Below, one piece after another: positions 1-64,000 of a stretch of 64,000 bases of DNA. The DNA comes from Scytonema millei VB511283 (lineage in GTDB: Bacteria; Cyanobacteriota; Cyanobacteriia; Cyanobacteriales; Chroococcidiopsidaceae). A program made the position numbers and the translations under genes. Numbering within the stretch: position 1 is the stretch's first letter; every line of letters starts with the position of its first letter. The stretch is taken from assembly GCF_000817735.3 (NCBI RefSeq), contig NZ_JTJC03000002.1, forward strand, positions 248,001-312,000. Direction: 5' to 3'. Under the pieces are notes generated by a model that worked only from the letters and a program-made list of their open reading frames with translations, did not search any database and was not told the DNA's origin.

Positions 1-432
1 GAATTCTTGCAGCGCTAAAAGAGGCCAAAGAACAGCTTTCGTTATGGACTGTAATGCCAGCGGTAAATCGATAAAAATTTCTTTCATTTCAGGGTCGCTG
101 GCTGATTTAGTAGCACGGAGATAAGAGCGACCGCTCCAGCCGATAAAACCAGCCACGTACAAAAATAGACCAATGGGAGCTAAAACATCAGTAGCTCTAT
201 CTAAGCGATCGAGTGGCAAATGAGGTAAACCATCTGAACCGCAAAGTTCGTATTTTGCGTAAGCCTTAAATGGCTTATTGAAGTAATAAGTATCAGGAGC
301 ATTTTTCATCCGCGCCTGAAAAGCTGGCGATTTGCTACAAGGTACGAGAGTGCTGTTAGCCGCTGAAGCCGTAGGAATTGTACTGCCCCAAATTACAAAG
401 GCGATCGCTAGTGCAAATAATAACCGCCTCAT
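1..432 (-). CDS. psaF: Photosystem I subunit III PsaF (3' end beyond the window)
   Basis: PsaF is the lumen-exposed, membrane-anchored PSI subunit that helps dock plastocyanin or cytochrome c6. The ATG at 432 opens a frame that stays open to base 1 (144 codons; the family is about 165 aa, so roughly 20 residues are missing). Residues 1-24 form a signal peptide ending in TASA. Recognisable family signatures follow: LVPCSKSPAFQ, a second Cys in YELCGSDGLPHL, LDRATDVLAPIGLFLYVAGF and GWSGRSYLRATKSASDPEMK. The N-terminal third and the final visible stretch (SITKAVLWPLLALQEF) look more divergent from remembered PsaF sequences than the core. It lies 420 bp downstream of psaB on the same strand. psaJ, its usual partner, would be outside the window. 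Family assignment is firm; whether this is the main or an alternative copy is not known. Confidence 0.9.
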   Translation of the reverse strand, partial: MRRLLFALAIAFVIWGSTIPTASAANSTLVPCSKSPAFQARMKNAPDTYYFNKPFKAYAKYELCGSDGLPHLPLDRLDRATDVLAPIGLFLYVAGFIGWSGRSYLRATKSASDPEMKEIFIDLPLALQSITKAVLWPLLALQEF

Positions 433-821
433 GTTAATTCCAGTGTCTGTGTTTTCACTTTTTATGAACTGCATAGCATCATTAATGGTTATTTCTAGAG
501 GCGCGATCGCTCTTTTGTAGAGGCGATCGTCATTGTCTTTGGCAAGTATCCTAACAGACTCAAAATTCAATCTAATCTGATTTGATAAAAATTAAATTGT
601 CCTGACTACAAGATAAAAAACGTTTTGTATTTTATAACTTTACATATTATTTTTCAAGGTTCAAATCCTGACTGCAAAAGAATTTTAGAAATGCGAATCA
701 TCTCATAAACTTTTTTTGTAGCTTCATTTATGAAGAAAAAATCTCAACTCATCTAGTTATTTTCGTTTTCTTTACAACGCCAGCCGGGATGCGATCGCTC
801 GCGAACAACAGATATTTTTAT
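433..821. other. Intergenic region upstream of psaF
   Basis: AT-rich stretch between the psaB stop and the psaF start, the expected site of the psaF promoter and leader. A segment near 655-672 resembles a tRNA T-loop but has no supporting arms. No gene seen. Confidence 0.5.
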
Positions 822-846
822 GTAGGGTGGGAAATACCCACCCTAC
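822..846. repeat. GTAGGGTGGG palindrome after psaB
   Basis: A perfect inverted repeat (GTAGGGTGGG, 5-nt loop, CCCACCCTAC) lies seven bases beyond the psaB stop. A related palindrome is at 3627-3646 on the other side of psaB. It may act as a transcript-end hairpin for psaB, but as related copies recur it is better described as a small interspersed palindromic repeat. Confidence 0.7.
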
Positions 847-852
847 GCTCGA

Positions 853-3078
853 TTAACCAAACTTACCAGCAGTCGAAGCAATCACGAAAGCAGCATAAGT
901 GAGGACGTAGCCAACTGCAAAGTGAGCTAACCCCACAACGCGAGCTTGAACGATGGATAGAGCCACGGGCTTGTCTTTCCAGCGAATCAGGTTCGCAAGA
1001 GGTGTCCGTTCGTGCGCCCAGACCAAAGTTTCGATCAATTCTTGCCAGTAACCGCGCCAAGAAATCAGGAACATGAAACCAGTTGCCCAGACTAAGTGTC
1101 CCAACAGGAACATCCAAGACCAGACAGACAGGTTATTCATGCCATAGGGGTTATAGCCGTTAATCAACTGAGCTGAATACAGCCACAGGTAATCGCGCAA
1201 CCAACCCATGAGGTATGTCGAAGACTCGTTGAACTGAGCCACGTTACCTTGCCAAATTCCTAAGTGCTTCCAGTGCCAGTAGAACGTCACCCACCCAATC
1301 GTGTTCAGCATCCAGAATGCAGCCAGGTAGAAGGAGTCCCAAGCAGAGATATCGCAAGTGCCACCCCGACCGGGACCATCACAAGGGAAGGCATAGCCAA
1401 AGTCTTTCTTGTCTGGCATCAGCTTGGAACCGCGGGCATCTAAAGCGCCTTTGACTAATACCAACGTGGTTGTGTGTAAAGCGAGGGCAAATGCGTGGTG
1501 TACCAAGAAGTCACCAGGACCAATCGTCAAGAACAAAGAGTTCGTACCAGCATTGATCGCACCTAACCAACCAGGCAACCAGACGTTACCGTGATTGGGC
1601 CAAGCTGTTGTAGCGATACTATCTGGGTTAGACAACAGAGTATCGAAGCCGTACAAAACCTTACCGTGGGAAGCCTGAATGAACTGGGCGAACACGGGTT
1701 CGATTAGAATTTGCTTTTCGGGAGTACCGAAGGCAACGACGACATCGTTATGAACGTAAAGCCCTAGAGTATGGAAACCCAAGAAGAGCGATACCCAAGA
1801 CAGGTGAGAGATAATCGCCTCTTTGTGCTTCAGGACACGTTCTAATACGTTGCCCTTATTTTGCTCTGGATCGTAGTCCCGTACCCAGAAGATCGCTCCG
1901 TGGGCAAAAGCCCCCAGCATGATGAATCCAGCAATGTACTGGTGATGCGTGTATAACGCTGCCTGAGTCGTGTAGTCCTGCGCCATGAATGCGTAGGGAG
2001 GCAGGGAATACATGTGTTGTGCCACCAGCGAGGTGATGACCCCTAAGCAAGCCAAGTGCCAGCCGAGCTGGAAGTGGAGAGAGTTATTGTAGGTGTCGTA
2101 AATGCCTTGGTGAGGCATGTTGAACGGACCTTCTACCGGAACGCCAAAGAAGTTCTTGGCATTCATCATCTCTTTGATGCTGTGACCGATACCGAAGTTG
2201 GTACGGTACATGTGTCCGGCAACGATGAACAATACCGCGATCGCCAAATGATGGTGAGCGATATCCGTCAGCCATAAAGACTGAGTTTGAGGGTGGAAGC
2301 CACCTAAAAAGGTCAAGATAGCCGTCCCCGCACCCTGAGAGGTTCCAAATACATGATTGGCAGTGTCAGGGTTAGCAGCATAAGCCGCCCATTTCCCCGT
2401 AAAGAAGGGCGTTAGACCTTCTGGATGGGGTGGTGTAGTCAGAAAGTTATTCCAACCGACGTGCTGCCCGCGAGCCTCGGGAATAGCAACGTGAACCAGG
2501 TGTCCAGTCCAAGCTAAGGAGCTAACGCCAAACAATCCCGCTAGGTGATGGTTGAGGCGAGACTCCGCACTCTTAAACCAGGCAAGTCCTGGGCGGAATT
2601 TGGGCTGTAAGTGCAACCAGCCAGCTAGTAAGAATACCGAAGCTAGCAAGAGTAAAAACACCGAACCCATATAGAGGTCGTGGTTTGTCCGCATCCCGAT
2701 CGTGTACCACCAGTGATAAACACCGGAGTAGGAAATATCGACGGGATAGCTTGCCCCACCTTGGGTAAAAGCATCAACTGCGGCTTTACCGAATTGAGGG
2801 TCCCAAATTGCGTGAGCAATGGGACGGACGTGCAGTGGATCTTTTGTCCACTGCTCAAAATTTCCTTGCCAAGCTACGTGGAAGAGAAGGCTGGATGCCC
2901 AAAGAAAGATGATGGCAATGTGACCGAAGTGTGTAGCAAAAATCTTTTGATAAAGATTTTCCTCGGTCATTCCATCATGACTTTCAAAGTCGTGGGCGGT
3001 AGCAATCCCATACCATATCCGACGAGTGGTCGGGTCTTGTGCGAGATCTTGGCTAAATTTGGGAAATTTAGTTGCCAT
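853..3078 (-). CDS. psaB: Photosystem I P700 apoprotein A2 (PsaB), stand-alone copy
   Basis: PsaB forms the PSI reaction-centre heterodimer with PsaA, binding P700, the electron-transfer chain and the FX iron-sulfur cluster in the thylakoid membrane. The 741-aa frame is full length, from [19 protein letters not shown] to IASTAGKFG. The FX-ligand loop [13 protein letters not shown] is intact (Cys566, Cys575), as are the conserved TM blocks such as [11 protein letters not shown] and THHQYIAGF. The insertion [12 protein letters not shown] matches the longer PsaB form of filamentous relatives. A GGAGGA motif lies about 14 nt upstream of the ATG, a rather long spacing. psaA normally sits immediately upstream and is absent: 700 bp without a gene precede the start. 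This suggests a second copy comparable to PsaB2 of Nostoc, which is inference. No far-red cluster genes are seen nearby. Confidence 0.96.
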
Positions 3079-3779
3079 TTACTTTACTAAATCCTCCAAT
3101 TAGCTAATCCGTTGTTATTAATGTGAATTAGCAAAATAGTACAGACAAACGAAATCTCCCTCGGCATGAAGCCGAAGAGAAACTACTGTAATTAAATTCA
3201 CTAGATACCGTATTGAGGTGTAGTTTTAATAGCGCAATTCAATCGCTAGATGCAACAAAACTAACTTATTGCGAACAAAAATTCGCTCAGTCCTTGTGCA
3301 TTCGCACATAGAAGCATTATTAAATTATTTAGCGATTTATTAAGGCTAGTAAAGCGCTTTTCAAATTATGAAATTGCTTTTAGATTTATAAATTGAAGCG
3401 ACCTAGCTAAATCTGTCAAACCTTAATTCTGTTAAGCCTTTGCTGTTAACTCATAACTCCAGAGTGATGTTGCATTTGTTTAAGCAACCTTCTTAATTTG
3501 GCACTTTATGTTATGCCGCAGTGAGTTAACAACTCACGAGTGATTTATCAATTATATCCATAAATAATTCTAATATGCGATCGTTAGAATGCGTTCTAAA
3601 CGCTCTCTAGATAATTGAGTGAGGGCAGGTGGGCATTGCCCACCCTACGAAGAAAAATATAAATAATTCTAATCTGCTTCTCATGCGAGATCGCCAATAC
3701 ACATTCTATATCCTCTCTACATCACAAAGTTCAGTTTTATGAGTTAAATTGAGCATCCTAACTGTAGGCTGGTGTAGCA
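3079..3779. other. Non-coding region upstream of psaB
   Basis: About 700 bp with no credible gene, expected to hold the psaB promoter and leader. It contains the palindrome at 3627-3646. No psaA remnant is visible in any frame that could be followed. Confidence 0.55.
3627..3646. repeat. GGTGGGCATTGCCCACC palindrome
   Basis: Palindrome related to the one at 822-846 (shared GGTGGG/CCCACCCTAC). The two copies flank psaB at about 0.6 kb upstream and directly downstream. Confidence 0.65.
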
Positions 3780-4133
3780 ATGTATCATCAAAAATTCGAG
3801 CTAGCTAAGAATTATCTGCAAAAACTTCTTCAGCTAGCAGCAGATTATAAATATGGCGATGCTTCTTTAGCATATTGTAAAACTCTTTTGGCTTTACAAG
3901 ATACTGAAACTGCACAATTAGAACTCAGACAGCATGTCAAAATTTGGAACCATCCAGAAGCATATATTTTATTAGGTAGAATTTTAATTCAACGAGATAA
4001 TCTTCAAGAAGCACGAAATTATTTAGAGACGATAATTACTAGAGTCAAAGGCTCTACACATTTTCACTACAAACGCAATCGTCGCTTTATTGGGCAAGCA
4101 GAAAAGATATTGAGGGAAATTTGTAAGTCGTAA
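3780..4133 (+). CDS. Small TPR-like protein, possibly an N-terminally truncated remnant
   Basis: 117 aa, soluble, with helix-turn-helix periodicity of the tetratricopeptide type: YGDASLAYCKTLLALQDTET followed by HPEAYILLGRILIQRDNLQEA resemble two degenerate TPR units, and a basic tail follows (KRNRRFIGQAEKILREICKS). No clear ribosome-binding site precedes the ATG. The frame continues five codons upstream as AGVA before a stop, and AGVAMYHQKFELAKNYL itself looks like the middle of a TPR helix pair. The gene may therefore be the C-terminal part of a once longer TPR protein. Function unknown; TPR modules mediate protein contacts. Confidence 0.55.
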   Translation: MYHQKFELAKNYLQKLLQLAADYKYGDASLAYCKTLLALQDTETAQLELRQHVKIWNHPEAYILLGRILIQRDNLQEARNYLETIITRVKGSTHFHYKRNRRFIGQAEKILREICKS

Positions 4134-4304
4134 GTCGTAAGTTGGAATAAACTAATAACTGATAGCCGATCGCCGATCGATGACCAATAACTCTTCCTTT
4201 GGGTGTAAGCGAGTCAAAGAGAGCGATTTTAAGATTTAAGAGACGGCGATCGCAAAAATTTAAGTAGAACACTAAGCGACTGTAAGTCGCACCCACACAG
4301 AAAA

Positions 4305-4392
4305 AACCTGCCTCCGCAGGTTCAAAAACATTAGAATTCTCAGTCCGCGCAGGCGGACTTTGTTTGTGTGGTTCCACGAATTCTATTCGCCA
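4305..4392 (+). repeat. Double-hairpin interspersed repeat, copy R1
   Basis: Two hairpins: AACCTGCC/GGCAGGTT-type (4305-4322) and GTCCGC/GCGGAC-type (4343-4358). The second is followed by TTTGTTTGTGTGG and GAATTCTATTCGCC. The final block recurs at 43315-43326 and 48022-48035, and the second hairpin recurs inverted at 53038-53053 with a changed but still paired stem. It lies directly upstream of the membrane-protein pair. Confidence 0.7.
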
Positions 4393-4426
4393 GAACCTAT
4401 GATTAGATGTCAGTTTACCCTACCTC

Positions 4427-5101
4427 ATGATGAGCAGAAAGATTGGATTTTGGTTGCTGTGGCTAGGATTTATTACTTACGCTTTTGGGTTTGCGCCCCC
4501 CGATCGACCAGATACACTGGAATTAATTACAAATCTTTCTACAGGCAAGTGGGCGGGGATTAATCCTTTAGTTGTCTCCCTATTTAATCTGATGGGAGTT
4601 TTTCCGCTAATTTACAGTTGCTTGCTGTTTACTGACGGTAGAGGACAAAAGATTCCTGCCTGGATATTTGCAACTCTATCAATGGGTGTAGGCGCATTTG
4701 CTTTATTGCCTTATTTGGCATTGCGTCAATCAAATCCAACATTTCCTGGTCAGAAAAATCTGTTTCTCAAATTATTAGATGCGCGGCTAACTGGTGTTGT
4801 TTTAAGTATAGTTGCGATCGCATTGGTTGTATATGGTTTGGCTCAAGGAGATTGGGCAGATTTTATCCAGCAGTGGCAGACTAGCCGTTTTATTCATGTC
4901 ATGAGTTTGGATTTTTGCTTATTGTGTGTTTTATTCCCTGCTTTACTGGGGGATGATATGGCACGCAGAGGTATGAATAATTCGGTGATTTTTTGGCTGA
5001 CGGCGTTAATTCCTTTATTTGGCTCTTTAGTTTATTTATGCGTGCGTCCACCTCTACCAGAAGATAGTTCGGCAGTAGCGAGTCAGCAGGTAGTAACATG
5101 A
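4427..5101 (+). CDS. Integral membrane protein of unknown function, first of a tandem pair
   Basis: 224 aa with about five to six hydrophobic segments: IGFWLLWLGFITYAFGFAPP at the N-terminus, then VSLFNLMGVFPLIYSCLLF, IFATLSMGVGAFALLPYLAL, VVLSIVAIALVVYGLAQ, FCLLCVLFPALLGDDMARRG and a last helix ending near LVYLCVRPPLP. Two Met codons start the frame (4427 and 4430). It overlaps the next gene by 4 bp (ATGA), so translational coupling is likely. The downstream protein is its paralog: APP, LDxRxTG, GDW, MSLxFCLxC, FPxxLGDDMARRG and PLxGxLxYLCxRPP are shared. No enzymatic motif is recognised. Related proteins are widespread in cyanobacteria, but no function is assigned here. Confidence 0.85.
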   Translation: MMSRKIGFWLLWLGFITYAFGFAPPDRPDTLELITNLSTGKWAGINPLVVSLFNLMGVFPLIYSCLLFTDGRGQKIPAWIFATLSMGVGAFALLPYLALRQSNPTFPGQKNLFLKLLDARLTGVVLSIVAIALVVYGLAQGDWADFIQQWQTSRFIHVMSLDFCLLCVLFPALLGDDMARRGMNNSVIFWLTALIPLFGSLVYLCVRPPLPEDSSAVASQQVVT

Positions 5102-5751
5102 ATAGAAAAATTGCTTTATGGGCGATTTGGGCGAGTTTTCTCGCCTATGTATTGTTTCTTGCCCCACCAATTCACTGGCAAGAAAATTTGGATTTGTTGA
5201 TGAAAATATTGACGTTTCAGTGGACAAGTGTAAACCCAGTTATTCTATCTTTGTTTTCCTTAATTGGCGTTTGCATTGCTCTCTACAGTTGCGTGCTATT
5301 CTTCGATGGTAGGATGCAGAAATTACCGTTTTATCCTTTTGCGATCGCCTCTATAGGCACGGGGGTAATTGGTTTAATTCCTTATTTGGCTCTAAGGGAA
5401 GCAAATCAAGAGTTTAGAGGGCAGAAAGATACTTTTTTGCAGGTGTTAGATTCCCGCATTACAGGGTTATCTCTGACTTTATTTACTTTGAGTTTATTGG
5501 GGTTTGGAATTATTTTTGGTGACTGGGGAAATTATCTTCAGCAATTTCTAAGCGATCGCTTTATCAATGGCATGAGTTTAGCATTTTGCCTATTTTGCCT
5601 GTTATTCCCCACAGTCCTCGGTGATGACATGGCGCGGCGCGGATATTACAGCAATTCTCAGTTATTTTGGCTGGTTACCCTCATGCCATTACTCGGTCCC
5701 CTTGCCTACCTCTGCTGGCGACCACCCATTAAAGCAGGGAGCAGTTACTAG
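5098..5751 (+). CDS. Integral membrane protein of unknown function, paralog of the preceding gene
   Basis: 217 aa with the same topology and signature blocks as the upstream gene (LAPPIHW, LDSRITG, GDWGNYLQQFLSDRF, MSLAFCLFCLLFP, LGDDMARRGYY, CWRPP). Its ATG overlaps the upstream stop by 4 bp, so the two should be co-translated and may form a heteromer. The pair probably arose by tandem duplication: similarity extends over the whole length but the sequences are well diverged. Function unknown. The gene is followed directly by an inverted STRR hairpin that could end the transcript. Confidence 0.85.
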   Translation: MNRKIALWAIWASFLAYVLFLAPPIHWQENLDLLMKILTFQWTSVNPVILSLFSLIGVCIALYSCVLFFDGRMQKLPFYPFAIASIGTGVIGLIPYLALREANQEFRGQKDTFLQVLDSRITGLSLTLFTLSLLGFGIIFGDWGNYLQQFLSDRFINGMSLAFCLFCLLFPTVLGDDMARRGYYSNSQLFWLVTLMPLLGPLAYLCWRPPIKAGSSY

Positions 5752-5756
5752 TGACT

Positions 5757-5802
5757 AGTGGCTGGTGACTAGAAAAGAGTCTGGTTCCACTAGTCACCAG
5801 CC
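5757..5802. repeat. Inverted STRR hairpin (AGTGGCTGGTGACTAG)
   Basis: Left arm 5757-5772 pairs with 5790-5802 (CTAGTCACCAGCC), and further CCAGCCA units follow to 5812. This is the GACTAGTGGCTGGTG class of STRR arranged as a hairpin just after the membrane-protein pair. The same class recurs near 17030-17095, 27695-27715, 31068-31092 and 35827-35852. It could serve as a terminator for the pair, although no T-tract follows. Confidence 0.65.
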
Positions 5803-5890
5803 ACCAGCCACTCTCTACTTACCAGCAACCAACAACACATATAGTTCATGTGTACCATATAAGAAGTAGTTATCGGGAGAACGATGAGTT

Positions 5891-6271
5891 ATGGCAGTGG
5901 CAGAATTGCGAAAGAATGGGATGATGGCGCATCTTCTAGATGCCCTAGACGCAGGTGAGGATATCGGACACTACGGTAGGTTGGTGTTTGCAATGGTGGC
6001 GCGTCATTTTTTAAGCGAAGAAGAATTAATTAACTACCTGACTAAAGATAAAGACTGTAGTGAAACAGAAGCACGCAGCCTTTACCACCAGGTGCAAGCC
6101 AAAGACTACAATCCACCCAAACGGGAACGGATATTAGAATGGCAACAGCACCAAGATTTTCCGATTTGCCCCAATGCTGACGATCCTGATGCAGGTAATG
6201 TGTATAAGGATCTACAATTTCCAGAACACGTCTACGAACATATTTCAGAGTACTACGAACACAAACATTAG
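5891..6271 (+). CDS. Conserved-looking small soluble protein, function unknown
   Basis: 126 aa, acidic, without signal or membrane segment. The first half is helical (MMAHLLDALDAGEDIGHYGRLVFAMVARHFL; SEEELINYLTKD). The second half has CPNADDPDAGNVYKDLQFPE and an aromatic, acidic C-terminus (YEHISEYYEHKH). A GGGAGA element lies about 10 nt upstream of the ATG. The overall look resembles a small cyanobacterial conserved protein, but no catalytic motif can be named. Flanked by STRR-rich spacers, so probably monocistronic. Confidence 0.75.
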   Translation: MAVAELRKNGMMAHLLDALDAGEDIGHYGRLVFAMVARHFLSEEELINYLTKDKDCSETEARSLYHQVQAKDYNPPKRERILEWQQHQDFPICPNADDPDAGNVYKDLQFPEHVYEHISEYYEHKH

Positions 6272-6378
6272 AGGCGCTAGGGGCTAGAGTCAAGGCGAAT
6301 GAGAACAACTCTTTTACCTTTCACCTTTGACTCTTTCCCGACTCCCGACTCCCAACTCCCAACTCCCGTCCTTCAAAA

Positions 6379-8214
6379 ATGCCAAAGCCACGAAACATCC
6401 TGCGAAGACTGCTAGCACAATTGAAACAAGGATCGCAGGTGTTTCAGTATACGGGAAAGGCAGTAGGATTAGTTTGGCAGACAAGTCGCGCCCTAACTTT
6501 TGTTTTGGCGATTGTCACCGTAGTAGCGGGTTTACTCCCAGCCGCGATCGCCTATGTGGGTAAATTGATCGTAGATGGTGTAGTTTTAGCTCATCAGTCA
6601 GGGTTAGAACGCGATCGCCTAATTACACTAGGATACTTGGGAATTGAGGCGGTTTTAGTCGCATTACTAGCAGGAAGTCAGAGAGGATTGACTATATCTC
6701 AATCTCTATTGCGAGTCTTGCTGGGACAAAAAGTCAATCTATTAATTTTGCAGAAGGCGTTAACTTTAGATCTCGTTCATTTTGAAGACTCAGAATTTTA
6801 CGACAAGATGACTCGGGCGAGAAGAGAAGCTTCTAGTCGTCCGTTATCTTTAGTCAGTAGCACGTTTAGTATTGTCCAAAATGCGATTTCTCTTGTAACC
6901 TATGGCGGCTTGCTGCTACAGTTTTCTTTTTGGGCAGTCATAGTATTGTTGTTGTCAGCCGTACCTGCATTTGTTGCTGAGACGCGGTTTGCTGGGCAAG
7001 CTTTTCGCTTATTTCGTTGGCGTGCGCCGGAAACCAGGGAACAGACTTATTTAGAAACTCTGATCGCCCGCGAAGACTTTGCGAAGGAAGTGAAGTTATA
7101 TCAGTTGGGGGCGATGTTGTTAGAACGTTATCGTTCGACCTTCAATCGGTTATATGGGGAAGATCGAGATTTAACTCTACGGCGCGGTGTGTGGGGATAT
7201 TTATTAAGTTTGTTAAGTACGGCGACGTTTTATTTTGCCTATGCTTGGATAGTTATGGAAGCGATCGCCGGACGACTTTCACTTGGCGATATGACAATGT
7301 ATTTAATGGTTTTTCGCCAAGGACAAACGAGTTTTTCTAGTACTTTAACTAGTATTGGCGGAATGTATGAAGACAATCTTTATTTATCTAATTTATACGA
7401 ATTTTTAGAACAACCTATTGCTCTACCTAAAGGCAAAGCTACCCAAGGGTTAATCCCTGGTGATGGCATTCGATTTGAAAATGTCTCGTTTATTTATCCT
7501 GGTAGTAATAAACTTGCTTTGAACAATGTTTCGTTTCGGATTCGACCAGGAGAGAAACTGGCAATAGTTGGTGAAAACGGCTCTGGCAAAACGACTTTAA
7601 TTAAATTACTAACTCGATTATACAATCCAGATAAAGGGAAAATTTTACTCGATGGTTTAGACTTGCAAGCGTGGGATCTAGGAGTTTTACAAAGACGAAT
7701 TGGAGTCATATTCCAAGACTTTATCCGCTACCAATTTACTGTAGGTGAAAATATTGGTGTTGGTGATGTTACCCGCATTGAAGATAGAGATTTGTGGCAA
7801 GTAGCAGCAGACAAAGGAATGGCGCTACCTGTCATCGAACAGTTACCAGAAAGCTTTCAAACACAATTAGGTAAATGGTTTCGCGGCGGACAAGAATTAT
7901 CGGGAGGACAGTGGCAGAAAATAGCTTTGTCTCGCGCTTTTATGCGAAATAAAGCTGATATTTTAGTTTTAGACGAACCAACAGCCGCTATGGATGCGGA
8001 AGCAGAGTTTCAAATTTTTGAACGCTTGCGATCGCTAACTCAAAATCAGATGGCAATTCTGATCTCCCACCGCTTTTCTACCGTGAGAATGGCAGACAAA
8101 ATCATGGTTTTATCTGGGGGAAAAGTGGTAGAACAGGGAACCCACGAAGAATTATTGCAGGCAGGAGGACGTTATGCTCATCTATTTCGCCTGCAAGCAG
8201 CGGGATATCAATGA
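6379..8214 (+). CDS. ABC exporter half-transporter (fused membrane and ATPase domains)
   Basis: 611 aa. Residues about 30-340 form a type-I exporter membrane domain, starting with helices around ALTFVLAIVTVVAGLLPAAI. The ATPase follows: Walker A GENGSGKTT (about 398-406), a Q-loop in VIFQDFIRYQF, signature ELSGGQWQKIALSRA (about 505), Walker B ILVLDEPTAAMD (about 527) and switch His in LISHRFSTVRMAD (about 561). All catalytic elements look intact, so it should act as a homodimer or with a partner encoded elsewhere. The substrate cannot be read from the sequence; membrane domains of this kind occur in lipid, peptide and multidrug exporters. The ATG lies inside a spacer of CTCCCGACTCC-type STRR units. 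Confidence 0.92.
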   Translation: MPKPRNILRRLLAQLKQGSQVFQYTGKAVGLVWQTSRALTFVLAIVTVVAGLLPAAIAYVGKLIVDGVVLAHQSGLERDRLITLGYLGIEAVLVALLAGSQRGLTISQSLLRVLLGQKVNLLILQKALTLDLVHFEDSEFYDKMTRARREASSRPLSLVSSTFSIVQNAISLVTYGGLLLQFSFWAVIVLLLSAVPAFVAETRFAGQAFRLFRWRAPETREQTYLETLIAREDFAKEVKLYQLGAMLLERYRSTFNRLYGEDRDLTLRRGVWGYLLSLLSTATFYFAYAWIVMEAIAGRLSLGDMTMYLMVFRQGQTSFSSTLTSIGGMYEDNLYLSNLYEFLEQPIALPKGKATQGLIPGDGIRFENVSFIYPGSNKLALNNVSFRIRPGEKLAIVGENGSGKTTLIKLLTRLYNPDKGKILLDGLDLQAWDLGVLQRRIGVIFQDFIRYQFTVGENIGVGDVTRIEDRDLWQVAADKGMALPVIEQLPESFQTQLGKWFRGGQELSGGQWQKIALSRAFMRNKADILVLDEPTAAMDAEAEFQIFERLRSLTQNQMAILISHRFSTVRMADKIMVLSGGKVVEQGTHEELLQAGGRYAHLFRLQAAGYQ

Positions 8215-8277
8215 GCAAGTCAAAAGTTAAAAGTTAAAAGTCAAAACATGTATTGTACTAAATTCGCTCTCCGTTAG

Positions 8278-8307
8278 CCCCCCTTATCAAGGGGGGTTGG
8301 GGGATCT
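8278..8307. repeat. CCCCCCTTATCAAGGGGGG palindrome
   Basis: Six-bp G/C stem around TTATCAA followed by TTGGGGGATC. An inverted copy (GATCCCCCCAACC then a palindrome with TTTTTAA) lies at 37918-37946. Placed between the ABC exporter and the convergent mcdB candidate, it may also act as a bidirectional transcript end. Confidence 0.7.
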
Positions 8308-8393
8308 TCTGTGGCGTAGTCTCAAAGAACTGGTATTTAGAATTTCTATAGGAAACAAGCATACATTCTGTCTCCTGTCTCCTGTCTCCTTTT

Positions 8394-8900
8394 TCAATCA
8401 AACCAACCAATATCTTTATCTGAAAACGCAGATGATGACATGTCAGGTAAGGCGTAAGTTTGCACTGGTCTAGCTAAGGCAGAACTAACGGGTTTAGTAG
8501 CAGGTTTGGCAGCGGGTTTAGAGGCAGGCTTGGAGCTAGATTTAGAGTTAGTTTCTGTCAGTTTCAAAATCGTTTCTTTGGCTTGGTCGAGTTCTGCTTG
8601 CAACTTTTCAACTTTTTCAACTAAAGCTTTTTGGTCTTGGAGTTGCGATCGCAAATCTTCATTCTCTGTTTGGGCTGCTTCGAGCGCTGCTTGTATGTCT
8701 TTCACTGTGGTTTCCAGTTCGGCTTTAGTGGGACTGGTACGACGATGATTTGTGGCAGATTCAGAATTTGCAGATTCAGAATTTGTCTCTTCTGACGTGG
8801 GTTCCTCCACAACCAGTTTCGCTTCTACCGTAATCTCCTGCGGTTCGGCAGACTTTTGCGCCTCTTCTTTCAATAAATCGGATAGATTTTTTCTCACCAT
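8394..8900 (-). CDS. mcdB: Candidate carboxysome-positioning protein McdB (coiled-coil partner of the ParA-type ATPase)
   Basis: 168 aa. An N-terminal charged block (VRKNLSDLLKEEAQKS) is followed by an acidic disordered stretch with repeated SESAN-type residues, a central coiled coil (about 65-120: DIQAALEAAQTENEDLRSQL and EKLQAELDQAKETILKL), an SKPA/KPATK-rich linker, and a C-terminus ending DIGWFD. The terminal Trp, central coiled coil and charged disordered N-terminus are features reported for cyanobacterial McdB. Start 8900 is preferred because GGAGGAA lies 4-10 nt upstream; a longer form from 8912 is possible. The gene overlaps the stop of the upstream ParA-type gene by 7 bp. McdB would load on carboxysomes and stimulate McdA ATPase to space them over the nucleoid. 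The name rests on architecture and context, not on alignment. Confidence 0.6.
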   Translation of the reverse strand: MVRKNLSDLLKEEAQKSAEPQEITVEAKLVVEEPTSEETNSESANSESATNHRRTSPTKAELETTVKDIQAALEAAQTENEDLRSQLQDQKALVEKVEKLQAELDQAKETILKLTETNSKSSSKPASKPAAKPATKPVSSALARPVQTYALPDMSSSAFSDKDIGWFD

Positions 8901-9541
8901 AACTTCCTCCAATCCCTCTCCATTTCGTCGGCGACTTTACGGTAATCTAATTGTGCCTCTTTCGCGTGCTTTCCTCGCCACTGGACGATTGGCACGCCAT
9001 CTAAAGCTGCTCGTTCGTGGGCTTTATAGGCGCGGATGACAGTCTTGCAAGCTGGAATACCAAGTTCTTTAAGGGTGTTTTGAGCTGCTTGCGCGTCCGT
9101 CCAACTGCGAGGATCGACTCGCGTTAGAAGGACGCGATGGGCTACCCCTGATGGTACGACTGCACGTCTGACTGTCTCAACTAGGATAGCTAAATCCATC
9201 GGTGCTGGCGGCGTTGGTAACAATAAATAATCTGCCGCTGCGATCGCTGCTGCTAACGATTCTGAGTTGAGCGCTGGTGGCGTATCGACGACGACGAGTT
9301 CGTATTCCTCTATTTGCTTCAATTTACCCAATAGTAAGGGATCGGTTTCCTGTACTAAATCGAAATCCATTTTCTGTTCGCCGCGATCGACCCACCAAGA
9401 AAAACTGCCTTGAACGTCGGCATCGACCGCTAAGACTTTGTAATGCTCGGCAAGAATTCCTGCCAAAGCCATACTTGTTGTGGTTTTACCCACGCCACCT
9501 TTACCATTCGCCACAACAATTATCTTGGGTTGCCGAGCCAT
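8894..9541 (-). CDS. mcdA: ParA/MinD-family ATPase, candidate McdA
   Basis: 215 aa from the ATG at 9541 (MARQPKIIVVANGKGGVGKT); a 7-codon longer form from 9562 is less likely. The deviant Walker A KGGVGKTT carries the signature lysine. Walker A' is VLAVDADVQGSFSWW, Walker B is YELVVVDTPPAL, and LLPTPPAPMDLAILVETV follows as in ParA dimer interfaces. It overlaps a small coiled-coil protein ending in a Trp-containing tail, the arrangement of two-gene ParA cargo-positioning systems. A plasmid partition role is less likely: neither a ParB nor a centromere array is seen and the neighbours are chromosomal. Known McdA dimers bind DNA nonspecifically in the ATP state, forming gradients that move carboxysomes. 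Confidence 0.7.
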   Translation of the reverse strand: MARQPKIIVVANGKGGVGKTTTSMALAGILAEHYKVLAVDADVQGSFSWWVDRGEQKMDFDLVQETDPLLLGKLKQIEEYELVVVDTPPALNSESLAAAIAAADYLLLPTPPAPMDLAILVETVRRAVVPSGVAHRVLLTRVDPRSWTDAQAAQNTLKELGIPACKTVIRAYKAHERAALDGVPIVQWRGKHAKEAQLDYRKVADEMERDWRKLW

Positions 9542-9589
9542 TGCGCATCTTTCTAAGGACAAGAATAGATTACCAAATCCGCGTCCCTA

Positions 9590-11596
9590 TTACGGCGATA
9601 GATGCCAAAAAGCGATTGTCTTGTCTGCACTACCACTAACTAAAGTTTGTCCATCTCGGCTGAATGCAACCGACCAAACCGGAGCTGAATGTCCTCTTAG
9701 GGTAGCTAGCGTCTCTCCTGTAATCAAGTTCCATACCCGAATTGTCTTGTCATCGCTACCTGTCGCAATTTTTTGACCGTCTGGGCTGAAGGCGACAAAA
9801 TTGACATCAGCTGAATGTCCCGTCAAGGTGCGTATTTCTCGTCCCGTATTGGGATTCCAAATTTTGATCGAGCGATCGTCACTGACGCTTGCCAGTTCTT
9901 GACCAGTCGGACTAAAGGCGAGAGAATTAACATCGCCTGTATGCCCTCTGAGGGTGAAAATTTCCTGTCCTGTATGGAAATTCCAGATTTTAATTGTTCT
10001 ATCTGTACTACTGCTGGCAAGCTTTAAAACATCTGGGCTAATGGCAACGGACAAAACTTCAGCAGCATGACCCCTCAAAGTCCGAAGTTCCTCTCCTGTC
10101 TTGAGGTTCCAGATTTTAATTGTTTTGTCATAACTCCCACTAGCAAATTTTTGACCGTCGGGGCTAATGGCAACGGTATCAACATAGCTAGCATGACCCT
10201 TGAGGCTACGAAGTTCCCGTCCCGTATTCAAGTTCCAAACTTTGACTGTATTATCTTTACTGCCACTGACTAGAGTTTGACTATCTGGGCTAATAGCGAC
10301 AGAGTAAACCCAGTTGGTATGACCTTTAAGGGTGTTGAGTTCTCGGCGATCGCTAAAATTCCAAATTTTAATCGTTTTGTCGTCGCTACCACTAGCAAAC
10401 TTCTGTCCGTCTGGACTGAAATCAATCGTATTAACTTCCCCAGTATGCCCTGCGATCGTAGAGATTCGGTTGAGATACCAATAACCATATCCCACCAATC
10501 CTAATAGCAGGATGATACCCCCTGCTAGCAGTCTCTTCTGCAACCGTTGGGGAGGAACAAGCGTGGGCGGCGGGTGAGTGCGATCGCGCTGCAGTCGCTT
10601 TCCCGTACTCGATAGCTGTTCTGTAGGGGTAGAATCTGCCCTAATGCTACCAATCTCGCTTGACGGTAGTTGGGTTTCGATTGTTGCTGGGTCAACAGAT
10701 AACTGGATGCGATCGCTGAAGTCTCGCAGAACTTCATCTGCGTGTTGATAGCGCTGAAGAAAGTCCTTTTGCAGCAGCTTATCTAGAACTCGCTCTAGTT
10801 TGTGACTAATTGGCGTTTTGAGATATTGTCGCCAGTCTGTCACCCAGCTATAGCCTTTTTCCGTCCACAGTTGAGATGGATGGATTTGCGTTAGCAGATA
10901 AAAGCAAGTGACACCTAAACTGTAGAGATCGCTGGCTGGGTAGGCATCCCCAATATTCATTTGTTCCAGCGAGGCGTAACCAAAGGAGCCGATGCTTGTT
11001 CCTGGACTAGCGATCGCCGTTGCCGATAATTGCTTGGAAATGCCAAAATCAATCAGAACTGGTTTACCGTCACTCTGACGACGAATAATGTTTTCTGGCT
11101 TGAGATCCCGATGAATCACATGATGGGCGTGGATAAACTGGAGAACTGGCAATAAGTCACTCAATAGTTGCCAAATTTGTTCCTCGCTAAATATTCCGTG
11201 TTGCTCGACTTCCTGCTGTAAAGTTTGCCCTACAATCAATTGCTGTACCAAATACAGGTAGTTATCCTGTTCAAAATAGGCGTACAAGGCAGGAATCTGC
11301 GGATGTTCCCCTAACTGTTGCAAGCGCTGTGCCTCTTCCTGAAACAGCTCATTTGCCTTTTGCCAAGCTCTGGTTCCTGGAAATTGCGATACCAATTGCT
11401 TGACAACACAGGGTTCGTTGAGTTTGTCTGTATCTTCTGCCAAAAAAGTTCTGCCAAACCCGCCGCTACCTAACTGGCGGACGATCTGATAGCGATAGCG
11501 CAGCAGCGGCTGGATTTCTTTGCCGCAACTGTGGCAGAAGGGCGTTCCTTTGGGGTTCAAAGGCTTCTGGCAACTAGGGTTGAGGCAGTAACTCAT
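9590..11596 (-). CDS. Ser/Thr protein kinase with N-terminal zinc ribbon and seven WD40 repeats
   Basis: 668 aa. Residues 1-27 form a zinc ribbon with two CxxxxC/CxxC pairs (CLNPSCQKPL, CHSCGKEI). The kinase domain spans about 33-300 with glycine loop LGSGGFGRTF, lysine in CVVKQLV, catalytic HVIHRDLKPENII and LIDFGISKQ, so it should be active. A proline/Ser linker leads to a transmembrane helix near 355-372 (LLAGGIILLLGLVGYGYWYL). Seven WD40 units of 42 aa fill 380-668, each with GH...V.S.AFSPDG...SGS.D.TIKIWN. Such membrane-bound kinases with an external or periplasmic propeller are a typical cyanobacterial signalling class. The 126-bp DNA period of the repeats is evident at 9600-10460. Substrate unknown. 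Confidence 0.95.
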   Translation of the reverse strand: MSYCLNPSCQKPLNPKGTPFCHSCGKEIQPLLRYRYQIVRQLGSGGFGRTFLAEDTDKLNEPCVVKQLVSQFPGTRAWQKANELFQEEAQRLQQLGEHPQIPALYAYFEQDNYLYLVQQLIVGQTLQQEVEQHGIFSEEQIWQLLSDLLPVLQFIHAHHVIHRDLKPENIIRRQSDGKPVLIDFGISKQLSATAIASPGTSIGSFGYASLEQMNIGDAYPASDLYSLGVTCFYLLTQIHPSQLWTEKGYSWVTDWRQYLKTPISHKLERVLDKLLQKDFLQRYQHADEVLRDFSDRIQLSVDPATIETQLPSSEIGSIRADSTPTEQLSSTGKRLQRDRTHPPPTLVPPQRLQKRLLAGGIILLLGLVGYGYWYLNRISTIAGHTGEVNTIDFSPDGQKFASGSDDKTIKIWNFSDRRELNTLKGHTNWVYSVAISPDSQTLVSGSKDNTVKVWNLNTGRELRSLKGHASYVDTVAISPDGQKFASGSYDKTIKIWNLKTGEELRTLRGHAAEVLSVAISPDVLKLASSSTDRTIKIWNFHTGQEIFTLRGHTGDVNSLAFSPTGQELASVSDDRSIKIWNPNTGREIRTLTGHSADVNFVAFSPDGQKIATGSDDKTIRVWNLITGETLATLRGHSAPVWSVAFSRDGQTLVSGSADKTIAFWHLSP

Positions 11597-11803
11597 ATTC
11601 AGCCGCTAATCAACCGTGAAATATTACAATCGGTCGTTCCTCTAAATTATTTATACCGCTTATTTATCCCGCTCTCAGCAGAGCGATCGCCCTTGCAGCC
11701 CGAGACACTTTTTTAGCCGCTCAACTCAGCGCTTATTTTCACTCATGTTCGTTTTCGTTAAGATATACCGTGTTGTTCTAATGAATTGTCCGCCAATTTG
11801 TAT

Positions 11804-12118
11804 ATGGTAACATTTCTTTTTACTAGCGATTATTTTAATCCAAAAAAGATAGATGAAGCCTATCTCGCTCAAGCTACATGTTTGCAAAAATCAGGTTTTT
11901 CTACTTTCCCAATTTCTTTATAATTATTAAGTTTTGGTTTAGCAAAAATTACTTCATTACAACCAAACTCACAAGTAATCTATCAAGTTTGGATGCTTTC
12001 ATCTTCTGATTATAAGTTGTTAATTAAAGATTACGTCAAATCTCTCAAAACTTTCATTGGCTCAATTATTGAAACCCCCTCAGATTCTATTATCGATTTT
12101 TCTATATTTATGAAACAA
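11804..12118 (+). pseudogene. Remnant of the N-terminal part of an ATP-grasp-type protein
   Basis: From ATG 11804 one frame reads FLFTSDYFNPKKIDEAYLAQ, then SGFSTFPISL and TAA at 11921-11923. It continues in the same frame as LLSFGLAKITSLQPNSQVIY, QVWMLSSSDYKLL and GSIIETPSDSII before entering the HicB-like gene. The blocks SDYFNPKKIDEAY, YQVWML and a following PSDS-type loop resemble the N-terminus of cyanobacterial ATP-grasp (DUF4343-like) proteins from memory. The TAA could be a single substitution of GAA. The ATP-binding half is absent. Classified as a decayed gene fused in frame to a different one. Confidence 0.5.
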
Positions 12119-12343
12119 ATGCGACAATTTACAGGAATTATCGAACGGGAAGGAAATAGATACGTTTCTTTGTGTCCAGAGTTATATATTGCTATTCAAG
12201 GTAGTACAGTTGAGGAGGCAAGAAATAACTTAGTTGAAGCATTAGAATTATTCTTTGAAACTGCCGATCCTACTGAAATCGAAACTCGTTCTCAGGGCGA
12301 AGTTTTAGAGCAGGCAACTGTCTACCTTAAGTTTAATTTTTAA
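12119..12343 (+). CDS. HicB-like (UPF0150) antitoxin-type protein without adjacent HicA
   Basis: The segment MRQFTGIIEREGNRYVSLCP, followed by GSTVEEARNNLVEALELFFE, is the partial-RNase-H-like HicB fold. HicB normally neutralises the HicA mRNA interferase. The Met codons at 12110 and 12119 give the usual family length (74-77 aa); an upstream in-frame Met at 11993 would add sequence that belongs to a decayed ATP-grasp gene. No HicA is seen on either side; the neighbour, convergent with a 1-bp gap, is a PIN-domain toxin gene. No clear ribosome-binding site. It may be a solitary, possibly non-functional antitoxin. Confidence 0.65.
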   Translation: MRQFTGIIEREGNRYVSLCPELYIAIQGSTVEEARNNLVEALELFFETADPTEIETRSQGEVLEQATVYLKFNF

Positions 12344-12344
12344 G

Positions 12345-12752
12345 TCAAGTCGGACGAACACAAATAACTTGAATGCTTTTAGTCCGGTAAATCGACTTTT
12401 CAGGCTTTTCATAAGTTATAAATTCTACTGCACCCGCTGATACTGCTGCGGCAACGTGTAGCGCATCCGTAGCTCCTAATTCTGACTGAGTAGATTCCTG
12501 GTAAGCTACTTCAATAATCTGTTCTACATCAGTAGCCCAGTGAGCTACCGCATCAAAATAAACATTGTAAAACTCCACCTCTTCTATACGTTGGTTGTAA
12601 ATTGCTTTCGGCAAAACTTCTAATTTGAGAAACAAGCTAGAGACAAACTCTCTGTTTGGATCTATCAGGACTTGTAACGCCCTAACTGTACCAATTTCTG
12701 TACCACGAGCCGCAGCAATAAGTACTCCTGCGTCAATAAAGGTGCGAATCAT
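12345..12752 (-). CDS. PIN-domain protein, VapC-like toxin
   Basis: 135 aa. The N-terminus MIRTFIDAGVLIAAARG carries the first acidic residue of the PIN nuclease fold, LFLKLEVLPKAI carries the conserved Glu, and GATDALHVAAAVSAGA carries the TDALH acidic pair. The C-terminal strand is VEFITYEKPEKSI. VapC toxins cleave tRNA or rRNA. Its start overlaps the upstream antitoxin-type gene by 4 bp, the usual antitoxin-first arrangement, implying coupled translation. The first motif reads DAGVLI rather than the more common DTNVLI, but the aspartate is kept. Confidence 0.82.
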   Translation of the reverse strand: MIRTFIDAGVLIAAARGTEIGTVRALQVLIDPNREFVSSLFLKLEVLPKAIYNQRIEEVEFYNVYFDAVAHWATDVEQIIEVAYQESTQSELGATDALHVAAAVSAGAVEFITYEKPEKSIYRTKSIQVICVRPT

Positions 12753-13015
12753 TCTAATTCTTGGTATCCTCCTCGCCGTTCGGCAACTTCTCGATCGATG
12801 TCTTCATCTGTTAGCAAAGGCGCACCACTATTGATAATCTTTGTACGAATTTGTTTTAGCTTCTCTCCTAGATCAAGCTTAGGTTCTGGTGAAATAGGAT
12901 GTTGAGAAGTAGAAGTTCGCCAAGATAGAAACTCTACAAAGTCAAAAACTTCTTGTTGTTTGTCTGGAGGAAGCGATCGCCATTTTTCTAGAAGTATTTG
13001 CTCTACTGTCATCAC
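12749..13015 (-). CDS. DUF2281-type antitoxin (VapB-like)
   Basis: 88 aa. The N-terminal helix region EQILLEKWRSLPPDKQQEVF then DFVEFLSW is characteristic of DUF2281 proteins paired with PIN toxins. A charged C-terminal tail (LLTDEDIDREVAERRGGYQE) probably wraps the toxin. Start at 13015 or 13012 (Met-Met). It overlaps the PIN gene by 4 bp. It starts 10 bp after the nadK stop on the same strand, so nadK transcription may read into the module. Confidence 0.8.
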   Translation of the reverse strand: MMTVEQILLEKWRSLPPDKQQEVFDFVEFLSWRTSTSQHPISPEPKLDLGEKLKQIRTKIINSGAPLLTDEDIDREVAERRGGYQELE

Positions 13016-13024
13016 CCTATCCTC

Positions 13025-13945
13025 TTAATTCCGATGATTATTAGTGTATTGAATTCTCGCTCCTGCCCACTGTAATTTCTCGCGTAAAGTTTGGTAATAA
13101 GAATAGTTTTCTCGCAGAATAATGAATTTAGCGTCACAATCTGCCATTTGAATATCAACTCGCTGTCCGGGCCAAATTGCAGTTGCTAAAACGCTATCCA
13201 TCCATAATTTAGTATTCAATTCGTAATCGCCCAAAGCCCACACGCTGACGACGGAACCAGGTGGTAAAACAATCGGTCGGCTGGAAAGGCTCATCGGACA
13301 GATGGGAGTCACGGTAATCGCTTTCATCCCATCGTGAATAATCGGTCCATTGGCGGAAACGGTATAGCCTGTGGAACCAGTGGGAGTCGCAATAATTAAC
13401 CCATCACCCTGATATTGATCGACCACTTCCCCGTCAATTTCCATTTCTAGAATAGAGGTGATCGAGCGGTCGGCAGATGCGGGTTTAATACACATTTCAT
13501 TTAATGCTAAAAAGCGATCGCTAACTCTTTCGATGTTGGTGCGATCGCCTTCATAAAGTCCCGCTTGTAACATCATCCGCCGCTGAACCGCGTATCTATC
13601 CTCCAGCAACCGATCCCAGACTTGTTCTGAATCTTTAAAACTCTCAAATGATTCGGTTAAAAAACCTAAATTTCCACCTACATTGACAGCCAAAATAGGG
13701 ATTCCCTCAGCAGCTAAGTGCCTTGCAGCTGTGAGTACCGTGCCATCACCCCCTAAGACTATTGCCAAATCTATAGGCTGGATAGCTGAAGCGAGAAATA
13801 CTGGATAAGGATTATCTTTGGAGCCGCTTGGACCCATCAGTATTCTACAGCCACGGTCTTCTAACTGCTGGGCGCAAATTTCTGCCCAGCGGCGACTGAG
13901 GGAATCTCCTGCTTTATGAGCGATAATGACTTGCTTTAACTGCAC
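13025..13945 (-). CDS. nadK: NAD kinase
   Basis: 306 aa. It phosphorylates NAD(H) to NADP(H). The signature GGDGTVLTAARHLA (about 70-83) holds the catalytic Asp and ATP-binding glycines. NVGGNLGFLTESF and PTGSTGYTVSANGP are further NAD-kinase blocks, and DGLIIATPTGS is intact. The start codon is GTG, only 4 bp after the ndhE stop, so the gene looks like the last member of the ndhA-I-G-E transcript. Placing NADP supply behind NDH-1 subunits is a common cyanobacterial arrangement. Cyanobacteria usually carry two NAD kinases; which one this is cannot be decided here. Confidence 0.95.
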   Translation of the reverse strand: MQLKQVIIAHKAGDSLSRRWAEICAQQLEDRGCRILMGPSGSKDNPYPVFLASAIQPIDLAIVLGGDGTVLTAARHLAAEGIPILAVNVGGNLGFLTESFESFKDSEQVWDRLLEDRYAVQRRMMLQAGLYEGDRTNIERVSDRFLALNEMCIKPASADRSITSILEMEIDGEVVDQYQGDGLIIATPTGSTGYTVSANGPIIHDGMKAITVTPICPMSLSSRPIVLPPGSVVSVWALGDYELNTKLWMDSVLATAIWPGQRVDIQMADCDAKFIILRENYSYYQTLREKLQWAGARIQYTNNHRN

Positions 13946-13949
13946 TCAA

Positions 13950-14255
13950 CTACCACTTTAGTAGATTGAATTGCTCCATATCGATTGTGTCTCGGTTACG
14001 ATAAATCGCTAACACAATTGCTAATCCTACAGCTGCTTCAGCCGCAGCAACGGTAATGACAAATACAGTAAAAACCTGACCCTTGATTGCTTGTGAATCT
14101 AGAAAGTTAGAAAATGCCATCAAGTTTAAATTTACGGCATTGAGTAGCAATTCAATTGACATCAATACGCGGATGGCGTTGCGACTGGTAATCAAGCCGT
14201 AGATCCCAATACAAAATAGGGCGGCGGCGAGAATGAGAAAGTACTGGAGTTGCAT
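13950..14255 (-). CDS. ndhE: NDH-1 subunit 4L
   Basis: 101 aa, three transmembrane helices ([60 protein letters not shown]). The conserved membrane glutamates in [11 protein letters not shown] and [10 protein letters not shown] match NuoK/NdhE, part of the proton-pumping membrane arm of thylakoid NDH-1 (respiration and cyclic electron flow). 28 bp separate it from ndhG upstream and 4 bp from nadK downstream. Confidence 0.96.
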
Positions 14256-14283
14256 TTATTTCTTGGCTTGCGAGTATCTAAAT

Positions 14284-14931
14284 CTAAGAGTTGCCTTTGG
14301 CTTGCTTGTCTTTACTTAAATTGCTGGTGCGATCGCCCGACACAGTAATAAGTTCGCGCGGACGTTCTGGCAATGTCAATACGGGTTGCTCTTTACGTGG
14401 CGAAATTGTTTGTTCTGGCAAAAATTCCCGTCGTGCCAAAATAATCGCCCCTACCATTGCCATTAATAACAAAACTGAAGCTAGTTCAAACGGTAGCAAG
14501 AAGTCGCTAAAGAAATGTTGTCCAATCGAGACGATGGAATTATTACCAGGGGTCACGCCAGTAGAATATACCCAAGGCGTTGCCAGCACCATCGTACTTA
14601 ACAGCGCGAATAATCCCAAACTGACGATCGCAGTTAATGTCGGGCGTACCCAAGCATTCCGCAGTGGGGCAAAATCCTCGCGCTTATTCACCAACATAAT
14701 CGCGAATAGGATCAGTACGTTCACCGCTCCGACGTAAATCAGCACCTGAGCCGTGGCAACAAAATCAGCATTCAGCAACAAGTACATTCCCGCAATACTG
14801 ATAAATACCCCTGCCAATAAAAAAGCAGAGTAGACGATATTGGACAGCAGCACCACTCCCAAGGCTGCCCCAATCATCATCGCTGCTAAGATGCCAAACG
14901 AAACAATCTGTACCCCTTGTGCTATATTCAC
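14284..14931 (-). CDS. ndhG: NDH-1 subunit 6
   Basis: 215 aa. Five transmembrane helices in about 1-165, including the NuoJ/NdhG block LLNADFVATAQVLIYVGAVN and NVLILFAIMLVNKRED. A soluble C-terminal tail (about 45 aa) is rich in charge and carries QTISPRKEQPVLTLPERP. The gene lies between ndhI and ndhE in the standard order. The upstream spacer (14943-15006) is an inverted TTGACAGTTGACAG/CTGTCAAC STRR. Confidence 0.95.
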   Translation of the reverse strand: MNIAQGVQIVSFGILAAMMIGAALGVVLLSNIVYSAFLLAGVFISIAGMYLLLNADFVATAQVLIYVGAVNVLILFAIMLVNKREDFAPLRNAWVRPTLTAIVSLGLFALLSTMVLATPWVYSTGVTPGNNSIVSIGQHFFSDFLLPFELASVLLLMAMVGAIILARREFLPEQTISPRKEQPVLTLPERPRELITVSGDRTSNLSKDKQAKGNS

Positions 14932-15004
14932 AACTCTTTATCCTTTGTCATTTGTCACTTGTTGGTTGACAGTTGACAGTTAACCGTTAACTGTCAACTA
15001 TTAA

Positions 15005-15601
15005 CTATTGAGCAGTTGTCTGCTCTTCTTGCTTGACAATTTCTTCTGGTAGCATACCAGCTCGTTTGGCATCTGCTGGCAGATCGTGCGGTTCGAGTAC
15101 GCCTTTGGGCAAGTAAACGAGTTCCCGCAGTGGCGTAACCATCGGATCTTGGGTAACTTTATACGGTAAGCGACCTAGAGCTACGTTATCGTAGTTGAGT
15201 TCGTGGCGATCGTAGGTACAGAGGTCGTATTCTTCTGTCATGGATAGACAGTTTGTCGGGCAGTATTCCACGCAGTTACCGCAGAAAATACAAACGCCAA
15301 AATCAATACTGTAGTGGTTGAGTTTTTTCTTTTTCGATGGTTTGTCAAATTCCCAATCGACTACAGGTAGGTTAATCGGACAAACACGAACGCACACCTC
15401 ACAAGCAATACACTTATCAAATTCAAAGTGAATTCTGCCGCGAAAGCGTTCCGAGGGAATCAGTCTTTCGTAGGGGTACTGGACTGTAATCGGTCGCCGC
15501 TGCATGTGGTCGAAGGTTACTGCTAGCCCTTGACCGATATAGCGAGCTGCTTGAACTGATTCTTTGGCATAATCGCCAATTTGCTTGAGAAATTTCAACA
15601 T
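15005..15601 (-). CDS. ndhI: NDH-1 subunit I, 2x[4Fe-4S] ferredoxin-type
   Basis: 198 aa. Two CxxCxxCxxxCP clusters are intact: [16 protein letters not shown] (about 64-79) and [17 protein letters not shown] (about 103-119). These carry electrons from ferredoxin toward plastoquinone at the peripheral arm of NDH-1. N-terminal amphipathic part [16 protein letters not shown] attaches to the membrane. The C-terminal tail [10 protein letters not shown] is acidic. It follows ndhA with a 74-bp spacer containing TTAGCTATTAGC-type STRR units. Confidence 0.96.
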
Positions 15602-15675
15602 GATTGCGTGTCTCTCTCTTTTTAAGCTATTAGCTATTAGCTGTTAGCAATTAGCTAGTCGCTAATTGCCGGTTG

Positions 15676-16794
15676 CTACCCGCCGAAGGCGAAAGGAAAA
15701 GCTAACTTCAGTGCAGCGGTCAAAAGTAAATTAACTAGACTGACAGGCAGCAAAAACTTCCACCCTAAGTCTAATAGCTGGTCGATCCTGACGCGGGGTA
15801 CTGTCCAGCGCAGTAGGATGGCAATAAAGACGAGGAAATAAGCTTTGAGTAGCGTCATAGTGATGCCTAAAGATGCATCGACGACTTGCAACCAAGAACT
15901 ATCTCTGCTCACTCCCACCCAGCCAGCGAGAATATCGAGGGGAATGGGAAATTCCCAACCACCGAGGTATAAAACGGCTACCATCAGGGCAGAAAGGACG
16001 AGGTTAACATAGGAACCCAAGTAGAACAAACCGAATTTCATGCCAGCATATTCGGTTTGATATCCCGCCACCAGTTCTTCTTCTGCTTCTGGCAAGTCAA
16101 AAGGCATCCGTTCGCATTCTGCTAAAGCCGCAATCCAGAAAATAACAAAACCAAGCGGCTGTCGCCACACGTTCCAACCCAAAATGCCGTAGCCTGATTG
16201 CTGTTCTACAATGTCGATGGTGCTAAGGCTGTTAGACATCATGACAACAGCTAATACTGATAAAGCCAGGGGAACTTCGTAGCTAATGGACTGCGCTGCT
16301 GCTCGTAAGCCTCCGAGTAGGGAGTATTTGTTATTGGAGGAATAGCCTGCCATCAGCAAACCAATCGGCTGAATACTCGACAATGAAATCCATAAGAAAA
16401 CTCCCATCCCTACATTAGTAATTACCAAGTTCTGTCCGAACGGCACGATTAAATAAGACAGAAACACGGGAATGACAACAATGATGGGTCCGAGGGTAAA
16501 TAGTAGCGAATCTGATTTGGCTGGAACCACATCTTCCTTGAAGACCAGTTTCAGTCCGTCAGCTACAGGAGCTAGTAAACCAAATGGACCGATATATTCA
16601 GGACCAATTCGCTGTTGCGCGGCAGCAGAAATTTTCCGCTCCAACCACACGCATACCAACACTCCCACTGTCGAGCCAATAATCATTAAAATCATCGGCA
16701 GTGGCATCCAGATGACTTTGGCTACATCTGCTGGTAGTCCCAAATCCATCAGGGTTTCAATAAAAGTACCTTGCAGGTCTATTCCTGAATTCAT
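15676..16794 (-). CDS. ndhA: NDH-1 subunit 1
   Basis: 372 aa from ATG 16794 ([20 protein letters not shown]). A longer frame to 16881 exists, but its extra 29 codons are translated from GAGTAGT STRR units and are unlikely to be real. Eight transmembrane helices. The quinone-site signature [20 protein letters not shown] and the [20 protein letters not shown] block typical of NuoH/NdhA are present. It joins the membrane arm to the peripheral arm near the plastoquinone pocket. First gene of ndhA-I-G-E-nadK; gltA is upstream on the same strand across a 307-bp STRR-rich spacer (16814-16859 and 17024-17098). Confidence 0.96.
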
Positions 16795-16813
16795 GCTTTG
16801 CGCTTGGTAAGAA

Positions 16814-16859
16814 GTAAGCAGTGAGTAGTGAGTAGTGAGTAGTGAGTAGTGAGTAGTGC
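16814..16859. repeat. STRR tract (AGTGAGT/AGTAGTG units)
   Basis: About six tandem GAGTAGT-type units just upstream of ndhA; they extend the ndhA frame artificially. A second, inverted STRR of the GTGGCTGGTGGCTAGTGG class is at 17024-17098. No gene in the ndhA-gltA spacer. Confidence 0.8.
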
Positions 16860-17101
16860 AAACACTAAACTCATTCCTCACTCTTTACTCCTCTTCATGA
16901 AGATTTTTTTAACATTCCACTGCCTAGTATATCGTTCGCTGGCTCACAGCAAAGCAGAGTACTTGAGAAGTTGTACTTATACTTGTATTCGAGGTTTGTC
17001 TATATGTTAGGTAGTTGGTGAGTGGATAGTGGCTGGTGGCTAGTGGAACTAGCTTTTTATATCTACTCACCAGTCACTAGCCACTAGTCACTCCTCACGA
17101 C

Positions 17102-18241
17102 TCACTGTCTCAAATGAACTGGAGTATAAGAGACATCATGATGACCGTTGTAGACTTGGGTGGGGCGATAAATGCGGTTTTGGACGAGCTGCTCCTTCCA
17201 GTGAGCTAGCCAACCTGCTACGCGGGCGATCGCAAATACGGGTGTAAATAAGTCCGTAGGGATACCCATTTTCCTATACACCAAACCAGAGTAAAAGTCA
17301 ACGTTAGGATAAATTCCTTTTCCGCCCAGTTTTTCTGCTACGGCATGTTCTAACTCTACGGCGATGTCATAGTATTTGTCGTAGCCGAATTTTTCAAATA
17401 ACTGCTCTGCCAATTTTTGTAAAATGGTTGCTCGCGGGTCTTTCACCTTGTAGACTCGATGACCGAAGCCCATGATCTTAGCTTTGCGCTGCATACAGTC
17501 CTCTAAGTAAGGACGGACATTTTCTACCGAGCCAATTTCTTCTAGCATCGTAATCACTTCCTCATTGGCTCCTCCATGTAGCGGTCCGCCGAGAGTTCCC
17601 ACGGCTGAAGCAACTACGGCGTAAGGATCCGTTAGGGTTGAAGCCGTTACCCGCGCCGAGAACGTGGAAGCATTCATCGTGTGTTCGGCGTGGAGAATTA
17701 AACAAACATCAAAGATCCGTGCAGCTAATGGGTCTGGTTCCCGTTCGTTGAGCATGTAGAGAAAGTTTGCGGAGTAATCCAAGCCGTCATGGGGGCGCAC
17801 GGGATCGTTGCCATTCCGCATCAACTGAAACGCTGCGATCATCGTTGGTACGGTTGCTAACAGCCGCACGACGGCATCTCTAACGTATACGGGGTTTTCT
17901 AAGTCGCGTTTAGAATAGAACAAGCCTAATGCCGCTGCTGAAGCTTGTAGCGCATCCATCGGATGACCGCTCTCAGGAAAGCTTTTCATCATATCCCGAA
18001 TGCGATACTTAATTCGCCGATGATGTCTCACCTCATGCTCGAACTCCTCTAACTCTTGCTGAGTTGGAAGTTCGCCCCAAATTAAGAGGTAGGCAGTTTC
18101 TAAAAAGTTACTTTTTTCGGCTAACTCTTCAATGCGGATGCCGCGATACTCCAGTATCCCTTGTTGTCCGTTGACAAAGCTGATACCGGATTGGGCGGCA
18201 GGGATGCCTTCTAGACCTGGTCTAAATTCGCAAACGGACAT
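17102..18241 (-). CDS. gltA: Citrate synthase
   Basis: 379 aa. It condenses oxaloacetate and acetyl-CoA. Catalytic blocks are present: HAEHTMNASTFSARVTAST (His and substrate-binding), GGPLHGGANEEVI, MGFGHRVYKVKDPRA (His and Arg) and a C-terminal Asp in NVDFYSGLVYRKMGI. N-terminal GLEGIPAAQSGISFVNGQQG with YRGIRIEELAE is typical of the bacterial small-subunit type. Upstream of ndhA as in many cyanobacteria, though the long spacer suggests separate or attenuated transcription. Supplies 2-oxoglutarate for nitrogen assimilation. Confidence 0.96.
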   Translation of the reverse strand: MSVCEFRPGLEGIPAAQSGISFVNGQQGILEYRGIRIEELAEKSNFLETAYLLIWGELPTQQELEEFEHEVRHHRRIKYRIRDMMKSFPESGHPMDALQASAAALGLFYSKRDLENPVYVRDAVVRLLATVPTMIAAFQLMRNGNDPVRPHDGLDYSANFLYMLNEREPDPLAARIFDVCLILHAEHTMNASTFSARVTASTLTDPYAVVASAVGTLGGPLHGGANEEVITMLEEIGSVENVRPYLEDCMQRKAKIMGFGHRVYKVKDPRATILQKLAEQLFEKFGYDKYYDIAVELEHAVAEKLGGKGIYPNVDFYSGLVYRKMGIPTDLFTPVFAIARVAGWLAHWKEQLVQNRIYRPTQVYNGHHDVSYTPVHLRQ

Positions 18242-18332
18242 AGCTACACTGGCTGCATAGAAAAGACAATACTCAAGCTAACTTACCAAAAACTTGCCTT
18301 GTGTAGTTAGTTTTACCAGAATTATATGCTAT

Positions 18333-18869
18333 CTAGAGCAGAAACTTCGGTGGAGCCAGCCAAAACAGTTGACTTCGACCCACGGGAGAGTTGTCTTTTG
18401 GTAAGTTAACTCCAATAATACCTGCTTTTTTCAGAACTAGGGCAGCAGCGTTATCATCCAGAGAATTTTCAGCAAATGCTGACTCTTGTTTGAGTTTTCC
18501 CCAAATCAGCATTTCTACCCATTGTCCCAAATCTGGTTCGTGACCGACTAAAGCTAGTTGAGTATCAGTAGCCAGCATTTGCTTTTGTTCTAGCCAGCTC
18601 AACCACAGGCAAAAATCTCCTTCTGGAGATAGATAGCTAGATTCTTCAATTTGAGGACTCAATCCACAAGATTGCAAAATCTCTGCTGTTTGCCTTGCTC
18701 TAGCTAGGGGACTGGTCAAAATTAGCTCGAATCGCAAGCCGAGTTCGTAGAGGCGTTTTGCTACTTTTTGAGTTTTTTCCCGCCCTTTAGCTGTCAATTC
18801 CCGTTTTTCATCCTCCACAGCGGGACTTCTTTCTTCGGCAATACCGTGACGGATAAAATATAGTTCCAC
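18333..18869 (-). CDS. sixA: SixA-type phosphohistidine phosphatase (histidine phosphatase superfamily)
   Basis: 178 aa from GTG at 18869 (VELYFIRHGIAEERSP). The ATG at 18920 would add 17 residues encoded by TTGACAG/TTAACGG STRR units, so the GTG is preferred. Catalytic RHG motif at the N-terminus, TSPLARARQTAEIL carrying the conserved Arg, and LALVGHEPDLGQW carrying the second His. SixA removes phosphate from phosphohistidine in signalling or PTS-like proteins. The C-terminal part (KKAGIIGVNLPKD, FWLAPPKFLL) is usual for cyanobacterial SixA. It lies 50 bp downstream of a DHH-phosphoesterase gene. Confidence 0.87.
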   Translation of the reverse strand: MELYFIRHGIAEERSPAVEDEKRELTAKGREKTQKVAKRLYELGLRFELILTSPLARARQTAEILQSCGLSPQIEESSYLSPEGDFCLWLSWLEQKQMLATDTQLALVGHEPDLGQWVEMLIWGKLKQESAFAENSLDDNAAALVLKKAGIIGVNLPKDNSPVGRSQLFWLAPPKFLL

Positions 18870-18920
18870 AATAGATGAATGTTGACGGTTAACAGTTGAC
18901 AGTTGACGGTCAACTGTCAA

Positions 18921-20207
18921 CTACTCAGTTTGAATCGGACTATCTTGTGGGTTGACCAGTCGTTGAAGCTTCTGCTTGATTTGAGCGTCGAAGACTTCCC
19001 ATTTCATTTTGGCGTACGCAGAAATTTCGTTACTCCCAGATAAGAAGCCCATCGGAATTTCAAAGCCACCCGCGCCGCTCCGTCCGCCACCGAAGAAACG
19101 TCCTTGATTGTCTTGTCCGAAAGCTTCTTTGAGGAATTCGTCGGGGTCGAGGGTGAGTTTGGTGGTACGTAGCGACCCGATGACAACTTCTAGTTCTTCA
19201 TCTTCGTCGTGAACGATACCATAAACAACAGCCGTGTGGACGTTTTCTTCTGTGACTAAAAAGTCAGCTGCTTGAGGAATAGCATCGCGGTCGTCATAAC
19301 GTAGGTATCCCACACCTGCAATAGAAAAGTTATTTTGAACTATACGATTTTTCAGCGATCGCTCGATCACATCCATCACCCGTTTGGAGCGATTGGTCTG
19401 CAATACGGCTTTGAGCAATTGGTAATCGTAAAATCGACTTAAAAAGCCTGCTGCCTGAAAATCCTCTTCTTGCGCTTGCATCAAGCTGCTGGTGTCGGAA
19501 CGCAAGCCGTGCATCAAGGCAGTGGCGCATTTAACGTGTTGTCCGACGCTACTATCGAGTACCAGTAACCCTGTTTGCAAGTACTGGGTCAAAATTGTGG
19601 CTGTGGCGCGGACGTTGGGACGAATATCGGCAAACTCTGGCTTGAGTTCTCCTTGCAGGCTGTGATGGTCGATGACCGATATGAGTGGCAAACCTGCTTC
19701 TAAAACGAGCGAGAGCAGTTGACTTGTCGTTCCCTGGTTATCAACTAGCACGTAACCTTTATAACCAGATAAGTCTTTGCTTTTAGCTGTTTGAACTGGG
19801 AGGCGCTGCGCTGGTAGTCCCGTTAGTTTGACTAAAGCAATATTCTCTTGATGGCTCAAGGTTCCGGCATAAACGATGTCGCACTGCAGGTCGTATTGCT
19901 GCGCGATGAGTTGGTACGCCCACGCCGACGAAAGAGCATCGGGGTCGGGGAAGTCTTGCAATAAGACTAAATGTCGTTCGTGCTGATGTCGCTCTAAAAC
20001 TTGCCGCAATGCTTCCACTTTTGACGTGGAGGAACCATTATTATTGCGTCCTACTGGTTGATTTCCAGAATCGCCGGTCAAGGGAGCGAGAGATGGTTCT
20101 TGGGTTGCAACCGCAGGTCCCATATCTGTCTCAACTTCTTCAACAGAAGACTCGCTATTGTGAGTGGAAGGCAGACTACTAAGCTGCTTGAACGAGTTCA
20201 AGGGCAT
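18921..20207 (-). CDS. DHH-family phosphoesterase (NrnA-like)
   Basis: 428 aa. After an N-terminal Ser/Thr/Gly-rich, probably disordered 70 residues, the DHH motifs follow: VLLQDFPDPDALSSAWAYQL (motif I, DPD), VLVDNQGTTSQL (motif II, DNQ) and ISVIDHHSLQG (motif III, DHH). The C-terminal DHHA1 domain has FFGGGRSGAGGFEIPMGF. Relatives degrade nano-RNAs or hydrolyse pAp or cyclic dinucleotide products. The first motifs read DPD and DNQ instead of the more common DAD and DCG, so substrate preference may differ. Precedes sixA on the same strand. Confidence 0.87.
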   Translation of the reverse strand: MPLNSFKQLSSLPSTHNSESSVEEVETDMGPAVATQEPSLAPLTGDSGNQPVGRNNNGSSTSKVEALRQVLERHQHERHLVLLQDFPDPDALSSAWAYQLIAQQYDLQCDIVYAGTLSHQENIALVKLTGLPAQRLPVQTAKSKDLSGYKGYVLVDNQGTTSQLLSLVLEAGLPLISVIDHHSLQGELKPEFADIRPNVRATATILTQYLQTGLLVLDSSVGQHVKCATALMHGLRSDTSSLMQAQEEDFQAAGFLSRFYDYQLLKAVLQTNRSKRVMDVIERSLKNRIVQNNFSIAGVGYLRYDDRDAIPQAADFLVTEENVHTAVVYGIVHDEDEELEVVIGSLRTTKLTLDPDEFLKEAFGQDNQGRFFGGGRSGAGGFEIPMGFLSGSNEISAYAKMKWEVFDAQIKQKLQRLVNPQDSPIQTE

Positions 20208-20418
20208 AAATACTATCGTATGCGTGTGAAGCGAAAATTGTGGTCAAAAATGTTACTATTACTCGATAAACTGTATTAGCCTCATCGCACGGTGACTGCA
20301 ATTTTTTACTGCAATTATTTTAGGCATCAACAGCTATGCTACTCAATCCGGCTCTAGGATGAAATACAAATTCTATTTCTCATCATAGCTTTAGAGCAAC
20401 TATTCAGCCAGAGGTTGA

Positions 20419-20916
20419 TTAAAGACCGATGACATACTTTTGCCACTCATCATGCAGCCCGCTCTTGAGATGCTTGGTGACCTCAAAGTAGAGGCTGCTG
20501 TAGGGCTTGCGCGGGGGATGGCGCAGATGCATGTGTGCCTCAGATGGAGTGCGGCTGCCTTTCTTGACGTTGCAGCGGACGCACGCAGTAACGATGTTTT
20601 CCCAAGTATCCATCCCGCCACGCGATCGCGGTAGAACGTGGTCTAACGTTAAATCCTCCCCGATGTAGCCGCAGTATTGACAACTGTGACTGTCTCGATG
20701 GAGGATATTACGTCTGGTAAGGGGAATTTCTTTGTAAGGGACGCGAACGTAGTGACGCAGGCGGATGACAGTCGGCAAGGGAAACTCGGCGTAAATGACT
20801 TTGCCGTTGTGTTCGACTTGCTCCGCTTTGCCTTTAATTAGCAATACAATTGCCCGTCGCCAGCTCGTGATGTTAATCGGCTCGTAAGAGGCGTTCAGGA
20901 CTAAGACCTTAGCCAT
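20419..20916 (-). CDS. HNH endonuclease-domain protein
   Basis: 165 aa. The HNH core is complete: two zinc CxxC pairs (CQYCGY and CVRCNVKKG) around LTLDHVLPRSRGGMDTWENI, with His, Asn and final His/Lys region. N-terminal MAKVLVLNASYEPINITSWR then AIVLLIKGKAE is a conserved HNH-protein lead domain found in cyanobacterial and actinobacterial chromosomes, not tied to a mobile element here. Probable DNA repair or processing nuclease; true substrate unknown. Overlapping longer frames on the other strands are non-coding. Confidence 0.9.
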   Translation of the reverse strand: MAKVLVLNASYEPINITSWRRAIVLLIKGKAEQVEHNGKVIYAEFPLPTVIRLRHYVRVPYKEIPLTRRNILHRDSHSCQYCGYIGEDLTLDHVLPRSRGGMDTWENIVTACVRCNVKKGSRTPSEAHMHLRHPPRKPYSSLYFEVTKHLKSGLHDEWQKYVIGL

Positions 20917-21212
20917 TGAGTATCGCAGCAGCCAACTTTTTTACAAGATATTAACATAATTACTCAGATTTGCGTCATTTGTCATTAGTCATTAGTTGAC
21001 GGTTGACGGTTGACGGTTGACGGTTGACGGTTGAGCGTAAGTAACTGGAGCCGCGAGCGATGGGAAAAATAAAGAACAAAATTGTACTATCTTGTGCTAA
21101 AGCAAATATTTGCCTATATTAGACCTGCTTTGTAAGTCGTAAGTCGTAAGTCGTAACTCGTAAGTCAGATTAACTGATAACTGATAACTGATAACTAAAT
21201 AGAGGAGTGGGG
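20917..21212. repeat. Spacer with three STRR classes upstream of alr
   Basis: 20995-21034 holds six tandem TTGACGG units, 21132-21167 holds GTAAGTC units and 21172-21196 holds ATAACTG units. Except for the GAGGAG ribosome-binding site at 21202-21207 before alr, nothing else is recognised. Confidence 0.8.
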
Positions 21213-22430
21213 ATGCTGAGTCAGGAACAGAGTGAGAAGACGGTTTTTAGTAATGATGTCGTGGGTGGATTGCGTCAAAGAGCCTGGGTAGAAATCAATT
21301 TAGGTGCTTTAGCCTATAACGTGCGGCAACTCAAGGGCTTGCTAGCGGCTAAAACAGCGTTAATGGCAGTTGTGAAGGCAGATGCTTACGGTCATGGAGC
21401 GGTGACGGTGGCACGTACAGCTTTGAATGCTGGAGCAAATTGGTTGGGAGTGGCAACTATACCGGAAGGAATTGAACTGCGCCAAGCAGGAATTGACGCG
21501 CCGATTCTGATTTTAGGTGCAACGCATACGCCAGAACAGTTAAAGGCGATCGCCCACTGGCAACTTCAACCGACGCTGTGCGACCCCAAACAAGCTTTGG
21601 TCTTCTCTGAAACTTTGGCTGCGACTACGGGTGGTAATTTACCAGTCCATGTCAAACTCGATACCGGGATGTCTCGCCTTGGACCCCTGTGGGAACAAGC
21701 AACAGAATTCGTACAGCTAGTACATTCTTTACCTCACTTACAAATTGCTAGTATTTACTCTCACTTGGCGACGGCAGAAAACCCAGACCGCAGGATCATG
21801 CAGCAACAACAGCAGCGATTTGAAACTGCGATCGCGCAGGTTCAAGCGGCTGGTAATCCTCTCCCATTGCTGCATTTAGCTAACTCTGCGGCTACTTTGA
21901 CTAGCCCCGATCTACATTACGATTTGGTACGTGTGGGATTGGCAATGTATGGACTCTACCCAGCAGAGCATCTCAGCAGTTCTGTCCGGTTGAAGCCCGT
22001 GCTGCAAGTTAAAGCGCGAATTACACAGGTAAAAACTATTCCCCCTAACACAGGCGTGAGCTACGGACATCATTTTGTCAGCGATCGCGAACTCCGCTTG
22101 GCTGTAGTAGGAATTGGTTATGCCGATGGCGTACCGCGCAATCTCTCTAACCGCATGGATGCCCTGATTTGCGGTCGGCGCGTCCCCCAAATTGGTGCTA
22201 TTACTATGGATCAGTTAATGCTAGATGTGACGGGAATTCCAGATGTAGCAGTCGGAGAAGTCGTAACTCTCCTCGGACGAGAAGGTAAAGAACAAATAAC
22301 TGCTGATGATTGGGCAGCAGTTTTAAAAACAATTTCTTGGGAAATTCTCTGCGGCTTTAAGCACCGTCTGCCTCGGGTTGCAGTAAATCGGGAGTCGGGA
22401 GTCGGGAGTTGGGAGTCGGACAAAGAGTGA
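21213..22430 (+). CDS. alr: Alanine racemase
   Basis: 405 aa. PLP enzyme converting L- to D-alanine for peptidoglycan. The PLP-lysine block LMAVVKADAYGHGAVTVA lies near residue 50, PVHVKLDTGMSRLG follows, and the catalytic Tyr is in NTGVSYGHHFVS. AVVGIGYADGVPR is the domain hinge. Start at ATG 21213, 5 nt after GAGGAG; a GTG two codons earlier lies inside that site. The last 14 or so residues (ESGVGSWESDKE) are translated from GGGAGTC STRR units and extend the usual C-terminus near RVAVN. Confidence 0.95.
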   Translation: MLSQEQSEKTVFSNDVVGGLRQRAWVEINLGALAYNVRQLKGLLAAKTALMAVVKADAYGHGAVTVARTALNAGANWLGVATIPEGIELRQAGIDAPILILGATHTPEQLKAIAHWQLQPTLCDPKQALVFSETLAATTGGNLPVHVKLDTGMSRLGPLWEQATEFVQLVHSLPHLQIASIYSHLATAENPDRRIMQQQQQRFETAIAQVQAAGNPLPLLHLANSAATLTSPDLHYDLVRVGLAMYGLYPAEHLSSSVRLKPVLQVKARITQVKTIPPNTGVSYGHHFVSDRELRLAVVGIGYADGVPRNLSNRMDALICGRRVPQIGAITMDQLMLDVTGIPDVAVGEVVTLLGREGKEQITADDWAAVLKTISWEILCGFKHRLPRVAVNRESGVGSWESDKE

Positions 22431-22490
22431 CGAGTGATGAGTGGTAGTTGCGAGGAAATCATCCACGCACCACTCACCACGCACCACTCT

Positions 22491-23771
22491 CTACGCGCTC
22501 ACAGCTTTTTTCTTCGTGGGTACGACGGTTGATGTTTCTGTCATCAGTTTGGTGTAAAGCTCGCCTAGTTGTTTGGCGACTCCTTCCCAACTAAACATAT
22601 CTTCTACCCGTTGTCTTGCTGCTTTGCCGAGGCGATTTCGGAAGGCAGTATCGCTCAAGATTCGGTCAATGGCAACAGCAAAGGCTGCATCATCTTTGGG
22701 TGGAGCGAGTAAGCCAGTTTCTTCTGGGACGACGGTAAATTGCAGTCCGCCGACATCGCTAGCCACCACTGGCGTACCGCTAGCCATCGCTTCAATGGCA
22801 ACTAGACCAAATGGTTCGTAGTGACTGGGAACGACACAAACATCGGCAGCAGCGTAATAAACAGGTAGATCGACATCACCTAGCCGTCCGGGGAAGGAGG
22901 TGAAATCGCTCATCCCTAATTCTTTGACAATACCTTCAATGCGATCGCGCTCGATGCCATCGCTTTGTCCTGGGCGGCTACCACCACCGATAATCAGTTT
23001 GATGTCTTCTTTGCCACGCAATTGCAACTGGGCAACTGCCCGCACTAAAGTCTCAATTCCCTTGCGTTCGTCAAATCGTCCAACATAAAACACAACTTTG
23101 CTTTCTGGGGAAATTCCTAGCTGTTGTCTGGCAATTTTGCTGTCAATCGCGCCAAAGCGATGAATATCTGTACCGCAAGGAATAATGTCAATATTACCTT
23201 TGGGAGAGACATGCGATCGCATGTGTTCTTTTTCTTGTGGGCTAGTGGCAACAATCCGCTCGGCTGTTTCTAGTACCCTTTTTTCGACTTCCAGCCGCTT
23301 CGAGGCAATCAGCGGTACGGTTGCAACTGACTTATATTTAATTGCGCCTAAAGAGTGATAGGTGTGGACTTGTTTGATGGATTGGGCTTTCTTCAATTCC
23401 ATGCCCACCCAGCTAGAAATCCAGTAGTTGGTATGCACTAGAGGATATCGATAACCAGTTTGCTGTTGATACTGGAGGAATGCTTCGACAAACTCCGAGG
23501 CATAACCAAAAATATTGTCCCTCGGAACGAATTCCTCAGGACCAGCAGTTAAGCGAATTGTCCGACAATTCTCGCTATGTTCGACGATTTTTGCTTGTTC
23601 TGCACTTGCTTTGCGGGTAAACATATCAACCTGCCATCCCAGTTTACCCAATGCTTCACCCACTTGGCGGACATAAACGTTCTGTCCTCCAGCTTCTTCT
23701 TTGCCAATCTCAATCGCAGGGTCGCCGTGGACTGAAATTAGGGCAATTCGCTTTTGATTTTTATTGTTCAT
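22491..23771 (-). CDS. GT4 glycosyltransferase, sucrose-phosphate-synthase/MshA-like
   Basis: 426 aa from ATG 23771 (MNNKNQKRIALISVHGDPAI); the frame extends to 23894 but the extra residues look non-coding. GT-B fold signatures: EEAGGQNVYVRQVGEALGKL (sugar-acceptor loop as in sucrose-phosphate synthase and MshA), VVFYVGRFDERKGIETLV, and the retaining EX7E motif in EPFGLVAIEAMASGTPVVAS. This family includes sucrose-phosphate synthases and glycosyl-inositol-phosphate synthases; no phosphatase domain is fused. A role in sucrose or compatible-solute synthesis is plausible but not shown. The C-terminus is Lys-rich (VPTKKKAVSA). Confidence 0.85.
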   Translation of the reverse strand: MNNKNQKRIALISVHGDPAIEIGKEEAGGQNVYVRQVGEALGKLGWQVDMFTRKASAEQAKIVEHSENCRTIRLTAGPEEFVPRDNIFGYASEFVEAFLQYQQQTGYRYPLVHTNYWISSWVGMELKKAQSIKQVHTYHSLGAIKYKSVATVPLIASKRLEVEKRVLETAERIVATSPQEKEHMRSHVSPKGNIDIIPCGTDIHRFGAIDSKIARQQLGISPESKVVFYVGRFDERKGIETLVRAVAQLQLRGKEDIKLIIGGGSRPGQSDGIERDRIEGIVKELGMSDFTSFPGRLGDVDLPVYYAAADVCVVPSHYEPFGLVAIEAMASGTPVVASDVGGLQFTVVPEETGLLAPPKDDAAFAVAIDRILSDTAFRNRLGKAARQRVEDMFSWEGVAKQLGELYTKLMTETSTVVPTKKKAVSA

Positions 23772-24465
23772 AGCTTTGTGGCTATTGAATTTGCACCGTA
23801 ACAGGGGTGAATGTAAGGAGACTTTACAAAGGCTTCTGTCTTTACCCCTAAAGTTTATTAAGTTTAATTTACAGAATACCACATGCGATCGCATCCTCTA
23901 GGCGGATGAATTGCCATCTATACAAGTCTTCCTTAGGGATTATCCGCTCCAAAAGATAGATTTTTACTGTAACTTTTTGTTGATAATAGTTAGGTATGTC
24001 AAAAATCATTTAAGAAGTATTTCAATAACTGTAAGCTCTGTTTCTATCTGAAATACAGCTTCAATTAGCTATTGTTTGCAGGAGCTAATTTACATCAAGT
24101 GCTTAGATGAAATAAAGTATAAAAACTGATAAGTACGCGAACGCAACTTCCTTTTGATTTGTATAATATTTAACTCTAACCATAAGTTTATTTTTTATCT
24201 AGTATTTAAAAATATAATTAAATACACTCAATACCCAAATTTTCTATCTCCCTCTGGAGCGATCGCGCAGCACACTTTTACCTAGAAGATTCTGAGGCAA
24301 GGTTGAGTTCATTTCGCAGTCACTCAAACAACTAAAACACCCACTCAGAGAGTATAGGGAGAGAGTAGGAGTGCAGATGAGAAACAGCTGACAACTATTC
24401 GCTAATCGTCAACCGCTAATTGCAAACAATCCTTGACTCCCAACACCTAACCCTCAATCAAATGC
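23772..24465. other. Non-coding spacer
   Basis: 694 bp between the glycosyltransferase start and the RNA-binding protein stop. AT-rich, with scattered hexamers resembling promoters for the leftward glycosyltransferase. No gene, structured RNA or tandem repeat recognised. Confidence 0.5.
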
Positions 24466-24963
24466 CTATCCATTAGTAGTTTGAGCTGCCAACATCTGTT
24501 TCAGCTTTTCTAGTTCAGAAGCCCAACGAGGATCGGGACGAATTCCCTCAGCATCAGACGAGCCTGTAGAAGTTCCAGCAGAACCACCACGACGAGGTTT
24601 TTTTCCACTACGCTTATTGCCACCGCTTTTTTCTGCGTTGCTGCTAACAGGAGCATCTCCAGTATTAGCACTACTAGCAACAGGGGCTTGGTCTTCTTCT
24701 TCTTGACCTTTGTTACGAGGCAACGCCTTCTCAATCTTTAGTGGCGTTTCCTTAAACATATAGCCGTTATATTTCTCGATGATTTCGTCTGCTTGCTCGT
24801 CATTATTGACAGTAACAAAACCAAAACCACGGCACTTTCCGGTCTTGCGGTCTTTAATGACTTTCGTAGTCACATTACTACCCGCATCAGCAAAAACTGC
24901 TTGCAACTCTTGCCGATCGACTTCATCTTTTGGCAAATTACCAATGTATAAACGGACTGGCAT
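24466..24963 (-). CDS. RRM-type RNA-binding protein (cyanobacterial Rbp family)
   Basis: 165 aa. One RRM in residues 1-82 with RNP2 VRLYIGNLP and RNP1 KCRGFGFVTV, both intact aromatic residues. Then a Ser/Gly/Asn/Lys-rich tail with KRSGKKPRRGGS and a short helical end DPRWASELEKLKQMLAAQ. Cyanobacterial Rbps are commonly cold- or stress-induced and bind mRNA. The tail is longer and less glycine-rich than in Rbps of about 100 aa and ends with a separate helix that may contact a partner. A long AT-rich upstream region (24964 onward) may form a regulated 5' leader. Confidence 0.9.
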   Translation of the reverse strand: MPVRLYIGNLPKDEVDRQELQAVFADAGSNVTTKVIKDRKTGKCRGFGFVTVNNDEQADEIIEKYNGYMFKETPLKIEKALPRNKGQEEEDQAPVASSANTGDAPVSSNAEKSGGNKRSGKKPRRGGSAGTSTGSSDAEGIRPDPRWASELEKLKQMLAAQTTNG

Positions 24964-25809
24964 GAAATGTACCTCTCAACTTGGATGCAATTAAGGTTGT
25001 TAACAAAATTTCTGACAGGAGGGTGAGGTGAATAGTGGCAAGAATCGCCGCAAACCGTCGTCAACTAACTTTTGCCTTAAACTGTCAACTTCTAAAATCC
25101 AATTCATTGTATTGGCAAAGACTGATAAGTTTATCATGCTACGGTACGATCTAAAAGCTTGACTGCGCAGTTTTGGCGGTTAGATCGCAACGGCGTTTGA
25201 CTCCTGATGATATTTCCGCTCGCCTGGAAAGTTGACACCATCTTCTAAAATATCACGGTTGACACTATAGATATTGTTTTCAAAATAGATTTGTGCTTAT
25301 TGTCAGTTTTTTAACTTCGGATCGGGCTATTGAGTACAGAAATACGATACCTGTCTCACTGACTCCTGAAATAAAAACCAGCCTGTGGCTGGTCTAGCTG
25401 TTGCTGTGTTGGAAGGAGAAAAACCTGACCCAAACTAACCGAAGCATAAGACGCTATTTCGCTTTAACTTTCAGCTGGGTCTGGACTTTAGTTGTTTATG
25501 TAAATAAATGTAACATATTAAACTGAATTGCTGCAATTAATCTTTACATTATTGGTCATTGGTCATTGGTAGTTGGTAAGTCGTAAGTCGTAAGTCGTAA
25601 GTCGTAAAGAGGGTGTGGGGTGTGGGGGAGCCAGCGCCGTGCGGGGGTGTCCCCCGTTGAGGCGACTGGCGTTGTGGGGTGTAGTGGAGAGAATTCGGAA
25701 TTCGGAATTAATGCGTGAATGCGTGAATTGTCTTGCTCCCTCAGCTCCCTCAGCTCCCTCAGCTCCCTCAGCTCTCTTCCCCTGCTCCCTGCTCCCTGCT
25801 CCCTGACAA
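24964..25809. other. Long spacer with an orphan terminator and STRR tracts
   Basis: 846 bp without a recognised protein gene. It contains a leftward intrinsic terminator at 25368-25393 that no annotated gene explains, GTAAGTC and GGTCATT STRR units at 25551-25607, GAATTCG units at 25691-25710, and GCTCCCT STRR units at 25735-25804. Confidence 0.6.
25368..25393 (-). terminator. Intrinsic terminator on the minus strand without an assigned gene
   Basis: On the minus strand ACCAGCC-ACA-GGCTGGT is followed by TTTTTATTT: a 7-bp stem, 3-nt loop and U-rich tract. The nearest upstream gene on this strand ends at 25810, so the hairpin could end either read-through from it or a short RNA starting in 25394-25560. 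Confidence 0.6.
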
Positions 25810-28005
25810 CTAATAACTGCCTCCCTTGACAATCACGTAAACGCCCCAGATAGTAGCAGCGATCGCCAGTGCGATCGACCAACTCTGATGGCTGCTGTTA
25901 CTGGTTTTACCAGCTTGAGTGCGCAAAGTTTCAATATCGATCCAAGCCGTAGCTCCACGGCGGAACCAGCCTGTTAAGATAACATGCCTTCCAATTAAAT
26001 CGGTAGGGTCGGTAGAGGGTCTAAGCAAAAGGCAGCCGAGGGGCCCCAGCCAAGAAGCATGATGCAGCTTGACTAAGCCAGTTGGTAAGTGCAGCAGTAA
26101 ATCTTGTCCGAACCAGTTGCCAATACCGCGCCGTCCTAACAACTTACCTTGGAGGCGGAGAGACTGCGGGACAACTGGTAATAAATAGGGATTAGACAAC
26201 AGCTCGGCAAGATTGGGACGATTTAGTAAGCTGGTAGACTTCGTTTCGGGAAATAAAGCATTTAGCCGCAGAAAAATACCGAGGCTTAAGCCAATCGCCA
26301 AGCTACCGCGCACGATCCACCAGTCGCCCCACATCCATGCTAAGTAAGGATTACCTAACCAGTAGCCACCAATCCATCCCATCAGCCACATAAAACTGCT
26401 AAAAGCAGCACCGAGGAGAATTCCCAAGTAAGGAGCAACTTGTAATAGCAGTGAGTCGTTACCAGTTGTCAGTTGACGGTTGACAGTAAACGCTGGCGCT
26501 ACACCACTCCTGCAAGGAAGCAAGCTACGTGAAGATAGTTGTTTTTCTCCCCCAGCTCCCCCAGCTCCCTCAGCTCTCTTCAGCGACTCCCGACTCACTT
26601 GTAAATTTAATTCAGTCTCCAAGCGCCAGTTATGGGCAATTCGATTCAGCCGTTGGAGGCGATCGCCAACTGAGGGATGAGTTTGGTTGATGTTGAGCCA
26701 GTAGCGCAAAGGATTTGTGCAGTCCCAGGCTAAAGCTGCCTCTAATTCGGGTAATGAATGTAGATTGCTCAGGGCGATCGCTTGTTTGTAACTGATAATT
26801 GTGAGTAAGTCCCAACCTTCTAGCAACCAACTGGTATGTCCTTGCTGTTGAATATTTTGAGCCACACCACGGGCAATTTTGAGTATGGCGCGACTGAGGG
26901 CGTTAGGATTGCCAGTTAATTCTGCGGCAAGGCGATCGCTGTAGTATATGCGTAACTGAGAGAGCCAAAACGCAGGTAAACGCAGAAGCAACCACAGTCC
27001 ATAAGCAAAGTTAGCGGCGATCGCGATAAAGGCTTGTAGAGTTTTATTCGATATTTTGTTGCCCCACTCCGATAACTGGGAATAGGTTATGTAGGGTAAC
27101 TGAGTAACTAATATAAATTGAGATAAAACGATAAAATCCCTATTAGCTATCTGCCCTAATTGTGTTGCGTAGATAGCGGCAATTTCATCATCTGCGAGTT
27201 GCTCTAGCAGAGCTTGACTTACGACTATTCTTGCCGTGCGGCGCAGGTTGCCATAAGTGAAAATAAGAGGCACGGCTGTAGGTAGCACGCGCAACTGAGG
27301 TAAACGATAGTGGTGCTGGCGACAAGAGCGCTGTAGCAGCCTGCTAGCTTCTGGGCTAGAAATTTCCAAAGTTTCCAGAGATAGGTGTTGAAGCCCGTAC
27401 CACCATCTCAGTAACCCATCTATCAACCAAGGAGACAGGGCTAGCAACAGCACTAACACGCATACGATCTTGGTAGTATGGTCGTGATAGAACGGCTGAA
27501 ACGGTTCTAGGTAGGGGAGTTTTACCAATAAATCGTTAGTCAATCCCATCGCTAACTCAATGAGTTGTTGGATCGACCAAAATAGAGCGATCGCACTACC
27601 GCACTGTAATAACCAAAATGGAATTAAATTAACAGTTGGTAATGGCTGCCAGCGCTGCGCTCGTTGTGCTTGCTTTAGTTGGAGAAGAGTGGCTGGTGAC
27701 TGGTGGCTGGTGGTTAGAATTGTTCCCTCTGCTCCTAGTCTCATAGTCTCCTCTGCCCTTCTGCTGAGAAACTCCTTCAGCTCTTCGAGCTGGAGATTGC
27801 TGCTTTGTGCTAAGAGTCGGCAAAGGGAGAGCAGGTATTCAATATTGCTACTAGGAGTTGCTGGCTGAGTTTGTTGCTCGGCGATGGAAATATTTTCTGC
27901 CTGACAGAGGATTTCTAAATGAGCGATCGCCCCTTGATAGTCTTCTTGTTGCAGTGCTGTTTTTGTTGCCTCTAGCAACATTTCAGGATCGCCAGTCATA
28001 GCCAT
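25810..28005 (-). CDS. M48-peptidase-like membrane protein lacking the zinc motif
   Basis: 731 aa (Met at 28005, or 27999). The N-terminal helical part resembles a TPR unit. Several transmembrane helices follow (FWLLQCGSAIALFWSIQQL; TKIVCVLVLLLALSPWLI), and then a domain laid out like M48/HtpX peptidases. Where the family has HExxH the sequence reads IYATQLGQIANRD, and where it has the third ligand ExxxD it reads YYSDRLAAELTGNP. All three zinc ligands are therefore replaced and the protein should be catalytically inactive. C-terminal helices and a domain ending in LIGRHVILTGWFRRGATAW follow. Two segments are translated from STRR DNA: about residues 89-106 (27690-27740) and 469-512 (26470-26600). 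Related proteins occur in cyanobacteria; the role is unknown. Confidence 0.8.
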   Translation of the reverse strand: MAMTGDPEMLLEATKTALQQEDYQGAIAHLEILCQAENISIAEQQTQPATPSSNIEYLLSLCRLLAQSSNLQLEELKEFLSRRAEETMRLGAEGTILTTSHQSPATLLQLKQAQRAQRWQPLPTVNLIPFWLLQCGSAIALFWSIQQLIELAMGLTNDLLVKLPYLEPFQPFYHDHTTKIVCVLVLLLALSPWLIDGLLRWWYGLQHLSLETLEISSPEASRLLQRSCRQHHYRLPQLRVLPTAVPLIFTYGNLRRTARIVVSQALLEQLADDEIAAIYATQLGQIANRDFIVLSQFILVTQLPYITYSQLSEWGNKISNKTLQAFIAIAANFAYGLWLLLRLPAFWLSQLRIYYSDRLAAELTGNPNALSRAILKIARGVAQNIQQQGHTSWLLEGWDLLTIISYKQAIALSNLHSLPELEAALAWDCTNPLRYWLNINQTHPSVGDRLQRLNRIAHNWRLETELNLQVSRESLKRAEGAGGAGGEKQLSSRSLLPCRSGVAPAFTVNRQLTTGNDSLLLQVAPYLGILLGAAFSSFMWLMGWIGGYWLGNPYLAWMWGDWWIVRGSLAIGLSLGIFLRLNALFPETKSTSLLNRPNLAELLSNPYLLPVVPQSLRLQGKLLGRRGIGNWFGQDLLLHLPTGLVKLHHASWLGPLGCLLLRPSTDPTDLIGRHVILTGWFRRGATAWIDIETLRTQAGKTSNSSHQSWSIALAIAATIWGVYVIVKGGSY

Positions 28006-28181
28006 AAACCATAAACTTTCTTGCTTTCACCGATCGCCAATACCTTATCGCCACCGATTCTGGCACAACCAGCTAGATATGAGTAGAAAGTGAGTTGCGA
28101 ATAGCGAAGAAAAGAGTGTGGGGACAAGTCACAAGTCACAAGTCAAAACCATCTAGCCACCAGCCACCAGCCACTAGCCAC

Positions 28182-29381
28182 TCACCAGACTCCCGACTCC
28201 CGACTCCTGGCTAACAACATTTGCAATATCTCTGTAGCAGCACGATCGCCTACACCTGTTTCTCCTAGAAGCGATCGCATTTGCTGATAGTCTGTTAAAA
28301 CTTGCTGGCGGCGGGTTGGGTTGAGGAGCAATTCTAAAGCTTGTTGGGTAATATTTTCTGGCGTGGCTCGATCTTGAAGTAACTCAGGGACGATTTCGCG
28401 ATTGACAACTAAGTTCGGTGGCGAGATCAAGGGTAAGTTAATCTTAAGGAAATTGCGGGCGATCCACGCTGTAAACCGACTGACGCGATAAATTACAACT
28501 TGCGGCACGTCTAACAAGGCAATTTCTAGATTTACCGTGCCAGACTTAGTAATTGCTAAGTCAGATGCTGCGATCGCCTCTAAAGTTTGACCGGAAAGTA
28601 TAGTTGCTTGTAAGCCGTAATCTTTTACTGCTTGGGCGATCGGTTGGCGATAGATTTCTAAAGATAGGGGAATCCAAAAACGTACTTGTGGTAGTTTTGC
28701 CTGAATTGCTTTTGCTGCTTGAAACATTGCTGGCAGCAGATATTTTAATTCTTGGTGACGAGAGGCAGGAATTAACGCTATGCTCAAAGCCTCTGGTGCA
28801 ATACCTAGCTTAGCCCTTGCTACTTCGCGACTAGGTGCTGTCTGCACGCGATCGAGTAGAGGATGCCCTACCCAAGTAACTGACATGCCCAAGCGTTTAA
28901 AATAACTGGCTTCTGCGGGAAATATTGCCAACAACCGATCCGTCATCTTGACTAAGCGATCGATTTCTCCCCGATTAGACCACCAGACCCACATTTGGGG
29001 AGCAATAAAATACACGATTGGAACTTGGGGAAAAGTTCGCCGGATGTAGCTGCCTAAAGCCAAATTGGGTCCGGCATAGTCTATGAGTACGACAAGATCG
29101 GGTGGATGTTGTTGGAGATACTGTTTAGTTTGGCTTTGAATTTTGAGGGTAGGTAAGACAAATGGGATTGCTTCCCAGACAGTACCAACAGAACCAATGC
29201 TGGCAGTATTAGCCAAAAGACGAGCGCCAGCTGCTGCCATGCGATCGCCTCCCAAGGCAACAATTTCTAGAGGCAGATTGCGATCGCGGCTTTGACGGTG
29301 CAATGCTTCTACAAGTAAAGCTCCTTGAAGATCGCCCGAAACTTCGCCCGTACTAATGAAAATTCTGTAGTCATTTGTCAT
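28182..29381 (-). CDS. lpxB: Lipid-A-disaccharide synthase
   Basis: 399 aa GT19 enzyme joining UDP-diacylglucosamine and lipid X. N-terminal IFISTGEVSGDLQGALLVEA is the family signature; FIAPQMWVWWSNRGEIDRLV and ITKSGTVNLEIALLDVPQVV are the other conserved blocks. The start codon is provided by an STRR tract of ATGACAA units (29369-29397): the first four residues MTND come from the repeat. The last residues (ARSRESGVW) come from another STRR (GACTCCC units). Last gene of the lpxC-fabZ-lpxA-lpxB order, 88 bp after lpxA. Confidence 0.95.
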   Translation of the reverse strand: MTNDYRIFISTGEVSGDLQGALLVEALHRQSRDRNLPLEIVALGGDRMAAAGARLLANTASIGSVGTVWEAIPFVLPTLKIQSQTKQYLQQHPPDLVVLIDYAGPNLALGSYIRRTFPQVPIVYFIAPQMWVWWSNRGEIDRLVKMTDRLLAIFPAEASYFKRLGMSVTWVGHPLLDRVQTAPSREVARAKLGIAPEALSIALIPASRHQELKYLLPAMFQAAKAIQAKLPQVRFWIPLSLEIYRQPIAQAVKDYGLQATILSGQTLEAIAASDLAITKSGTVNLEIALLDVPQVVIYRVSRFTAWIARNFLKINLPLISPPNLVVNREIVPELLQDRATPENITQQALELLLNPTRRQQVLTDYQQMRSLLGETGVGDRAATEILQMLLARSRESGVW

Positions 29382-29469
29382 TTGTCATTTGTCATTCGAT
29401 CGGTTATTAGTTGTTGGTTATTAATTATTAATTACGTTTTGACTTTTGACTTTTGACTTTTGACTTTGC

Positions 29470-30303
29470 CTAACATATTTCCTCGTCACCGTTGGGCAAT
29501 TGTCGCCCGGGAATGGAACCGCGCCTGGGTTTCATTTGGGACATTCGCAAAAATTGCAATAGATGTTGTACGTGTTCGTTATCTGCTATTAGCTCTAATT
29601 GTTCCAAAGCTTGACTGAGAGTGAGATCGGAACGATAAAGAATCCGAAAAGCTTTTTTCAGAGAACCATAGACTTGCCCTTGTTCTGCTTGGGCAATCCC
29701 GGCGCGTTTAATGCCTACAATGTTCAGCGATCGCACTCGGGCGGGATTGCCTTCTACTAACATATAGGGTGGCACGTCCCTAGCGATACGACTCATTCCA
29801 CCCACCATTGCTAGTTTTCCGATATGCACGAATTGATGTACGCCCAAAACTCCGCTGATGGTGGCACGCGATTCAATGTGGATGTGTCCGGCTAGAGCTA
29901 CGCCATTCGCGATCGTCACAGAGTCTTCAATGATACAGTTATGACCTACATGAGCATAAGCCATTAATAAGTTATTGTTGCCGATAATCGTGGCTTCTCC
30001 GGTAAGAGTGGCGCGGTTGATGGTGACGTACTCGCGGATACGATTGCCGTCACCAATTTTTACCATTGAGGAACCGCCATCGTACTTAAGGTCTTGTGGT
30101 TCTAGCCCAATTGCCGCTCCCGGAAAAATTTGATTTCTCGCCCCAATTTCTGTTGGTCCCTCCAACACAACATGAGCGCCAATGGTAGTTTCGGGACCAA
30201 CTTTGACTTCCCGACCAATAACCGCGTAGGGACCTACCTCTACAGTCGGGTGTAGTTCTGCCCCTGGATGGATTGCAGCAGTATGATGAATGAGTGTTTT
30301 CAA
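29470..30303 (-). CDS. lpxA: UDP-N-acetylglucosamine acyltransferase
   Basis: 277 aa, left-handed beta-helix built of hexapeptide repeats (AVIGREVKVGPETTIGAHVV and later turns). Catalytic-region YAHVGHNCIIED holds the conserved His; GVLGVHQFVHIGKLAMVGGM binds the acyl chain. C-terminal helical domain ends near FLRMSQMKPRRGS. First step of lipid A synthesis. The start is TTG at 30303 (KTLIHHTAAIHPGAE), directly fitting the family N-terminus. The 160-bp spacer to fabZ is STRR DNA (CAGTTGT/CAGTTAT and TTTTGAC units). Confidence 0.95.
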   Translation of the reverse strand: MKTLIHHTAAIHPGAELHPTVEVGPYAVIGREVKVGPETTIGAHVVLEGPTEIGARNQIFPGAAIGLEPQDLKYDGGSSMVKIGDGNRIREYVTINRATLTGEATIIGNNNLLMAYAHVGHNCIIEDSVTIANGVALAGHIHIESRATISGVLGVHQFVHIGKLAMVGGMSRIARDVPPYMLVEGNPARVRSLNIVGIKRAGIAQAEQGQVYGSLKKAFRILYRSDLTLSQALEQLELIADNEHVQHLLQFLRMSQMKPRRGSIPGRQLPNGDEEIC

Positions 30304-30333
30304 GGATGCATCTCCAATCGAGGCGCTAGAAAA

Positions 30334-30453
30334 TCAGTTGTCAGTTATCAGTTGTCAGTTATCAGTTGTCAGTTGTCAATGAGTAGTGCGTGGTGCGAAA
30401 ATCTCTTCTGACTTTTGACTTTTGACTTTTGACTTCTGACTTCTGACTTCTGA
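30334..30453. repeat. STRR tract in the lpxA-fabZ spacer
   Basis: CAGTTGT/CAGTTAT heptamers at 30334-30379, then TTTTGAC and TTCTGAC heptamers at 30408-30453. Confidence 0.8.
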
Positions 30454-30464
30454 GTTCTGCCGAA

Positions 30465-31001
30465 TTACTCTACAAGGGAAAAGAGTAATTCGCCTTCTGC
30501 TGCCAGTTGACCGTCAACTTCAGCACGGGCTTGCATTCTCCCAAAACGACGACGCTTTACCCACAACAGTTCCACTGTCATCACCAACTGATCTCCTGGA
30601 GTTACTTGTCGCCGAAACCTAACTTTATCCATGCCAGCAAACACAAACAAATTGCCGTCCATTTCCTGCATTTGAGTTAACACAACTCCACCGACTTGTG
30701 CCATAGCTTCTACAATCAAAACTCCAGGCATCAATGGTCTTTGGGGAAAATGCCCCTGAAAATGAGGTTCGTTGAAAGTCACGTTTTTGATCCCAACAGC
30801 TTTCTTTCCTGGGATGTACTCAATAATTCTGTCTACCAGGGCAAAAGGATAGCGATGAGGCAAAAGTGCATGAATTTGCTCGACTGTGAGGGTTGTTTTC
30901 TCTGGGGTAGGAGTAACTTCAGTTTGGCGATCGAGGTGCTGAAGATTAGCATCATCGCTAGCAGGAGAATCTGGGGAATTGACTTGGATCAGGGATGACA
31001 T
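30465..31001 (-). CDS. fabZ: 3-hydroxyacyl-ACP dehydratase
   Basis: 178 aa from ATG 31001 (a TTG five codons earlier is less likely). An N-terminal 45-residue extension rich in Ser/Asp/Gln precedes the hot-dog domain. Catalytic blocks [14 protein letters not shown], then [20 protein letters not shown] with His and Glu are intact. Dehydrates 3-hydroxyacyl-ACP in fatty-acid synthesis; its place between lpxC and lpxA balances acyl chains for lipid A against phospholipid. Confidence 0.95.
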
Positions 31002-31142
31002 GGCTGAATTTCTCAAAGATCGGGGCTGTGAAGGGAGCAGGGAGCAGGGAGCAGGGAGCAGGGGAGTGACTGGTGGCTGGTGGCTAGTGACTAGAATTAC
31101 CCCCTTGTCTTTCTTGTCTCCTGTCTCTGTCTCCTGTCTCCT

Positions 31143-32159
31143 TCATGATTTCATTTTTTGCTCCAACAGTTGGGCAAGTTGAACGTGTAGTTTGTGGCTT
31201 GCTTTATAAGCAAGGAAATGAGCGTTGGGGAATGTCCCCAGTAAGCACAAATCTCCTACTAAATCTAAAATTTTATGACGTGCTGGTTCATTTGCAAATC
31301 TCAATGGTGGATTCAGCCATGTTTGGGGGGTACAAACAATAGCATTTTCAAGACTTCCACCTTTAATTAACCCCTGCGATCGCAAGAATTCGATCTGGGT
31401 TGCCAAACCGAAAGTGCGTGCGGGGGCAATTTCTGCCGCAAATGTAGATGTATTATACGTCCAACTATGCCACTGATTGCCGATCGCCGCAGTCTCGAAG
31501 TCAATTCCGTAAGTAAAGCGGGTTTCTGGGGCGGGCAAAGCTGCGACAAATGTATCGCCTTCGCGTACCCAAACGGGTTCTAATAGCTGGGGGACAATAG
31601 TAGGCGCTGGCAGAGGCGATCGCCCAACTTTGGCGATCGCCTCTGCCCAAATCCGAGCCGAACCGTCTAACAACGGCACTTCTGCCGCGTCAATTTCAAT
31701 TCTGGCATTATCGACTCCGCTTCCTGCTAGGGCTGCCAGCAAATGTTCTACAGTGCGAACGGATGCTGCTCCAGCTTCGAGTTGCGTCGACAGTACGGTT
31801 TGACCAACCGCTCCAACGCGAGCAGGAATTATTGGTTGAGTTGGCAAATCGACCCGCACGAAGTAGCGCCCTTCCCCCGCTGCGGCGGGTAAAATGCGAA
31901 CTTGGCTAGTCTCGCCACTATGCAATCCGACTCCCGATTGGCTTATCGTTCCTGCGAGCGTGTGCTGTGAGGAGTGAGGGGAATTCAAAATTCGGAATTT
32001 AGAGCAGAGCGGAAGTTTCTCCTCTGCTCCCCTACCTCCTTGTTCCCCTTGTCCTCCTTGTCTCCCTTGCTTTTCCCTTACTCCTCGCTCCTCACTCCTC
32101 ACTCCTTCCATCTTGTCTACCTTGTCCCCTTGTCCTCCTGTTTTCTGTCTCCTATCCAT
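31143..32159 (-). CDS. lpxC: UDP-3-O-acyl-N-acetylglucosamine deacetylase
   Basis: 338 aa if read from ATG 32159, 5 bp after the bamA stop. The LpxC fold starts only at [16 protein letters not shown] (about residue 69), and the preceding stretch ([38 protein letters not shown]) is translated STRR and AATTCGGAATT DNA. The actual start may be an internal codon such as TTG 31988; the extension is suspicious. Zinc-site regions [20 protein letters not shown] and [20 protein letters not shown] followed by [10 protein letters not shown] are present. Commits UDP-GlcNAc precursors to lipid A. Confidence 0.9.
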
Positions 32160-32164
32160 AATCC

Positions 32165-34801
32165 CTAGAATTTCTCCCCAATGCCAAACTGAATGCGGCT
32201 GTCACCGTCGCTGTTCAAGCCGTAGTCTAGGCGCAGGGGTCCCAAGGGAGAATTGACTCGCACGCCTACACCGTAACCGACTCCCGTACCTGGTTTATCG
32301 AGTAGAACTGCTGGTTCTCCAGGTACGTTACCCGCCGTACCTAAATCGGAGCCGAAATCGACAAATAGAGCGCCACCGACAACCGAGAAAATTGGGAAGC
32401 GATACTCGGCTGTAGCAGTGACAAAACTGCGTCCGCTGCCCAGCTCTCCTTCTCCATAACCCCGTACTGAGTTACTACCACCAATGGAAAAGGCTTCGTA
32501 GGGAGGTAGATCGCCAATGACCGTTCCAGCTTGAATATTAAAAGCTAAAGTTTCCGGTCCTTCATTGAAGCTAGTAAAGTTGACCGGAATGTATTGACTG
32601 TAGCTACCCCGCAATCGATTCAGAAGAATGCTGCCGCTACCAATGGGAATCGATTGCTCTACGCCTAATCGCAGGAAAGAACCGTCAGTAGGTGTCGTGA
32701 TGTTATTTCGGAGATCGCGTACTGCTCCTAGCTGTACGGTCAGCAAATCGTCTGAACCGTCATCAGAAAAACTCAAGGGAATATCTTCTCTACCGTTAAA
32801 TCTGCCTTCTGGCGTAACTTCACCATCATCATCGCGGATGGAAACGCGCTGATATTGCAATCCTGCGGATGCCGTCCATTCCGACCGAGCTAAGGGATTG
32901 CGAGACAACGGACGGGTAAAGGTAACGCCGCCACCTTGTCGCCGCACGCGGGGACGCACGCCATCATCGGGGTCGCCTACCTCGATATTCTCGTCATCTC
33001 CATCAAAAATGAGCGAAATCGATCGCCGCTGGAATAAGTTGACTGTATAGGAAGTTCTGTAGGGGTCGCCCGCAATCCAGGGGTCGGTGAACCGGAGATC
33101 GAACAGCAACTCGCTCCGTTCCGTACCAACCTGCAACTCTGCCCCTAATTTTTGGTTATTGCCACCTAAATTGTTTTGCTGAAAGCTGACTGCTCCAAAT
33201 AAGCCACTGGCAGAACTAATACCACCGCTCAATCCCAAACTACCGCTGCGGCGTTCGTCCACGTTCAGCACGACAATCACTTTACGGGGGTCTTGACCGG
33301 GGTTGAGGGCAACGTTTACGTCTTCAAATATCCCCAGTCCGTAAACCCGTTGCAGGTCGCTTTGAACCACGTTGCGATTGAATACGTTATTGGGCTTCAG
33401 GGCGAGTTCTCGCGTGATGATAAAATCTCGCGTCCGACCGCGAATTGGTTTGCCTTCGTCGTCGGTCGCTTCGCCTTCCCGCACGAAACGGACTTGGATA
33501 TCTTCAACAACTCCTTCCGATACTTGAAGCGTGACTGTGCCGTCGGGTGCAACTTGGGGTGCGGCGATCACTTGTGCCAAGACGTAACCGTTTTTCTGAT
33601 ACCACTGGTTGAGCTGCTTAATGCCTTCCTGCAAGCGGCGGAAGTTGAGAATGTTGCCGTACTGCGGCTTAAAAGTCTCCTCAACTAATTTGGGAGGCAA
33701 GACGGACGGAACATTTGTACCAGGGTTAGCTTCGATTTGAACTCGCCCAAGGGTTGGGTTAGGTTGCACGATATAGGCAACCCGCACGCCTAAGGGTGTA
33801 TCTTCCGGTATAGCCCGGACATTGGCGAAAAAGCCTGTCGCAAAAATGGCGTTGATATCTTCTTGTAATTGCGATCGCGTCGTCGTTCGCCCTGGAGCGG
33901 TACGAATTGCTCGGTAAACTTCGTTTTGTAATTCTTCAGTCAAAGTACCAGTTTCGCTACTCACAGCGACTTCTGCGACAAGAACTCTAGGTTCTGCCGC
34001 TTCAGGTTGAGTTTCTGGTGTGGGTTGAGTTTCTCCTGGCGTTCCTGGCTGAGTTGGCGTAGGTGGTAGAGCGTCTGTTGGCGGTTGGGTTTGTTCTGGT
34101 GCTGGAGTGGATGGAGGAATAGGTGGATTTGGTTGATTGGGAACGCTTCCTGGTGCAGGTGCGCCGTTAGGAGTCACGGGAACTTGAATGCGATTGGGCG
34201 TTTCTTGCTGCGGTAGAGATTCCGTACCTGGAGCTGGTTGCACTGGTACTGTTGGCGGTGTGGCTGGTTCCGTCGTTGGTGCGGCAGGATTATCAGAATC
34301 CGGTGCTGGTTGACGATCGCGGTTAATCGGAATTTCAATTCCTCTGGGGGTCTCGTCCTGCGAGTCGAGTTGGGCGATCGCTCGCGTTTTGAGCGCCGCT
34401 GCGCCATGCTCGCTCGGATGGCGATCGTTACGATTTGTACTTGGTTTTTTTGTACTTGGTTTTAAAGAAAAGCTTTCTTTAGCTACTAATTTTTTTGCTG
34501 CTAATTTTGGTGTTGCTATTACAGCCTGTTCTCCCTTCAAGCTGGCGATTAATACTTGACGGGAAGAAGTGAGAGAATTCGGAATACCCTTGCGGGGAGG
34601 CAAGCTACGGAATTCGGAATTCGGAATTTGGACAATCTTAGAATTATTTTTGACTTTTAACTTTTGACTTTTAAATTGCTTCTCCTGTCCTGTTATAGCC
34701 CGATCGGCAGGAGCCGCATAAGTTGCTGGCATTTGCACCAGCATGACTTGCCGAAAGCTCGCGATCGCCGCGATCGCCACCCATACACGAAATAAACGCA
34801 T
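32165..34801 (-). CDS. bamA: Outer-membrane assembly factor BamA (Omp85)
   Basis: 878 aa. A signal peptide (to about 30) precedes a long Pro/Thr/Gln-rich disordered region (about 130-270, with [16 protein letters not shown] and [14 protein letters not shown]). POTRA domains cover roughly 275-530 ([55 protein letters not shown]). A 16-strand barrel follows, with the insertase signature [21 protein letters not shown] and a final Phe in FGIGEKF. Inserts beta-barrel proteins in the outer membrane. Residues about 40-90 include STRR-derived peptides ([21 protein letters not shown]). Lies between purC and lpxC. Confidence 0.94.
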
Positions 34802-34841
34802 TTTGTTTCACCTATTTAGCACGTCCGCACACCAATAAAAG

Positions 34842-34935
34842 TTTGTCATTCGTCATTTGTCATTTGTCATTCGGTAGTTGACGGTTTACGGTTGACGGTT
34901 GTTTTTTGCTCCCTCAGCTCCCTCAGCCCCCTCAG
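34842..34935. repeat. STRR tract in the purC-bamA spacer
   Basis: GTCATTT units, GTTGACGG units and CAGCTCCCT units follow each other between bamA and purC. Confidence 0.75.
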
Positions 34936-34950
34936 CTCCCTCAGCTCTCC

Positions 34951-35700
34951 CTACTCCCTACTCCCGTCTCCCTCATTAGCTTGAGCTAGCACGCGACGCA
35001 GTACCTCTTGGTAAGCGGTTTCGACATTGCCTAAGTCGCGACGGAAACGGTCTTTATCCATGACTCGCCGATTGGGGTCTGTTTCAGCTACGTCCCATAA
35101 GCGACAAGTATCGGGGCTAATTTCATCACCCAGTCGTAACTGTCCCTGAGCATCGTAACCAAACTCTAGCTTGAAGTCTACTAGGGTCAGATCGCAACGC
35201 TGGAAAAATTCGCCTAGATAGCGATTAATTTGGAGCGCCATTTGTTGTAATTGGTTGACTTGTTCTGGAGTTGCTAGCTCTAGCAGAAAGAGGCGATCGC
35301 TCGTCAATAAGGGATCTCCTAAACTATCGTTTTTGTAATAAAACTCTACCAACGGCTGTTTCAAAACTGTCCCTAGAGGTAATCCTGTTTGTTGACAGAG
35401 ACTCCCTGCGGCAATGTTCCTGACGACCACCTCTAACGGCAAGATTTGCAATCGCCTGACGCGCATTTGATTAGCGCTGATGCTTTCCAGCCAGTGTGTC
35501 GGAATGCCTTGCTTTTCTAAATACTGAAACAACACGGTGGAGATGGTGCAGTTAATCTCTCCTTTGCCGACAATACTGCCTCGCTTTTGAGCATTAAAAG
35601 CAGTGGCATCGTCTTTGAAATGTGCCAGTAATATTTCTGGCTCTGTTGTCGTGTAAACAATTTTTGCTTTACCTTCGTAGAGCAGCGATCGTGCAACCAT
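34951..35700 (-). CDS. purC: SAICAR synthetase
   Basis: 249 aa. ATP-dependent ligation of aspartate to CAIR in purine synthesis. N-terminal LLYEGKAKIVYTT is the family signature, followed by FKDDATAFNAQKRG, LEVVVRNIAAGSLCQQTGLP and LVDFKLEFGYDAQGQLRLGD with DEISPDTCRLWD. Full length. First gene on this strand before bamA and the lpx genes; only STRR DNA separates it from bamA. Confidence 0.96.
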   Translation of the reverse strand: MVARSLLYEGKAKIVYTTTEPEILLAHFKDDATAFNAQKRGSIVGKGEINCTISTVLFQYLEKQGIPTHWLESISANQMRVRRLQILPLEVVVRNIAAGSLCQQTGLPLGTVLKQPLVEFYYKNDSLGDPLLTSDRLFLLELATPEQVNQLQQMALQINRYLGEFFQRCDLTLVDFKLEFGYDAQGQLRLGDEISPDTCRLWDVAETDPNRRVMDKDRFRRDLGNVETAYQEVLRRVLAQANEGDGSRE

Positions 35701-36082
35701 TTCAGGATTACTCTTGATTAGCGTTCTAGCTTGCCAGGTACAGGCTTAATCATTTTAGCCACTATTGGACACTTAAATGAGGAGTCAGGGAATAGAGTTG
35801 TTGGTTGGAAGTTGACGGCGATCGGTGACTAGTGGCTGGTGGCTGGTGACTAGAATTGCTCCCTTGTCTCCCTTGTCTCCCTTGTCCTCTTCCCTCCTGT
35901 CTCTATATTCCTGTCAGCATTTGCAGTAACTTAAAGCTGCCTTAGCTGGAACTTAAGCAGTAGATATTAGACTTTTAAAGCATTGTTATTAGGGTGTAAT
36001 TGTCTCGCTTTTGAGCGTGGCTTACACTTGGCTAACACTTTATTGGCTCAGAATCTAAGAGTTTCCGTTTTTGTAAATACCC
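35701..36082. other. Divergent promoter region between purC and the deacetylase gene
   Basis: 382 bp containing GGCTGGTGGCTGGTGACTAG and CCCTTGTCT STRR units (35827-35892). Expected to hold both promoters; no gene seen. Confidence 0.55.
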
Positions 36083-37864
36083 ATGCTGCCAACTCGCCTA
36101 TATCTGTTTTTTGCTGCTCAATATTTCAGCTGCGTGCTGACTTTTCCCGTGCTACTTTTTGCGATTGAAGCTCAAGCGCAAGATAAGCAAAACAATTCCT
36201 CAACACCAGCGCCGTCTTTAAGTCATTGTCCGCAAGCTTCACCTTACGGTACTGAACTTACTAGTTTGGCAACTCAGTTGCTTCAGACGACAAATTGGAC
36301 AGAGGATAAAACCAAACTCTTTGAGTTCCTTAGCTTGAAGTTGGGACCCCAATTAGCTGCCTATTTCAACTCCAGCCCTTACCCCAATATCAACGAAAGG
36401 GCAAAATTGGCAAAGGTTCCGATCTTGATGTATCACGACATCTTACCCAAAAAACAAGTCTTTTTTGATGTCACACCCCAAGAATTCGAGCAGCATCTTC
36501 AATTTATTAAACAACACGGTTTTACCCCCATCAGTTACGACCAACTCGTGATTCATCTGCGGACGGGTTTACCCTTGCCAGAAAAGCCGATTATGTTAAC
36601 GTTTGATGACGGCTACGGGGGACATTACGAATACGTTTATCCGTTGCTGAAAAAATATGGCTATCCAGCCGTGTTTTCTATTTATACTTTTGGGGTAGGC
36701 AACAACGTCGGTAGAAGCCATGTCAGTTGGGAACAACTGAAAGAAATGGCAGCCGATCCTTTAATTACTATTGCCGCTCACAGCGTCACCCATCCCGAAG
36801 ATTTGCGCCGCCTGTCCGACGACAAACTCCAAATGGAAGTGACTGAATCTAAACAGATTTTGGAAAATAAGCTAGATATACCGATCCGCTATTTTACGTA
36901 TCCGGCTGGGAGATATAACCAAAAAGTTGCCGCAGCAGTCAAGCAAGCTGGTTATCTATCAGCGCTGACGATGAACGACAACGACGAACGCTTTGCTGGC
37001 GACTCGGAAAGTTTACTTGCCATCGATCGCTTCGGTCAATCTAATTTAACACGGGCGATCGCCAACCCAGAATCTAGCATTCTCTCTCAAGCTTCAGGTG
37101 GCATGAAAATTCCCAACTGGGGGGGAGAATTCGATTTTTCTGCCAATGTCACCTTCAACAAAACCACCATCGATCGCACCTACTTGTTATTAATCTCTGG
37201 TGGTAGACCAATGACGATCCATGCGAAAAGCCGCTACCAAGTACCAGAGATTTTAGCCGATACTGCCGCAGTTGCGGGCGTGGATGGGGGCTTTTTCTCG
37301 CTCAAAGTCATCAATTCCAATATCATGATCGGTCCCGTACTGAGTCAAAAAGCGAATCATTTTGTCCCTGGTAATGCGAGTGAGAATCTTAGGCTTGCAG
37401 GTAGACCGTTAGTATTAATTGGTACTCAAGCAGTTAAATATATTCCCTTCGATCCCTTCTTACACAACACGCTAGAAGGAATTCAGGCGGAGATGCCAGA
37501 CGTAACAGATGCTTTTGTCGCTGCTGCTTGGCTGGTAAAAGACGGACAACCGCGATCGCGAGAGTCTTTTGGTAACTTATTTGGTTTTGATGCCGCGCGT
37601 CGTCGGGCTTTCTGGGGAATAAACCAGGCAGGACAGCCCACAATTGGCGTGGCTCCGAGAAATGTCGATGCTGTCAAGCTGGGTGCAGTATTAGCTAAAG
37701 CTGGGTTGCGAGATGCGGTGATGCTCGATTCTGGCGACAGTTCCTCTCTTGCTTACAAGGGTGAATTATTAGTCCCTTACACTCCTCGACCCGTGCCTCA
37801 CGTCGTCGCCTTGCTGCCACCAGACGGAGACGAGAAAGCTAATTGTTTGGTGGTAAAACGTTGA
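36083..37864 (+). CDS. Exported NodB-type polysaccharide deacetylase fused to a phosphodiester glycosidase domain
   Basis: 593 aa. A signal peptide ends near AIEAQAQ (about 32). The NodB deacetylase domain covers about 105-330: VPILMYHDILPKKQVFF, IMLTFDDGYGGHYEY (catalytic Asp and metal Asp), AAHSVTHPEDLRRL (two metal His) and FTYPAGRYNQKV. The C-terminal 350-590 region matches the phosphodiester-glycosidase (NAGPA/DUF2233) layout: GVDGGFFSLK, GRPLVLIG, WGINQAGQPTIGVA, AKAGLRDAVMLDSGDSSSLA and a late YTPRPVPHVVALLP. Such a fusion would remove acetyl groups and cleave a phosphodiester-linked sugar in the cell wall or exopolysaccharide. Substrate unknown. A second possible start with a longer leader is not supported. 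Confidence 0.85.
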   Translation: MLPTRLYLFFAAQYFSCVLTFPVLLFAIEAQAQDKQNNSSTPAPSLSHCPQASPYGTELTSLATQLLQTTNWTEDKTKLFEFLSLKLGPQLAAYFNSSPYPNINERAKLAKVPILMYHDILPKKQVFFDVTPQEFEQHLQFIKQHGFTPISYDQLVIHLRTGLPLPEKPIMLTFDDGYGGHYEYVYPLLKKYGYPAVFSIYTFGVGNNVGRSHVSWEQLKEMAADPLITIAAHSVTHPEDLRRLSDDKLQMEVTESKQILENKLDIPIRYFTYPAGRYNQKVAAAVKQAGYLSALTMNDNDERFAGDSESLLAIDRFGQSNLTRAIANPESSILSQASGGMKIPNWGGEFDFSANVTFNKTTIDRTYLLLISGGRPMTIHAKSRYQVPEILADTAAVAGVDGGFFSLKVINSNIMIGPVLSQKANHFVPGNASENLRLAGRPLVLIGTQAVKYIPFDPFLHNTLEGIQAEMPDVTDAFVAAAWLVKDGQPRSRESFGNLFGFDAARRRAFWGINQAGQPTIGVAPRNVDAVKLGAVLAKAGLRDAVMLDSGDSSSLAYKGELLVPYTPRPVPHVVALLPPDGDEKANCLVVKR

Positions 37865-37914
37865 AAGAGGGGCGACAAAAGGTAGACATCCCATCCACTG
37901 AAACTGTGCCTTGG

Positions 37915-37960
37915 AAGATCCCCCCAACCCCCCTTTTTAAGGGGGGCAACAGAGGGGTAG
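37915..37960. repeat. CCCCCCTTTTTAAGGGGGG palindrome, inverse copy of the one at 8278
   Basis: GATCCCCCCAACC precedes a palindrome at 37928-37946 and GGCAACAGAGGGG follows. It shares GATCCCCC and the six-C/six-G stem with 8278-8307. Sits just after the deacetylase stop and can double as its transcript end. Confidence 0.7.
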
Positions 37961-38050
37961 ATCTATACGTAAAGAGAAACAGAACAGAATGGCAAGGTTT
38001 GACAGCGATCGCAACAGACAAATATTGGTCACTGGTCACTGGTCACTGAT

Positions 38051-38725
38051 TTAGACTACGCCCCAACCAGGTGGCGGGAGAGCAACTTGATCTTCTGGTT
38101 TGGATTGAGAAACCCGCTGCATACTTGCCGATAGCCAGATAAACAGCTCTTTGAAGTTTAATCCTTGTAACTTTAAGGGGCTGCGGACAACAATTTGGCT
38201 CAAGCGCGTCATGTTGGCTGATTCTACCCCTACAGCAAAGAAAGCGACTCGCTTACCTGCCTCATCGTCGCGAATCCGCTGGGTGGCTTGGTCGATGATA
38301 CTGTCTGGCTCTCCTTGCGGTTCGCCATCCGTGATCAAAAACACCCAAGGACGATAATAATTCACGCCATTACTACGATATTGACCTTTACGGGCTTCGA
38401 TCATATCTAGCCCTTGGAGAATTGCCCCACCCATGTGAGTTAAACCTTGAGCTGATAGGCTAGGCGGTTCAAATATGTCAGCAGTGACGAAATCCTGAGC
38501 TACTTTCACGTCACTACCAAACGTGACGATCGCCACTTCAACCCGCTTGCGCGCTAAGTTATCTTGGTTGAGTTCCTCTTTGAAAGTGCGTAAACCCTCA
38601 TTGAGAGCGTCAATAGCTACTCCCTGCATGGAGCCAGAAGTATCTAACAGCAGGACGCACGGACAGCGCGGTTCTGGATTTTCGGCAAATTCCACCGCAT
38701 CTTCAAGTTTCAAAGCTTCAGCCAT
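38051..38725 (-). CDS. VWA-domain protein
   Basis: 224 aa, a single von Willebrand A domain without signal or membrane helix. The MIDAS motif is DTSGSM (CVLLLDTSGSMQGVAIDAL), the second Thr is in GLTHMGGAIL and the Asp in WVFLITDGEPQGEPDS, so it should bind a divalent metal and a partner protein. Family relatives in bacteria sit in TerY-like or phosphoprotein-phosphatase-linked modules, but none of those partners is adjacent here: neighbours are the convergent deacetylase and a SWIM protein. Cytoplasmic, function unknown. Confidence 0.88.
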   Translation of the reverse strand: MAEALKLEDAVEFAENPEPRCPCVLLLDTSGSMQGVAIDALNEGLRTFKEELNQDNLARKRVEVAIVTFGSDVKVAQDFVTADIFEPPSLSAQGLTHMGGAILQGLDMIEARKGQYRSNGVNYYRPWVFLITDGEPQGEPDSIIDQATQRIRDDEAGKRVAFFAVGVESANMTRLSQIVVRSPLKLQGLNFKELFIWLSASMQRVSQSKPEDQVALPPPGWGVV

Positions 38726-38957
38726 AGTTGAGCGAGAAAATAAACAACATTAAGATTTAAGACCTTAGTTTATTAAACGACGCGATCGCCATATATTCCA
38801 CCCATTGTCAGTTATTAGAGAGCAGAGAGCAGGGAGCAGGGAGCAGGGAAAAGACTGTCGTGTCTGGGATGCAGGGAAAGAAGTTGGCAGTTGGAATTAA
38901 CTGTGAATTGTGTATCCTCCTTGTCTCCCTCACTCCTCGCCCCTCACTCCTCACTCC

Positions 38958-39809
38958 TCATCCAGTACTCATCGCTGCGATCGCGGCTTGTTGGCTGGCT
39001 TGTTGGTAAATGTCAGTTAAGTATTTTTGTACCATTCCAGATGCAGTGGCATCACCTCGATCTCCTTCATCAGTCTCTAATTCTGCTACGGGAATTTCTC
39101 CTAAGACATCTAAAACCGTTTCGCCGCTGAGTGACGGTGCTATGACTACTAACGATGGGTCGAGGGATTCGTTGTATTGCCAAAATGAGGCAGTCGGGAG
39201 TCGGGAGCCGGGAGTGGCAGAGTGGGAGTCGGGAAATTTTGACTTTTGACTTTTAACTTTTGACTTTTCTTCTTGACTACGAAATTCTCTCAAAGAAGTA
39301 AGAACCTCATCCTTAGTGCGTCCCCGTAGTTGGAACAGAACAAACGGATCTTCGCTGAAGCGATCGCCTAGTTGATAGTAGACTGCGGCGACATGTTTGC
39401 AAGGGTTGGCTTTGTCAGGACAAGAACAGCGACTTTTGACTTCTGATAGGGTAAAAGGAAACAATGATAAACCATTGGCAGTAAAAACTTCTTCAATATT
39501 TTGCGGCATTTCTCCTGCTAGTAATTTGGCTGCATAAACCGCTTTTTGGGACATGGTTTCTACAACATATCCCCACTGTTCGTCATCAAATTTTTCTAAA
39601 TATAGTGAAACTTTGTATGGTTCTGGGTCTGTACCTTGCACCCGTGCTAATACTTGAGAGCCTTCAAATTTGATACTTAAAATATTTCCTTGTCGTGCAT
39701 AAGTCCGACCGCGTTCTAACCGTTTTTTAAACCGATAGGAATCTAATAGATCTAACCAGCGTTGCGACCACCATTCTCGACTAGCTTGAAAGCTTTGGCT
39801 CGTTGTCAT
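38958..39809 (-). CDS. SWIM zinc-finger protein, partner of the SNF2 ATPase
   Basis: 283 aa. The SWIM motif CxCx(n)CxH is in SRCSCPDKANPCKHVAAVYY (about 154-173). N-terminal FKKRLERGRTYARQGNILSI is typical of SWIM proteins that accompany SNF2 helicases. About residues 180-210 ([25 protein letters not shown]) are translated from AAAAGTC and GGGAGTC STRR units, so an insertion of repeat DNA is tolerated in the linker. It starts 48 bp downstream of the SNF2 gene stop, same strand. Probably DNA- or protein-binding accessory to the helicase. Confidence 0.87.
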   Translation of the reverse strand: MTTSQSFQASREWWSQRWLDLLDSYRFKKRLERGRTYARQGNILSIKFEGSQVLARVQGTDPEPYKVSLYLEKFDDEQWGYVVETMSQKAVYAAKLLAGEMPQNIEEVFTANGLSLFPFTLSEVKSRCSCPDKANPCKHVAAVYYQLGDRFSEDPFVLFQLRGRTKDEVLTSLREFRSQEEKSKVKSQKSKFPDSHSATPGSRLPTASFWQYNESLDPSLVVIAPSLSGETVLDVLGEIPVAELETDEGDRGDATASGMVQKYLTDIYQQASQQAAIAAMSTG

Positions 39810-39856
39810 TCTGCTTCCTCCTATCTTCCTTAATGCTAAATGCGTTTTAACGCACC

Positions 39857-42800
39857 CTATGACTGCTCTTCGTCTTCTTCAATAACAGCATTGCGTTCTA
39901 GCACGAGTAATTGTCGCAATTGATCTGTATCTAATTCAGTCAACCAATTTTCACCTGCACCTACTACTTGCTCTGCTAAGGCTTTTTTACTTTCAATCAT
40001 GTCGTTAATTTTCTCTTCCAACGTCCCCGTACACACAAATTTGTGAACTTGAACATTGCGAGTTTGTCCGATCCGAAATACCCGATCTGTGGCTTGATTT
40101 TCTACGGCTGGATTCCACCAGCGATCGAAGTGAAATACATGATTTGCCCGTGTTAAATTTAATCCAGTTCCCCCGGCTTTGAGAGATAAAATCATCACGG
40201 GTGGTCCTTGCGGATCGTGCTGGAAGCGATCGATCATTTCCTCTCTTTGTTTCTTGGAAGTACTACCATAGAGGAAAAATATTTCTCGACCTAACTTTTG
40301 TTCTAAATGCGGTTTTAACAATTTTCCCCATTCTGCAAATTGAGTGAAAATTAAAGCGCGATCGCCTTCTGAAATCGCTTCTTCTAACATCTCTTGTAGC
40401 CGAATGAGTTTGCTCGATCGCTGCGGTTCTTTGAGTGTTGTTTCTTTTAAGAATTGCCCGGGATGATTGCACAGTTGCTTTAATTTCACCAACAAAGCTA
40501 AAATCATTCCTCGGCGTTGAATTCCATCAGCAGCATCAATTTCAGCTAAGGATGTTTCAACTAATTGTTCGTACAGTTTTGCCTGTTCGGGAGATAAACC
40601 ACAAAATTCAGTCATCTCCTGTTTTTCAGGCAAATCTTGAATAATACTGCGATCGCTCTTGAGTCGCCGCAAAATAAAAGGCTGAACTAGCGATCGCAAT
40701 GTTTTTAAAGAAGCCGCATCGCCATATTTCTCAATTGGAATTGCAAATCGTCGTTGAAAGAATTGCCGTTGTCCTAAATAACCAGGATTGATAAAATCTA
40801 GAATTGACCACAATTCTTGCAATCTATTTTCTACCGGCGTACCCGTCAAAGCAAAGCGAAATTGGGCTTCTAACTGACGCACTGCTTGAGATTGCTTAGC
40901 TTCAGAATTTTTGATATTTTGCGCTTCATCTAAAACAATCCCTTGCCAAGAAACACTTTGGTGAGTTTTTACATCGCGCTGTATCAAAGCATAGCTGGTA
41001 ATAACTAAATCCTTACCTGTGACAGTTTGCTCAAATGTCTTGCCTTTTGGTCTTTTATCGCCGTGATACATGAAAACTTTTAACTGCGGAGCAAATTTTC
41101 TCACCTCCCGTTCCCAGTTCCCCAATACAGAAGTAGGACAAACTAGTAAAGTTGGTTTTTCTAATGCTTTTTGTTGCTTGAGATTAAGTAGAAAAGCGAT
41201 GAACTGGATCGTTTTTCCCAGTCCCATATCGTCCGCCAGACACGCACCTAAGCCCCAGCGTTCGAGGAAACTCAACCACCCCGCACCCCGTGCTTGATAG
41301 GGGCGCAATTCGCCGCGAAAGCCCTCTGGCGTGGCTAAAGGCGCGATCGCTTGGTTATCTGTCAGCGCTGTCATTAATTCTTGTAGCGCCCCCGATGCTT
41401 CAAAACTGACGACAGGAAGCTTTTCAATCGTCTGCGTGTCGCCCGTACTCAATCGCAAAGCATCTTCCAGACTTAAATTCAACTTATCTTTACGCGCTGT
41501 AAAGAAAGCTTGGGCGGTTTTGATATCTTGGGGACGCAATTCCACCCACTCACCATTAATTTCTACGAGGGGGCTATTTAACTTCACCAAGCGATCGAAT
41601 TCTGCTTTCGATAAAGTTTGCCCGCCGATCGCCAATTCCCATTTAAAATTCAGTAAGCTTTGCAATCCCAAGCGATCGCTTTTTTTCGGAGTCGTAGCAC
41701 TAATTTTTAATCCTAAACGATTTGCCCAACCCTCGCGCTCTAAACTAGAGGGTAAAATCACACCCAAACCGCTATCCTCAAATCGCCATACGACTGATTT
41801 AATAAATTCGTATGCTTGTAGGGGATTGAGGCTACAAGATTGAGGAAATGGTTGTTCTAAACTGGGTGCAATTAGAGGATAAAGTCTTGAAGCTAATCCT
41901 AAACCCCTTAGTAAAGTTTCCTGCGGTTGCGAAATCGTGCGCTCGCGATATTCTAAGTTAGTAACTGAATGCTGCCAAATTGTGGCTGCATCAATGATAA
42001 ATTCGGGCGTGTCTACTGCTTGTAGATAGTAACTTAGAGTCCAATTATTCTTACCTTCAGTTGGAGGAGATAACTGGAAACAAGTCCGAAATAGACTTCG
42101 CCCTTCTAATTGATATTGGATTGGTGCAGTCCAAGCTTTGACGATCGCTTCTAGGCGTTCTAATTGTGCTGGTTCTGCTGGTATTTTTGCGTCAGCAGTT
42201 AAACTTTGCAACCATTCTTTAAGAGGTGAAGGTACGGTTGGTAAAGAATTATTTTGCACATTTTGCTGCGCGTTCGCTCTGACTTGTGCGTCAATTGTAC
42301 TGTTGAGAAAATCTAAGATTAATTCTTGTGGCGGCGATGGAAATTTGATTTTTAGGGGCGCACAGCCGTGCGCCCCTAAAATTGTTGTATTCTGATAAGA
42401 ACAACAAATCGCAGGCATTGCTTTAGCAAACTTTGCCAACCGTGAGGAATCGATCGCACTGTCGAGGAGCGATTGCCAACGAGCAATAATGTTGTTAGGA
42501 TCGTGATTTTCTTGGCTTAAAGTAGGAACAAATTTGCCTCGACTGAGTAAATCTAAACTCCATCGCGCTACTTGCGACCAAAAACGTAAATCGCCTCCTA
42601 TCCATGAGTTTTCTGGGCGATCGACGGCTAAAGGTAGTGATGTTAAAAAGGCGATCGCTTCTTGCGGTTTTAGATAAAACCCTTCAACTTCCCACGGATA
42701 TAAAACTTGAGTTTTTGTGATTTCTTGCTCGTCGGTTTCTTCAGCGATTGGAACAGAATACAGCGGACGAACCAAGATTGTTTTCTGTTGCTGAGTTTCT

Positions 42801-43096
42801 ATGCTTGGTAAAGCAATAGTTTGGCTTAAAGTTGGTAGGTCAATTGGTAAGATTTCGCTATTTTTCGGCGATCGCCCCTGCTTTTGCTCGGATAGAGATA
42901 AAGATTTAGGAATGGCAATATCTGAGCCACGCCACCATTCTAATAGTTCGTGAGCTGTCATTGCTAAAGGGTGAACGGGAACGTCTGTAGCCGAGTTTAT
43001 CTCGATATCTCCTACTAAAGAACGCCAAACTTCACCCCAAACAAATAGATAGCTTTGCTGTTCTTTTTCGATCCAATTACAGTGTAAAATTGCCAT
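39857..43096 (-). CDS. SNF2-family DNA-dependent ATPase/helicase
   Basis: 1079 aa. The N-terminal 570 residues are a bacterial SNF2-associated region. The motor follows: motif I DDMGLGKTIQFIAFLL (about 620), Ia LLVCPTSVLGNWEREV, II DEAQNIKN, III LTGTPVENRLQELWSI, then the second RecA lobe with SEGDRALIFTQFAEWGKLL, VMILSLKAGGTGLNLTRANH and ATDRVFRIGQTRNVQVHKF. All motifs look intact. Translocates on double-stranded DNA to remodel protein-DNA complexes. A 32-bp palindrome (42350-42381) is inserted in frame in the N-terminal part, encoding TTILGAHGCAPLKI. It forms an operon-like pair with the SWIM gene. Confidence 0.93.
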   Translation of the reverse strand: MAILHCNWIEKEQQSYLFVWGEVWRSLVGDIEINSATDVPVHPLAMTAHELLEWWRGSDIAIPKSLSLSEQKQGRSPKNSEILPIDLPTLSQTIALPSIETQQQKTILVRPLYSVPIAEETDEQEITKTQVLYPWEVEGFYLKPQEAIAFLTSLPLAVDRPENSWIGGDLRFWSQVARWSLDLLSRGKFVPTLSQENHDPNNIIARWQSLLDSAIDSSRLAKFAKAMPAICCSYQNTTILGAHGCAPLKIKFPSPPQELILDFLNSTIDAQVRANAQQNVQNNSLPTVPSPLKEWLQSLTADAKIPAEPAQLERLEAIVKAWTAPIQYQLEGRSLFRTCFQLSPPTEGKNNWTLSYYLQAVDTPEFIIDAATIWQHSVTNLEYRERTISQPQETLLRGLGLASRLYPLIAPSLEQPFPQSCSLNPLQAYEFIKSVVWRFEDSGLGVILPSSLEREGWANRLGLKISATTPKKSDRLGLQSLLNFKWELAIGGQTLSKAEFDRLVKLNSPLVEINGEWVELRPQDIKTAQAFFTARKDKLNLSLEDALRLSTGDTQTIEKLPVVSFEASGALQELMTALTDNQAIAPLATPEGFRGELRPYQARGAGWLSFLERWGLGACLADDMGLGKTIQFIAFLLNLKQQKALEKPTLLVCPTSVLGNWEREVRKFAPQLKVFMYHGDKRPKGKTFEQTVTGKDLVITSYALIQRDVKTHQSVSWQGIVLDEAQNIKNSEAKQSQAVRQLEAQFRFALTGTPVENRLQELWSILDFINPGYLGQRQFFQRRFAIPIEKYGDAASLKTLRSLVQPFILRRLKSDRSIIQDLPEKQEMTEFCGLSPEQAKLYEQLVETSLAEIDAADGIQRRGMILALLVKLKQLCNHPGQFLKETTLKEPQRSSKLIRLQEMLEEAISEGDRALIFTQFAEWGKLLKPHLEQKLGREIFFLYGSTSKKQREEMIDRFQHDPQGPPVMILSLKAGGTGLNLTRANHVFHFDRWWNPAVENQATDRVFRIGQTRNVQVHKFVCTGTLEEKINDMIESKKALAEQVVGAGENWLTELDTDQLRQLLVLERNAVIEEDEEQS
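42350..42381. repeat. Palindromic repeat in frame inside the SNF2 gene
   Basis: TTTTAGGGGCGCAC (42350-42363), loop AGCC, GTGCGCCCCTAAAA (42368-42381): a perfect 14-bp stem. A related palindrome with the same GGGGCGCACAGC core is intergenic at 45904-45935. Here it adds about ten codons in frame without a stop. Confidence 0.85.
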
Positions 43097-43250
43097 ATGT
43101 TCGACGAGTCAATCTGCACCAAGCTGATGAATTGTATTTTAGGCTGAATAACTTATTTTAGAAGAAATATAATTATTTTTGTGGTGACGCGATCGCAGAA
43201 ACCTGATGGAGCATTATCATAGCTTAGCGGAGTTCTCGGACTCCTGCACT

Positions 43251-43327
43251 TACCCACTCTACCAAGAGGCAATCGCATTTGAAACCCGCGCTTGTCGGGT
43301 TTTGCCTGTATAGAATTCAATTCGCCC
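43251..43327 (+). repeat. Left boundary repeat R2: decayed HIP1 unit plus hairpin
   Basis: CTCTACCAAGAGGCAATCGC (43257-43276) resembles a unit of the 27-bp arrays with one changed base in the HIP1 octamer. It leads via ATTT into GAAACCCGCG, a hairpin with CGGGTTTTG (43282-43303), then CCTGTATA and GAATTCAATTCGCCC. The same order and orientation occur at 47974-48036 on the other side of the toxin-antitoxin block. Located between SNF2 and the GNAT toxin gene. Confidence 0.75.
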
Positions 43328-43338
43328 ACTTTCTCTTC

Positions 43339-43860
43339 TCAATCAAACCCCCTCAAAATAGTCTCTATTGGTAGAAAGAGCGATCGCTCGTTATCTTGAA
43401 AGGGAATAAACTCGTGCTTAAGATAAAATGCCTTTGCTATCAAATCTAGGACATCAACTCTCACTGCATATATGCCTATTTCCTGAGAGGCTCGCACGGC
43501 ACGGAATAAGGCATTTACTAAAAGTTCTCTACCCAAACCTTGTTCTTGCACCGCTCTATCTACAGCTAACTTACCTATCAATACTGCGGGAATCGGATAA
43601 GCAGGTATTTGACGCTTGAACTCATTTGACACAGATTCATATTCTATGACACTGGAGCTGATGGTGTAGTAGCCATCAACTTTCAACCCTCCACATGTAG
43701 AGACTGCTACAAAAGTTTTAGCTATTCCCTTCAAATGATTTTGTCGGGCATATTTTTTCAAATATTCGTTTAATACGGGATAACCGCAATCAAAGGAATC
43801 TCTTTGGTACTTCTTATCTATGGGCAAAAAATTCCATCGCCTCTCGACATCACTCTCCAT
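43339..43860 (-). CDS. GNAT-type acetyltransferase toxin (TacT-like)
   Basis: 173 aa. Toxins of this family acetylate aminoacyl-tRNA. Typical blocks: FDCGYPVLNEYLKKYARQNH near the N-terminus, GYYTISSSVI, the acetyl-CoA loop IGKLAVDRAVQEQGLGRELL (Q/RxxGxG/A: QEQGLG) and FYLKHEFIPFQDNERSLFLP at the C-terminus. Overlaps the preceding DUF1778 antitoxin gene by 11 bp. First module of the toxin-antitoxin block, transcribed leftward. Confidence 0.92.
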   Translation of the reverse strand: MESDVERRWNFLPIDKKYQRDSFDCGYPVLNEYLKKYARQNHLKGIAKTFVAVSTCGGLKVDGYYTISSSVIEYESVSNEFKRQIPAYPIPAVLIGKLAVDRAVQEQGLGRELLVNALFRAVRASQEIGIYAVRVDVLDLIAKAFYLKHEFIPFQDNERSLFLPIETILRGFD

Positions 43861-44134
43861 ACTTTTCTCTATATCGAGCGATCGCAGATTTCAGCTTTCC
43901 CTTCAGTGCGGGTGGATTTTCCATCACTGACATAAATAGATCGCGATCGCGGTCTGATAGTACTAGCCTTTCATGAGAGTCTACATCCTGTTTAGCAGCT
44001 GGTAGAACGTGCAATAAGGTGTAGGCACTTACAGAAACTCCTTTTAGGGTAGCTGCACGCTCCAATAGCTCCTTTTGTTCTTGAGTTACCCGCAGATCGA
44101 TTCTGTTATCTTTTATTCTGGTTTTGTCTGACAT
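43850..44134 (-). CDS. DUF1778 ribbon-helix-helix antitoxin (TacA-like)
   Basis: 94 aa. RIDLRVTQEQKELLERAATL is the ribbon-helix-helix DNA-binding part; VSVSAYTLLHVLPAAKQ and a C-terminal LSDRDRDLFMSVMENPPALK segment bind the acetyltransferase. Autoregulates the operon in known systems; the promoter would lie in 44135-44205, next to a 27-bp HIP1 array that starts at 44206. Confidence 0.92.
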   Translation of the reverse strand: MSDKTRIKDNRIDLRVTQEQKELLERAATLKGVSVSAYTLLHVLPAAKQDVDSHERLVLSDRDRDLFMSVMENPPALKGKLKSAIARYREKYGE

Positions 44135-44205
44135 AGCGATGACTTAGCTCAGCTTCGCTTGCAATTATGTTCTTTATACGGACATTGTACACACAGAAGT
44201 CATGA

Positions 44206-44286
44206 GCGATCGCATCCCGGCTACACCAAAGGGCGATCGCATTTCCGCTTCACTAACAGGCGATCGCACTCCTACTTCACCACAAG
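44206..44286. repeat. 27-bp HIP1 minisatellite, array A (3 units)
   Basis: GCGATCGC begins at 44206, 44233 and 44260, exactly 27 bp apart. The 19-nt parts between octamers are similar, not unique: they end ACCAAAGG, ACTAACAG and ACCACAAG. The array lies in the divergent space between the DUF1778/GNAT and BrnT modules. Confidence 0.9.
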
Positions 44287-44384
44287 GTGCAATTTGTTTT
44301 TTACATTAGCGTTGTCTGACATAATTAGTCTGGAGTGTTAAACCCGATTTAACACGAAATGGTGTTGAGGAATTCAGTTTTTAG

Positions 44385-44666
44385 ATGATTGAGGGCTTTG
44401 AGTGGGATGAAAACAAGGCGCAGCAGAATTTAGTTAAGCATAATATCTCGTTTGTAGAAGCCACAACAGTATTTCTCGACTCACTTTCGATCTCGATTGA
44501 CGATCCCAACCATTCGCAGAGCGAACAGAGATATATAATTATCGGCTCTTCCAACCGAGGACGGCTGTTGGTTGTCGTATTCGTCGATCGGGGGGACAAT
44601 ATTCGTATCATCAGCGCCCGAAGAGCTACAGGTTATGAACGCAGAACCTACGAAGAAAGTACCTAA
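44385..44666 (+). CDS. brnT: BrnT-type ribonuclease toxin
   Basis: 93 aa. FEWDENKAQQNLVKHNISF is the BrnT signature, followed by ATTVFLDSLSISIDD, RYIIIGSSNRGRLLVVVF and IRIISARRATGYERRTYEE, where the R-R and Y-E residues match the RNase-like core. Overlaps the downstream antitoxin candidate by 32 bp. Only rightward module in the block. Confidence 0.92.
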   Translation: MIEGFEWDENKAQQNLVKHNISFVEATTVFLDSLSISIDDPNHSQSEQRYIIIGSSNRGRLLVVVFVDRGDNIRIISARRATGYERRTYEEST

Positions 44667-44877
44667 ACCTTCCCAAGATGAAAAGACTAACTCAGATTTA
44701 GACCTACGTGATGAGTACGATTTTCGAGGTGGAGTGCGAGGCAAGTATACACATCGGTTGGCAAGAGGCATCCAACGAAACATGGTTCCAGAACATGCGC
44801 GAGAAACATGGGATGCAGAGCAAGCCGTTTATGGGGAACTCATCTCTCGACCTGAGAGCAGGGCAGAAGAAGACTGA
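44635..44877 (+). CDS. BrnA-like antitoxin candidate, divergent
   Basis: 80 aa from ATG 44635, inside the 3' end of brnT. LDLRDEYDFRGGVRGKYTHR is the piece shared by cyanobacterial BrnT-partner antitoxins. The rest (NMVPEHARETWDAEQAVYGE) is only loosely like the usual VVLLEPDVAxxFPDxxxVNxAL ending and may have undergone frame or sequence drift. A competing frame at 44708-44890 has no family resemblance. Likely still an antitoxin, as brnT is intact. Confidence 0.65.
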   Translation: MNAEPTKKVPKPSQDEKTNSDLDLRDEYDFRGGVRGKYTHRLARGIQRNMVPEHARETWDAEQAVYGELISRPESRAEED

Positions 44878-44910
44878 GTTACTGGACTAAGCATCGTTAT
44901 TCTTGTGCAA

Positions 44911-44999
44911 GCGATCGCACTTCCACTTTACCAACAGGCGATCGCGTTTCTACTTCACTAAAGGGCGATCGCATTTCTACTCTACCAACAGGCGATCGC
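44911..44999. repeat. 27-bp HIP1 minisatellite, array B (4 octamers)
   Basis: GCGATCGC at 44911, 44938, 44965 and 44992. Unit ends alternate ACCAACAG, ACTAAAGG, ACCAACAG. Located between the converging ends of the BrnT and DUF3368 modules. Confidence 0.9.
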
Positions 45000-45041
45000 G
45001 CTATTAAAAAATCGCTTTTCTAAAGTTGTAGTTCAGACGAA

Positions 45042-45530
45042 TTATGGTTGCTCGTCCTTTTGGTACTGCTGCAAAAGAGACTGAATCAATTTTGGTGAAA
45101 CTCGAAATGTGGTTTGTTGCAACCGCTCAATTGCAGTAGAAAAATCAATTCTTCTTTTCTCTGCCGCAGAGCCAAGAATACCCAGCAAGCCAACAATCTC
45201 TAGCTCGAACTGGGCTGCTATGCGTCTTGCTGCCAAGTCATCTAACAAAATTAAATCTGCTTTCAGTTCAAGAGCTAGGGTAATGGCTTCCTGCTCTCCC
45301 AAATCTAACTGATTCAAGGCTGGATTAATTTCACCTGTAATGGCTTGCACCTCCAGCCATTCTGGAGGCTGTGCTGTCCACTCTCGAACAACTAGGGGTG
45401 CAGCAGGTGCTAATAACTCATCGCGTACTTTTGGAGGAATAATCACTCGATTAAATAACTGCGGTAAAACTTCAACTTCTTCAATCAGTAGTAAGTAGCA
45501 CAGAGGCGAGGTATCCGAAACAACAATCAT
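45042..45530 (-). CDS. DUF3368 PIN-like toxin
   Basis: 162 aa. VVSDTSPLCYLLLIEEVEVL carries the first PIN aspartate; LDLGEQEAITLALELKADLI and LLDDLAARRIAAQ give the other acidic positions (GEQEAI, DD). It pairs with the upstream UPF0175 gene with a 1-bp overlap. Members of this pairing are regarded as toxin-antitoxin systems; the target RNA is unknown. Confidence 0.9.
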   Translation of the reverse strand: MIVVSDTSPLCYLLLIEEVEVLPQLFNRVIIPPKVRDELLAPAAPLVVREWTAQPPEWLEVQAITGEINPALNQLDLGEQEAITLALELKADLILLDDLAARRIAAQFELEIVGLLGILGSAAEKRRIDFSTAIERLQQTTFRVSPKLIQSLLQQYQKDEQP

Positions 45531-45811
45531 TACCGTTTTAGCTGCCCCTCTTGCTCTAGCCTCCGCATGGTTTGTATATCTTGTTCAAAGTCAGCCTCAT
45601 CGTAGTGCAGGTATACACCCTTTTCTTTGAGAAACGCATCGACCTCTAAACGAGTAGACATCCCCAGCAATTCCCGCACTTTTCCAGCACTAATAGAGCC
45701 TTCTTGATAAGCTGCGATCGCCAGCATTTCTAGTAATTTCCGTTCTAAATTGCCCCATTTTGTCTCTAAAGAATGGGCGACATCATCCGGTAAAGCAATT
45801 TGAATTTGCAT
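45530..45811 (-). CDS. UPF0175 antitoxin
   Basis: 93 aa. IALPDDVAHSLETKWGNLER then LLEMLAIAAYQEGSIS, a helix-turn-helix-like GKVRELLGMSTRLEVDAFLK and the tail KEKGVYLHYDEADFEQDI define UPF0175. Ends on the start base of the DUF3368 toxin gene, so the two are translationally coupled. Confidence 0.92.
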   Translation of the reverse strand: MQIQIALPDDVAHSLETKWGNLERKLLEMLAIAAYQEGSISAGKVRELLGMSTRLEVDAFLKEKGVYLHYDEADFEQDIQTMRRLEQEGQLKR

Positions 45812-45903
45812 AAGTTTCTAGTGTGATGATTGTCTCAATATTGTATTGCGTTAGCTAAAGAACCGCATTCTCTTTACAGCAATTCTCGATCGCATATATA
45901 ACA

Positions 45904-45935
45904 CTGTAGGGGCGCACAGCTGTGCGTCCCTACAG
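45904..45935. repeat. GGGGCGCACAGC palindrome
   Basis: CTGTAGGGGCGCAC (45904-45917), loop AGCT, GTGCGTCCCTACAG (45922-45935). Related to the palindrome inserted in the SNF2 gene at 42350-42381. Located upstream of the UPF0175 gene. Confidence 0.8.
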
Positions 45936-45982
45936 TTTGTGTATTTCACCCAATTGAAAACCGCTATCGATACATCCCACAA

Positions 45983-46125
45983 GCGATCGCATCCCGACTC
46001 TACTAAAGGGCGATCGCACTTCCACTTTACCAACAGGCGATCGCATCCTCACTTCACCGAAGGGCGATCGCATTTCTGCTCTACCAACAGGCGATCGCAT
46101 CCCGACTCTACTAAAGGGCGATCGT
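45983..46125. repeat. 27-bp HIP1 minisatellite, array C (6 units)
   Basis: Octamers at 45983, 46010, 46037, 46064, 46091 and 46118 (the last is GCGATCGT), all 27 bp apart. Unit ends alternate strictly: TACTAAAGG, TACCAACAG, CACCGAAGG, TACCAACAG, TACTAAAGG, giving a 54-bp dimer period. Units 1 and 5 are identical. The array ends 13 bp before the stop codon of the VapC gene. Confidence 0.92.
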
Positions 46126-46138
46126 GCCTTGCAATTTC

Positions 46139-46537
46139 TCACCAAGCGATTATTTGAAGGTTTTCAACTTCTTGAAAGTGAGCATCGCGTGTAACTAATG
46201 TCAAATTATACTGAAGCGCAAGTGCTGCAATCCAGATATCGTTTTCAGGTAATGGTCTGCCTTTAAGCCGCAATTTATTCTTAACTTCTCCGTAATAACG
46301 AGCGGTTTGTATATTACATCCAAGTACAGCAGTAGTGGCTACCAACTCATCAATCCGTTCTAAATTCTCTTTTGAGCGGCTCGATCGTCTTGCACCATAA
46401 TACAGCTCGCCAATGGCAATACTCGAAACAAAGACTTCATTTGCTCGTGCAAGATTGCTTTTGACCGCTACATCATCGGCAAAGAGTGCAATGATGATGT
46501 TAGTGTCCAGCAGATATTTACCACTCACTGGTGTCAA
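46139..46537 (-). CDS. vapC: VapC PIN-domain ribonuclease toxin
   Basis: 132 aa. YLLDTNIIIALFADD (first Asp), SSIAIGELYYGARRS (Glu), LPENDIWIAALALQYNLTLV (Asp pair) and TRDAHFQEV (last acidic residue) form a complete PIN catalytic set. VapCs cleave tRNA or rRNA. Overlaps the upstream antitoxin gene by 20 bp. Confidence 0.93.
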   Translation of the reverse strand: MTPVSGKYLLDTNIIIALFADDVAVKSNLARANEVFVSSIAIGELYYGARRSSRSKENLERIDELVATTAVLGCNIQTARYYGEVKNKLRLKGRPLPENDIWIAALALQYNLTLVTRDAHFQEVENLQIIAW

Positions 46538-46745
46538 CCTGCTCGCAGTCTTGTTCGATAGCTTCCCGCATTAGGTGTATGTCGTCCGTTGGTAGTGCGC
46601 CTGCAAAACGCAGTAGTTGCTGACCTGGAACACCTTGAATTTTTGAACCTGCTAAAGCACGCGCATATTCAAGCACTTGCTGCTGTAAATTCTCAGGCAT
46701 ATCTTTCAATTGCTCAACCACGCAATCCAGAATAGATGTATTCAT
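46518..46745 (-). CDS. VapB-type antitoxin (DUF2281-like)
   Basis: 75 aa. VVEQLKDMPENLQQQVLEYA is the DUF2281-like N-terminus; the C-terminal part AGALPTDDIHLMREAIEQDC, followed by EQVDTSEW, is like antitoxin tails that cover the PIN active site. Start ATG 46745; the previous module's array D begins about 50 bp upstream. Confidence 0.85.
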   Translation of the reverse strand: MNTSILDCVVEQLKDMPENLQQQVLEYARALAGSKIQGVPGQQLLRFAGALPTDDIHLMREAIEQDCEQVDTSEW

Positions 46746-46796
46746 CTTGCTCTCCTACCCAACATCCTATGCATATTCTAATGAGTTAGTTTTGAC

Positions 46797-46947
46797 GCGA
46801 TCGCATCCCTACTGCACCCAGAGACGATCGCATTTCTACTTCCCCATCAGGCGATCGCATTTCTACTTCCCCATCAGGCGATCGCATTTCTACTACATCA
46901 ACAGGTGCGATTGCACCTTTGCTACAAACGATCGCTCGGGCGATCGC
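46797..46947. repeat. 27-bp HIP1 minisatellite, array D (4 regular units and decayed ones)
   Basis: Octamers at 46797, 46824 (ACGATCGC), 46851 and 46878 at 27-bp steps. Then irregular copies follow near 46907 (GCGATTGC), 46928 and 46940. Units 2 and 3 share the identical 19-nt part ATTTCTACTTCCCCATCAG. Lies between the VapB start and the HigA stop. Confidence 0.88.
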
Positions 46948-46982
46948 ATTCCCACTTCCTACCTTTAGGTGGCAGAGTATTA

Positions 46983-47381
46983 TCAGAGGAATAGGCTAGG
47001 TGAGACTTTAAATTGCTCACCCAAGATTTTTGCTTGAGCTTTGCTAATCGCTCGTTTACCATTAACAATTTCTGAAACTACACCACTAGAGCCAATTATC
47101 CCGACTAAATCGGCTTGCCGCATTCCACTTGCTGCCATTATGTGTTGCAGGACTTCATGAGGTTTCGACTCTGGAATCGGGTGATGTTCGGACTCATACA
47201 ATTCCACCAGTGTCACTAGCAGCTTGTAAAGAGTTCGTTCTTCCACTGTGCGATTCTTAGTAAAATGCAATTGCTCTGTTAGGGCAAGCATCCGCTCGTA
47301 TTCCGCTTCCGTTTCAATCACTTTTGGAGCAGCTTGGGCAAGTAGGTTACTATAGGTTGTTGCATCAAAAGTAGGGGTCAT
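46983..47381 (-). CDS. higA: HigA antitoxin with helix-turn-helix
   Basis: 132 aa from ATG 47381 (MTPTFDATTYSNLLAQAAPK); an ATG at 47402 would add seven residues and deepen the overlap with higB. C-terminal XRE-type helix-turn-helix: MAASGMRQADLVGIIGSSGV, then VSEIVNGKRAISKAQAKILG. Central helix EYERMLALTEQLHFTKNRTV is typical of long HigA antitoxins. It overlaps the end of the toxin gene by 17 bp, toxin-first order as usual for HigBA. Confidence 0.92.
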   Translation of the reverse strand: MTPTFDATTYSNLLAQAAPKVIETEAEYERMLALTEQLHFTKNRTVEERTLYKLLVTLVELYESEHHPIPESKPHEVLQHIMAASGMRQADLVGIIGSSGVVSEIVNGKRAISKAQAKILGEQFKVSPSLFL

Positions 47382-47664
47382 TTTTCCATTTGTCTTTGTC
47401 ATACTCGGCGTGTGTGAGAAAGTATTTGTAATAAATCGTGCCGTCTTCGTAATCGATTCCTACAATTAAGCGATAGGCATTTCCTTTAATGTTAAACACG
47501 GTAAAGTTGCCGACTGCTTCCGCATCTCGATAAATAGCTCGAACATCTTCCAAACTGCTCCACTTCGCACTTTTCACCGTAGCGTACCAGGCTTCAATTT
47601 GCTTGCTGACATCGGGGTACTGAGCAACATCAGCCCGCAGTCGGCTAATAGCAATCAAGTGCAT
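47365..47664 (-). CDS. higB: HigB ribosome-dependent mRNA interferase toxin
   Basis: 99 aa. HLIAISRLRADVAQYPDVSK, then WYATVKSAKWSSLEDVRAIY, VFNIKGNAYRLIVGIDY and a C-terminal YYKYFLTHAEYDKDKWKND match HigB-2/HigB of cyanobacteria. RelE-like fold; cleaves mRNA on the ribosome. First gene of the leftward higBA operon; array E begins 123 bp upstream. Confidence 0.93.
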   Translation of the reverse strand: MHLIAISRLRADVAQYPDVSKQIEAWYATVKSAKWSSLEDVRAIYRDAEAVGNFTVFNIKGNAYRLIVGIDYEDGTIYYKYFLTHAEYDKDKWKNDPYF

Positions 47665-47786
47665 CTTTATTTCAAGAAATGAGAAATTTTTCTAACTTCA
47701 GTTGATACCGCTTCTATCCTCCCAAAATGAGAGGATTTCGGCAATCCAAGTTTCCCATGTCAGATTTATGGCGTAAACACCAACAG

Positions 47787-47981
47787 GCGATCGCATTCCT
47801 CCTCACCACTAGGCGATCGCATCCCGACTCTACCAACAGGCGATCGCATCCCGACTCTACCAACAGGCGATCGCATTTCTACTTCACCACAAGGCGATCG
47901 CATTTCTACTTCACCACAAGGCGATCGCATTTCCACTTTACCAACAGGCGATCGCATTCCTCCTCACCACTAGGCGATCGC
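47787..47981. repeat. HIP1 minisatellite, array E (8 octamers, 26-27 bp period)
   Basis: Octamers at 47787, 47813, 47840, 47867, 47894, 47921, 47948 and 47974. Units 2 and 3 are identical, 4 and 5 are identical, and 1 and 7 (both 26 bp) are identical, a pattern of recent tandem duplication. The last octamer leads straight into the boundary repeat R3. Both strands stay open in frames with 9-residue periodicity. Confidence 0.93.
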
Positions 47982-47986
47982 GTTTG

Positions 47987-48036
47987 AAACCCGCGAAGGC
48001 GGGTTTTGTCTGTGTAGACGCGAATTCTATTCGCCC
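47987..48036 (+). repeat. Right boundary repeat R3: hairpin and GAATTCTATTCGCCC
   Basis: AACCCGCG-AAGG-CGGGTT-type hairpin (47988-48006), TTGTCTGTGTAGACGC, then GAATTCTATTCGCCC (48022-48036). Same orientation and same leading HIP1 unit as R2 at 43251-43327, which marks the other end of the toxin-antitoxin block. Confidence 0.8.
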
Positions 48037-48227
48037 CTCTACGTAAAATTCACGCAATCTAGAATAAAGTTATATTAAAACAATATGAAGTTTTCACCTT
48101 CTCGGCTAAAACTGTGTATAAGCACTGAATTTTGAAAATAGGTGACATGATCTGATTTGGGCGAGGGTAAGTTACTTGTAACAAGGCAATGAGCCACACA
48201 CTTCACCCCCTAAAGGAGACTACTCTC

Positions 48228-48785
48228 ATGAAATCCGAATTGAAAGCTAAATTACTGCAAAACCTGCTGAAGAACAAAAAGCAAAATGCAGGTTTCACTT
48301 TAATCGAACTCCTCGTTGTTGTCATCATCATCGGTATTCTGTCCTCGATTGCATTACCTTCTTTCCTTAGCCAATCTGCTAAAGCTCGTGCATCGGAAGC
48401 CAAAACAAATCTTGGTGCGATGAACCGAGCACAGCAAACTTACTATCTAGAGAATCAGGCGTTTGTTGAGGATACTGTTGCTGGTGATGGTAGTGCTATT
48501 GCAGCATTAGGTATTGGTATTAAAGACTCTAATAACTTTGCTTATAGAGTAACTGCCACTACTGTTACAACTGATGTTATAAACAGAGCTAGGTCTAAAA
48601 ATAAAGATCTCAAGGGTCATGTTGGTGGTGTTTTTAGCACAGGTGGACAAACCCCAACAGTCTTATGCGAGGCTAATACTGCTGCTGAAGAAGCGGTTGC
48701 AGGTGCTGACACAGCCGCCGATCCTGCACTTGCTGGTGCTGTACCTACATGTGATGCTGCTACTTCAAAGCAAGTTGGAGGTTAA
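48228..48785 (+). CDS. pilA: Type IV pilin-like protein (PilA family)
   Basis: 185 aa from ATG 48228, preceded by AAAGGAG 10-16 nt upstream. The 22-residue leader ends at Gly, cleaved before Phe23 by prepilin peptidase: NAGFTLIELLVVVIIIGILS, with Glu at mature position 5. The N-terminal helix is followed by SEAKTNLGAMNRAQQTYYLE, a motif shared by cyanobacterial major pilins, and a C-terminal Cys pair (VLCEAN, PTCDAA) that closes an Ala-rich D-loop. Building block of type IV pili or a competence pseudopilus. A paralog follows at 49147. An intrinsic terminator is at 48821. Confidence 0.93.
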   Translation: MKSELKAKLLQNLLKNKKQNAGFTLIELLVVVIIIGILSSIALPSFLSQSAKARASEAKTNLGAMNRAQQTYYLENQAFVEDTVAGDGSAIAALGIGIKDSNNFAYRVTATTVTTDVINRARSKNKDLKGHVGGVFSTGGQTPTVLCEANTAAEEAVAGADTAADPALAGAVPTCDAATSKQVGG

Positions 48786-48820
48786 TTAGGTCTGCTAAAC
48801 TCAAATTAATCTTTTTACTT

Positions 48821-48856
48821 GAGGTGGGGAGAGTTTTTCTTCCCCCTCTTTTTATT
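48821..48856 (+). terminator. Intrinsic terminator of the first pilin gene
   Basis: GAGGTGGGGAGAG, short T-rich loop, TCTTCCCCCTC, then TTTTTATTTT: strong stem and U-tract about 35 bp after the pilin stop. Confidence 0.85.
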
Positions 48857-49146
48857 TTGCAGTAAAATTTATTTATCAACAAATACAACTATAGATGTTC
48901 GTATTTAAAAGTTATACTAGTATTTAAAAGTCATACTAGCTTTTTACGTCACTTAGAAATGTAAACTTTCTAGTAGAGTTAGTCTGTCATTTCTCTCGCA
49001 CATCAATTAAAACAATTAGTAATAACTTAGCAATTTTATGAATATTATAAATTTTCAGCATTTCAGTATATAAACTAATTTTTATCTGGGTAAACTATGC
49101 TTGACTATACATAATTCCATACTTCAAGTACAAGGTATTTACTTAA
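48857..49146. other. AT-rich spacer between the pilin genes
   Basis: Strongly AT-rich, contains a direct repeat of GTATTTAAAAGT(C/T)ATACTAG near 48899-48940. Expected to carry the promoter of the second pilin gene. No gene seen. Confidence 0.5.
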
Positions 49147-49671
49147 GTGAAAAACAAATTTATAGCTCTGCAATTATTTCTAAAAATTAGTAACAAGCAA
49201 AATTCGGGCTTTACTCTAATTGAGTTACTTGTCGTTATTATAATTATTGGAATTTTATCAGCTATAGCTTTGCCTTCTTTTCTCAACCAAACCGTTAAAG
49301 CTCGACAATCAGAAGCCAAAAATAATATTGGTGCGATGAACCGCTCTCAGCAAGCATACTATTTTGAAAATCAGGAGTTTGCTGAGGATACTGCTGGCGG
49401 TGCTACCGCTATTAATAAACTAGGTATTGGTATTAAAAATAGTGTTAACTATAGATACGCAGCTACATCTATTACAGCGATAGATGCAGATGTGACGAAT
49501 AAAGCACAAGCGCAACAGGCTAATTTAAAAGGATACGCTGGTGGTGTATTCACATCAGTAGGATTGACTCAAGTAATCCTATGCGAAGTCACTACTCCTA
49601 ATCTCGGATTACCAGGAAACCCAGTTAGCGCTAATGCTTGTGACGCTTCTAACCAAATTAGAATACAATAA
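49147..49671 (+). CDS. Second type IV pilin-like protein, paralog
   Basis: 174 aa with GTG start at 49147 (leader MKNKFIALQLFLKISNKQNS, cleavage after Gly21). FTLIELLVVIIIIGILSAIA with Glu5 of the mature form, then ARQSEAKNNIGAMNRSQQAY as in the first pilin. C-terminal Cys pair VILCEV and NACDAS encloses a shorter D-loop without the Ala-rich insertion. No strong ribosome-binding site is visible, so expression is probably lower. Codon use is more AT-rich than in the first pilin. Confidence 0.92.
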   Translation: MKNKFIALQLFLKISNKQNSGFTLIELLVVIIIIGILSAIALPSFLNQTVKARQSEAKNNIGAMNRSQQAYYFENQEFAEDTAGGATAINKLGIGIKNSVNYRYAATSITAIDADVTNKAQAQQANLKGYAGGVFTSVGLTQVILCEVTTPNLGLPGNPVSANACDASNQIRIQ

Positions 49672-49711
49672 CAAATAAACTTGAAATCACAGATAATGTT
49701 ATCAGGTAAAT

Positions 49712-50512
49712 ATGGCTAGCATATTTCGCCAGAATTTAAATCAAGTTCTTGGTACATCCGTAGTCATTCTACTATGTATAGCAGCAGTTAGGGCTATTCA
49801 AGTACCTCAACTAAACCGATTAACTAATAAGACAAATACTGTATCGTTAGCAGACCTTCAAAGAGAAATAAAGTCAGAAAAGTTACAACTCATGACAATG
49901 GGTAAATTACCTAGCTTTGGTTTTAGTAACTTAGTTGCTGATTGGACATTTCTCAACTTCCTTCAATACTTTGGAGCTGAAGCCGACCGCGCAAAAACTG
50001 ATTATGCTCTTAGCCCCGAATATTTTGAAGTGATTTTAAAGCACGATCCATATTTTTTAGATGCTTATCGTTTCCTTTCTAGCAGCACAACTCTATATGC
50101 AGGAATGCCAGAGCGAACTATAGCTTTGATGAACCAAGGCTTAAAGTATCTTTCTCCAAAACTTCCATCTCAGTCTTATTACATCTGGCGTTATAAAGGA
50201 ACAGACGAGTTATTATTTTTAGGAAATCCTCAAGCAGCTAAGCAATCCTTTAAAATAGCAGCACAGTGGGCGAATACTTATTCTGATGTTGAAAGTAAAA
50301 ATGTAGCAGCAATTTCTCAACGCACGGCTCAATTTATTGAGAAAAATCCGTTGAGTAAATCAGCTCAAATTAGTGCTTGGACAATGGTTTTAAATAACGC
50401 ATTTGACAATCGCGCCCGCAAGTTAGCAATCCATCATATTCAAGCCTTGGGAGGCAAAGTACTCATGACACCAGGAGGTGAGTTAAAAGTTGAACTTCCA
50501 AAGAAAGATTAA
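49712..50512 (+). CDS. Membrane-anchored helical-repeat protein linked to the pilin locus
   Basis: 266 aa. One N-terminal membrane helix (VLGTSVVILLCIAAVRAIQV), then an all-helical region that looks TPR-like: FGAEADRAKTDYALSPEYFE, DPYFLDAYRFLSSSTTLYAG, TIALMNQGLKYLSPKLPSQS and FLGNPQAAKQSFKIAAQWAN. Follows the second pilin by 40 bp on the same strand and is probably cotranscribed, suggesting a part in pilin handling or assembly. No domain name is certain. Confidence 0.8.
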   Translation: MASIFRQNLNQVLGTSVVILLCIAAVRAIQVPQLNRLTNKTNTVSLADLQREIKSEKLQLMTMGKLPSFGFSNLVADWTFLNFLQYFGAEADRAKTDYALSPEYFEVILKHDPYFLDAYRFLSSSTTLYAGMPERTIALMNQGLKYLSPKLPSQSYYIWRYKGTDELLFLGNPQAAKQSFKIAAQWANTYSDVESKNVAAISQRTAQFIEKNPLSKSAQISAWTMVLNNAFDNRARKLAIHHIQALGGKVLMTPGGELKVELPKKD

Positions 50513-50513
50513 A

Positions 50514-50903
50514 TTAGCGATCGCTCTTTTTAATTTGCTGTTTTAACTTGACTAACAACTTTTTATATTCCTGGTTGGTAGAATCCAGTTGAATTAGCTT
50601 TTCTAAAGATTGGATTGCAGTTTTAAAATTTTGCATTTGAATCCTTACTTCTACCAATCCTTCAAGTGCAACTTTGTTATCTGGTTCTTGTTTCAAAACT
50701 ATTTCATACTCTTTTTCTTGTAGCTTTAGCTGAGAATTGAGCAATGGCTTCGATGATTCCACATCCACAATTGCTTGTTGAGAAGTTTCTTGAGTTTGTT
50801 TCATTGCAGTGTTGATGGCGTATGCCACTCCAGATATCATAGAGCCACCAAATGCAACAATCGATATAATTGCAACTATCCGTTCAATTTTCTTTCTAGA
50901 CAT
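50514..50903 (-). CDS. Small membrane-anchored TPR-like protein
   Basis: 129 aa from ATG 50903 (MSRKKIERIVAIISIVAFGG); a frame from 50966 adds 21 implausible residues. One N-terminal membrane helix (to about 32), then a linker and one to two TPR-like units: LQEKEYEIVLKQEPDNKVAL, EGLVEVRIQMQNFKTAIQSL and EKLIQLDSTNQEYKKLL. It converges with the upstream helical-repeat gene with a 1-bp gap. Probable periplasmic or cytoplasmic scaffold; function unknown. Confidence 0.78.
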   Translation of the reverse strand: MSRKKIERIVAIISIVAFGGSMISGVAYAINTAMKQTQETSQQAIVDVESSKPLLNSQLKLQEKEYEIVLKQEPDNKVALEGLVEVRIQMQNFKTAIQSLEKLIQLDSTNQEYKKLLVKLKQQIKKSDR

Positions 50904-51155
50904 ACAAGCATGGGTAAAAGATAGCTCTAAATTACCCACTTTGCATGTAAGAGAGATCGCCTCCATTACTAGTTATTACCAAAAGTTTTTAGTTAAGTAG
51001 ATTTAGCAACTTGACATAGCTATTTAACGCTACCTCTGTGGGTTACTCAAGCGCAATTTCACGGAGAGATCTAATTCACTTACCAATTAACAAAGTCTTA
51101 ATTCAGTAAATCTACGGGAAGAGGCTTCAATACTTAATACTTGTTTAAGAAAAAG

Positions 51156-51413
51156 ATGTATTTTACTAGAGAACGCGCGATCGCACTCTGCTACAATGTA
51201 CGAGTTTTTGGTTCGGTAGCGCGGGGGGAAGCTTTAGAAAACAGCGATATCGATCTGTTAATCAATGTAGCAGAAAACCACAGCCGTTGGTTTCCTGGCG
51301 ACTTATTAGCCGATCTGGAAGATTTGTTAGGCTATAAGGTTGATATCGTTATAGAAAATGGGCTGCATCAGCTAATTCGAGAACAGGTTCTCCAAGAAGC
51401 AGTGCCACTATGA
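51156..51413 (+). CDS. mntA: MntA-like minimal nucleotidyltransferase (antitoxin of HepT)
   Basis: 85 aa from ATG 51156 (a TTG at 51141 is less likely). NVRVFGSVARGEALENSDID carries the GSxARGExxxxSDID catalytic motif; DLEDLLGYKVDIVIENGLHQ, followed by LIREQVLQEAVPL, is the standard C-terminus. MntA adenylylates the HepT toxin to neutralise it. The N-terminal part is about seven residues shorter than usual next to a HIP1 octamer (51178-51185), so it may have had a small deletion. It overlaps the hepT remnant by 4 bp (ATGA). Confidence 0.85.
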   Translation: MYFTRERAIALCYNVRVFGSVARGEALENSDIDLLINVAENHSRWFPGDLLADLEDLLGYKVDIVIENGLHQLIREQVLQEAVPL

Positions 51414-51844
51414 CCAATGACCGAGTTTATCTAAAATAGATCGGCGATTGTATAGAGCGAATCAGAGACTACACAGCCTCAGGAAGAGAAGCATTTTTCA
51501 CTAACACAATGATACAAGATGCTACTCTTCGTCGCTTACAAACCTTGGCAGAATCGACACAACGCCTTTCTGAGGATTTGAAAGCAAAGGCAACCGAGAT
51601 TGAGTAGCGCAGTATTTCAGGCTTCAGAAATATTCTAGTACATGACTATTTGAGTGGCATTGACCTCAAGATTATTGGGGATGTTATCGAGCAGGATCTA
51701 CTAGATCTAGAGGAGAAAATTAAGACGATTTTGCAGCACAATGTGGCGATCGCCTTTTTAACTTCATTTGCTAGAACAATCTGGATTCTTGCTGGTATAA
51801 GATCGATGTTGATGATAGATTTGAACAAAATGCATTGTCTGTAG
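51410..51844 (+). pseudogene. hepT: hepT toxin gene disrupted by two nonsense codons
   Basis: Frame from ATG 51410: MTNDRVYLK, TAG (51437-51439), then IGDCIERIRDYTASGREAFF, MIQDATLRRLQTLAESTQRL, TEIE, TAG (51605-51607), then RSISGFRNILVHDYLSGIDL and IIGDVIEQDLLDLEEKIKTI. The RNase motif RNxLVHxY of HepT is still readable. The second TAG stands where HepT proteins have a Trp (TGG to TAG), and the first can be a CAG to TAG change. No other lesion was seen in the HepT-like part. The toxin should be inactive. Confidence 0.85.
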
Positions 51845-51854
51845 ATCTACAGAT

Positions 51855-52430
51855 ATGAACAGCAGCCTGATGATAAATTCATTAAAACTCTCGGATGCAG
51901 AGTTCGATCGCATCGTTCGAGCTAATCCAGAGTGGAATTTTGAACAAACGGCAGCAGGAGATTTAATTGTTGTGCCACCCACAGGAGGAACATCTAGTCG
52001 GAAAAACTTGAACCTGACTCAACAATTAGGCAATTGGGTAGAAGCAAACTTGAATTTGGGAGAAGGGTTTGATTCCAACGTCTTGTTCGTGCTGCCAAAT
52101 GGTGCAAAACGTTCTCCTGATGCTTCTTGGGTAGAAAGACGGCGCTGGGAGGCTTTGAGCCAACAACAGCAAGATGGTTACGTTCCCCTATGTCCTGACT
52201 TTGTCGTCGAGTTACGCTCCCCTACCGATGCTCTGGAAGAGCTGCAAATTAAAATGCAGGAATATATGGATAATGGTGCGCGTTTGGGTTGGTTAATTAA
52301 TCCCCAAGATCGCCAAGTTGAAATTTACCATCTGGGACAACCAGTAGAAGTTTTGCTAGCTCCTTTAACTTTATCCGGTGAAGATGTGCTGCCAGGTTTC
52401 GTATTAAATTTACAGCGAATTTTTGTCTAA
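51855..52430 (+). CDS. Uma2-family (DUF820) putative nuclease
   Basis: 191 aa. PD-(D/E)XK-like fold: LSDAEFDRIVRANPEWNFEQ, DLIVVPPTGGTSSRKNLNLT, FDSNVLFVLPNGAKRSPDAS (with Asp), CPDFVVELRSPTDALEELQI (E-x-x motif ELRS) and GARLGWLINPQDRQVEIY. Extremely expanded in cyanobacteria; a nuclease function is inferred from fold. Independent gene after the hepT remnant. Confidence 0.92.
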   Translation: MNSSLMINSLKLSDAEFDRIVRANPEWNFEQTAAGDLIVVPPTGGTSSRKNLNLTQQLGNWVEANLNLGEGFDSNVLFVLPNGAKRSPDASWVERRRWEALSQQQQDGYVPLCPDFVVELRSPTDALEELQIKMQEYMDNGARLGWLINPQDRQVEIYHLGQPVEVLLAPLTLSGEDVLPGFVLNLQRIFV

Positions 52431-52756
52431 CTCTGGGGCGATCGCCTAGTACTAATTAACCGTACTGCATCAAAGAGCGGCAATTATTGTTATGATATTT
52501 TACATAGCTAAGAACAACCGATCGCTTCCAGCGTCTAATGTCACTTCCCTGCATTCCAGTTACTCATCTGGCACAGTAGTAATTCCCGAACCAATAACAA
52601 TTGTCAAGGTACTTGCCAAATCATTTGTGGTAGAGTACAAGAGTAGAGAATTGCTTCTGCGCCGAAGAAAAACTCCACGCATCGGTGTTAATCAAAATTC
52701 GGAAGCGTTTCAGGTTAGGTATTTAGCAAACTCAATTGAAAATCTAAGTAAAACTT
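52431..52756. other. Spacer upstream of the DUF4327 gene
   Basis: 326 bp. An open frame exists from 52492 but its product has no plausible composition or motif and it overlaps the DUF4327 gene. Treated as promoter and leader of that gene. Confidence 0.5.
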
Positions 52757-52975
52757 ATGGCTCAGCCTGTTATTCACCCAATGGTGAAGTTCCAGCACCA
52801 GATCCGTTCGCTCGTAGAATCCAAAATTGTCAGACCAACAGATAGTATCTGGAAAATTGCCCTCGTATTTGGTAATGAATGGTCTTATTGGAAACAGGAA
52901 TTAACGGATTTTGGCTTTTCCATGCAAGATCCCGTCAGCGAACTGCTATCGGTAGAAGCTTGGGACGAAGAATAG
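52757..52975 (+). CDS. DUF4327 protein
   Basis: 72 aa. VIHPMVKFQHQIRSLVESKI then RPTDSIWKIALVFGNEWSYW and DFGFSMQDPVSELLSVEAWD match the small DUF4327 family, found in cyanobacteria. Likely cytoplasmic; the role is not known. Followed by hairpin repeat R4, then the convergent kinase gene. Confidence 0.85.
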   Translation: MAQPVIHPMVKFQHQIRSLVESKIVRPTDSIWKIALVFGNEWSYWKQELTDFGFSMQDPVSELLSVEAWDEE

Positions 52976-53001
52976 ATCTGTCCGCATTAAATAAAATTTG
53001 C

Positions 53002-53062
53002 CCTCAGACTATCAGGTCTGAGGCGCATACAAACAAAGCCTACCTGCGCAGGCTACTTTACT
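53002..53062 (-). repeat. Double-hairpin repeat R4, inverse relative to R1
   Basis: Hairpin CCTCAGAC/GTCTGAGG at 53002-53023, then ACAAACAAA and GCCTACC-TGCG-CAGGC at 53038-53053. Compared with R1 read in reverse (ACAAACAAAG, GTCCGCC-TGCG-CGGAC) the loop is kept and the stem differs at paired positions. Confidence 0.65.
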
Positions 53063-53064
53063 AT

Positions 53065-54336
53065 TTAGTCTGCACCAGCGGGCTTATTTTGTGCGTGCAA
53101 ATTTCTAGAGCGGTGACACTCGCTCAGTGCTAATGCCAGTTCTTTAGCCGTGGCGTAGCGATCGCTAGGTTTAGTCTCTGTCACCCTTGTAATGACTGCC
53201 TGCAATTCGGGAGTCACATTTGGTATACCATCTAATTGAAATTGATAGCCTTTACTACTAGAGCGATAAAATTTATACGGCGCTTCGCCTGTTAACAAAA
53301 AAATTAAAGTAGGTCCGATCGCGTAAAGGTCAGACTGAATTAATGGGTGTCCGCGTTCTTGTTCGGGGGCGCAATATCCCTCAGCCCCAATCCGCGTCAC
53401 AAAAGCGGTTCCACCCGTTTTCACAGCGCCAAAATCTAGCACTACAATCCGATTATCGAGCGATCGCAACATCAAATTAGCGGGTTTAATATCGCGGTGA
53501 ATTAGCGGTGGCTCTTGGCTGTGAATGTAGTCTAAAATTTCACACGCTTGCAGCATCCAATCAATCGCTTTGGCTGAGGTGACAGGACCGTATTTATAAA
53601 TTATCTGCTCTAAATTTTGACCGTGAATCAGCTCCATCGCCAAGTATTTCTTCCCATCTTCGACGAAAAAATCGTAATATTTGGGAATTCCGACATGGTT
53701 TAGATGCTTTAAGGCATTAGCTTCCCGTTCAAACAGTTCTTGTGCCTTGGCAACCTTGGCAATTTCAGCATTCATTTCCTTCAGGACGAGTAATTGGGGC
53801 TGAGGCTGACGAGTTGAATTATTTCCCAAATGCTGTTTCTGGCTGGGATTCCAAGCAAGATATGTCGTTCCCATTCCCCCCTGTCCTAAAATACGTAACA
53901 CCTGATACTGGTGAATCGTCTGCTGTACTGAAAGGGGCTGACCGCAGTGAATGCAGAATAGGTTCTGTGGCGAATTACCGCTATGAGTGCAAGTCTTCTC
54001 TCTGGCTTTGGTACTGGGAGGTTGAAATTGAAACTTGAGAGTAGGACCACCTTTTGCTAGTTGAATTATCGACCCATCAGCGATCGCGCTTTGCGAGACT
54101 AACACACCATCCAGAAAAGTCCCGTTCGTCCCCTGATTGATCAGCTGCCAAACATGACTCGATGAATCTTCTCCATTTTGCCGCTGGAGCAGTAAATGAT
54201 GGCGGGAAACTAGGGGATCTGCCAAAACTACATCGTTGTCGGGGGCGCGACCGATACGAATAATTGACGCATCCTCGAATTGCCATTGTTGCAGGGGCTG
54301 AGATTGTTGTGGATGTAGCAGGTATAGCGTAACCAC
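53065..54336 (-). CDS. FHA-domain Ser/Thr protein kinase
   Basis: 423 aa. FHA domain in 1-105 (IIRIGRAPDNDVVLADPLVS, RHHLLLQ, NGTFLDG), which binds phospho-threonine peptides. A zinc ribbon follows (CTHSGNSPQNLFCIHCGQPL). The kinase covers about 142-410: glycine loop LGQGGMGTTY, LVLKEMNAE, PLIHRDIKPANLML and VLDFGAVKTGG. No membrane helix, so cytosolic. It starts 4 bp after the PP2C phosphatase stop; the two are one transcript and form a kinase-phosphatase switch. Confidence 0.94.
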   Translation of the reverse strand: MVTLYLLHPQQSQPLQQWQFEDASIIRIGRAPDNDVVLADPLVSRHHLLLQRQNGEDSSSHVWQLINQGTNGTFLDGVLVSQSAIADGSIIQLAKGGPTLKFQFQPPSTKAREKTCTHSGNSPQNLFCIHCGQPLSVQQTIHQYQVLRILGQGGMGTTYLAWNPSQKQHLGNNSTRQPQPQLLVLKEMNAEIAKVAKAQELFEREANALKHLNHVGIPKYYDFFVEDGKKYLAMELIHGQNLEQIIYKYGPVTSAKAIDWMLQACEILDYIHSQEPPLIHRDIKPANLMLRSLDNRIVVLDFGAVKTGGTAFVTRIGAEGYCAPEQERGHPLIQSDLYAIGPTLIFLLTGEAPYKFYRSSSKGYQFQLDGIPNVTPELQAVITRVTETKPSDRYATAKELALALSECHRSRNLHAQNKPAGAD

Positions 54337-54340
54337 ACGA

Positions 54341-56395
54341 TTAATGCTCCAACTTCGGGCGCACTTTCAACCGTACTAAGACAACGGTAATATTGTCATG
54401 CCCGTTGTACTGATTAGCTAATTCAATCAATTCGCTGACACCTCGCTCTAAGCTAGCACCTGAGTTAAGTAGTGGTTCGATATGGGTTTCCCAATGTTGC
54501 TCTAGTAGCCCATTATCTGAAACTCCATCTGATACTAATATCAACAGAGTGTCTTCATTCAATTCCACAAAGCTGACATCAGGATTGACATAATTTTCGT
54601 CCCTGGGACCCAAAGCTTGCGTCAGTTGGTAGGCATCAGGACGGGCATAGGCGATCGCTGGTTCCACACCCCGCAGAATCTCTCGCTGTCCCACTTCATG
54701 ATCCAAAGTAACTTGCTCTAACCCGCGCTTGCGGCTGAAGCTGTAGAGACGGCTATCGCCAACGTGAGCTACAGTCATTTGGTTGTTGCGGACGAGAACG
54801 AGTACCAAAGTCGTTCCCATCCGTCCGACACCCGAACGGGCATCCTGCTGGTTGAGGTCAAAAATTCCTTGATTGGCAATGCGGATTGCCTCGCGGATAG
54901 AAGCTTCATTGGGTAAAGCTTGGTACGGTTGCCAATTGGCGTGAAAGTATTCTTGTAGCTTCTTCACGGCTAATGCACTGGCTACCTCACCGCCAGCGTG
55001 TCCGCCCATGCCATCACAAAGAATATAAATACCTTGTGCCTCAATCGTGCGATCGTTGGGAAACACGTATTTATCGACTTTGGTGATGATACCAAAACAA
55101 TCCTCGTTATGATGCCTTTGACGACCGACATCAGTGTTACCCGCATCCTCGATCCCAACCAAATGCATTGGCAGTACTAGAGTGGGTAACTCCTCGCTTT
55201 TCATAAAATTCTCTTGAGATTCGTTCATCTGAATAACAGTTGGTGCAGCAGAGTTATTTAAAGTTACTCCAACTTTTCCTCGATCGGCAGCTGCCTCCTG
55301 TGTATTCAATACTGAAGGAGAATAAGGTGCGTCGATCGCCTCTAATTGTAATTCACTGCTCGTAGCTTGCAGGCGCGATTGTAGCTCATCTGTTGTCTGG
55401 ATGTCGCCCGCAGTTAAATCTAACAGTAACTCTACCAAGGACCCAAATTTAGTGCGTTGAGACTCTTGAAATAACTGCTGCCAAATCTGCCCCAAATCTT
55501 GCAAGCTTAAATTTCCTTGATTTTGCTCGGGATACAAGCGTTGCAATCCGAAATTTCCAGTCGCATCCACGCGCAAGTTAGATAGCTCCAATAGACTTTG
55601 GCGACAATGCCAAGGCTCCAGTTCGTGCCACAGCCGTACCATATCCTCAAACCACTGCATAATCTGCATTGGAGTCGTACCACGTTCGTGCCACATCTGC
55701 ATCATGTCTTGCCAATCAGAGCGATCGGCAATCAGAATCACTTGCTGGTTTCCCTGCTGCCAAGCATCGTGGATTTTCGGTAGCTTTTGACTAGATTTCT
55801 CACCAAATTTAGAGTTGAGGGCAACATAGGTTTTGGCGATCGCCGGAATTGATTGTGCCACCATCACGTTTGCGCCTGCTTCTAGGGGCGACAGTTGAAA
55901 TGGCTGGCAGTCGAGGACTCTCACTTGCGCCTCTGCGCGATCGCTCGGATTCAAAGGCATTTCCAACGGATCGAGCAACTGATAGCGCTGCTGTAAATCT
56001 AAATAAGCTCCTGCTGGTAAAGCAGAAGTGGTGAGGCGTGAGTCGTGAGTCGTGAGTGAGAGAGCCAAGGGAGCAGGTGGAGCAGTTCCCTCTGACTTCT
56101 GCTGAGACACTCTGCTGGGGAGCGATTCTACAATTTTTGGTTCTCCTGCTACGTCCAGCGCTTCTACGACTTCTGAGTTGCTGACAGGCGAACCTTCCTG
56201 CGGCTCTACAACTCCCATCACGATCGCCCACCACACTGTCCCCGTTTGAGCGCCGCAGTTATGGCACAATTTTGCATTTAAAGCCACCTGAGTTCCGCAC
56301 TCAGGACAAAACTTGAAGGTTAGGGGAGTTCCACAACCTTGACAAAACTTGTTGGTATTAGCATTTTCGCTCTGACACTGGGGGCAAATCAGCAT
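54341..56395 (-). CDS. PP2C-type Ser/Thr phosphatase with zinc ribbons and a central kinase-like region
   Basis: 684 aa from ATG 56395 (MLICPQCQSENANTNKFCQG); a frame to 56479 exists but lacks support. Three CxxC zinc ribbons in the first 50 residues. Then STRR-derived linker (TTHDSRLTTSALPAG, 56029-56110). About 145-360 resembles a degenerate kinase without VAxK, HRD or DFG (YQLLDPLEMPLNPSDRAEAQ; WHELEPWHCRQSLLELSNLR). The PP2C domain is complete: DVGRQRHHNEDCFGI, LCDGMGGHAGGEVAS, VAHVGDSRLYSF, LVSDGVSDNG and GHDNITVVLVRL supply the metal ligands. Expected to reverse phosphorylation by the adjacent FHA kinase. Confidence 0.92.
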   Translation of the reverse strand: MLICPQCQSENANTNKFCQGCGTPLTFKFCPECGTQVALNAKLCHNCGAQTGTVWWAIVMGVVEPQEGSPVSNSEVVEALDVAGEPKIVESLPSRVSQQKSEGTAPPAPLALSLTTHDSRLTTSALPAGAYLDLQQRYQLLDPLEMPLNPSDRAEAQVRVLDCQPFQLSPLEAGANVMVAQSIPAIAKTYVALNSKFGEKSSQKLPKIHDAWQQGNQQVILIADRSDWQDMMQMWHERGTTPMQIMQWFEDMVRLWHELEPWHCRQSLLELSNLRVDATGNFGLQRLYPEQNQGNLSLQDLGQIWQQLFQESQRTKFGSLVELLLDLTAGDIQTTDELQSRLQATSSELQLEAIDAPYSPSVLNTQEAAADRGKVGVTLNNSAAPTVIQMNESQENFMKSEELPTLVLPMHLVGIEDAGNTDVGRQRHHNEDCFGIITKVDKYVFPNDRTIEAQGIYILCDGMGGHAGGEVASALAVKKLQEYFHANWQPYQALPNEASIREAIRIANQGIFDLNQQDARSGVGRMGTTLVLVLVRNNQMTVAHVGDSRLYSFSRKRGLEQVTLDHEVGQREILRGVEPAIAYARPDAYQLTQALGPRDENYVNPDVSFVELNEDTLLILVSDGVSDNGLLEQHWETHIEPLLNSGASLERGVSELIELANQYNGHDNITVVLVRLKVRPKLEH

Positions 56396-56581
56396 CTTTA
56401 ACTTCCTTGTCTTCCCAATTTTAGGAGCAGTTTTAACCCTGATGACGGCAGAAAACTGGCTACCCATCCAAGTCGTCACAAGTCACTTTTCCCTACTCAG
56501 GAATCGTTCGAGCTATAGATAATAGCAGGATATACCCAAGTAGAGCTACGAGGCTTAAAAAATCAATACTTTGTTCAGCTT

Positions 56582-56637
56582 AGCAGTTATCAGTTGTCAG
56601 TTATCAGTTGTCAGTTATCAGTTGTCAGTTATCAGTC
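56582..56637. repeat. STRR tract (CAGTTAT/CAGTTGT)
   Basis: About seven alternating heptamers in the spacer upstream of the PP2C gene. Confidence 0.8.
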
Positions 56638-56724
56638 AAAACAGGAGATAGAAGCCAATAAATCTTCTGAAGCCCCTGGAGACTCCGATCGCTCCCGATA
56701 GCTCTCTTCCCCCTACTCCCTCCC

Positions 56725-56791
56725 GTACGGGCGGGTTTATCCGCAGAACTCTTGGTTATAGTACAGGTAGGTTCTAAAAACCCGCCCCTAC
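56725..56791. repeat. MITE-like inverted repeat (GGGCGGGTTT ... AAACCCGCCC)
   Basis: Arms GTACGGGCGGGTTTA (56725-56739) and TAAAAACCCGCCCCTAC (56775-56791) enclose 35 bp. A related element of about 70 bp is at 63420-63489. No coding capacity. Confidence 0.75.
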
Positions 56792-56796
56792 ACGAC

Positions 56797-57396
56797 TTAC
56801 GACTTACGACTTATCCCTACGCTTTTTAAGAGTAATTCTAGCTCTGGGGCAGTTAAGTCGCGCCATTGTCCGGGTGGCAGATCTCCTAGATATAGGTGAG
56901 CGATCGCCACTCTGATTAAGCGTAAGGTGGGAAATCCTACTTTAGCTGTCATCCGCCTTACCTGACGGTTTTTACCTTCTGTCAGGACTAGTTCTAACCA
57001 TGCTGTAGGCACGCTTTTGCGATCGCGAATTGGCGGATCTCTTGGTGGTAAGGTTGGTTCGGGTTCTAGCAGCTTAACTTTGGCTGGTCGAGTTCGATAA
57101 TTTTCAATTATCACTCCTTGTTCTAATTGCTGAATCGCTGATGCATCTGGAATTCGTTCTACTTGCGCCCAATAAGTGCGGCTATGTCCAAATTTAGGAT
57201 CGGCAAGTCGATGTTGAAGTTGTCCGCGATCGGTTAGTAGCATCAACCCCTCGCTATCCCAGTCTAGGCGACCGACGGGATAGACTTTGGGAATGGGAAT
57301 GTAATCTTTGAGCGTGCGCCGCTCTTTTGCGCCATCGCTAAACTGGCTCAACACCCCGTATGGTTTATTAAACAAAATGTATCGGTATTTACCCAT
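56797..57396 (-). CDS. rluE: rRNA pseudouridine synthase, RluE-like
   Basis: 199 aa, RsuA/RluB/E/F family without an S4 domain, which fits the short RluE type. [15 protein letters not shown] at the N-terminus, catalytic [20 protein letters not shown] with Asp, [20 protein letters not shown] and [20 protein letters not shown] are intact. Modifies 23S rRNA. Upstream is STRR and the DUF1824-like gene on the same strand. The spacer at 57400-57540 contains TAAGTCG and CTCCCTGCTCCCT units. Confidence 0.92.
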
Positions 57397-57488
57397 TGTA
57401 GAGGGGATAAGTCGTAAGTCGTAAGCCCTAAGTCGTAAGTCGGGAATGAGTGGTGCGTGGTTTTTCTCCCCAGCTAGGCGACTCTCCC

Positions 57489-57962
57489 TCAGCTCTCTTC
57501 CTCCCTGCTCCCTACTCCCTGCTCCCTGCTCCCTACTAGTTCAAACAAATCCAACGGCAAATAACCGTAAGTACCGTTGACTGATTCCTCTACCAATGAA
57601 TGATAGGATAATAGTACGCCGCGATACGTACCTGTATAGGAGTCGAGGTAGTACGTCTGTCTTTGTCCGTTGAATTTAATATAAACTGGAGCGATCGCCG
57701 CAGCTAAATCGGTAGGAGCGATCGCAATTGAATATCCTAGAGCTTTAGCATAAGATGCTAATGCTGCTAGCCCCTGCTCTGGCGTGTCGGCACAAATTCC
57801 GCAGTTGACGAAATCTGCTTGTGTGCTTAGTAGTACTAATGCTTGTTGCAACTGGGCAGCTTCTGCTGCCGATTCTACAGGTTTAACTTCCAAACAACTG
57901 AAAGTTTCCAGTAATTTTTGGGCTGTGGCGATCGCGAAACGATCCGAAAGTGGCTGAGACAT
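57489..57962 (-). CDS. DUF1824-like protein
   Basis: 157 aa. [20 protein letters not shown] then [26 protein letters not shown] and [29 protein letters not shown]-type ending look like the cyanobacterial DUF1824 family. No signal or membrane helix. The last 14 residues ([14 protein letters not shown]) come from GGGAGCAGGGAGTAGG STRR DNA, so the natural end is near FELV. Function unknown. Confidence 0.7.
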
Positions 57963-58745
57963 AAGCAGCGATGCATGAGATGCATGAAATAACGCCTGAA
58001 ACTCTGCTTGTTGCCATAGTAGAACAGTCTATGCCAAGCAACATGGGGGAACAATTTGCCGCCTGAAGCAAGTTCTAAAGAATAGGCAAGCTGATTCCAA
58101 ACTATTTTCAAAATATTGTCCAGAACTAGACCTATAATCGATTGGTCGAGGCTAAACTCTTGCCGATTGCGAATTTTATTTAAAGTTTAGTTTCTCATCC
58201 TAGCATACGGAAAGTCATAATTTACTGGCTTTTCCAACTTAGCGCGAGCTATTACCTCAGTTGAGTTCGCTTGATGTCAACGATTCTACCCAACTATCGA
58301 TTTGATTTGGATTGACCGAAAAATATGAGCAAAGCATAAACCTCGATTTTAGTTTCAGTAATTCTGCCAATACGTTGTGAATCCTGTATTCAATGCAACT
58401 AATTCCTCTGTGAATGCGTCAACTTCAATTGAATGCAGAACGCGAACTGCGATTCTCTCTCGGATAAGATTCATTTTTTGCTAGTGCTTCCATCGATCAA
58501 TTATTTAAAGTTTAGGTAAATTTTCTCGGCTAGGTACGCGATTCTATCAGTTCTCGATAACAAGTTGAGTATAATAATTTCTGTTTACATACATTTTCAG
58601 TGTATCTACGCAAATGCCAGCTCCTAGCAACAATTACGATCTCTGGAGACATAGTTATTTGTACGTTCGCGGATTTAACAGATGAATTGCGATAATGCCT
58701 GTTCCTAAAGTTTGACTCTACTAAATAAACTTCTATTATTTTTTC
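57963..58745. other. Non-coding divergent spacer before the exopolysaccharide locus
   Basis: 783 bp. No tandem repeat or structured element stands out. A 23-codon frame at 58615 (MPAPSNNYDLWRHSYLYVRG) has a stop soon after and no recognised family. Likely contains the long leader or promoter of the glycosyltransferase gene. Confidence 0.5.
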
Positions 58746-59837
58746 ATGAAGATAGCCCTAGTTCACGATTATCTAACGCAAAGAGGTGGCGCAGAGCGAG
58801 TCTTTGAACTGCTTTGTCAACGCTATCCCGAGGCAGACATCTTTACTTCTGTATACGATCCCGAACAAACTGTCGATTTAGGTAACCGTATAGTTCACAC
58901 GACAGGATTACAAAAAATTCCAGGTGCGGCAAAATATTTCCGAATGCTGGCTCCTCTCTATTTCCCTGCTTTTCGCTCTTTAGATTTACAGGATTACGAC
59001 CTCATTATTAGTAGCAGTAGTAGCTTCGCTAAAGCTGTGAAGAAGAGAAAGGGAGCGCAACACATCTGCTTTTGCCATAACGTGACTCGGTTTTTGTGGG
59101 ATACAAAAACTTACTTGAGAGAGTATGGGGACTATCATTATTTCTATCCGTTAATTGAAATGATCTTTCGCAAAATGCGAGAGGTTGACCGAATTTATGC
59201 TCAAGAACCCGACCTTTATATTGCTAACTCTAGTATCGTAGCTCGACGAATTAACCAGCACTATGGCAAACCAGCACTGGTGATTAACTACCCAATTAAT
59301 AGCGGTAACTTTACTTTTTCTAATGACAAGGAAAACTTTTATTTAGCTTCAGCTCGCCTGATCAGTTACAAACGAATAGACGTAATTGTGGAAGCTTTTA
59401 ACTGGCTGGGGTTACCTTTATTCATCATCGGCGATGGACCAGAACGTCAACGTTTAGAGTCAAAAGCGCTGAAAAACGTCAGATTTTTAGGACACGTCAG
59501 CGATGCCGAACGAAAATATTTGATGTCAAAAGCTTGCTCTGTAGTTGTCGCGGCTTTAGAAGATTATGGACTAGTACCAGTAGAAGCAAATGCCAGCGGT
59601 ACGCCCGTGATTGCCTATGGCGCGGGAGGAGTCATAGATACTCAAATTCCAGGGCATACAGGAGTATTCTTTTATAGACAATCGCCAGATGCAATCCAAA
59701 ATGCTTTGCTTGCTGCCAAAGAAATTCAGTGGGATTACGGCAAAATTCGCCATCACGCCCTGAGTCATTTTTCAGAACAAGCCTTTTTTAGCAAAGTTGA
59801 ACGGGCGATCGCCGATACGGTGAGTAGCATTGCATAA
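58746..59837 (+). CDS. GT4 glycosyltransferase (WbaZ-like) of the exopolysaccharide locus
   Basis: 363 aa. N-terminal KIALVHDYLTQRGGAERVFE is the acceptor-side GGAER motif, and HICFCHNVTRFLWDT and FRMLAPLYFPAFRSLDLQDY are typical of WbaZ-like mannosyl/rhamnosyl transferases. The retaining motif is AALEDYGLVPVEANASGTPV. Transfers a sugar from a nucleotide donor to an undecaprenyl-linked acceptor on the cytoplasmic face. First of three co-directional exopolysaccharide genes. Confidence 0.9.
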   Translation: MKIALVHDYLTQRGGAERVFELLCQRYPEADIFTSVYDPEQTVDLGNRIVHTTGLQKIPGAAKYFRMLAPLYFPAFRSLDLQDYDLIISSSSSFAKAVKKRKGAQHICFCHNVTRFLWDTKTYLREYGDYHYFYPLIEMIFRKMREVDRIYAQEPDLYIANSSIVARRINQHYGKPALVINYPINSGNFTFSNDKENFYLASARLISYKRIDVIVEAFNWLGLPLFIIGDGPERQRLESKALKNVRFLGHVSDAERKYLMSKACSVVVAALEDYGLVPVEANASGTPVIAYGAGGVIDTQIPGHTGVFFYRQSPDAIQNALLAAKEIQWDYGKIRHHALSHFSEQAFFSKVERAIADTVSSIA

Positions 59838-59876
59838 GTTCATTAGGATCGTTGTAGACTGTTTGGAGTGCTAGGC

Positions 59877-62117
59877 ATGGTAAGAGTAAATGAAAGTAAT
59901 ATGCCCATGATCGTCGAAGAATCAGACGGTGGATACGGGCAGTTGTTAGCAGTTTTGATGCGCCGTCGCTACTGGCTGCTGGGGGTTATGGGAGCGGTGT
60001 TGACAATTGCCACTGTGTTTACCTTAATCTCCAAGCCTACATATCAGAGCGAGATGCAGTTGCTGATCGAGCCGAATTATCAGGGGAAGAAAGATGGCAC
60101 AACCCCGCGACAAGGCGAGCAGTATGCTGATTCTGGAGTCACGATTGACGACTATGCCACGCAAATTAATGTCATGCGTAGTTCGCTGCTGATTCAAAGG
60201 GCAGTCGATATTCTCCGCTCCGAATATCCTACGCTTACAGTGGCGGAGGTGAAGAAAAACTTAGTATTAAAACAAGTTGTTGAAGAAAAAGCCAATACCA
60301 AGATCGTCGAGGCGACTTATACAGCAAACGATCCGATTAAAGCACAAAAAGTTCTGAAAGCCGTCCATACAGTTTATCAAATTTATAACCGCGAACAACA
60401 AGAGCAGAGATTGAAAAAGGGTTTGAAGTTTATTAACGAACAAATCCCTGCCGTGACGAAAACAGTCGATCAAGCGGAAAACAAGTTAGAAGAGTTTCGC
60501 AAAAACAATAACCTGATCGATCCAGAACAACAAGCGGCAACGGTCAACAACTCGTTAAACGCGATCGCCCAGGAGCGTGAAGTCATCCGCGCTCAGTATA
60601 ATGACCTCCAGGCACGCTACGGTCAACTGCAACAGCAACTCGCTCGTTCTCCGCAACAAGCGCTAGTTGCTTCCCGCTTGAGCCAATCATCTCGCTATCA
60701 AACGCTACTCAACGAGTTGCAGAGAACGGAACTCGCCCTATCACAGCGGCGGGTTGTCTTCACAGATGAAGACCCCAACGTGAAAAAATTACTCGAACAA
60801 CGGCAAAACCTGCTGAGCATGATGAAGCAGGAAGGCGGACGAGTTCTAGGTGAGGGACAAGCATCCCAAGCAGCAGCAGCTGGTAATGCGGCAGATGGTA
60901 TTCTCCAGCAAGGACAATTAGGAGCGCTCGACCTCAACCTTGCAGGTCAACTGATCGAAGTACAGACAAATATGAACGCGATGCGGGCGCGGGATAACAG
61001 TCTAGCGCAAACGCAACAGAAGCTACGTAGCGATCTCAAGCGCTTCCCAGTACTATTGGCAGAATACAACCGTCTAGTTCCCTTCGTCCAAATTAACCGC
61101 GATAAACTCCAGCAGCTATTGAGAGCGCAGCAAGAATTAAGTTTAGAAATTGCTAGAGGTGGATTTGACTGGCAAGCTTTGGAAGAACCACGTCTAGGAT
61201 TGAAAGTCGGTCCCAACTTGAAGCTGAACTTGTTGTTGGGTCTAGTTGCGGGGTTGATGCTGGGTAGCTTAGCCGCCTTTCTGCGCGATGCTGTCGATGA
61301 TTCCGTTCACAGTTCCGAAGACTTGGAGAGACAGTTTGAGCTGCCATTGTTGGGCATGACTCCAGAAATGCCCAGAGGCAGAGTGGCACAGCCAGAAGTC
61401 AGTTTACCCTTTGGCAAGCCGCTTCACCTGTCGCCCTGGACGGTACAAGTACGAAATTGGCCCCCATCTTGGGAATCGCTGGATTTGATTTATCGCAATC
61501 TCCAGTTGATGAACGAAATGGCTGCATTCAAATCTTTGGTGGTGACTTCCGCCGTAGCAGGTGAAGGTAAATCTACTTTAGCCTTGGGTCTAGCTTTAAG
61601 TGCGGCGCGGCTGCACCAGCGGGTATTATTGATCGATACCGACTTGCGCCGTCCGAGTTTACATCAAATCCTGAATCTCCCCAACGATTACGGACTGTCT
61701 ACTCTGTTAAGTAGCGATGCCACGCTGCCGATGCATAATGCAATTCAGTCTTCTGGCTCCTACATAGACATTTTGACTGCCGGACCCCAGCCAGAAGACC
61801 CAGCCAACCTACTCAGCTCGCAACGGATGCGAGAGCTGATGGCAGGATTCGAGCAAAACTACGATTTGATTTTACTCGACGCTCCACCGTTACTGGGTAT
61901 GGTAGATGCCATGATTGCCGCTTCTTGCTGTACTGGTGTCGTGCTAGTTTCTCGCGTTGGCATGGTCAAGAAGACAGAATTGGTACAAGCCAACGCCATG
62001 TTGAGAAAGCTCAACGTAATTGGAGTGGTGGCAAATGGCGTGAGTAACGTTTCTTACGGCTATGGAGCCTACTCTAGAGAACAAGGAGTCGAGCTGAAAA
62101 AAGTCTGGGGAAGTTAG
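59877..62117 (+). CDS. Wzc-like polysaccharide co-polymerase/tyrosine autokinase
   Basis: 746 aa from ATG 59877 (TTGGAG 9-14 nt upstream); GTG 59868 overlaps that site. Wzz chain-length domain: helix near 38-60 (YWLLGVMGAVLTIATVFTLI), a long periplasmic coiled coil (EQEQRLKKGLKFINEQIPAV; QAENKLEEFRKNNNLIDPEQ), then the second helix LNLLLGLVAGLMLGSLAAF. The BY-kinase follows: Walker A TSAVAGEGKSTLALGL (about 560), Walker A' VLLIDTDLRRPSLHQ, Walker B LILLDAPPLLGMVD. The C-terminal Tyr cluster is small (YGYGAYSRE). Controls export and length of polysaccharide. Confidence 0.93.
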   Translation: MVRVNESNMPMIVEESDGGYGQLLAVLMRRRYWLLGVMGAVLTIATVFTLISKPTYQSEMQLLIEPNYQGKKDGTTPRQGEQYADSGVTIDDYATQINVMRSSLLIQRAVDILRSEYPTLTVAEVKKNLVLKQVVEEKANTKIVEATYTANDPIKAQKVLKAVHTVYQIYNREQQEQRLKKGLKFINEQIPAVTKTVDQAENKLEEFRKNNNLIDPEQQAATVNNSLNAIAQEREVIRAQYNDLQARYGQLQQQLARSPQQALVASRLSQSSRYQTLLNELQRTELALSQRRVVFTDEDPNVKKLLEQRQNLLSMMKQEGGRVLGEGQASQAAAAGNAADGILQQGQLGALDLNLAGQLIEVQTNMNAMRARDNSLAQTQQKLRSDLKRFPVLLAEYNRLVPFVQINRDKLQQLLRAQQELSLEIARGGFDWQALEEPRLGLKVGPNLKLNLLLGLVAGLMLGSLAAFLRDAVDDSVHSSEDLERQFELPLLGMTPEMPRGRVAQPEVSLPFGKPLHLSPWTVQVRNWPPSWESLDLIYRNLQLMNEMAAFKSLVVTSAVAGEGKSTLALGLALSAARLHQRVLLIDTDLRRPSLHQILNLPNDYGLSTLLSSDATLPMHNAIQSSGSYIDILTAGPQPEDPANLLSSQRMRELMAGFEQNYDLILLDAPPLLGMVDAMIAASCCTGVVLVSRVGMVKKTELVQANAMLRKLNVIGVVANGVSNVSYGYGAYSREQGVELKKVWGS

Positions 62118-62135
62118 GTCATGGGTAGTGGGGAA

Positions 62136-62162
62136 GTCAAAAGTCAAAAGTCAAAAGTCAAA
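62136..62162. repeat. STRR tract (GTCAAAA units)
   Basis: Four GTCAAAA heptamers followed by CAACTACC units to 62216, between the Wzc-like and glycosyltransferase genes. Confidence 0.75.
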
Positions 62163-62231
62163 ATGACTAGCAATAAGTGAGTGATGACTAATGACCAACT
62201 ACCAACTACCAACTATCCATAACCAATTCGT

Positions 62232-63368
62232 ATGAAAATCCTATTCCTAGATCAAAGTGGTAAGCCAGGAGGAGCGGAGCTTTGTCTGTTGGATATTGCT
62301 AAACCATATCGCGATCGCTGTTTGGTTGGTTTGTTCGCCGATGGTGGGTTTAAAGATTTACTCCAACAGCACGAAATTCCGGTGCAGGTGCTAACTGGGC
62401 GATCGCTACAAGTGAGTAAAGACAGTGGGTTGCTCCAAGGCGCGAGTAGCCTCGGTCAGTTGCTGCCTTTGATTACCCGCGTTGCCAAAATTGCCCGCGA
62501 ATATGACATCATCTATGCCAATACGCAAAAAGCACTGGTGGTAGGAGCGATCGCATCCCTACTCAGTCGCCGCCCTTTGGTCTATCATCTACATGACATT
62601 CTCTCAACTGAGCATTTTAGCCGCACCAACTTGCGTTTAGCTGTAACTTTGGCAAATCGCGCCTCGTTGGTCATTGCTAACTCCCAGGCAAGTCAAAAAG
62701 CTTTCCTCGCCGCAGGGGGAAATCCCAAACTCGTTCGTGTTGTCTACAACGGATTTGCGCCCCAGTTGTATCGACAGGAAAATTCTGTAGCTCAGACAAG
62801 GCAGGAATTGGGACTAGAAGGCAAGTTTGTTGTCGGACACTTCAGCCGACTTGCACCGTGGAAAGGACAGCATGTGCTTCTAGAAGCGCTAACGCAGTGT
62901 CCGCCAGAAGTGACAGCAATATTTGTTGGAGATGCCTTATTTGGCGAACAGGACTACAAGCAACAATTACACCAACAAGTTGCGGAGCTAGGATTAGAAC
63001 AAAGAGTCCAATTCTTAGGCTTTCGTAGCGATGTAGTGTCATTAATGGCAGCCTGTGATTTAGTTGCCCATACATCCATTGCTGCCGAACCCTTCGGGCG
63101 CGTTATTGTCGAAGCCATGCTTTGCGGTCGTCCGGTGGTAGCTACCCAGGCAGGGGGCGCAGTAGAACTAGTAGAAACGGGAAAAACGGGTTGGCTCGTA
63201 CCGCTAGGAGATGCAACACAGTTAGCAGAAGTGATTAATACTTGTCGGCAGCAACCTGAATTAGCTGGTGCGATCGCCCATCAAGCTCAAATTTCAGCCA
63301 GTCAAAGGTTTGAATTGAATGAGATAAATCGGCAAATCGAGCAGCTTTTGGAGTCAGTTAACAGTTAA
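62232..63368 (+). CDS. GT4 glycosyltransferase of the exopolysaccharide locus
   Basis: 378 aa. N-terminal KILFLDQSGKPGGAELCLLD, then VVGHFSRLAPWKGQHVLLEA, and the retaining EX7E motif in EPFGRVIVEAMLCGRPVVAT. YANTQKALVVGAIASLLSRR is the donor-side helix. Follows the Wzc-like gene on the same strand and should act on the same polysaccharide; the sugar is unknown. Confidence 0.92.
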   Translation: MKILFLDQSGKPGGAELCLLDIAKPYRDRCLVGLFADGGFKDLLQQHEIPVQVLTGRSLQVSKDSGLLQGASSLGQLLPLITRVAKIAREYDIIYANTQKALVVGAIASLLSRRPLVYHLHDILSTEHFSRTNLRLAVTLANRASLVIANSQASQKAFLAAGGNPKLVRVVYNGFAPQLYRQENSVAQTRQELGLEGKFVVGHFSRLAPWKGQHVLLEALTQCPPEVTAIFVGDALFGEQDYKQQLHQQVAELGLEQRVQFLGFRSDVVSLMAACDLVAHTSIAAEPFGRVIVEAMLCGRPVVATQAGGAVELVETGKTGWLVPLGDATQLAEVINTCRQQPELAGAIAHQAQISASQRFELNEINRQIEQLLESVNS

Positions 63369-63413
63369 CAGTTAACAGTTATCAGTTATCAGTTGTCAGT
63401 TATCAGTTGTCAG
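63355..63413. repeat. STRR tract (AACAGTT, CAGTTAT, CAGTTGT)
   Basis: About eight heptamers overlapping the end of the glycosyltransferase gene, whose last residues (SVNS) come from the repeat. Confidence 0.75.
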
Positions 63414-63419
63414 GGAATA

Positions 63420-63489
63420 GTAGGGGCGAGTTTAGCAAGCATATTCACGGCTAGTGACAATAAATTTTTGTCCAAAACCCGCTCCTACA
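63420..63489. repeat. MITE-like inverted repeat, second copy
   Basis: Arms GTAGGGGCGAGTTT (63420-63433) and AAAACCCGCTCCTAC (63475-63489). Inner part carries TATTCACGGCTAGTGACAA. Related in arm sequence to 56725-56791. Confidence 0.75.
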
Positions 63490-63531
63490 GAAATCGGGGA
63501 ATTTTGAATGCGTGAATTTTGAATTGCTGCC

Positions 63532-64000
63532 TCAGCTTTCTTCTCCCCCTCCATTTATCAAGCGCTCCAGCGTTTCTGACAATTGCTGCTTGTCGTAAGG
63601 CTTGCAGAAAAAGGCAGTTGCACCCAAGTTTAAAGCCAGTTGGCGTTCTTTAATGCCACTGCGAGAAGTCAACATGACAATGGGTAACTGTTGGAAAGCT
63701 GGATTCGATTTCACCCTAGCCAAGAAACCGTACCCATCAAGCCGAGGCATATCGATATCGCAAACTACAGCGGCAATTTGAGAACCGCTCATCAACTTTT
63801 CTAAAGCATCCAGTCCGTCTTTGCCCTGTTCGACTCGATATCCGGCTTTTTCTAACGTCAAAGATAAGAGGCGGCGGACATTAATCGAGTCATCGACGAC
63901 TAAAATTGTCGGGCGTTGGTTTTGTAGTTCTGCCGCTGCACGATGGCGATCTTCTGGCTCTAAGCTGGCAGGGTGTTGGCTAGTGGCAATCCAGTAAAGT
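63532..64000 (-). CDS. C-terminal receiver domain of a hybrid CheA-type histidine kinase (5' end beyond the window)
   Basis: 156 codons visible, open to the right edge. After ATSQHPASLEPEDRHRAAAE, a typical linker behind a CheW-like domain, the receiver starts with TILVVDDSINVRRLLSLTLE (acidic pair), the phospho-acceptor is in AAVVCDIDMPRLDGYGFL, the Thr/Ser in IVMLTSRSG and the Lys in FFCKPYDKQQLSETLERL. Cyanobacterial CheA homologs (PilL/PixL-type) for pilus-based motility end with just this architecture. An apparent ATG-less start inside the receiver (TTG at 63861) is not a gene start. Confidence 0.88.
   Translation of the reverse strand, partial: LYWIATSQHPASLEPEDRHRAAAELQNQRPTILVVDDSINVRRLLSLTLEKAGYRVEQGKDGLDALEKLMSGSQIAAVVCDIDMPRLDGYGFLARVKSNPAFQQLPIVMLTSRSGIKERQLALNLGATAFFCKPYDKQQLSETLERLINGGGEES

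Follow-up and report, generated by a model that had tools for sequence, protein, structure and literature searches.

A chromosomal mcdA-mcdB gene pair, probably a beta-McdAB type 2 carboxysome-spacing system

In the described McdAB systems, ATP-bound McdA binds the nucleoid, and McdB residing on carboxysomes triggers ATP hydrolysis and release, which results in carboxysome spacing (PMC13052382; here and below, published statements are given as found in the accessible parts of the sources). Type 2 McdA retains the signature lysine and has no insert; type 2 McdB has a glutamine-rich centre and a central coiled coil, and a charged N-terminus is typical of McdB proteins encoded beside mcdA (PMC8262871). 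McdB has one invariant C-terminal tryptophan, its last ten residues are enriched in aspartate, and beta-McdB proteins are 132-394 aa long (PMC11321042). The tryptophan is required for association with carboxysomes (PMC11321042), and in H. neapolitanus McdB the contact with McdA is made by residues 1-20, Lys7 included (PMC12204374).

Here we consider two genes in a window of 64,000 nucleotides, i.e., the whole stretch of DNA analysed (C2:248001-312000 of a 5.97-Mb genome in 17 contigs). The genes mcdA (9541-8894) and mcdB (8900-8394) are on the same (minus) strand, with mcdB downstream and a 7-bp overlap; the open reading frames, coordinates, strand and overlap are all as described in the initial annotation, which reported a ParA gene overlapping a small-protein gene. 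We believe that the pair is a chromosomal beta-McdAB type 2 system, a carboxysome-spacing ATPase with its adaptor, and put the probability of this reading at about 0.92. The features, in window positions, are as follows.

8394..8900, minus strand: probable mcdB (type 2), adaptor of 168 aa, 7-bp overlap with mcdA.
8397..8426, minus strand: McdB residues 159-168, FSDKDIGWFD, which include the invariant Trp166; carboxysome binding is expected at this end (for the role, see PMC11321042, accessible part).
8535..8726, minus strand: McdB residues 59-122, predicted long central helix or coiled coil.
8847..8900, minus strand: McdB residues 1-18, MVRKNLSDLLKEEAQKSA, charged and conserved N-terminal helix; expected McdA-contact site by analogy with PMC12204374 (accessible part).
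8894..9541, minus strand: probable mcdA (type 2), ParA/MinD-family ATPase of 215 aa with the signature lysine K14 and without the mid-protein insert.
9590..11596, minus strand: protein kinase-WD40 gene, 48 bp upstream of mcdA on the same strand; Pkinase and WD40 both over the cut-off.

The order kinase-mcdA-mcdB is maintained in both congeners, with kinase-mcdA gaps of 213 and 179 bp. Co-transcription of the kinase-WD40 gene with mcdAB is possible; we regard it as a candidate neighbour, which does not imply membership in the system. The promoter scan (6 promoter-like sites, 5.2 expected) and the terminator scan (2 terminator-like sites, 4.5 expected) were uninformative. Separately, a gene of the PsaA/PsaB family is located at 853-3078 of the window (minus strand), apart from the psaA-psaB pair on contig C11. 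Of PsaA/PsaB matches the genome has four, and far-red-light paralogues may be among them.

A ParA-type ATPase with KGGVGKTT had been proposed from the sequence, and the 215-aa protein agrees with this: its gene starts with ATG at 9541, the translation contains the Walker A motif NGKGGVGKTTT, and Pfam assigns AAA_31 (3.7e-19) and CbiA (3.6e-16), each above the cut-off. The best NCBIfam model, ParA_partition, scores 120.6 bits against a cut-off of 180. The signature lysine, also claimed to be kept, is K14 and is invariant in 21 of 21 aligned ATPases. Their alignment spans 225 columns with a mean column identity of 75%; all 21 sequences, with the 215 residues of McdA, fit within these columns, i.e., the mid-protein extension is absent. 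The AlphaFold model has a ParA-type fold (pTM 0.79).

For the partner protein, the annotation pointed to a charged N-terminus, a central coiled coil and a Trp-containing C-terminus (GWFD), and all three were recovered. The first 20 residues contain four K/R and four D/E. AlphaFold predicts helices at residues 6-17 and 59-122, with the remainder at low confidence, and the enrichment of heptad positions a/d in residues 59-122 is matched by 13 of 10,000 shuffles. The protein ends in IGWFD, and Trp166 is invariant, along with D8, E13, L83, K108 and L114, in an alignment of 23 McdB partners. Its 168 aa fall inside the published length range of beta-McdB. Seven glutamines lie in residues 59-122 (64 residues) against three in the other 104, the published glutamine criterion being given in the accessible part of its source without a numerical threshold. 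The pLDDT is below 70 for 97 of the 168 residues; this is a proxy for disorder, whereas the published average of 64% (accessible part of the source) was obtained with PONDR. Pfam and NCBIfam searches with McdB gave no family above the cut-off, DNA-binding families included. A comparison with the PDB yielded six matches, the best (E 0.03) in a low-complexity stretch, which we take as chance.

The fit of this layout to cyanobacterial type 2 McdAB, proposed at the outset, is thus retained on the lysine, the missing insert, the A-B adjacency, the charged N-terminus, the coiled coil and the tryptophan. As judged from sequence, the analysis supports the presence of all published characters of beta-McdAB type 2 that can be checked, none being contradicted; the values for glutamine richness and percentage disorder speak neither for nor against. 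The pair is an ordinary, well-supported member of an already known system type; the gain is a name for two genes for which Pfam and NCBIfam offer no more than ParA and an unknown protein.

When 60 genomes were searched with the 168-aa McdB at E 0.01, 35 had a match, counting the window genome itself; the weakest matches, part of which lie in frames of 619-1416 aa, probably arose by chance. Among 30 McdB loci compared (L016-L045, of which L016 is the window locus), ParA lies directly upstream of mcdB in 28 (27 by script and L021 by eye); the exceptions are L036, where McdB has no neighbouring ParA, and L037, which has no intact pair. The overlap is 7 bp in the window pair and its two congeners and 1 bp in 21 of 27 pairs. 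In named genomes, the ATPase alignment picked up at least 419 relatives, of which the best 80, all with cyanobacterial titles, were kept. Among these best 80 of at least 419 loci, the protein after mcdA has a McdB-type N-terminus in 79 (by eye), and the partner has a tryptophan at most four residues from its end in 76. The loci without the terminal tryptophan are L097 (a run of unknown bases), L107 (an early frame end near the contig end), L123 (an altered 3' end) and L112 (no McdB-like partner). The arrangement is not due to chance, because both the gene order and the C-terminal tryptophan are conserved.

The McdB ends at L056 (Chlorogloea CCALA 695) and L057 (Chroococcidiopsidaceae YX2bin18) are shared with members of family f1. 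Two genomes were identified as Picosynechococcus PCC 7117 (G046; 100% match of a 4,675-bp replicon) and PCC 7003 (G129; 100% match over 7,000 bases). McdA of PCC 7117 is 58% identical to the window McdA and is followed by a 191-aa protein ending in EEIGWFD (DKDIGWFD in the window). BLAST aligns only the last 18 residues of the two McdB proteins (E 1e-5), and their similarity outside the end is low. PCC 7002, of the same genus as PCC 7117, is the source of the purified type 2 McdB, a dimer (PMC8262871, accessible part).

The initial annotation would have been refuted if McdB profiles had missed the 168-aa protein and fitted another gene beside a second ParA. The profile used here, built from relatives of the window McdB, has a single match in the genome, which is the 168-aa protein, and a search with the McdB sequence gave the same single match. 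After the other small ParA gene, C4:2759 (L003:1498-2396, G000:C4), comes one for an 88-aa protein; CopG_antitoxin is its top Pfam match, below the cut-off, and this ParA and its neighbour are perhaps a plasmid- or island-type pair. A second McdAB in the genome was rejected on the same grounds: C4:2759, the only other small ParA found with the McdA profile at E 1e-10, adjoins this weakly CopG-like protein.

The genome encodes seven BMC domains. Its ccm cluster, ccmK-K-L-M-N-O, is located on contig C3, as is RbcL, and so not near mcdAB, which is on contig C2. CcmL was called by profile; the CcmM-like protein has three RuBisCO_small stretches and hexapeptide repeats, the CcmO-like protein has two BMC domains, and CcmN is named by position, its hexapeptide match being just under the cut-off. 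CsoS2 has no match in this genome.

The phylum sample comprised 386 genomes and was searched with the profiles of McdA (E 1e-45), BMC (E 1e-10) and McdB (E 0.001). McdA was matched in 63 genomes, BMC in 197 and CsoS2 in 57. McdA is found in 61 of the 126 genomes of the class with BMC and without CsoS2 (in one of the 61, G222, it is broken). At E 1e-45, the profile matches none of the 57 genomes with CsoS2 (alpha-carboxysomes) and none of the 14 BMC genomes outside the class. Two of the 189 genomes without BMC have a match, namely G304 (a stop and an altered Walker A) and G408 (a divergent ParA). The latter was considered as a counter-example and set aside: most members score about 320-410 bits and its ParA 222, and the McdB profile gives no match next to this ParA. 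For 65 of the 126 beta-type genomes there is no McdA match at E 1e-45, so these genomes either can do without the system or have a version too divergent for the profile. The McdB profile matches 85 of the 386 genomes at E 0.001, none of them with CsoS2. In the 63 McdA genomes, McdB is within 400 bp in 42, elsewhere in 15 and without a match in 6; in three of these six (G213, G046 and G304) a local scan detects McdB beside mcdA. The pair is widespread among beta-cyanobacteria, PCC 7117 being one of them. The distribution of McdA is tied to beta-carboxysome lineages but is confounded by phylogeny.

Two further observations concern this sample. The mcdB-like match of 15 of the 63 genomes is not linked to mcdA: it lies on a different contig or at a distance of 99 kb or more (L138/L139 in G347, L140/L141 in G025, also G135, G141 and others). 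The genome G408 (2.2 Mb, 99% complete) contains PsaAB and RbcL and has no match to BMC (E 1e-10), CcmL or CsoS2; perhaps it is a photosynthetic cyanobacterium without carboxysomes, or there is an assembly gap.

Since the distribution counts are confounded by phylogeny, independent decay of the genes counts for more. In the genus g60, no stops interrupt mcdA, PsaAB, RbcL or CcmL of the 4.8-Mb genome G183 (L134), which also has six BMC domains. The three reduced, non-photosynthetic genomes examined in this genus, G187 (2.8 Mb), G222 (3.0 Mb, L132) and G304 (3.1 Mb, L133), each have stops within mcdA, and in G304 its Walker A motif is altered as well. Each of the three has a broken RbcL. A broken PsaAB remains in G222 and G304, with none detected in G187; a broken CcmL remains in G187 and G222, with none detected in G304. 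Two BMC matches are left in G222 and none in G187 or G304. The gene mcdB is shortened in G222, and in G304 it is open and retains the tryptophan despite the broken or missing mcdA and shell genes. Diatom spheroid bodies have genomes of 2.5-3.1 Mb and have lost carboxysome proteins (PMC12903740, accessible part); the size and losses of the three genomes fit this, and we infer that they belong to such symbionts. The breakage of mcdA in reduced genomes missing carboxysome genes is a natural test of the carboxysome link, which is supported by the distribution and the co-decay taken together.

By analogy with S. elongatus and H. neapolitanus, the ATPase cycle, DNA binding, carboxysome binding and spacing may be pictured as follows. 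ATP-bound McdA dimers would coat the nucleoid; McdB would bind beta-carboxysomes by its C-terminal Trp-Phe-Asp end and oligomerise through the central coiled coil. Contact of its basic N-terminal helix with McdA would cause ATP hydrolysis and release from DNA. Carboxysomes would then follow McdA gradients, remain apart and be divided between daughter cells. A basic helix and a Trp end matching those of the studied proteins are carried by the window McdB.

In 23 genomes, mcdB occurs without a McdA match at E 1e-45: 20 of family f33 as well as G067, G224 and G325 (L142-L144 and L148-L167, in G113, G104, G320, G067, G267, G076 and others). There were initially 28 genomes with McdB and no McdA match, and five were set aside. 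G073, G125 and G159 are outside the class and have their matches in frames of 626-1798 aa; these were rejected as chance coiled-coil matches, and the weak matches in G090 and G051 were left out. Local scans beside the orphan mcdB genes revealed no full McdA (in G101 the gene is close to the contig start), and remnants of mcdA lie directly upstream of an open mcdB in G237, G287, G320 and G419. For 15 of the 23, the search was extended to the whole genome, and the best ATPase match there reached 127 bits vs about 400 for true McdA. The tryptophan is retained in 22 of the 23 orphan genes, that of G195 being cut by the contig end. The median dN/dS of orphan mcdB is 0.228 in g47 (28 pairs, 8 of 9 genomes, without G195), 0.217 in g66 (3 pairs) and 0.184 in g48 (1 pair); for paired mcdB it is 0.219 in the window genus, 0.218 in g6 and 0.099 in g2/g3 (3 pairs each). 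The orphan mcdB genes compared are under purifying selection. Our literature search, with the founding McdAB survey outside its reach, found nothing, among the papers listed, on orphan mcdB, on mcdB in endosymbionts, or on McdA/McdB together with Chroococcidiopsis, Nodularia or Nostoc.

The orphan genes make it tempting to assign McdB an independent role in carboxysome composition or size and to regard its coupling to McdA as secondary. The retained tryptophan, the four remnants of mcdA and a dN/dS of 0.18-0.23 (group medians) against 0.22 for the paired genes of the window genus agree with this, as does the report that a McdB variant affects Rubisco content with or without McdA (PMC10554743, accessible part). 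However, both window genes are intact and overlapping, one paired control group (g2/g3) has a lower dN/dS, and an unlinked McdA may serve the orphan McdB in some genomes, even though the best match in the 15 genomes searched was weak. As an explanation of the window pair we consider it unlikely. The broader idea, that association with carboxysomes and a function of its own are the basic properties of McdB and that coupling to McdA is a separable module, fares better: since many f33 genomes have lost mcdA and yet keep mcdB with its tryptophan under purifying selection, the window McdB may also shape carboxysomes by a route separate from positioning. We propose this tentatively, at somewhat less than even odds; it leads to a question that can be tested, that of the function of McdB in genomes from which mcdA has gone.

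The remaining alternatives concern the cargo. A ParA-partner pair of the same architecture could position something other than a carboxysome, and a possible instance is known from G332. In addition to McdAB (L137), it has a second ParA (L136:2005-3088, G332:C122) with a 144-aa partner that starts with MAKRNITDLLGEELTES; the N-terminus is McdB-like, Pfam gives no match, and there is no tryptophan in the 14 C-terminal residues examined. Related pairs with a different end therefore exist, possibly for another cargo. The window McdB, however, ends in the carboxysome-type Trp-acidic motif, the ATPase profile at E 1e-45 has no match in any of the 57 alpha-carboxysome genomes, and mcdA is broken in the three reduced genomes with lost or broken carboxysome genes, so that we find this very improbable for the window pair. 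Still less credible is a plasmid- or island-type DNA partition pair of the ParF/ParG kind, although ParA_partition is the best, below-cut-off NCBIfam model of the ATPase and ParF is among its nearest folds. We reject plasmid partition because the partner does not resemble a DNA-binding protein: it has no Pfam or NCBIfam family over the cut-off and its model shows a long helix between disordered flanks. Moreover, the mcdA-mcdB pair is conserved across an order, and the more plasmid-like partner in this genome is that of C4:2759 (88 aa, weak CopG resemblance).

We compare the locus with known systems under the reading preferred above, a beta-McdAB type 2 pair. The solved structure nearest to the McdA model is the Synechocystis ParA 3cwq, a near full-length match with 31% identity that is not labelled McdA. 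ParF and Soj structures are closer to the window McdA than those of Cyanothece McdA (6non/6noo/6nop), which share the ParA fold and have chains of 271-278 aa; the identity to the latter is 18% (6non and 6nop), and the best sequence stretch covers query residues 5-52 only. Alpha-McdAB (Halothiobacillus) has in common with the window McdB a basic N-terminal helix and a C-terminal tryptophan; alpha-McdB, however, has no coiled coil and ends in R(V/I)WPD (PMC11321042, PMC8262871, accessible parts), and the carboxysome of the window genome is of the beta type, CsoS2 giving no match. With beta-McdAB type 1 (S. elongatus PCC 7942), the pair is expected to share mechanism and cargo. Type 1 McdA, though, is without the signature lysine and carries an extension in mid-protein, and the coiled coil of type 1 McdB is C-terminal (PMC8262871, accessible part); type 1 is ruled out for the window pair by the presence of K14 and the missing extension in the 21-sequence alignment. 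Compared with beta-McdAB type 2, the glutamine richness of the window McdB is modest (7 of 64 residues in the coiled coil) and no excluding feature was found; shared are the signature lysine, the lack of the insert, the A-B order, the charged N-terminus, the central coiled coil and the terminal tryptophan with aspartate.
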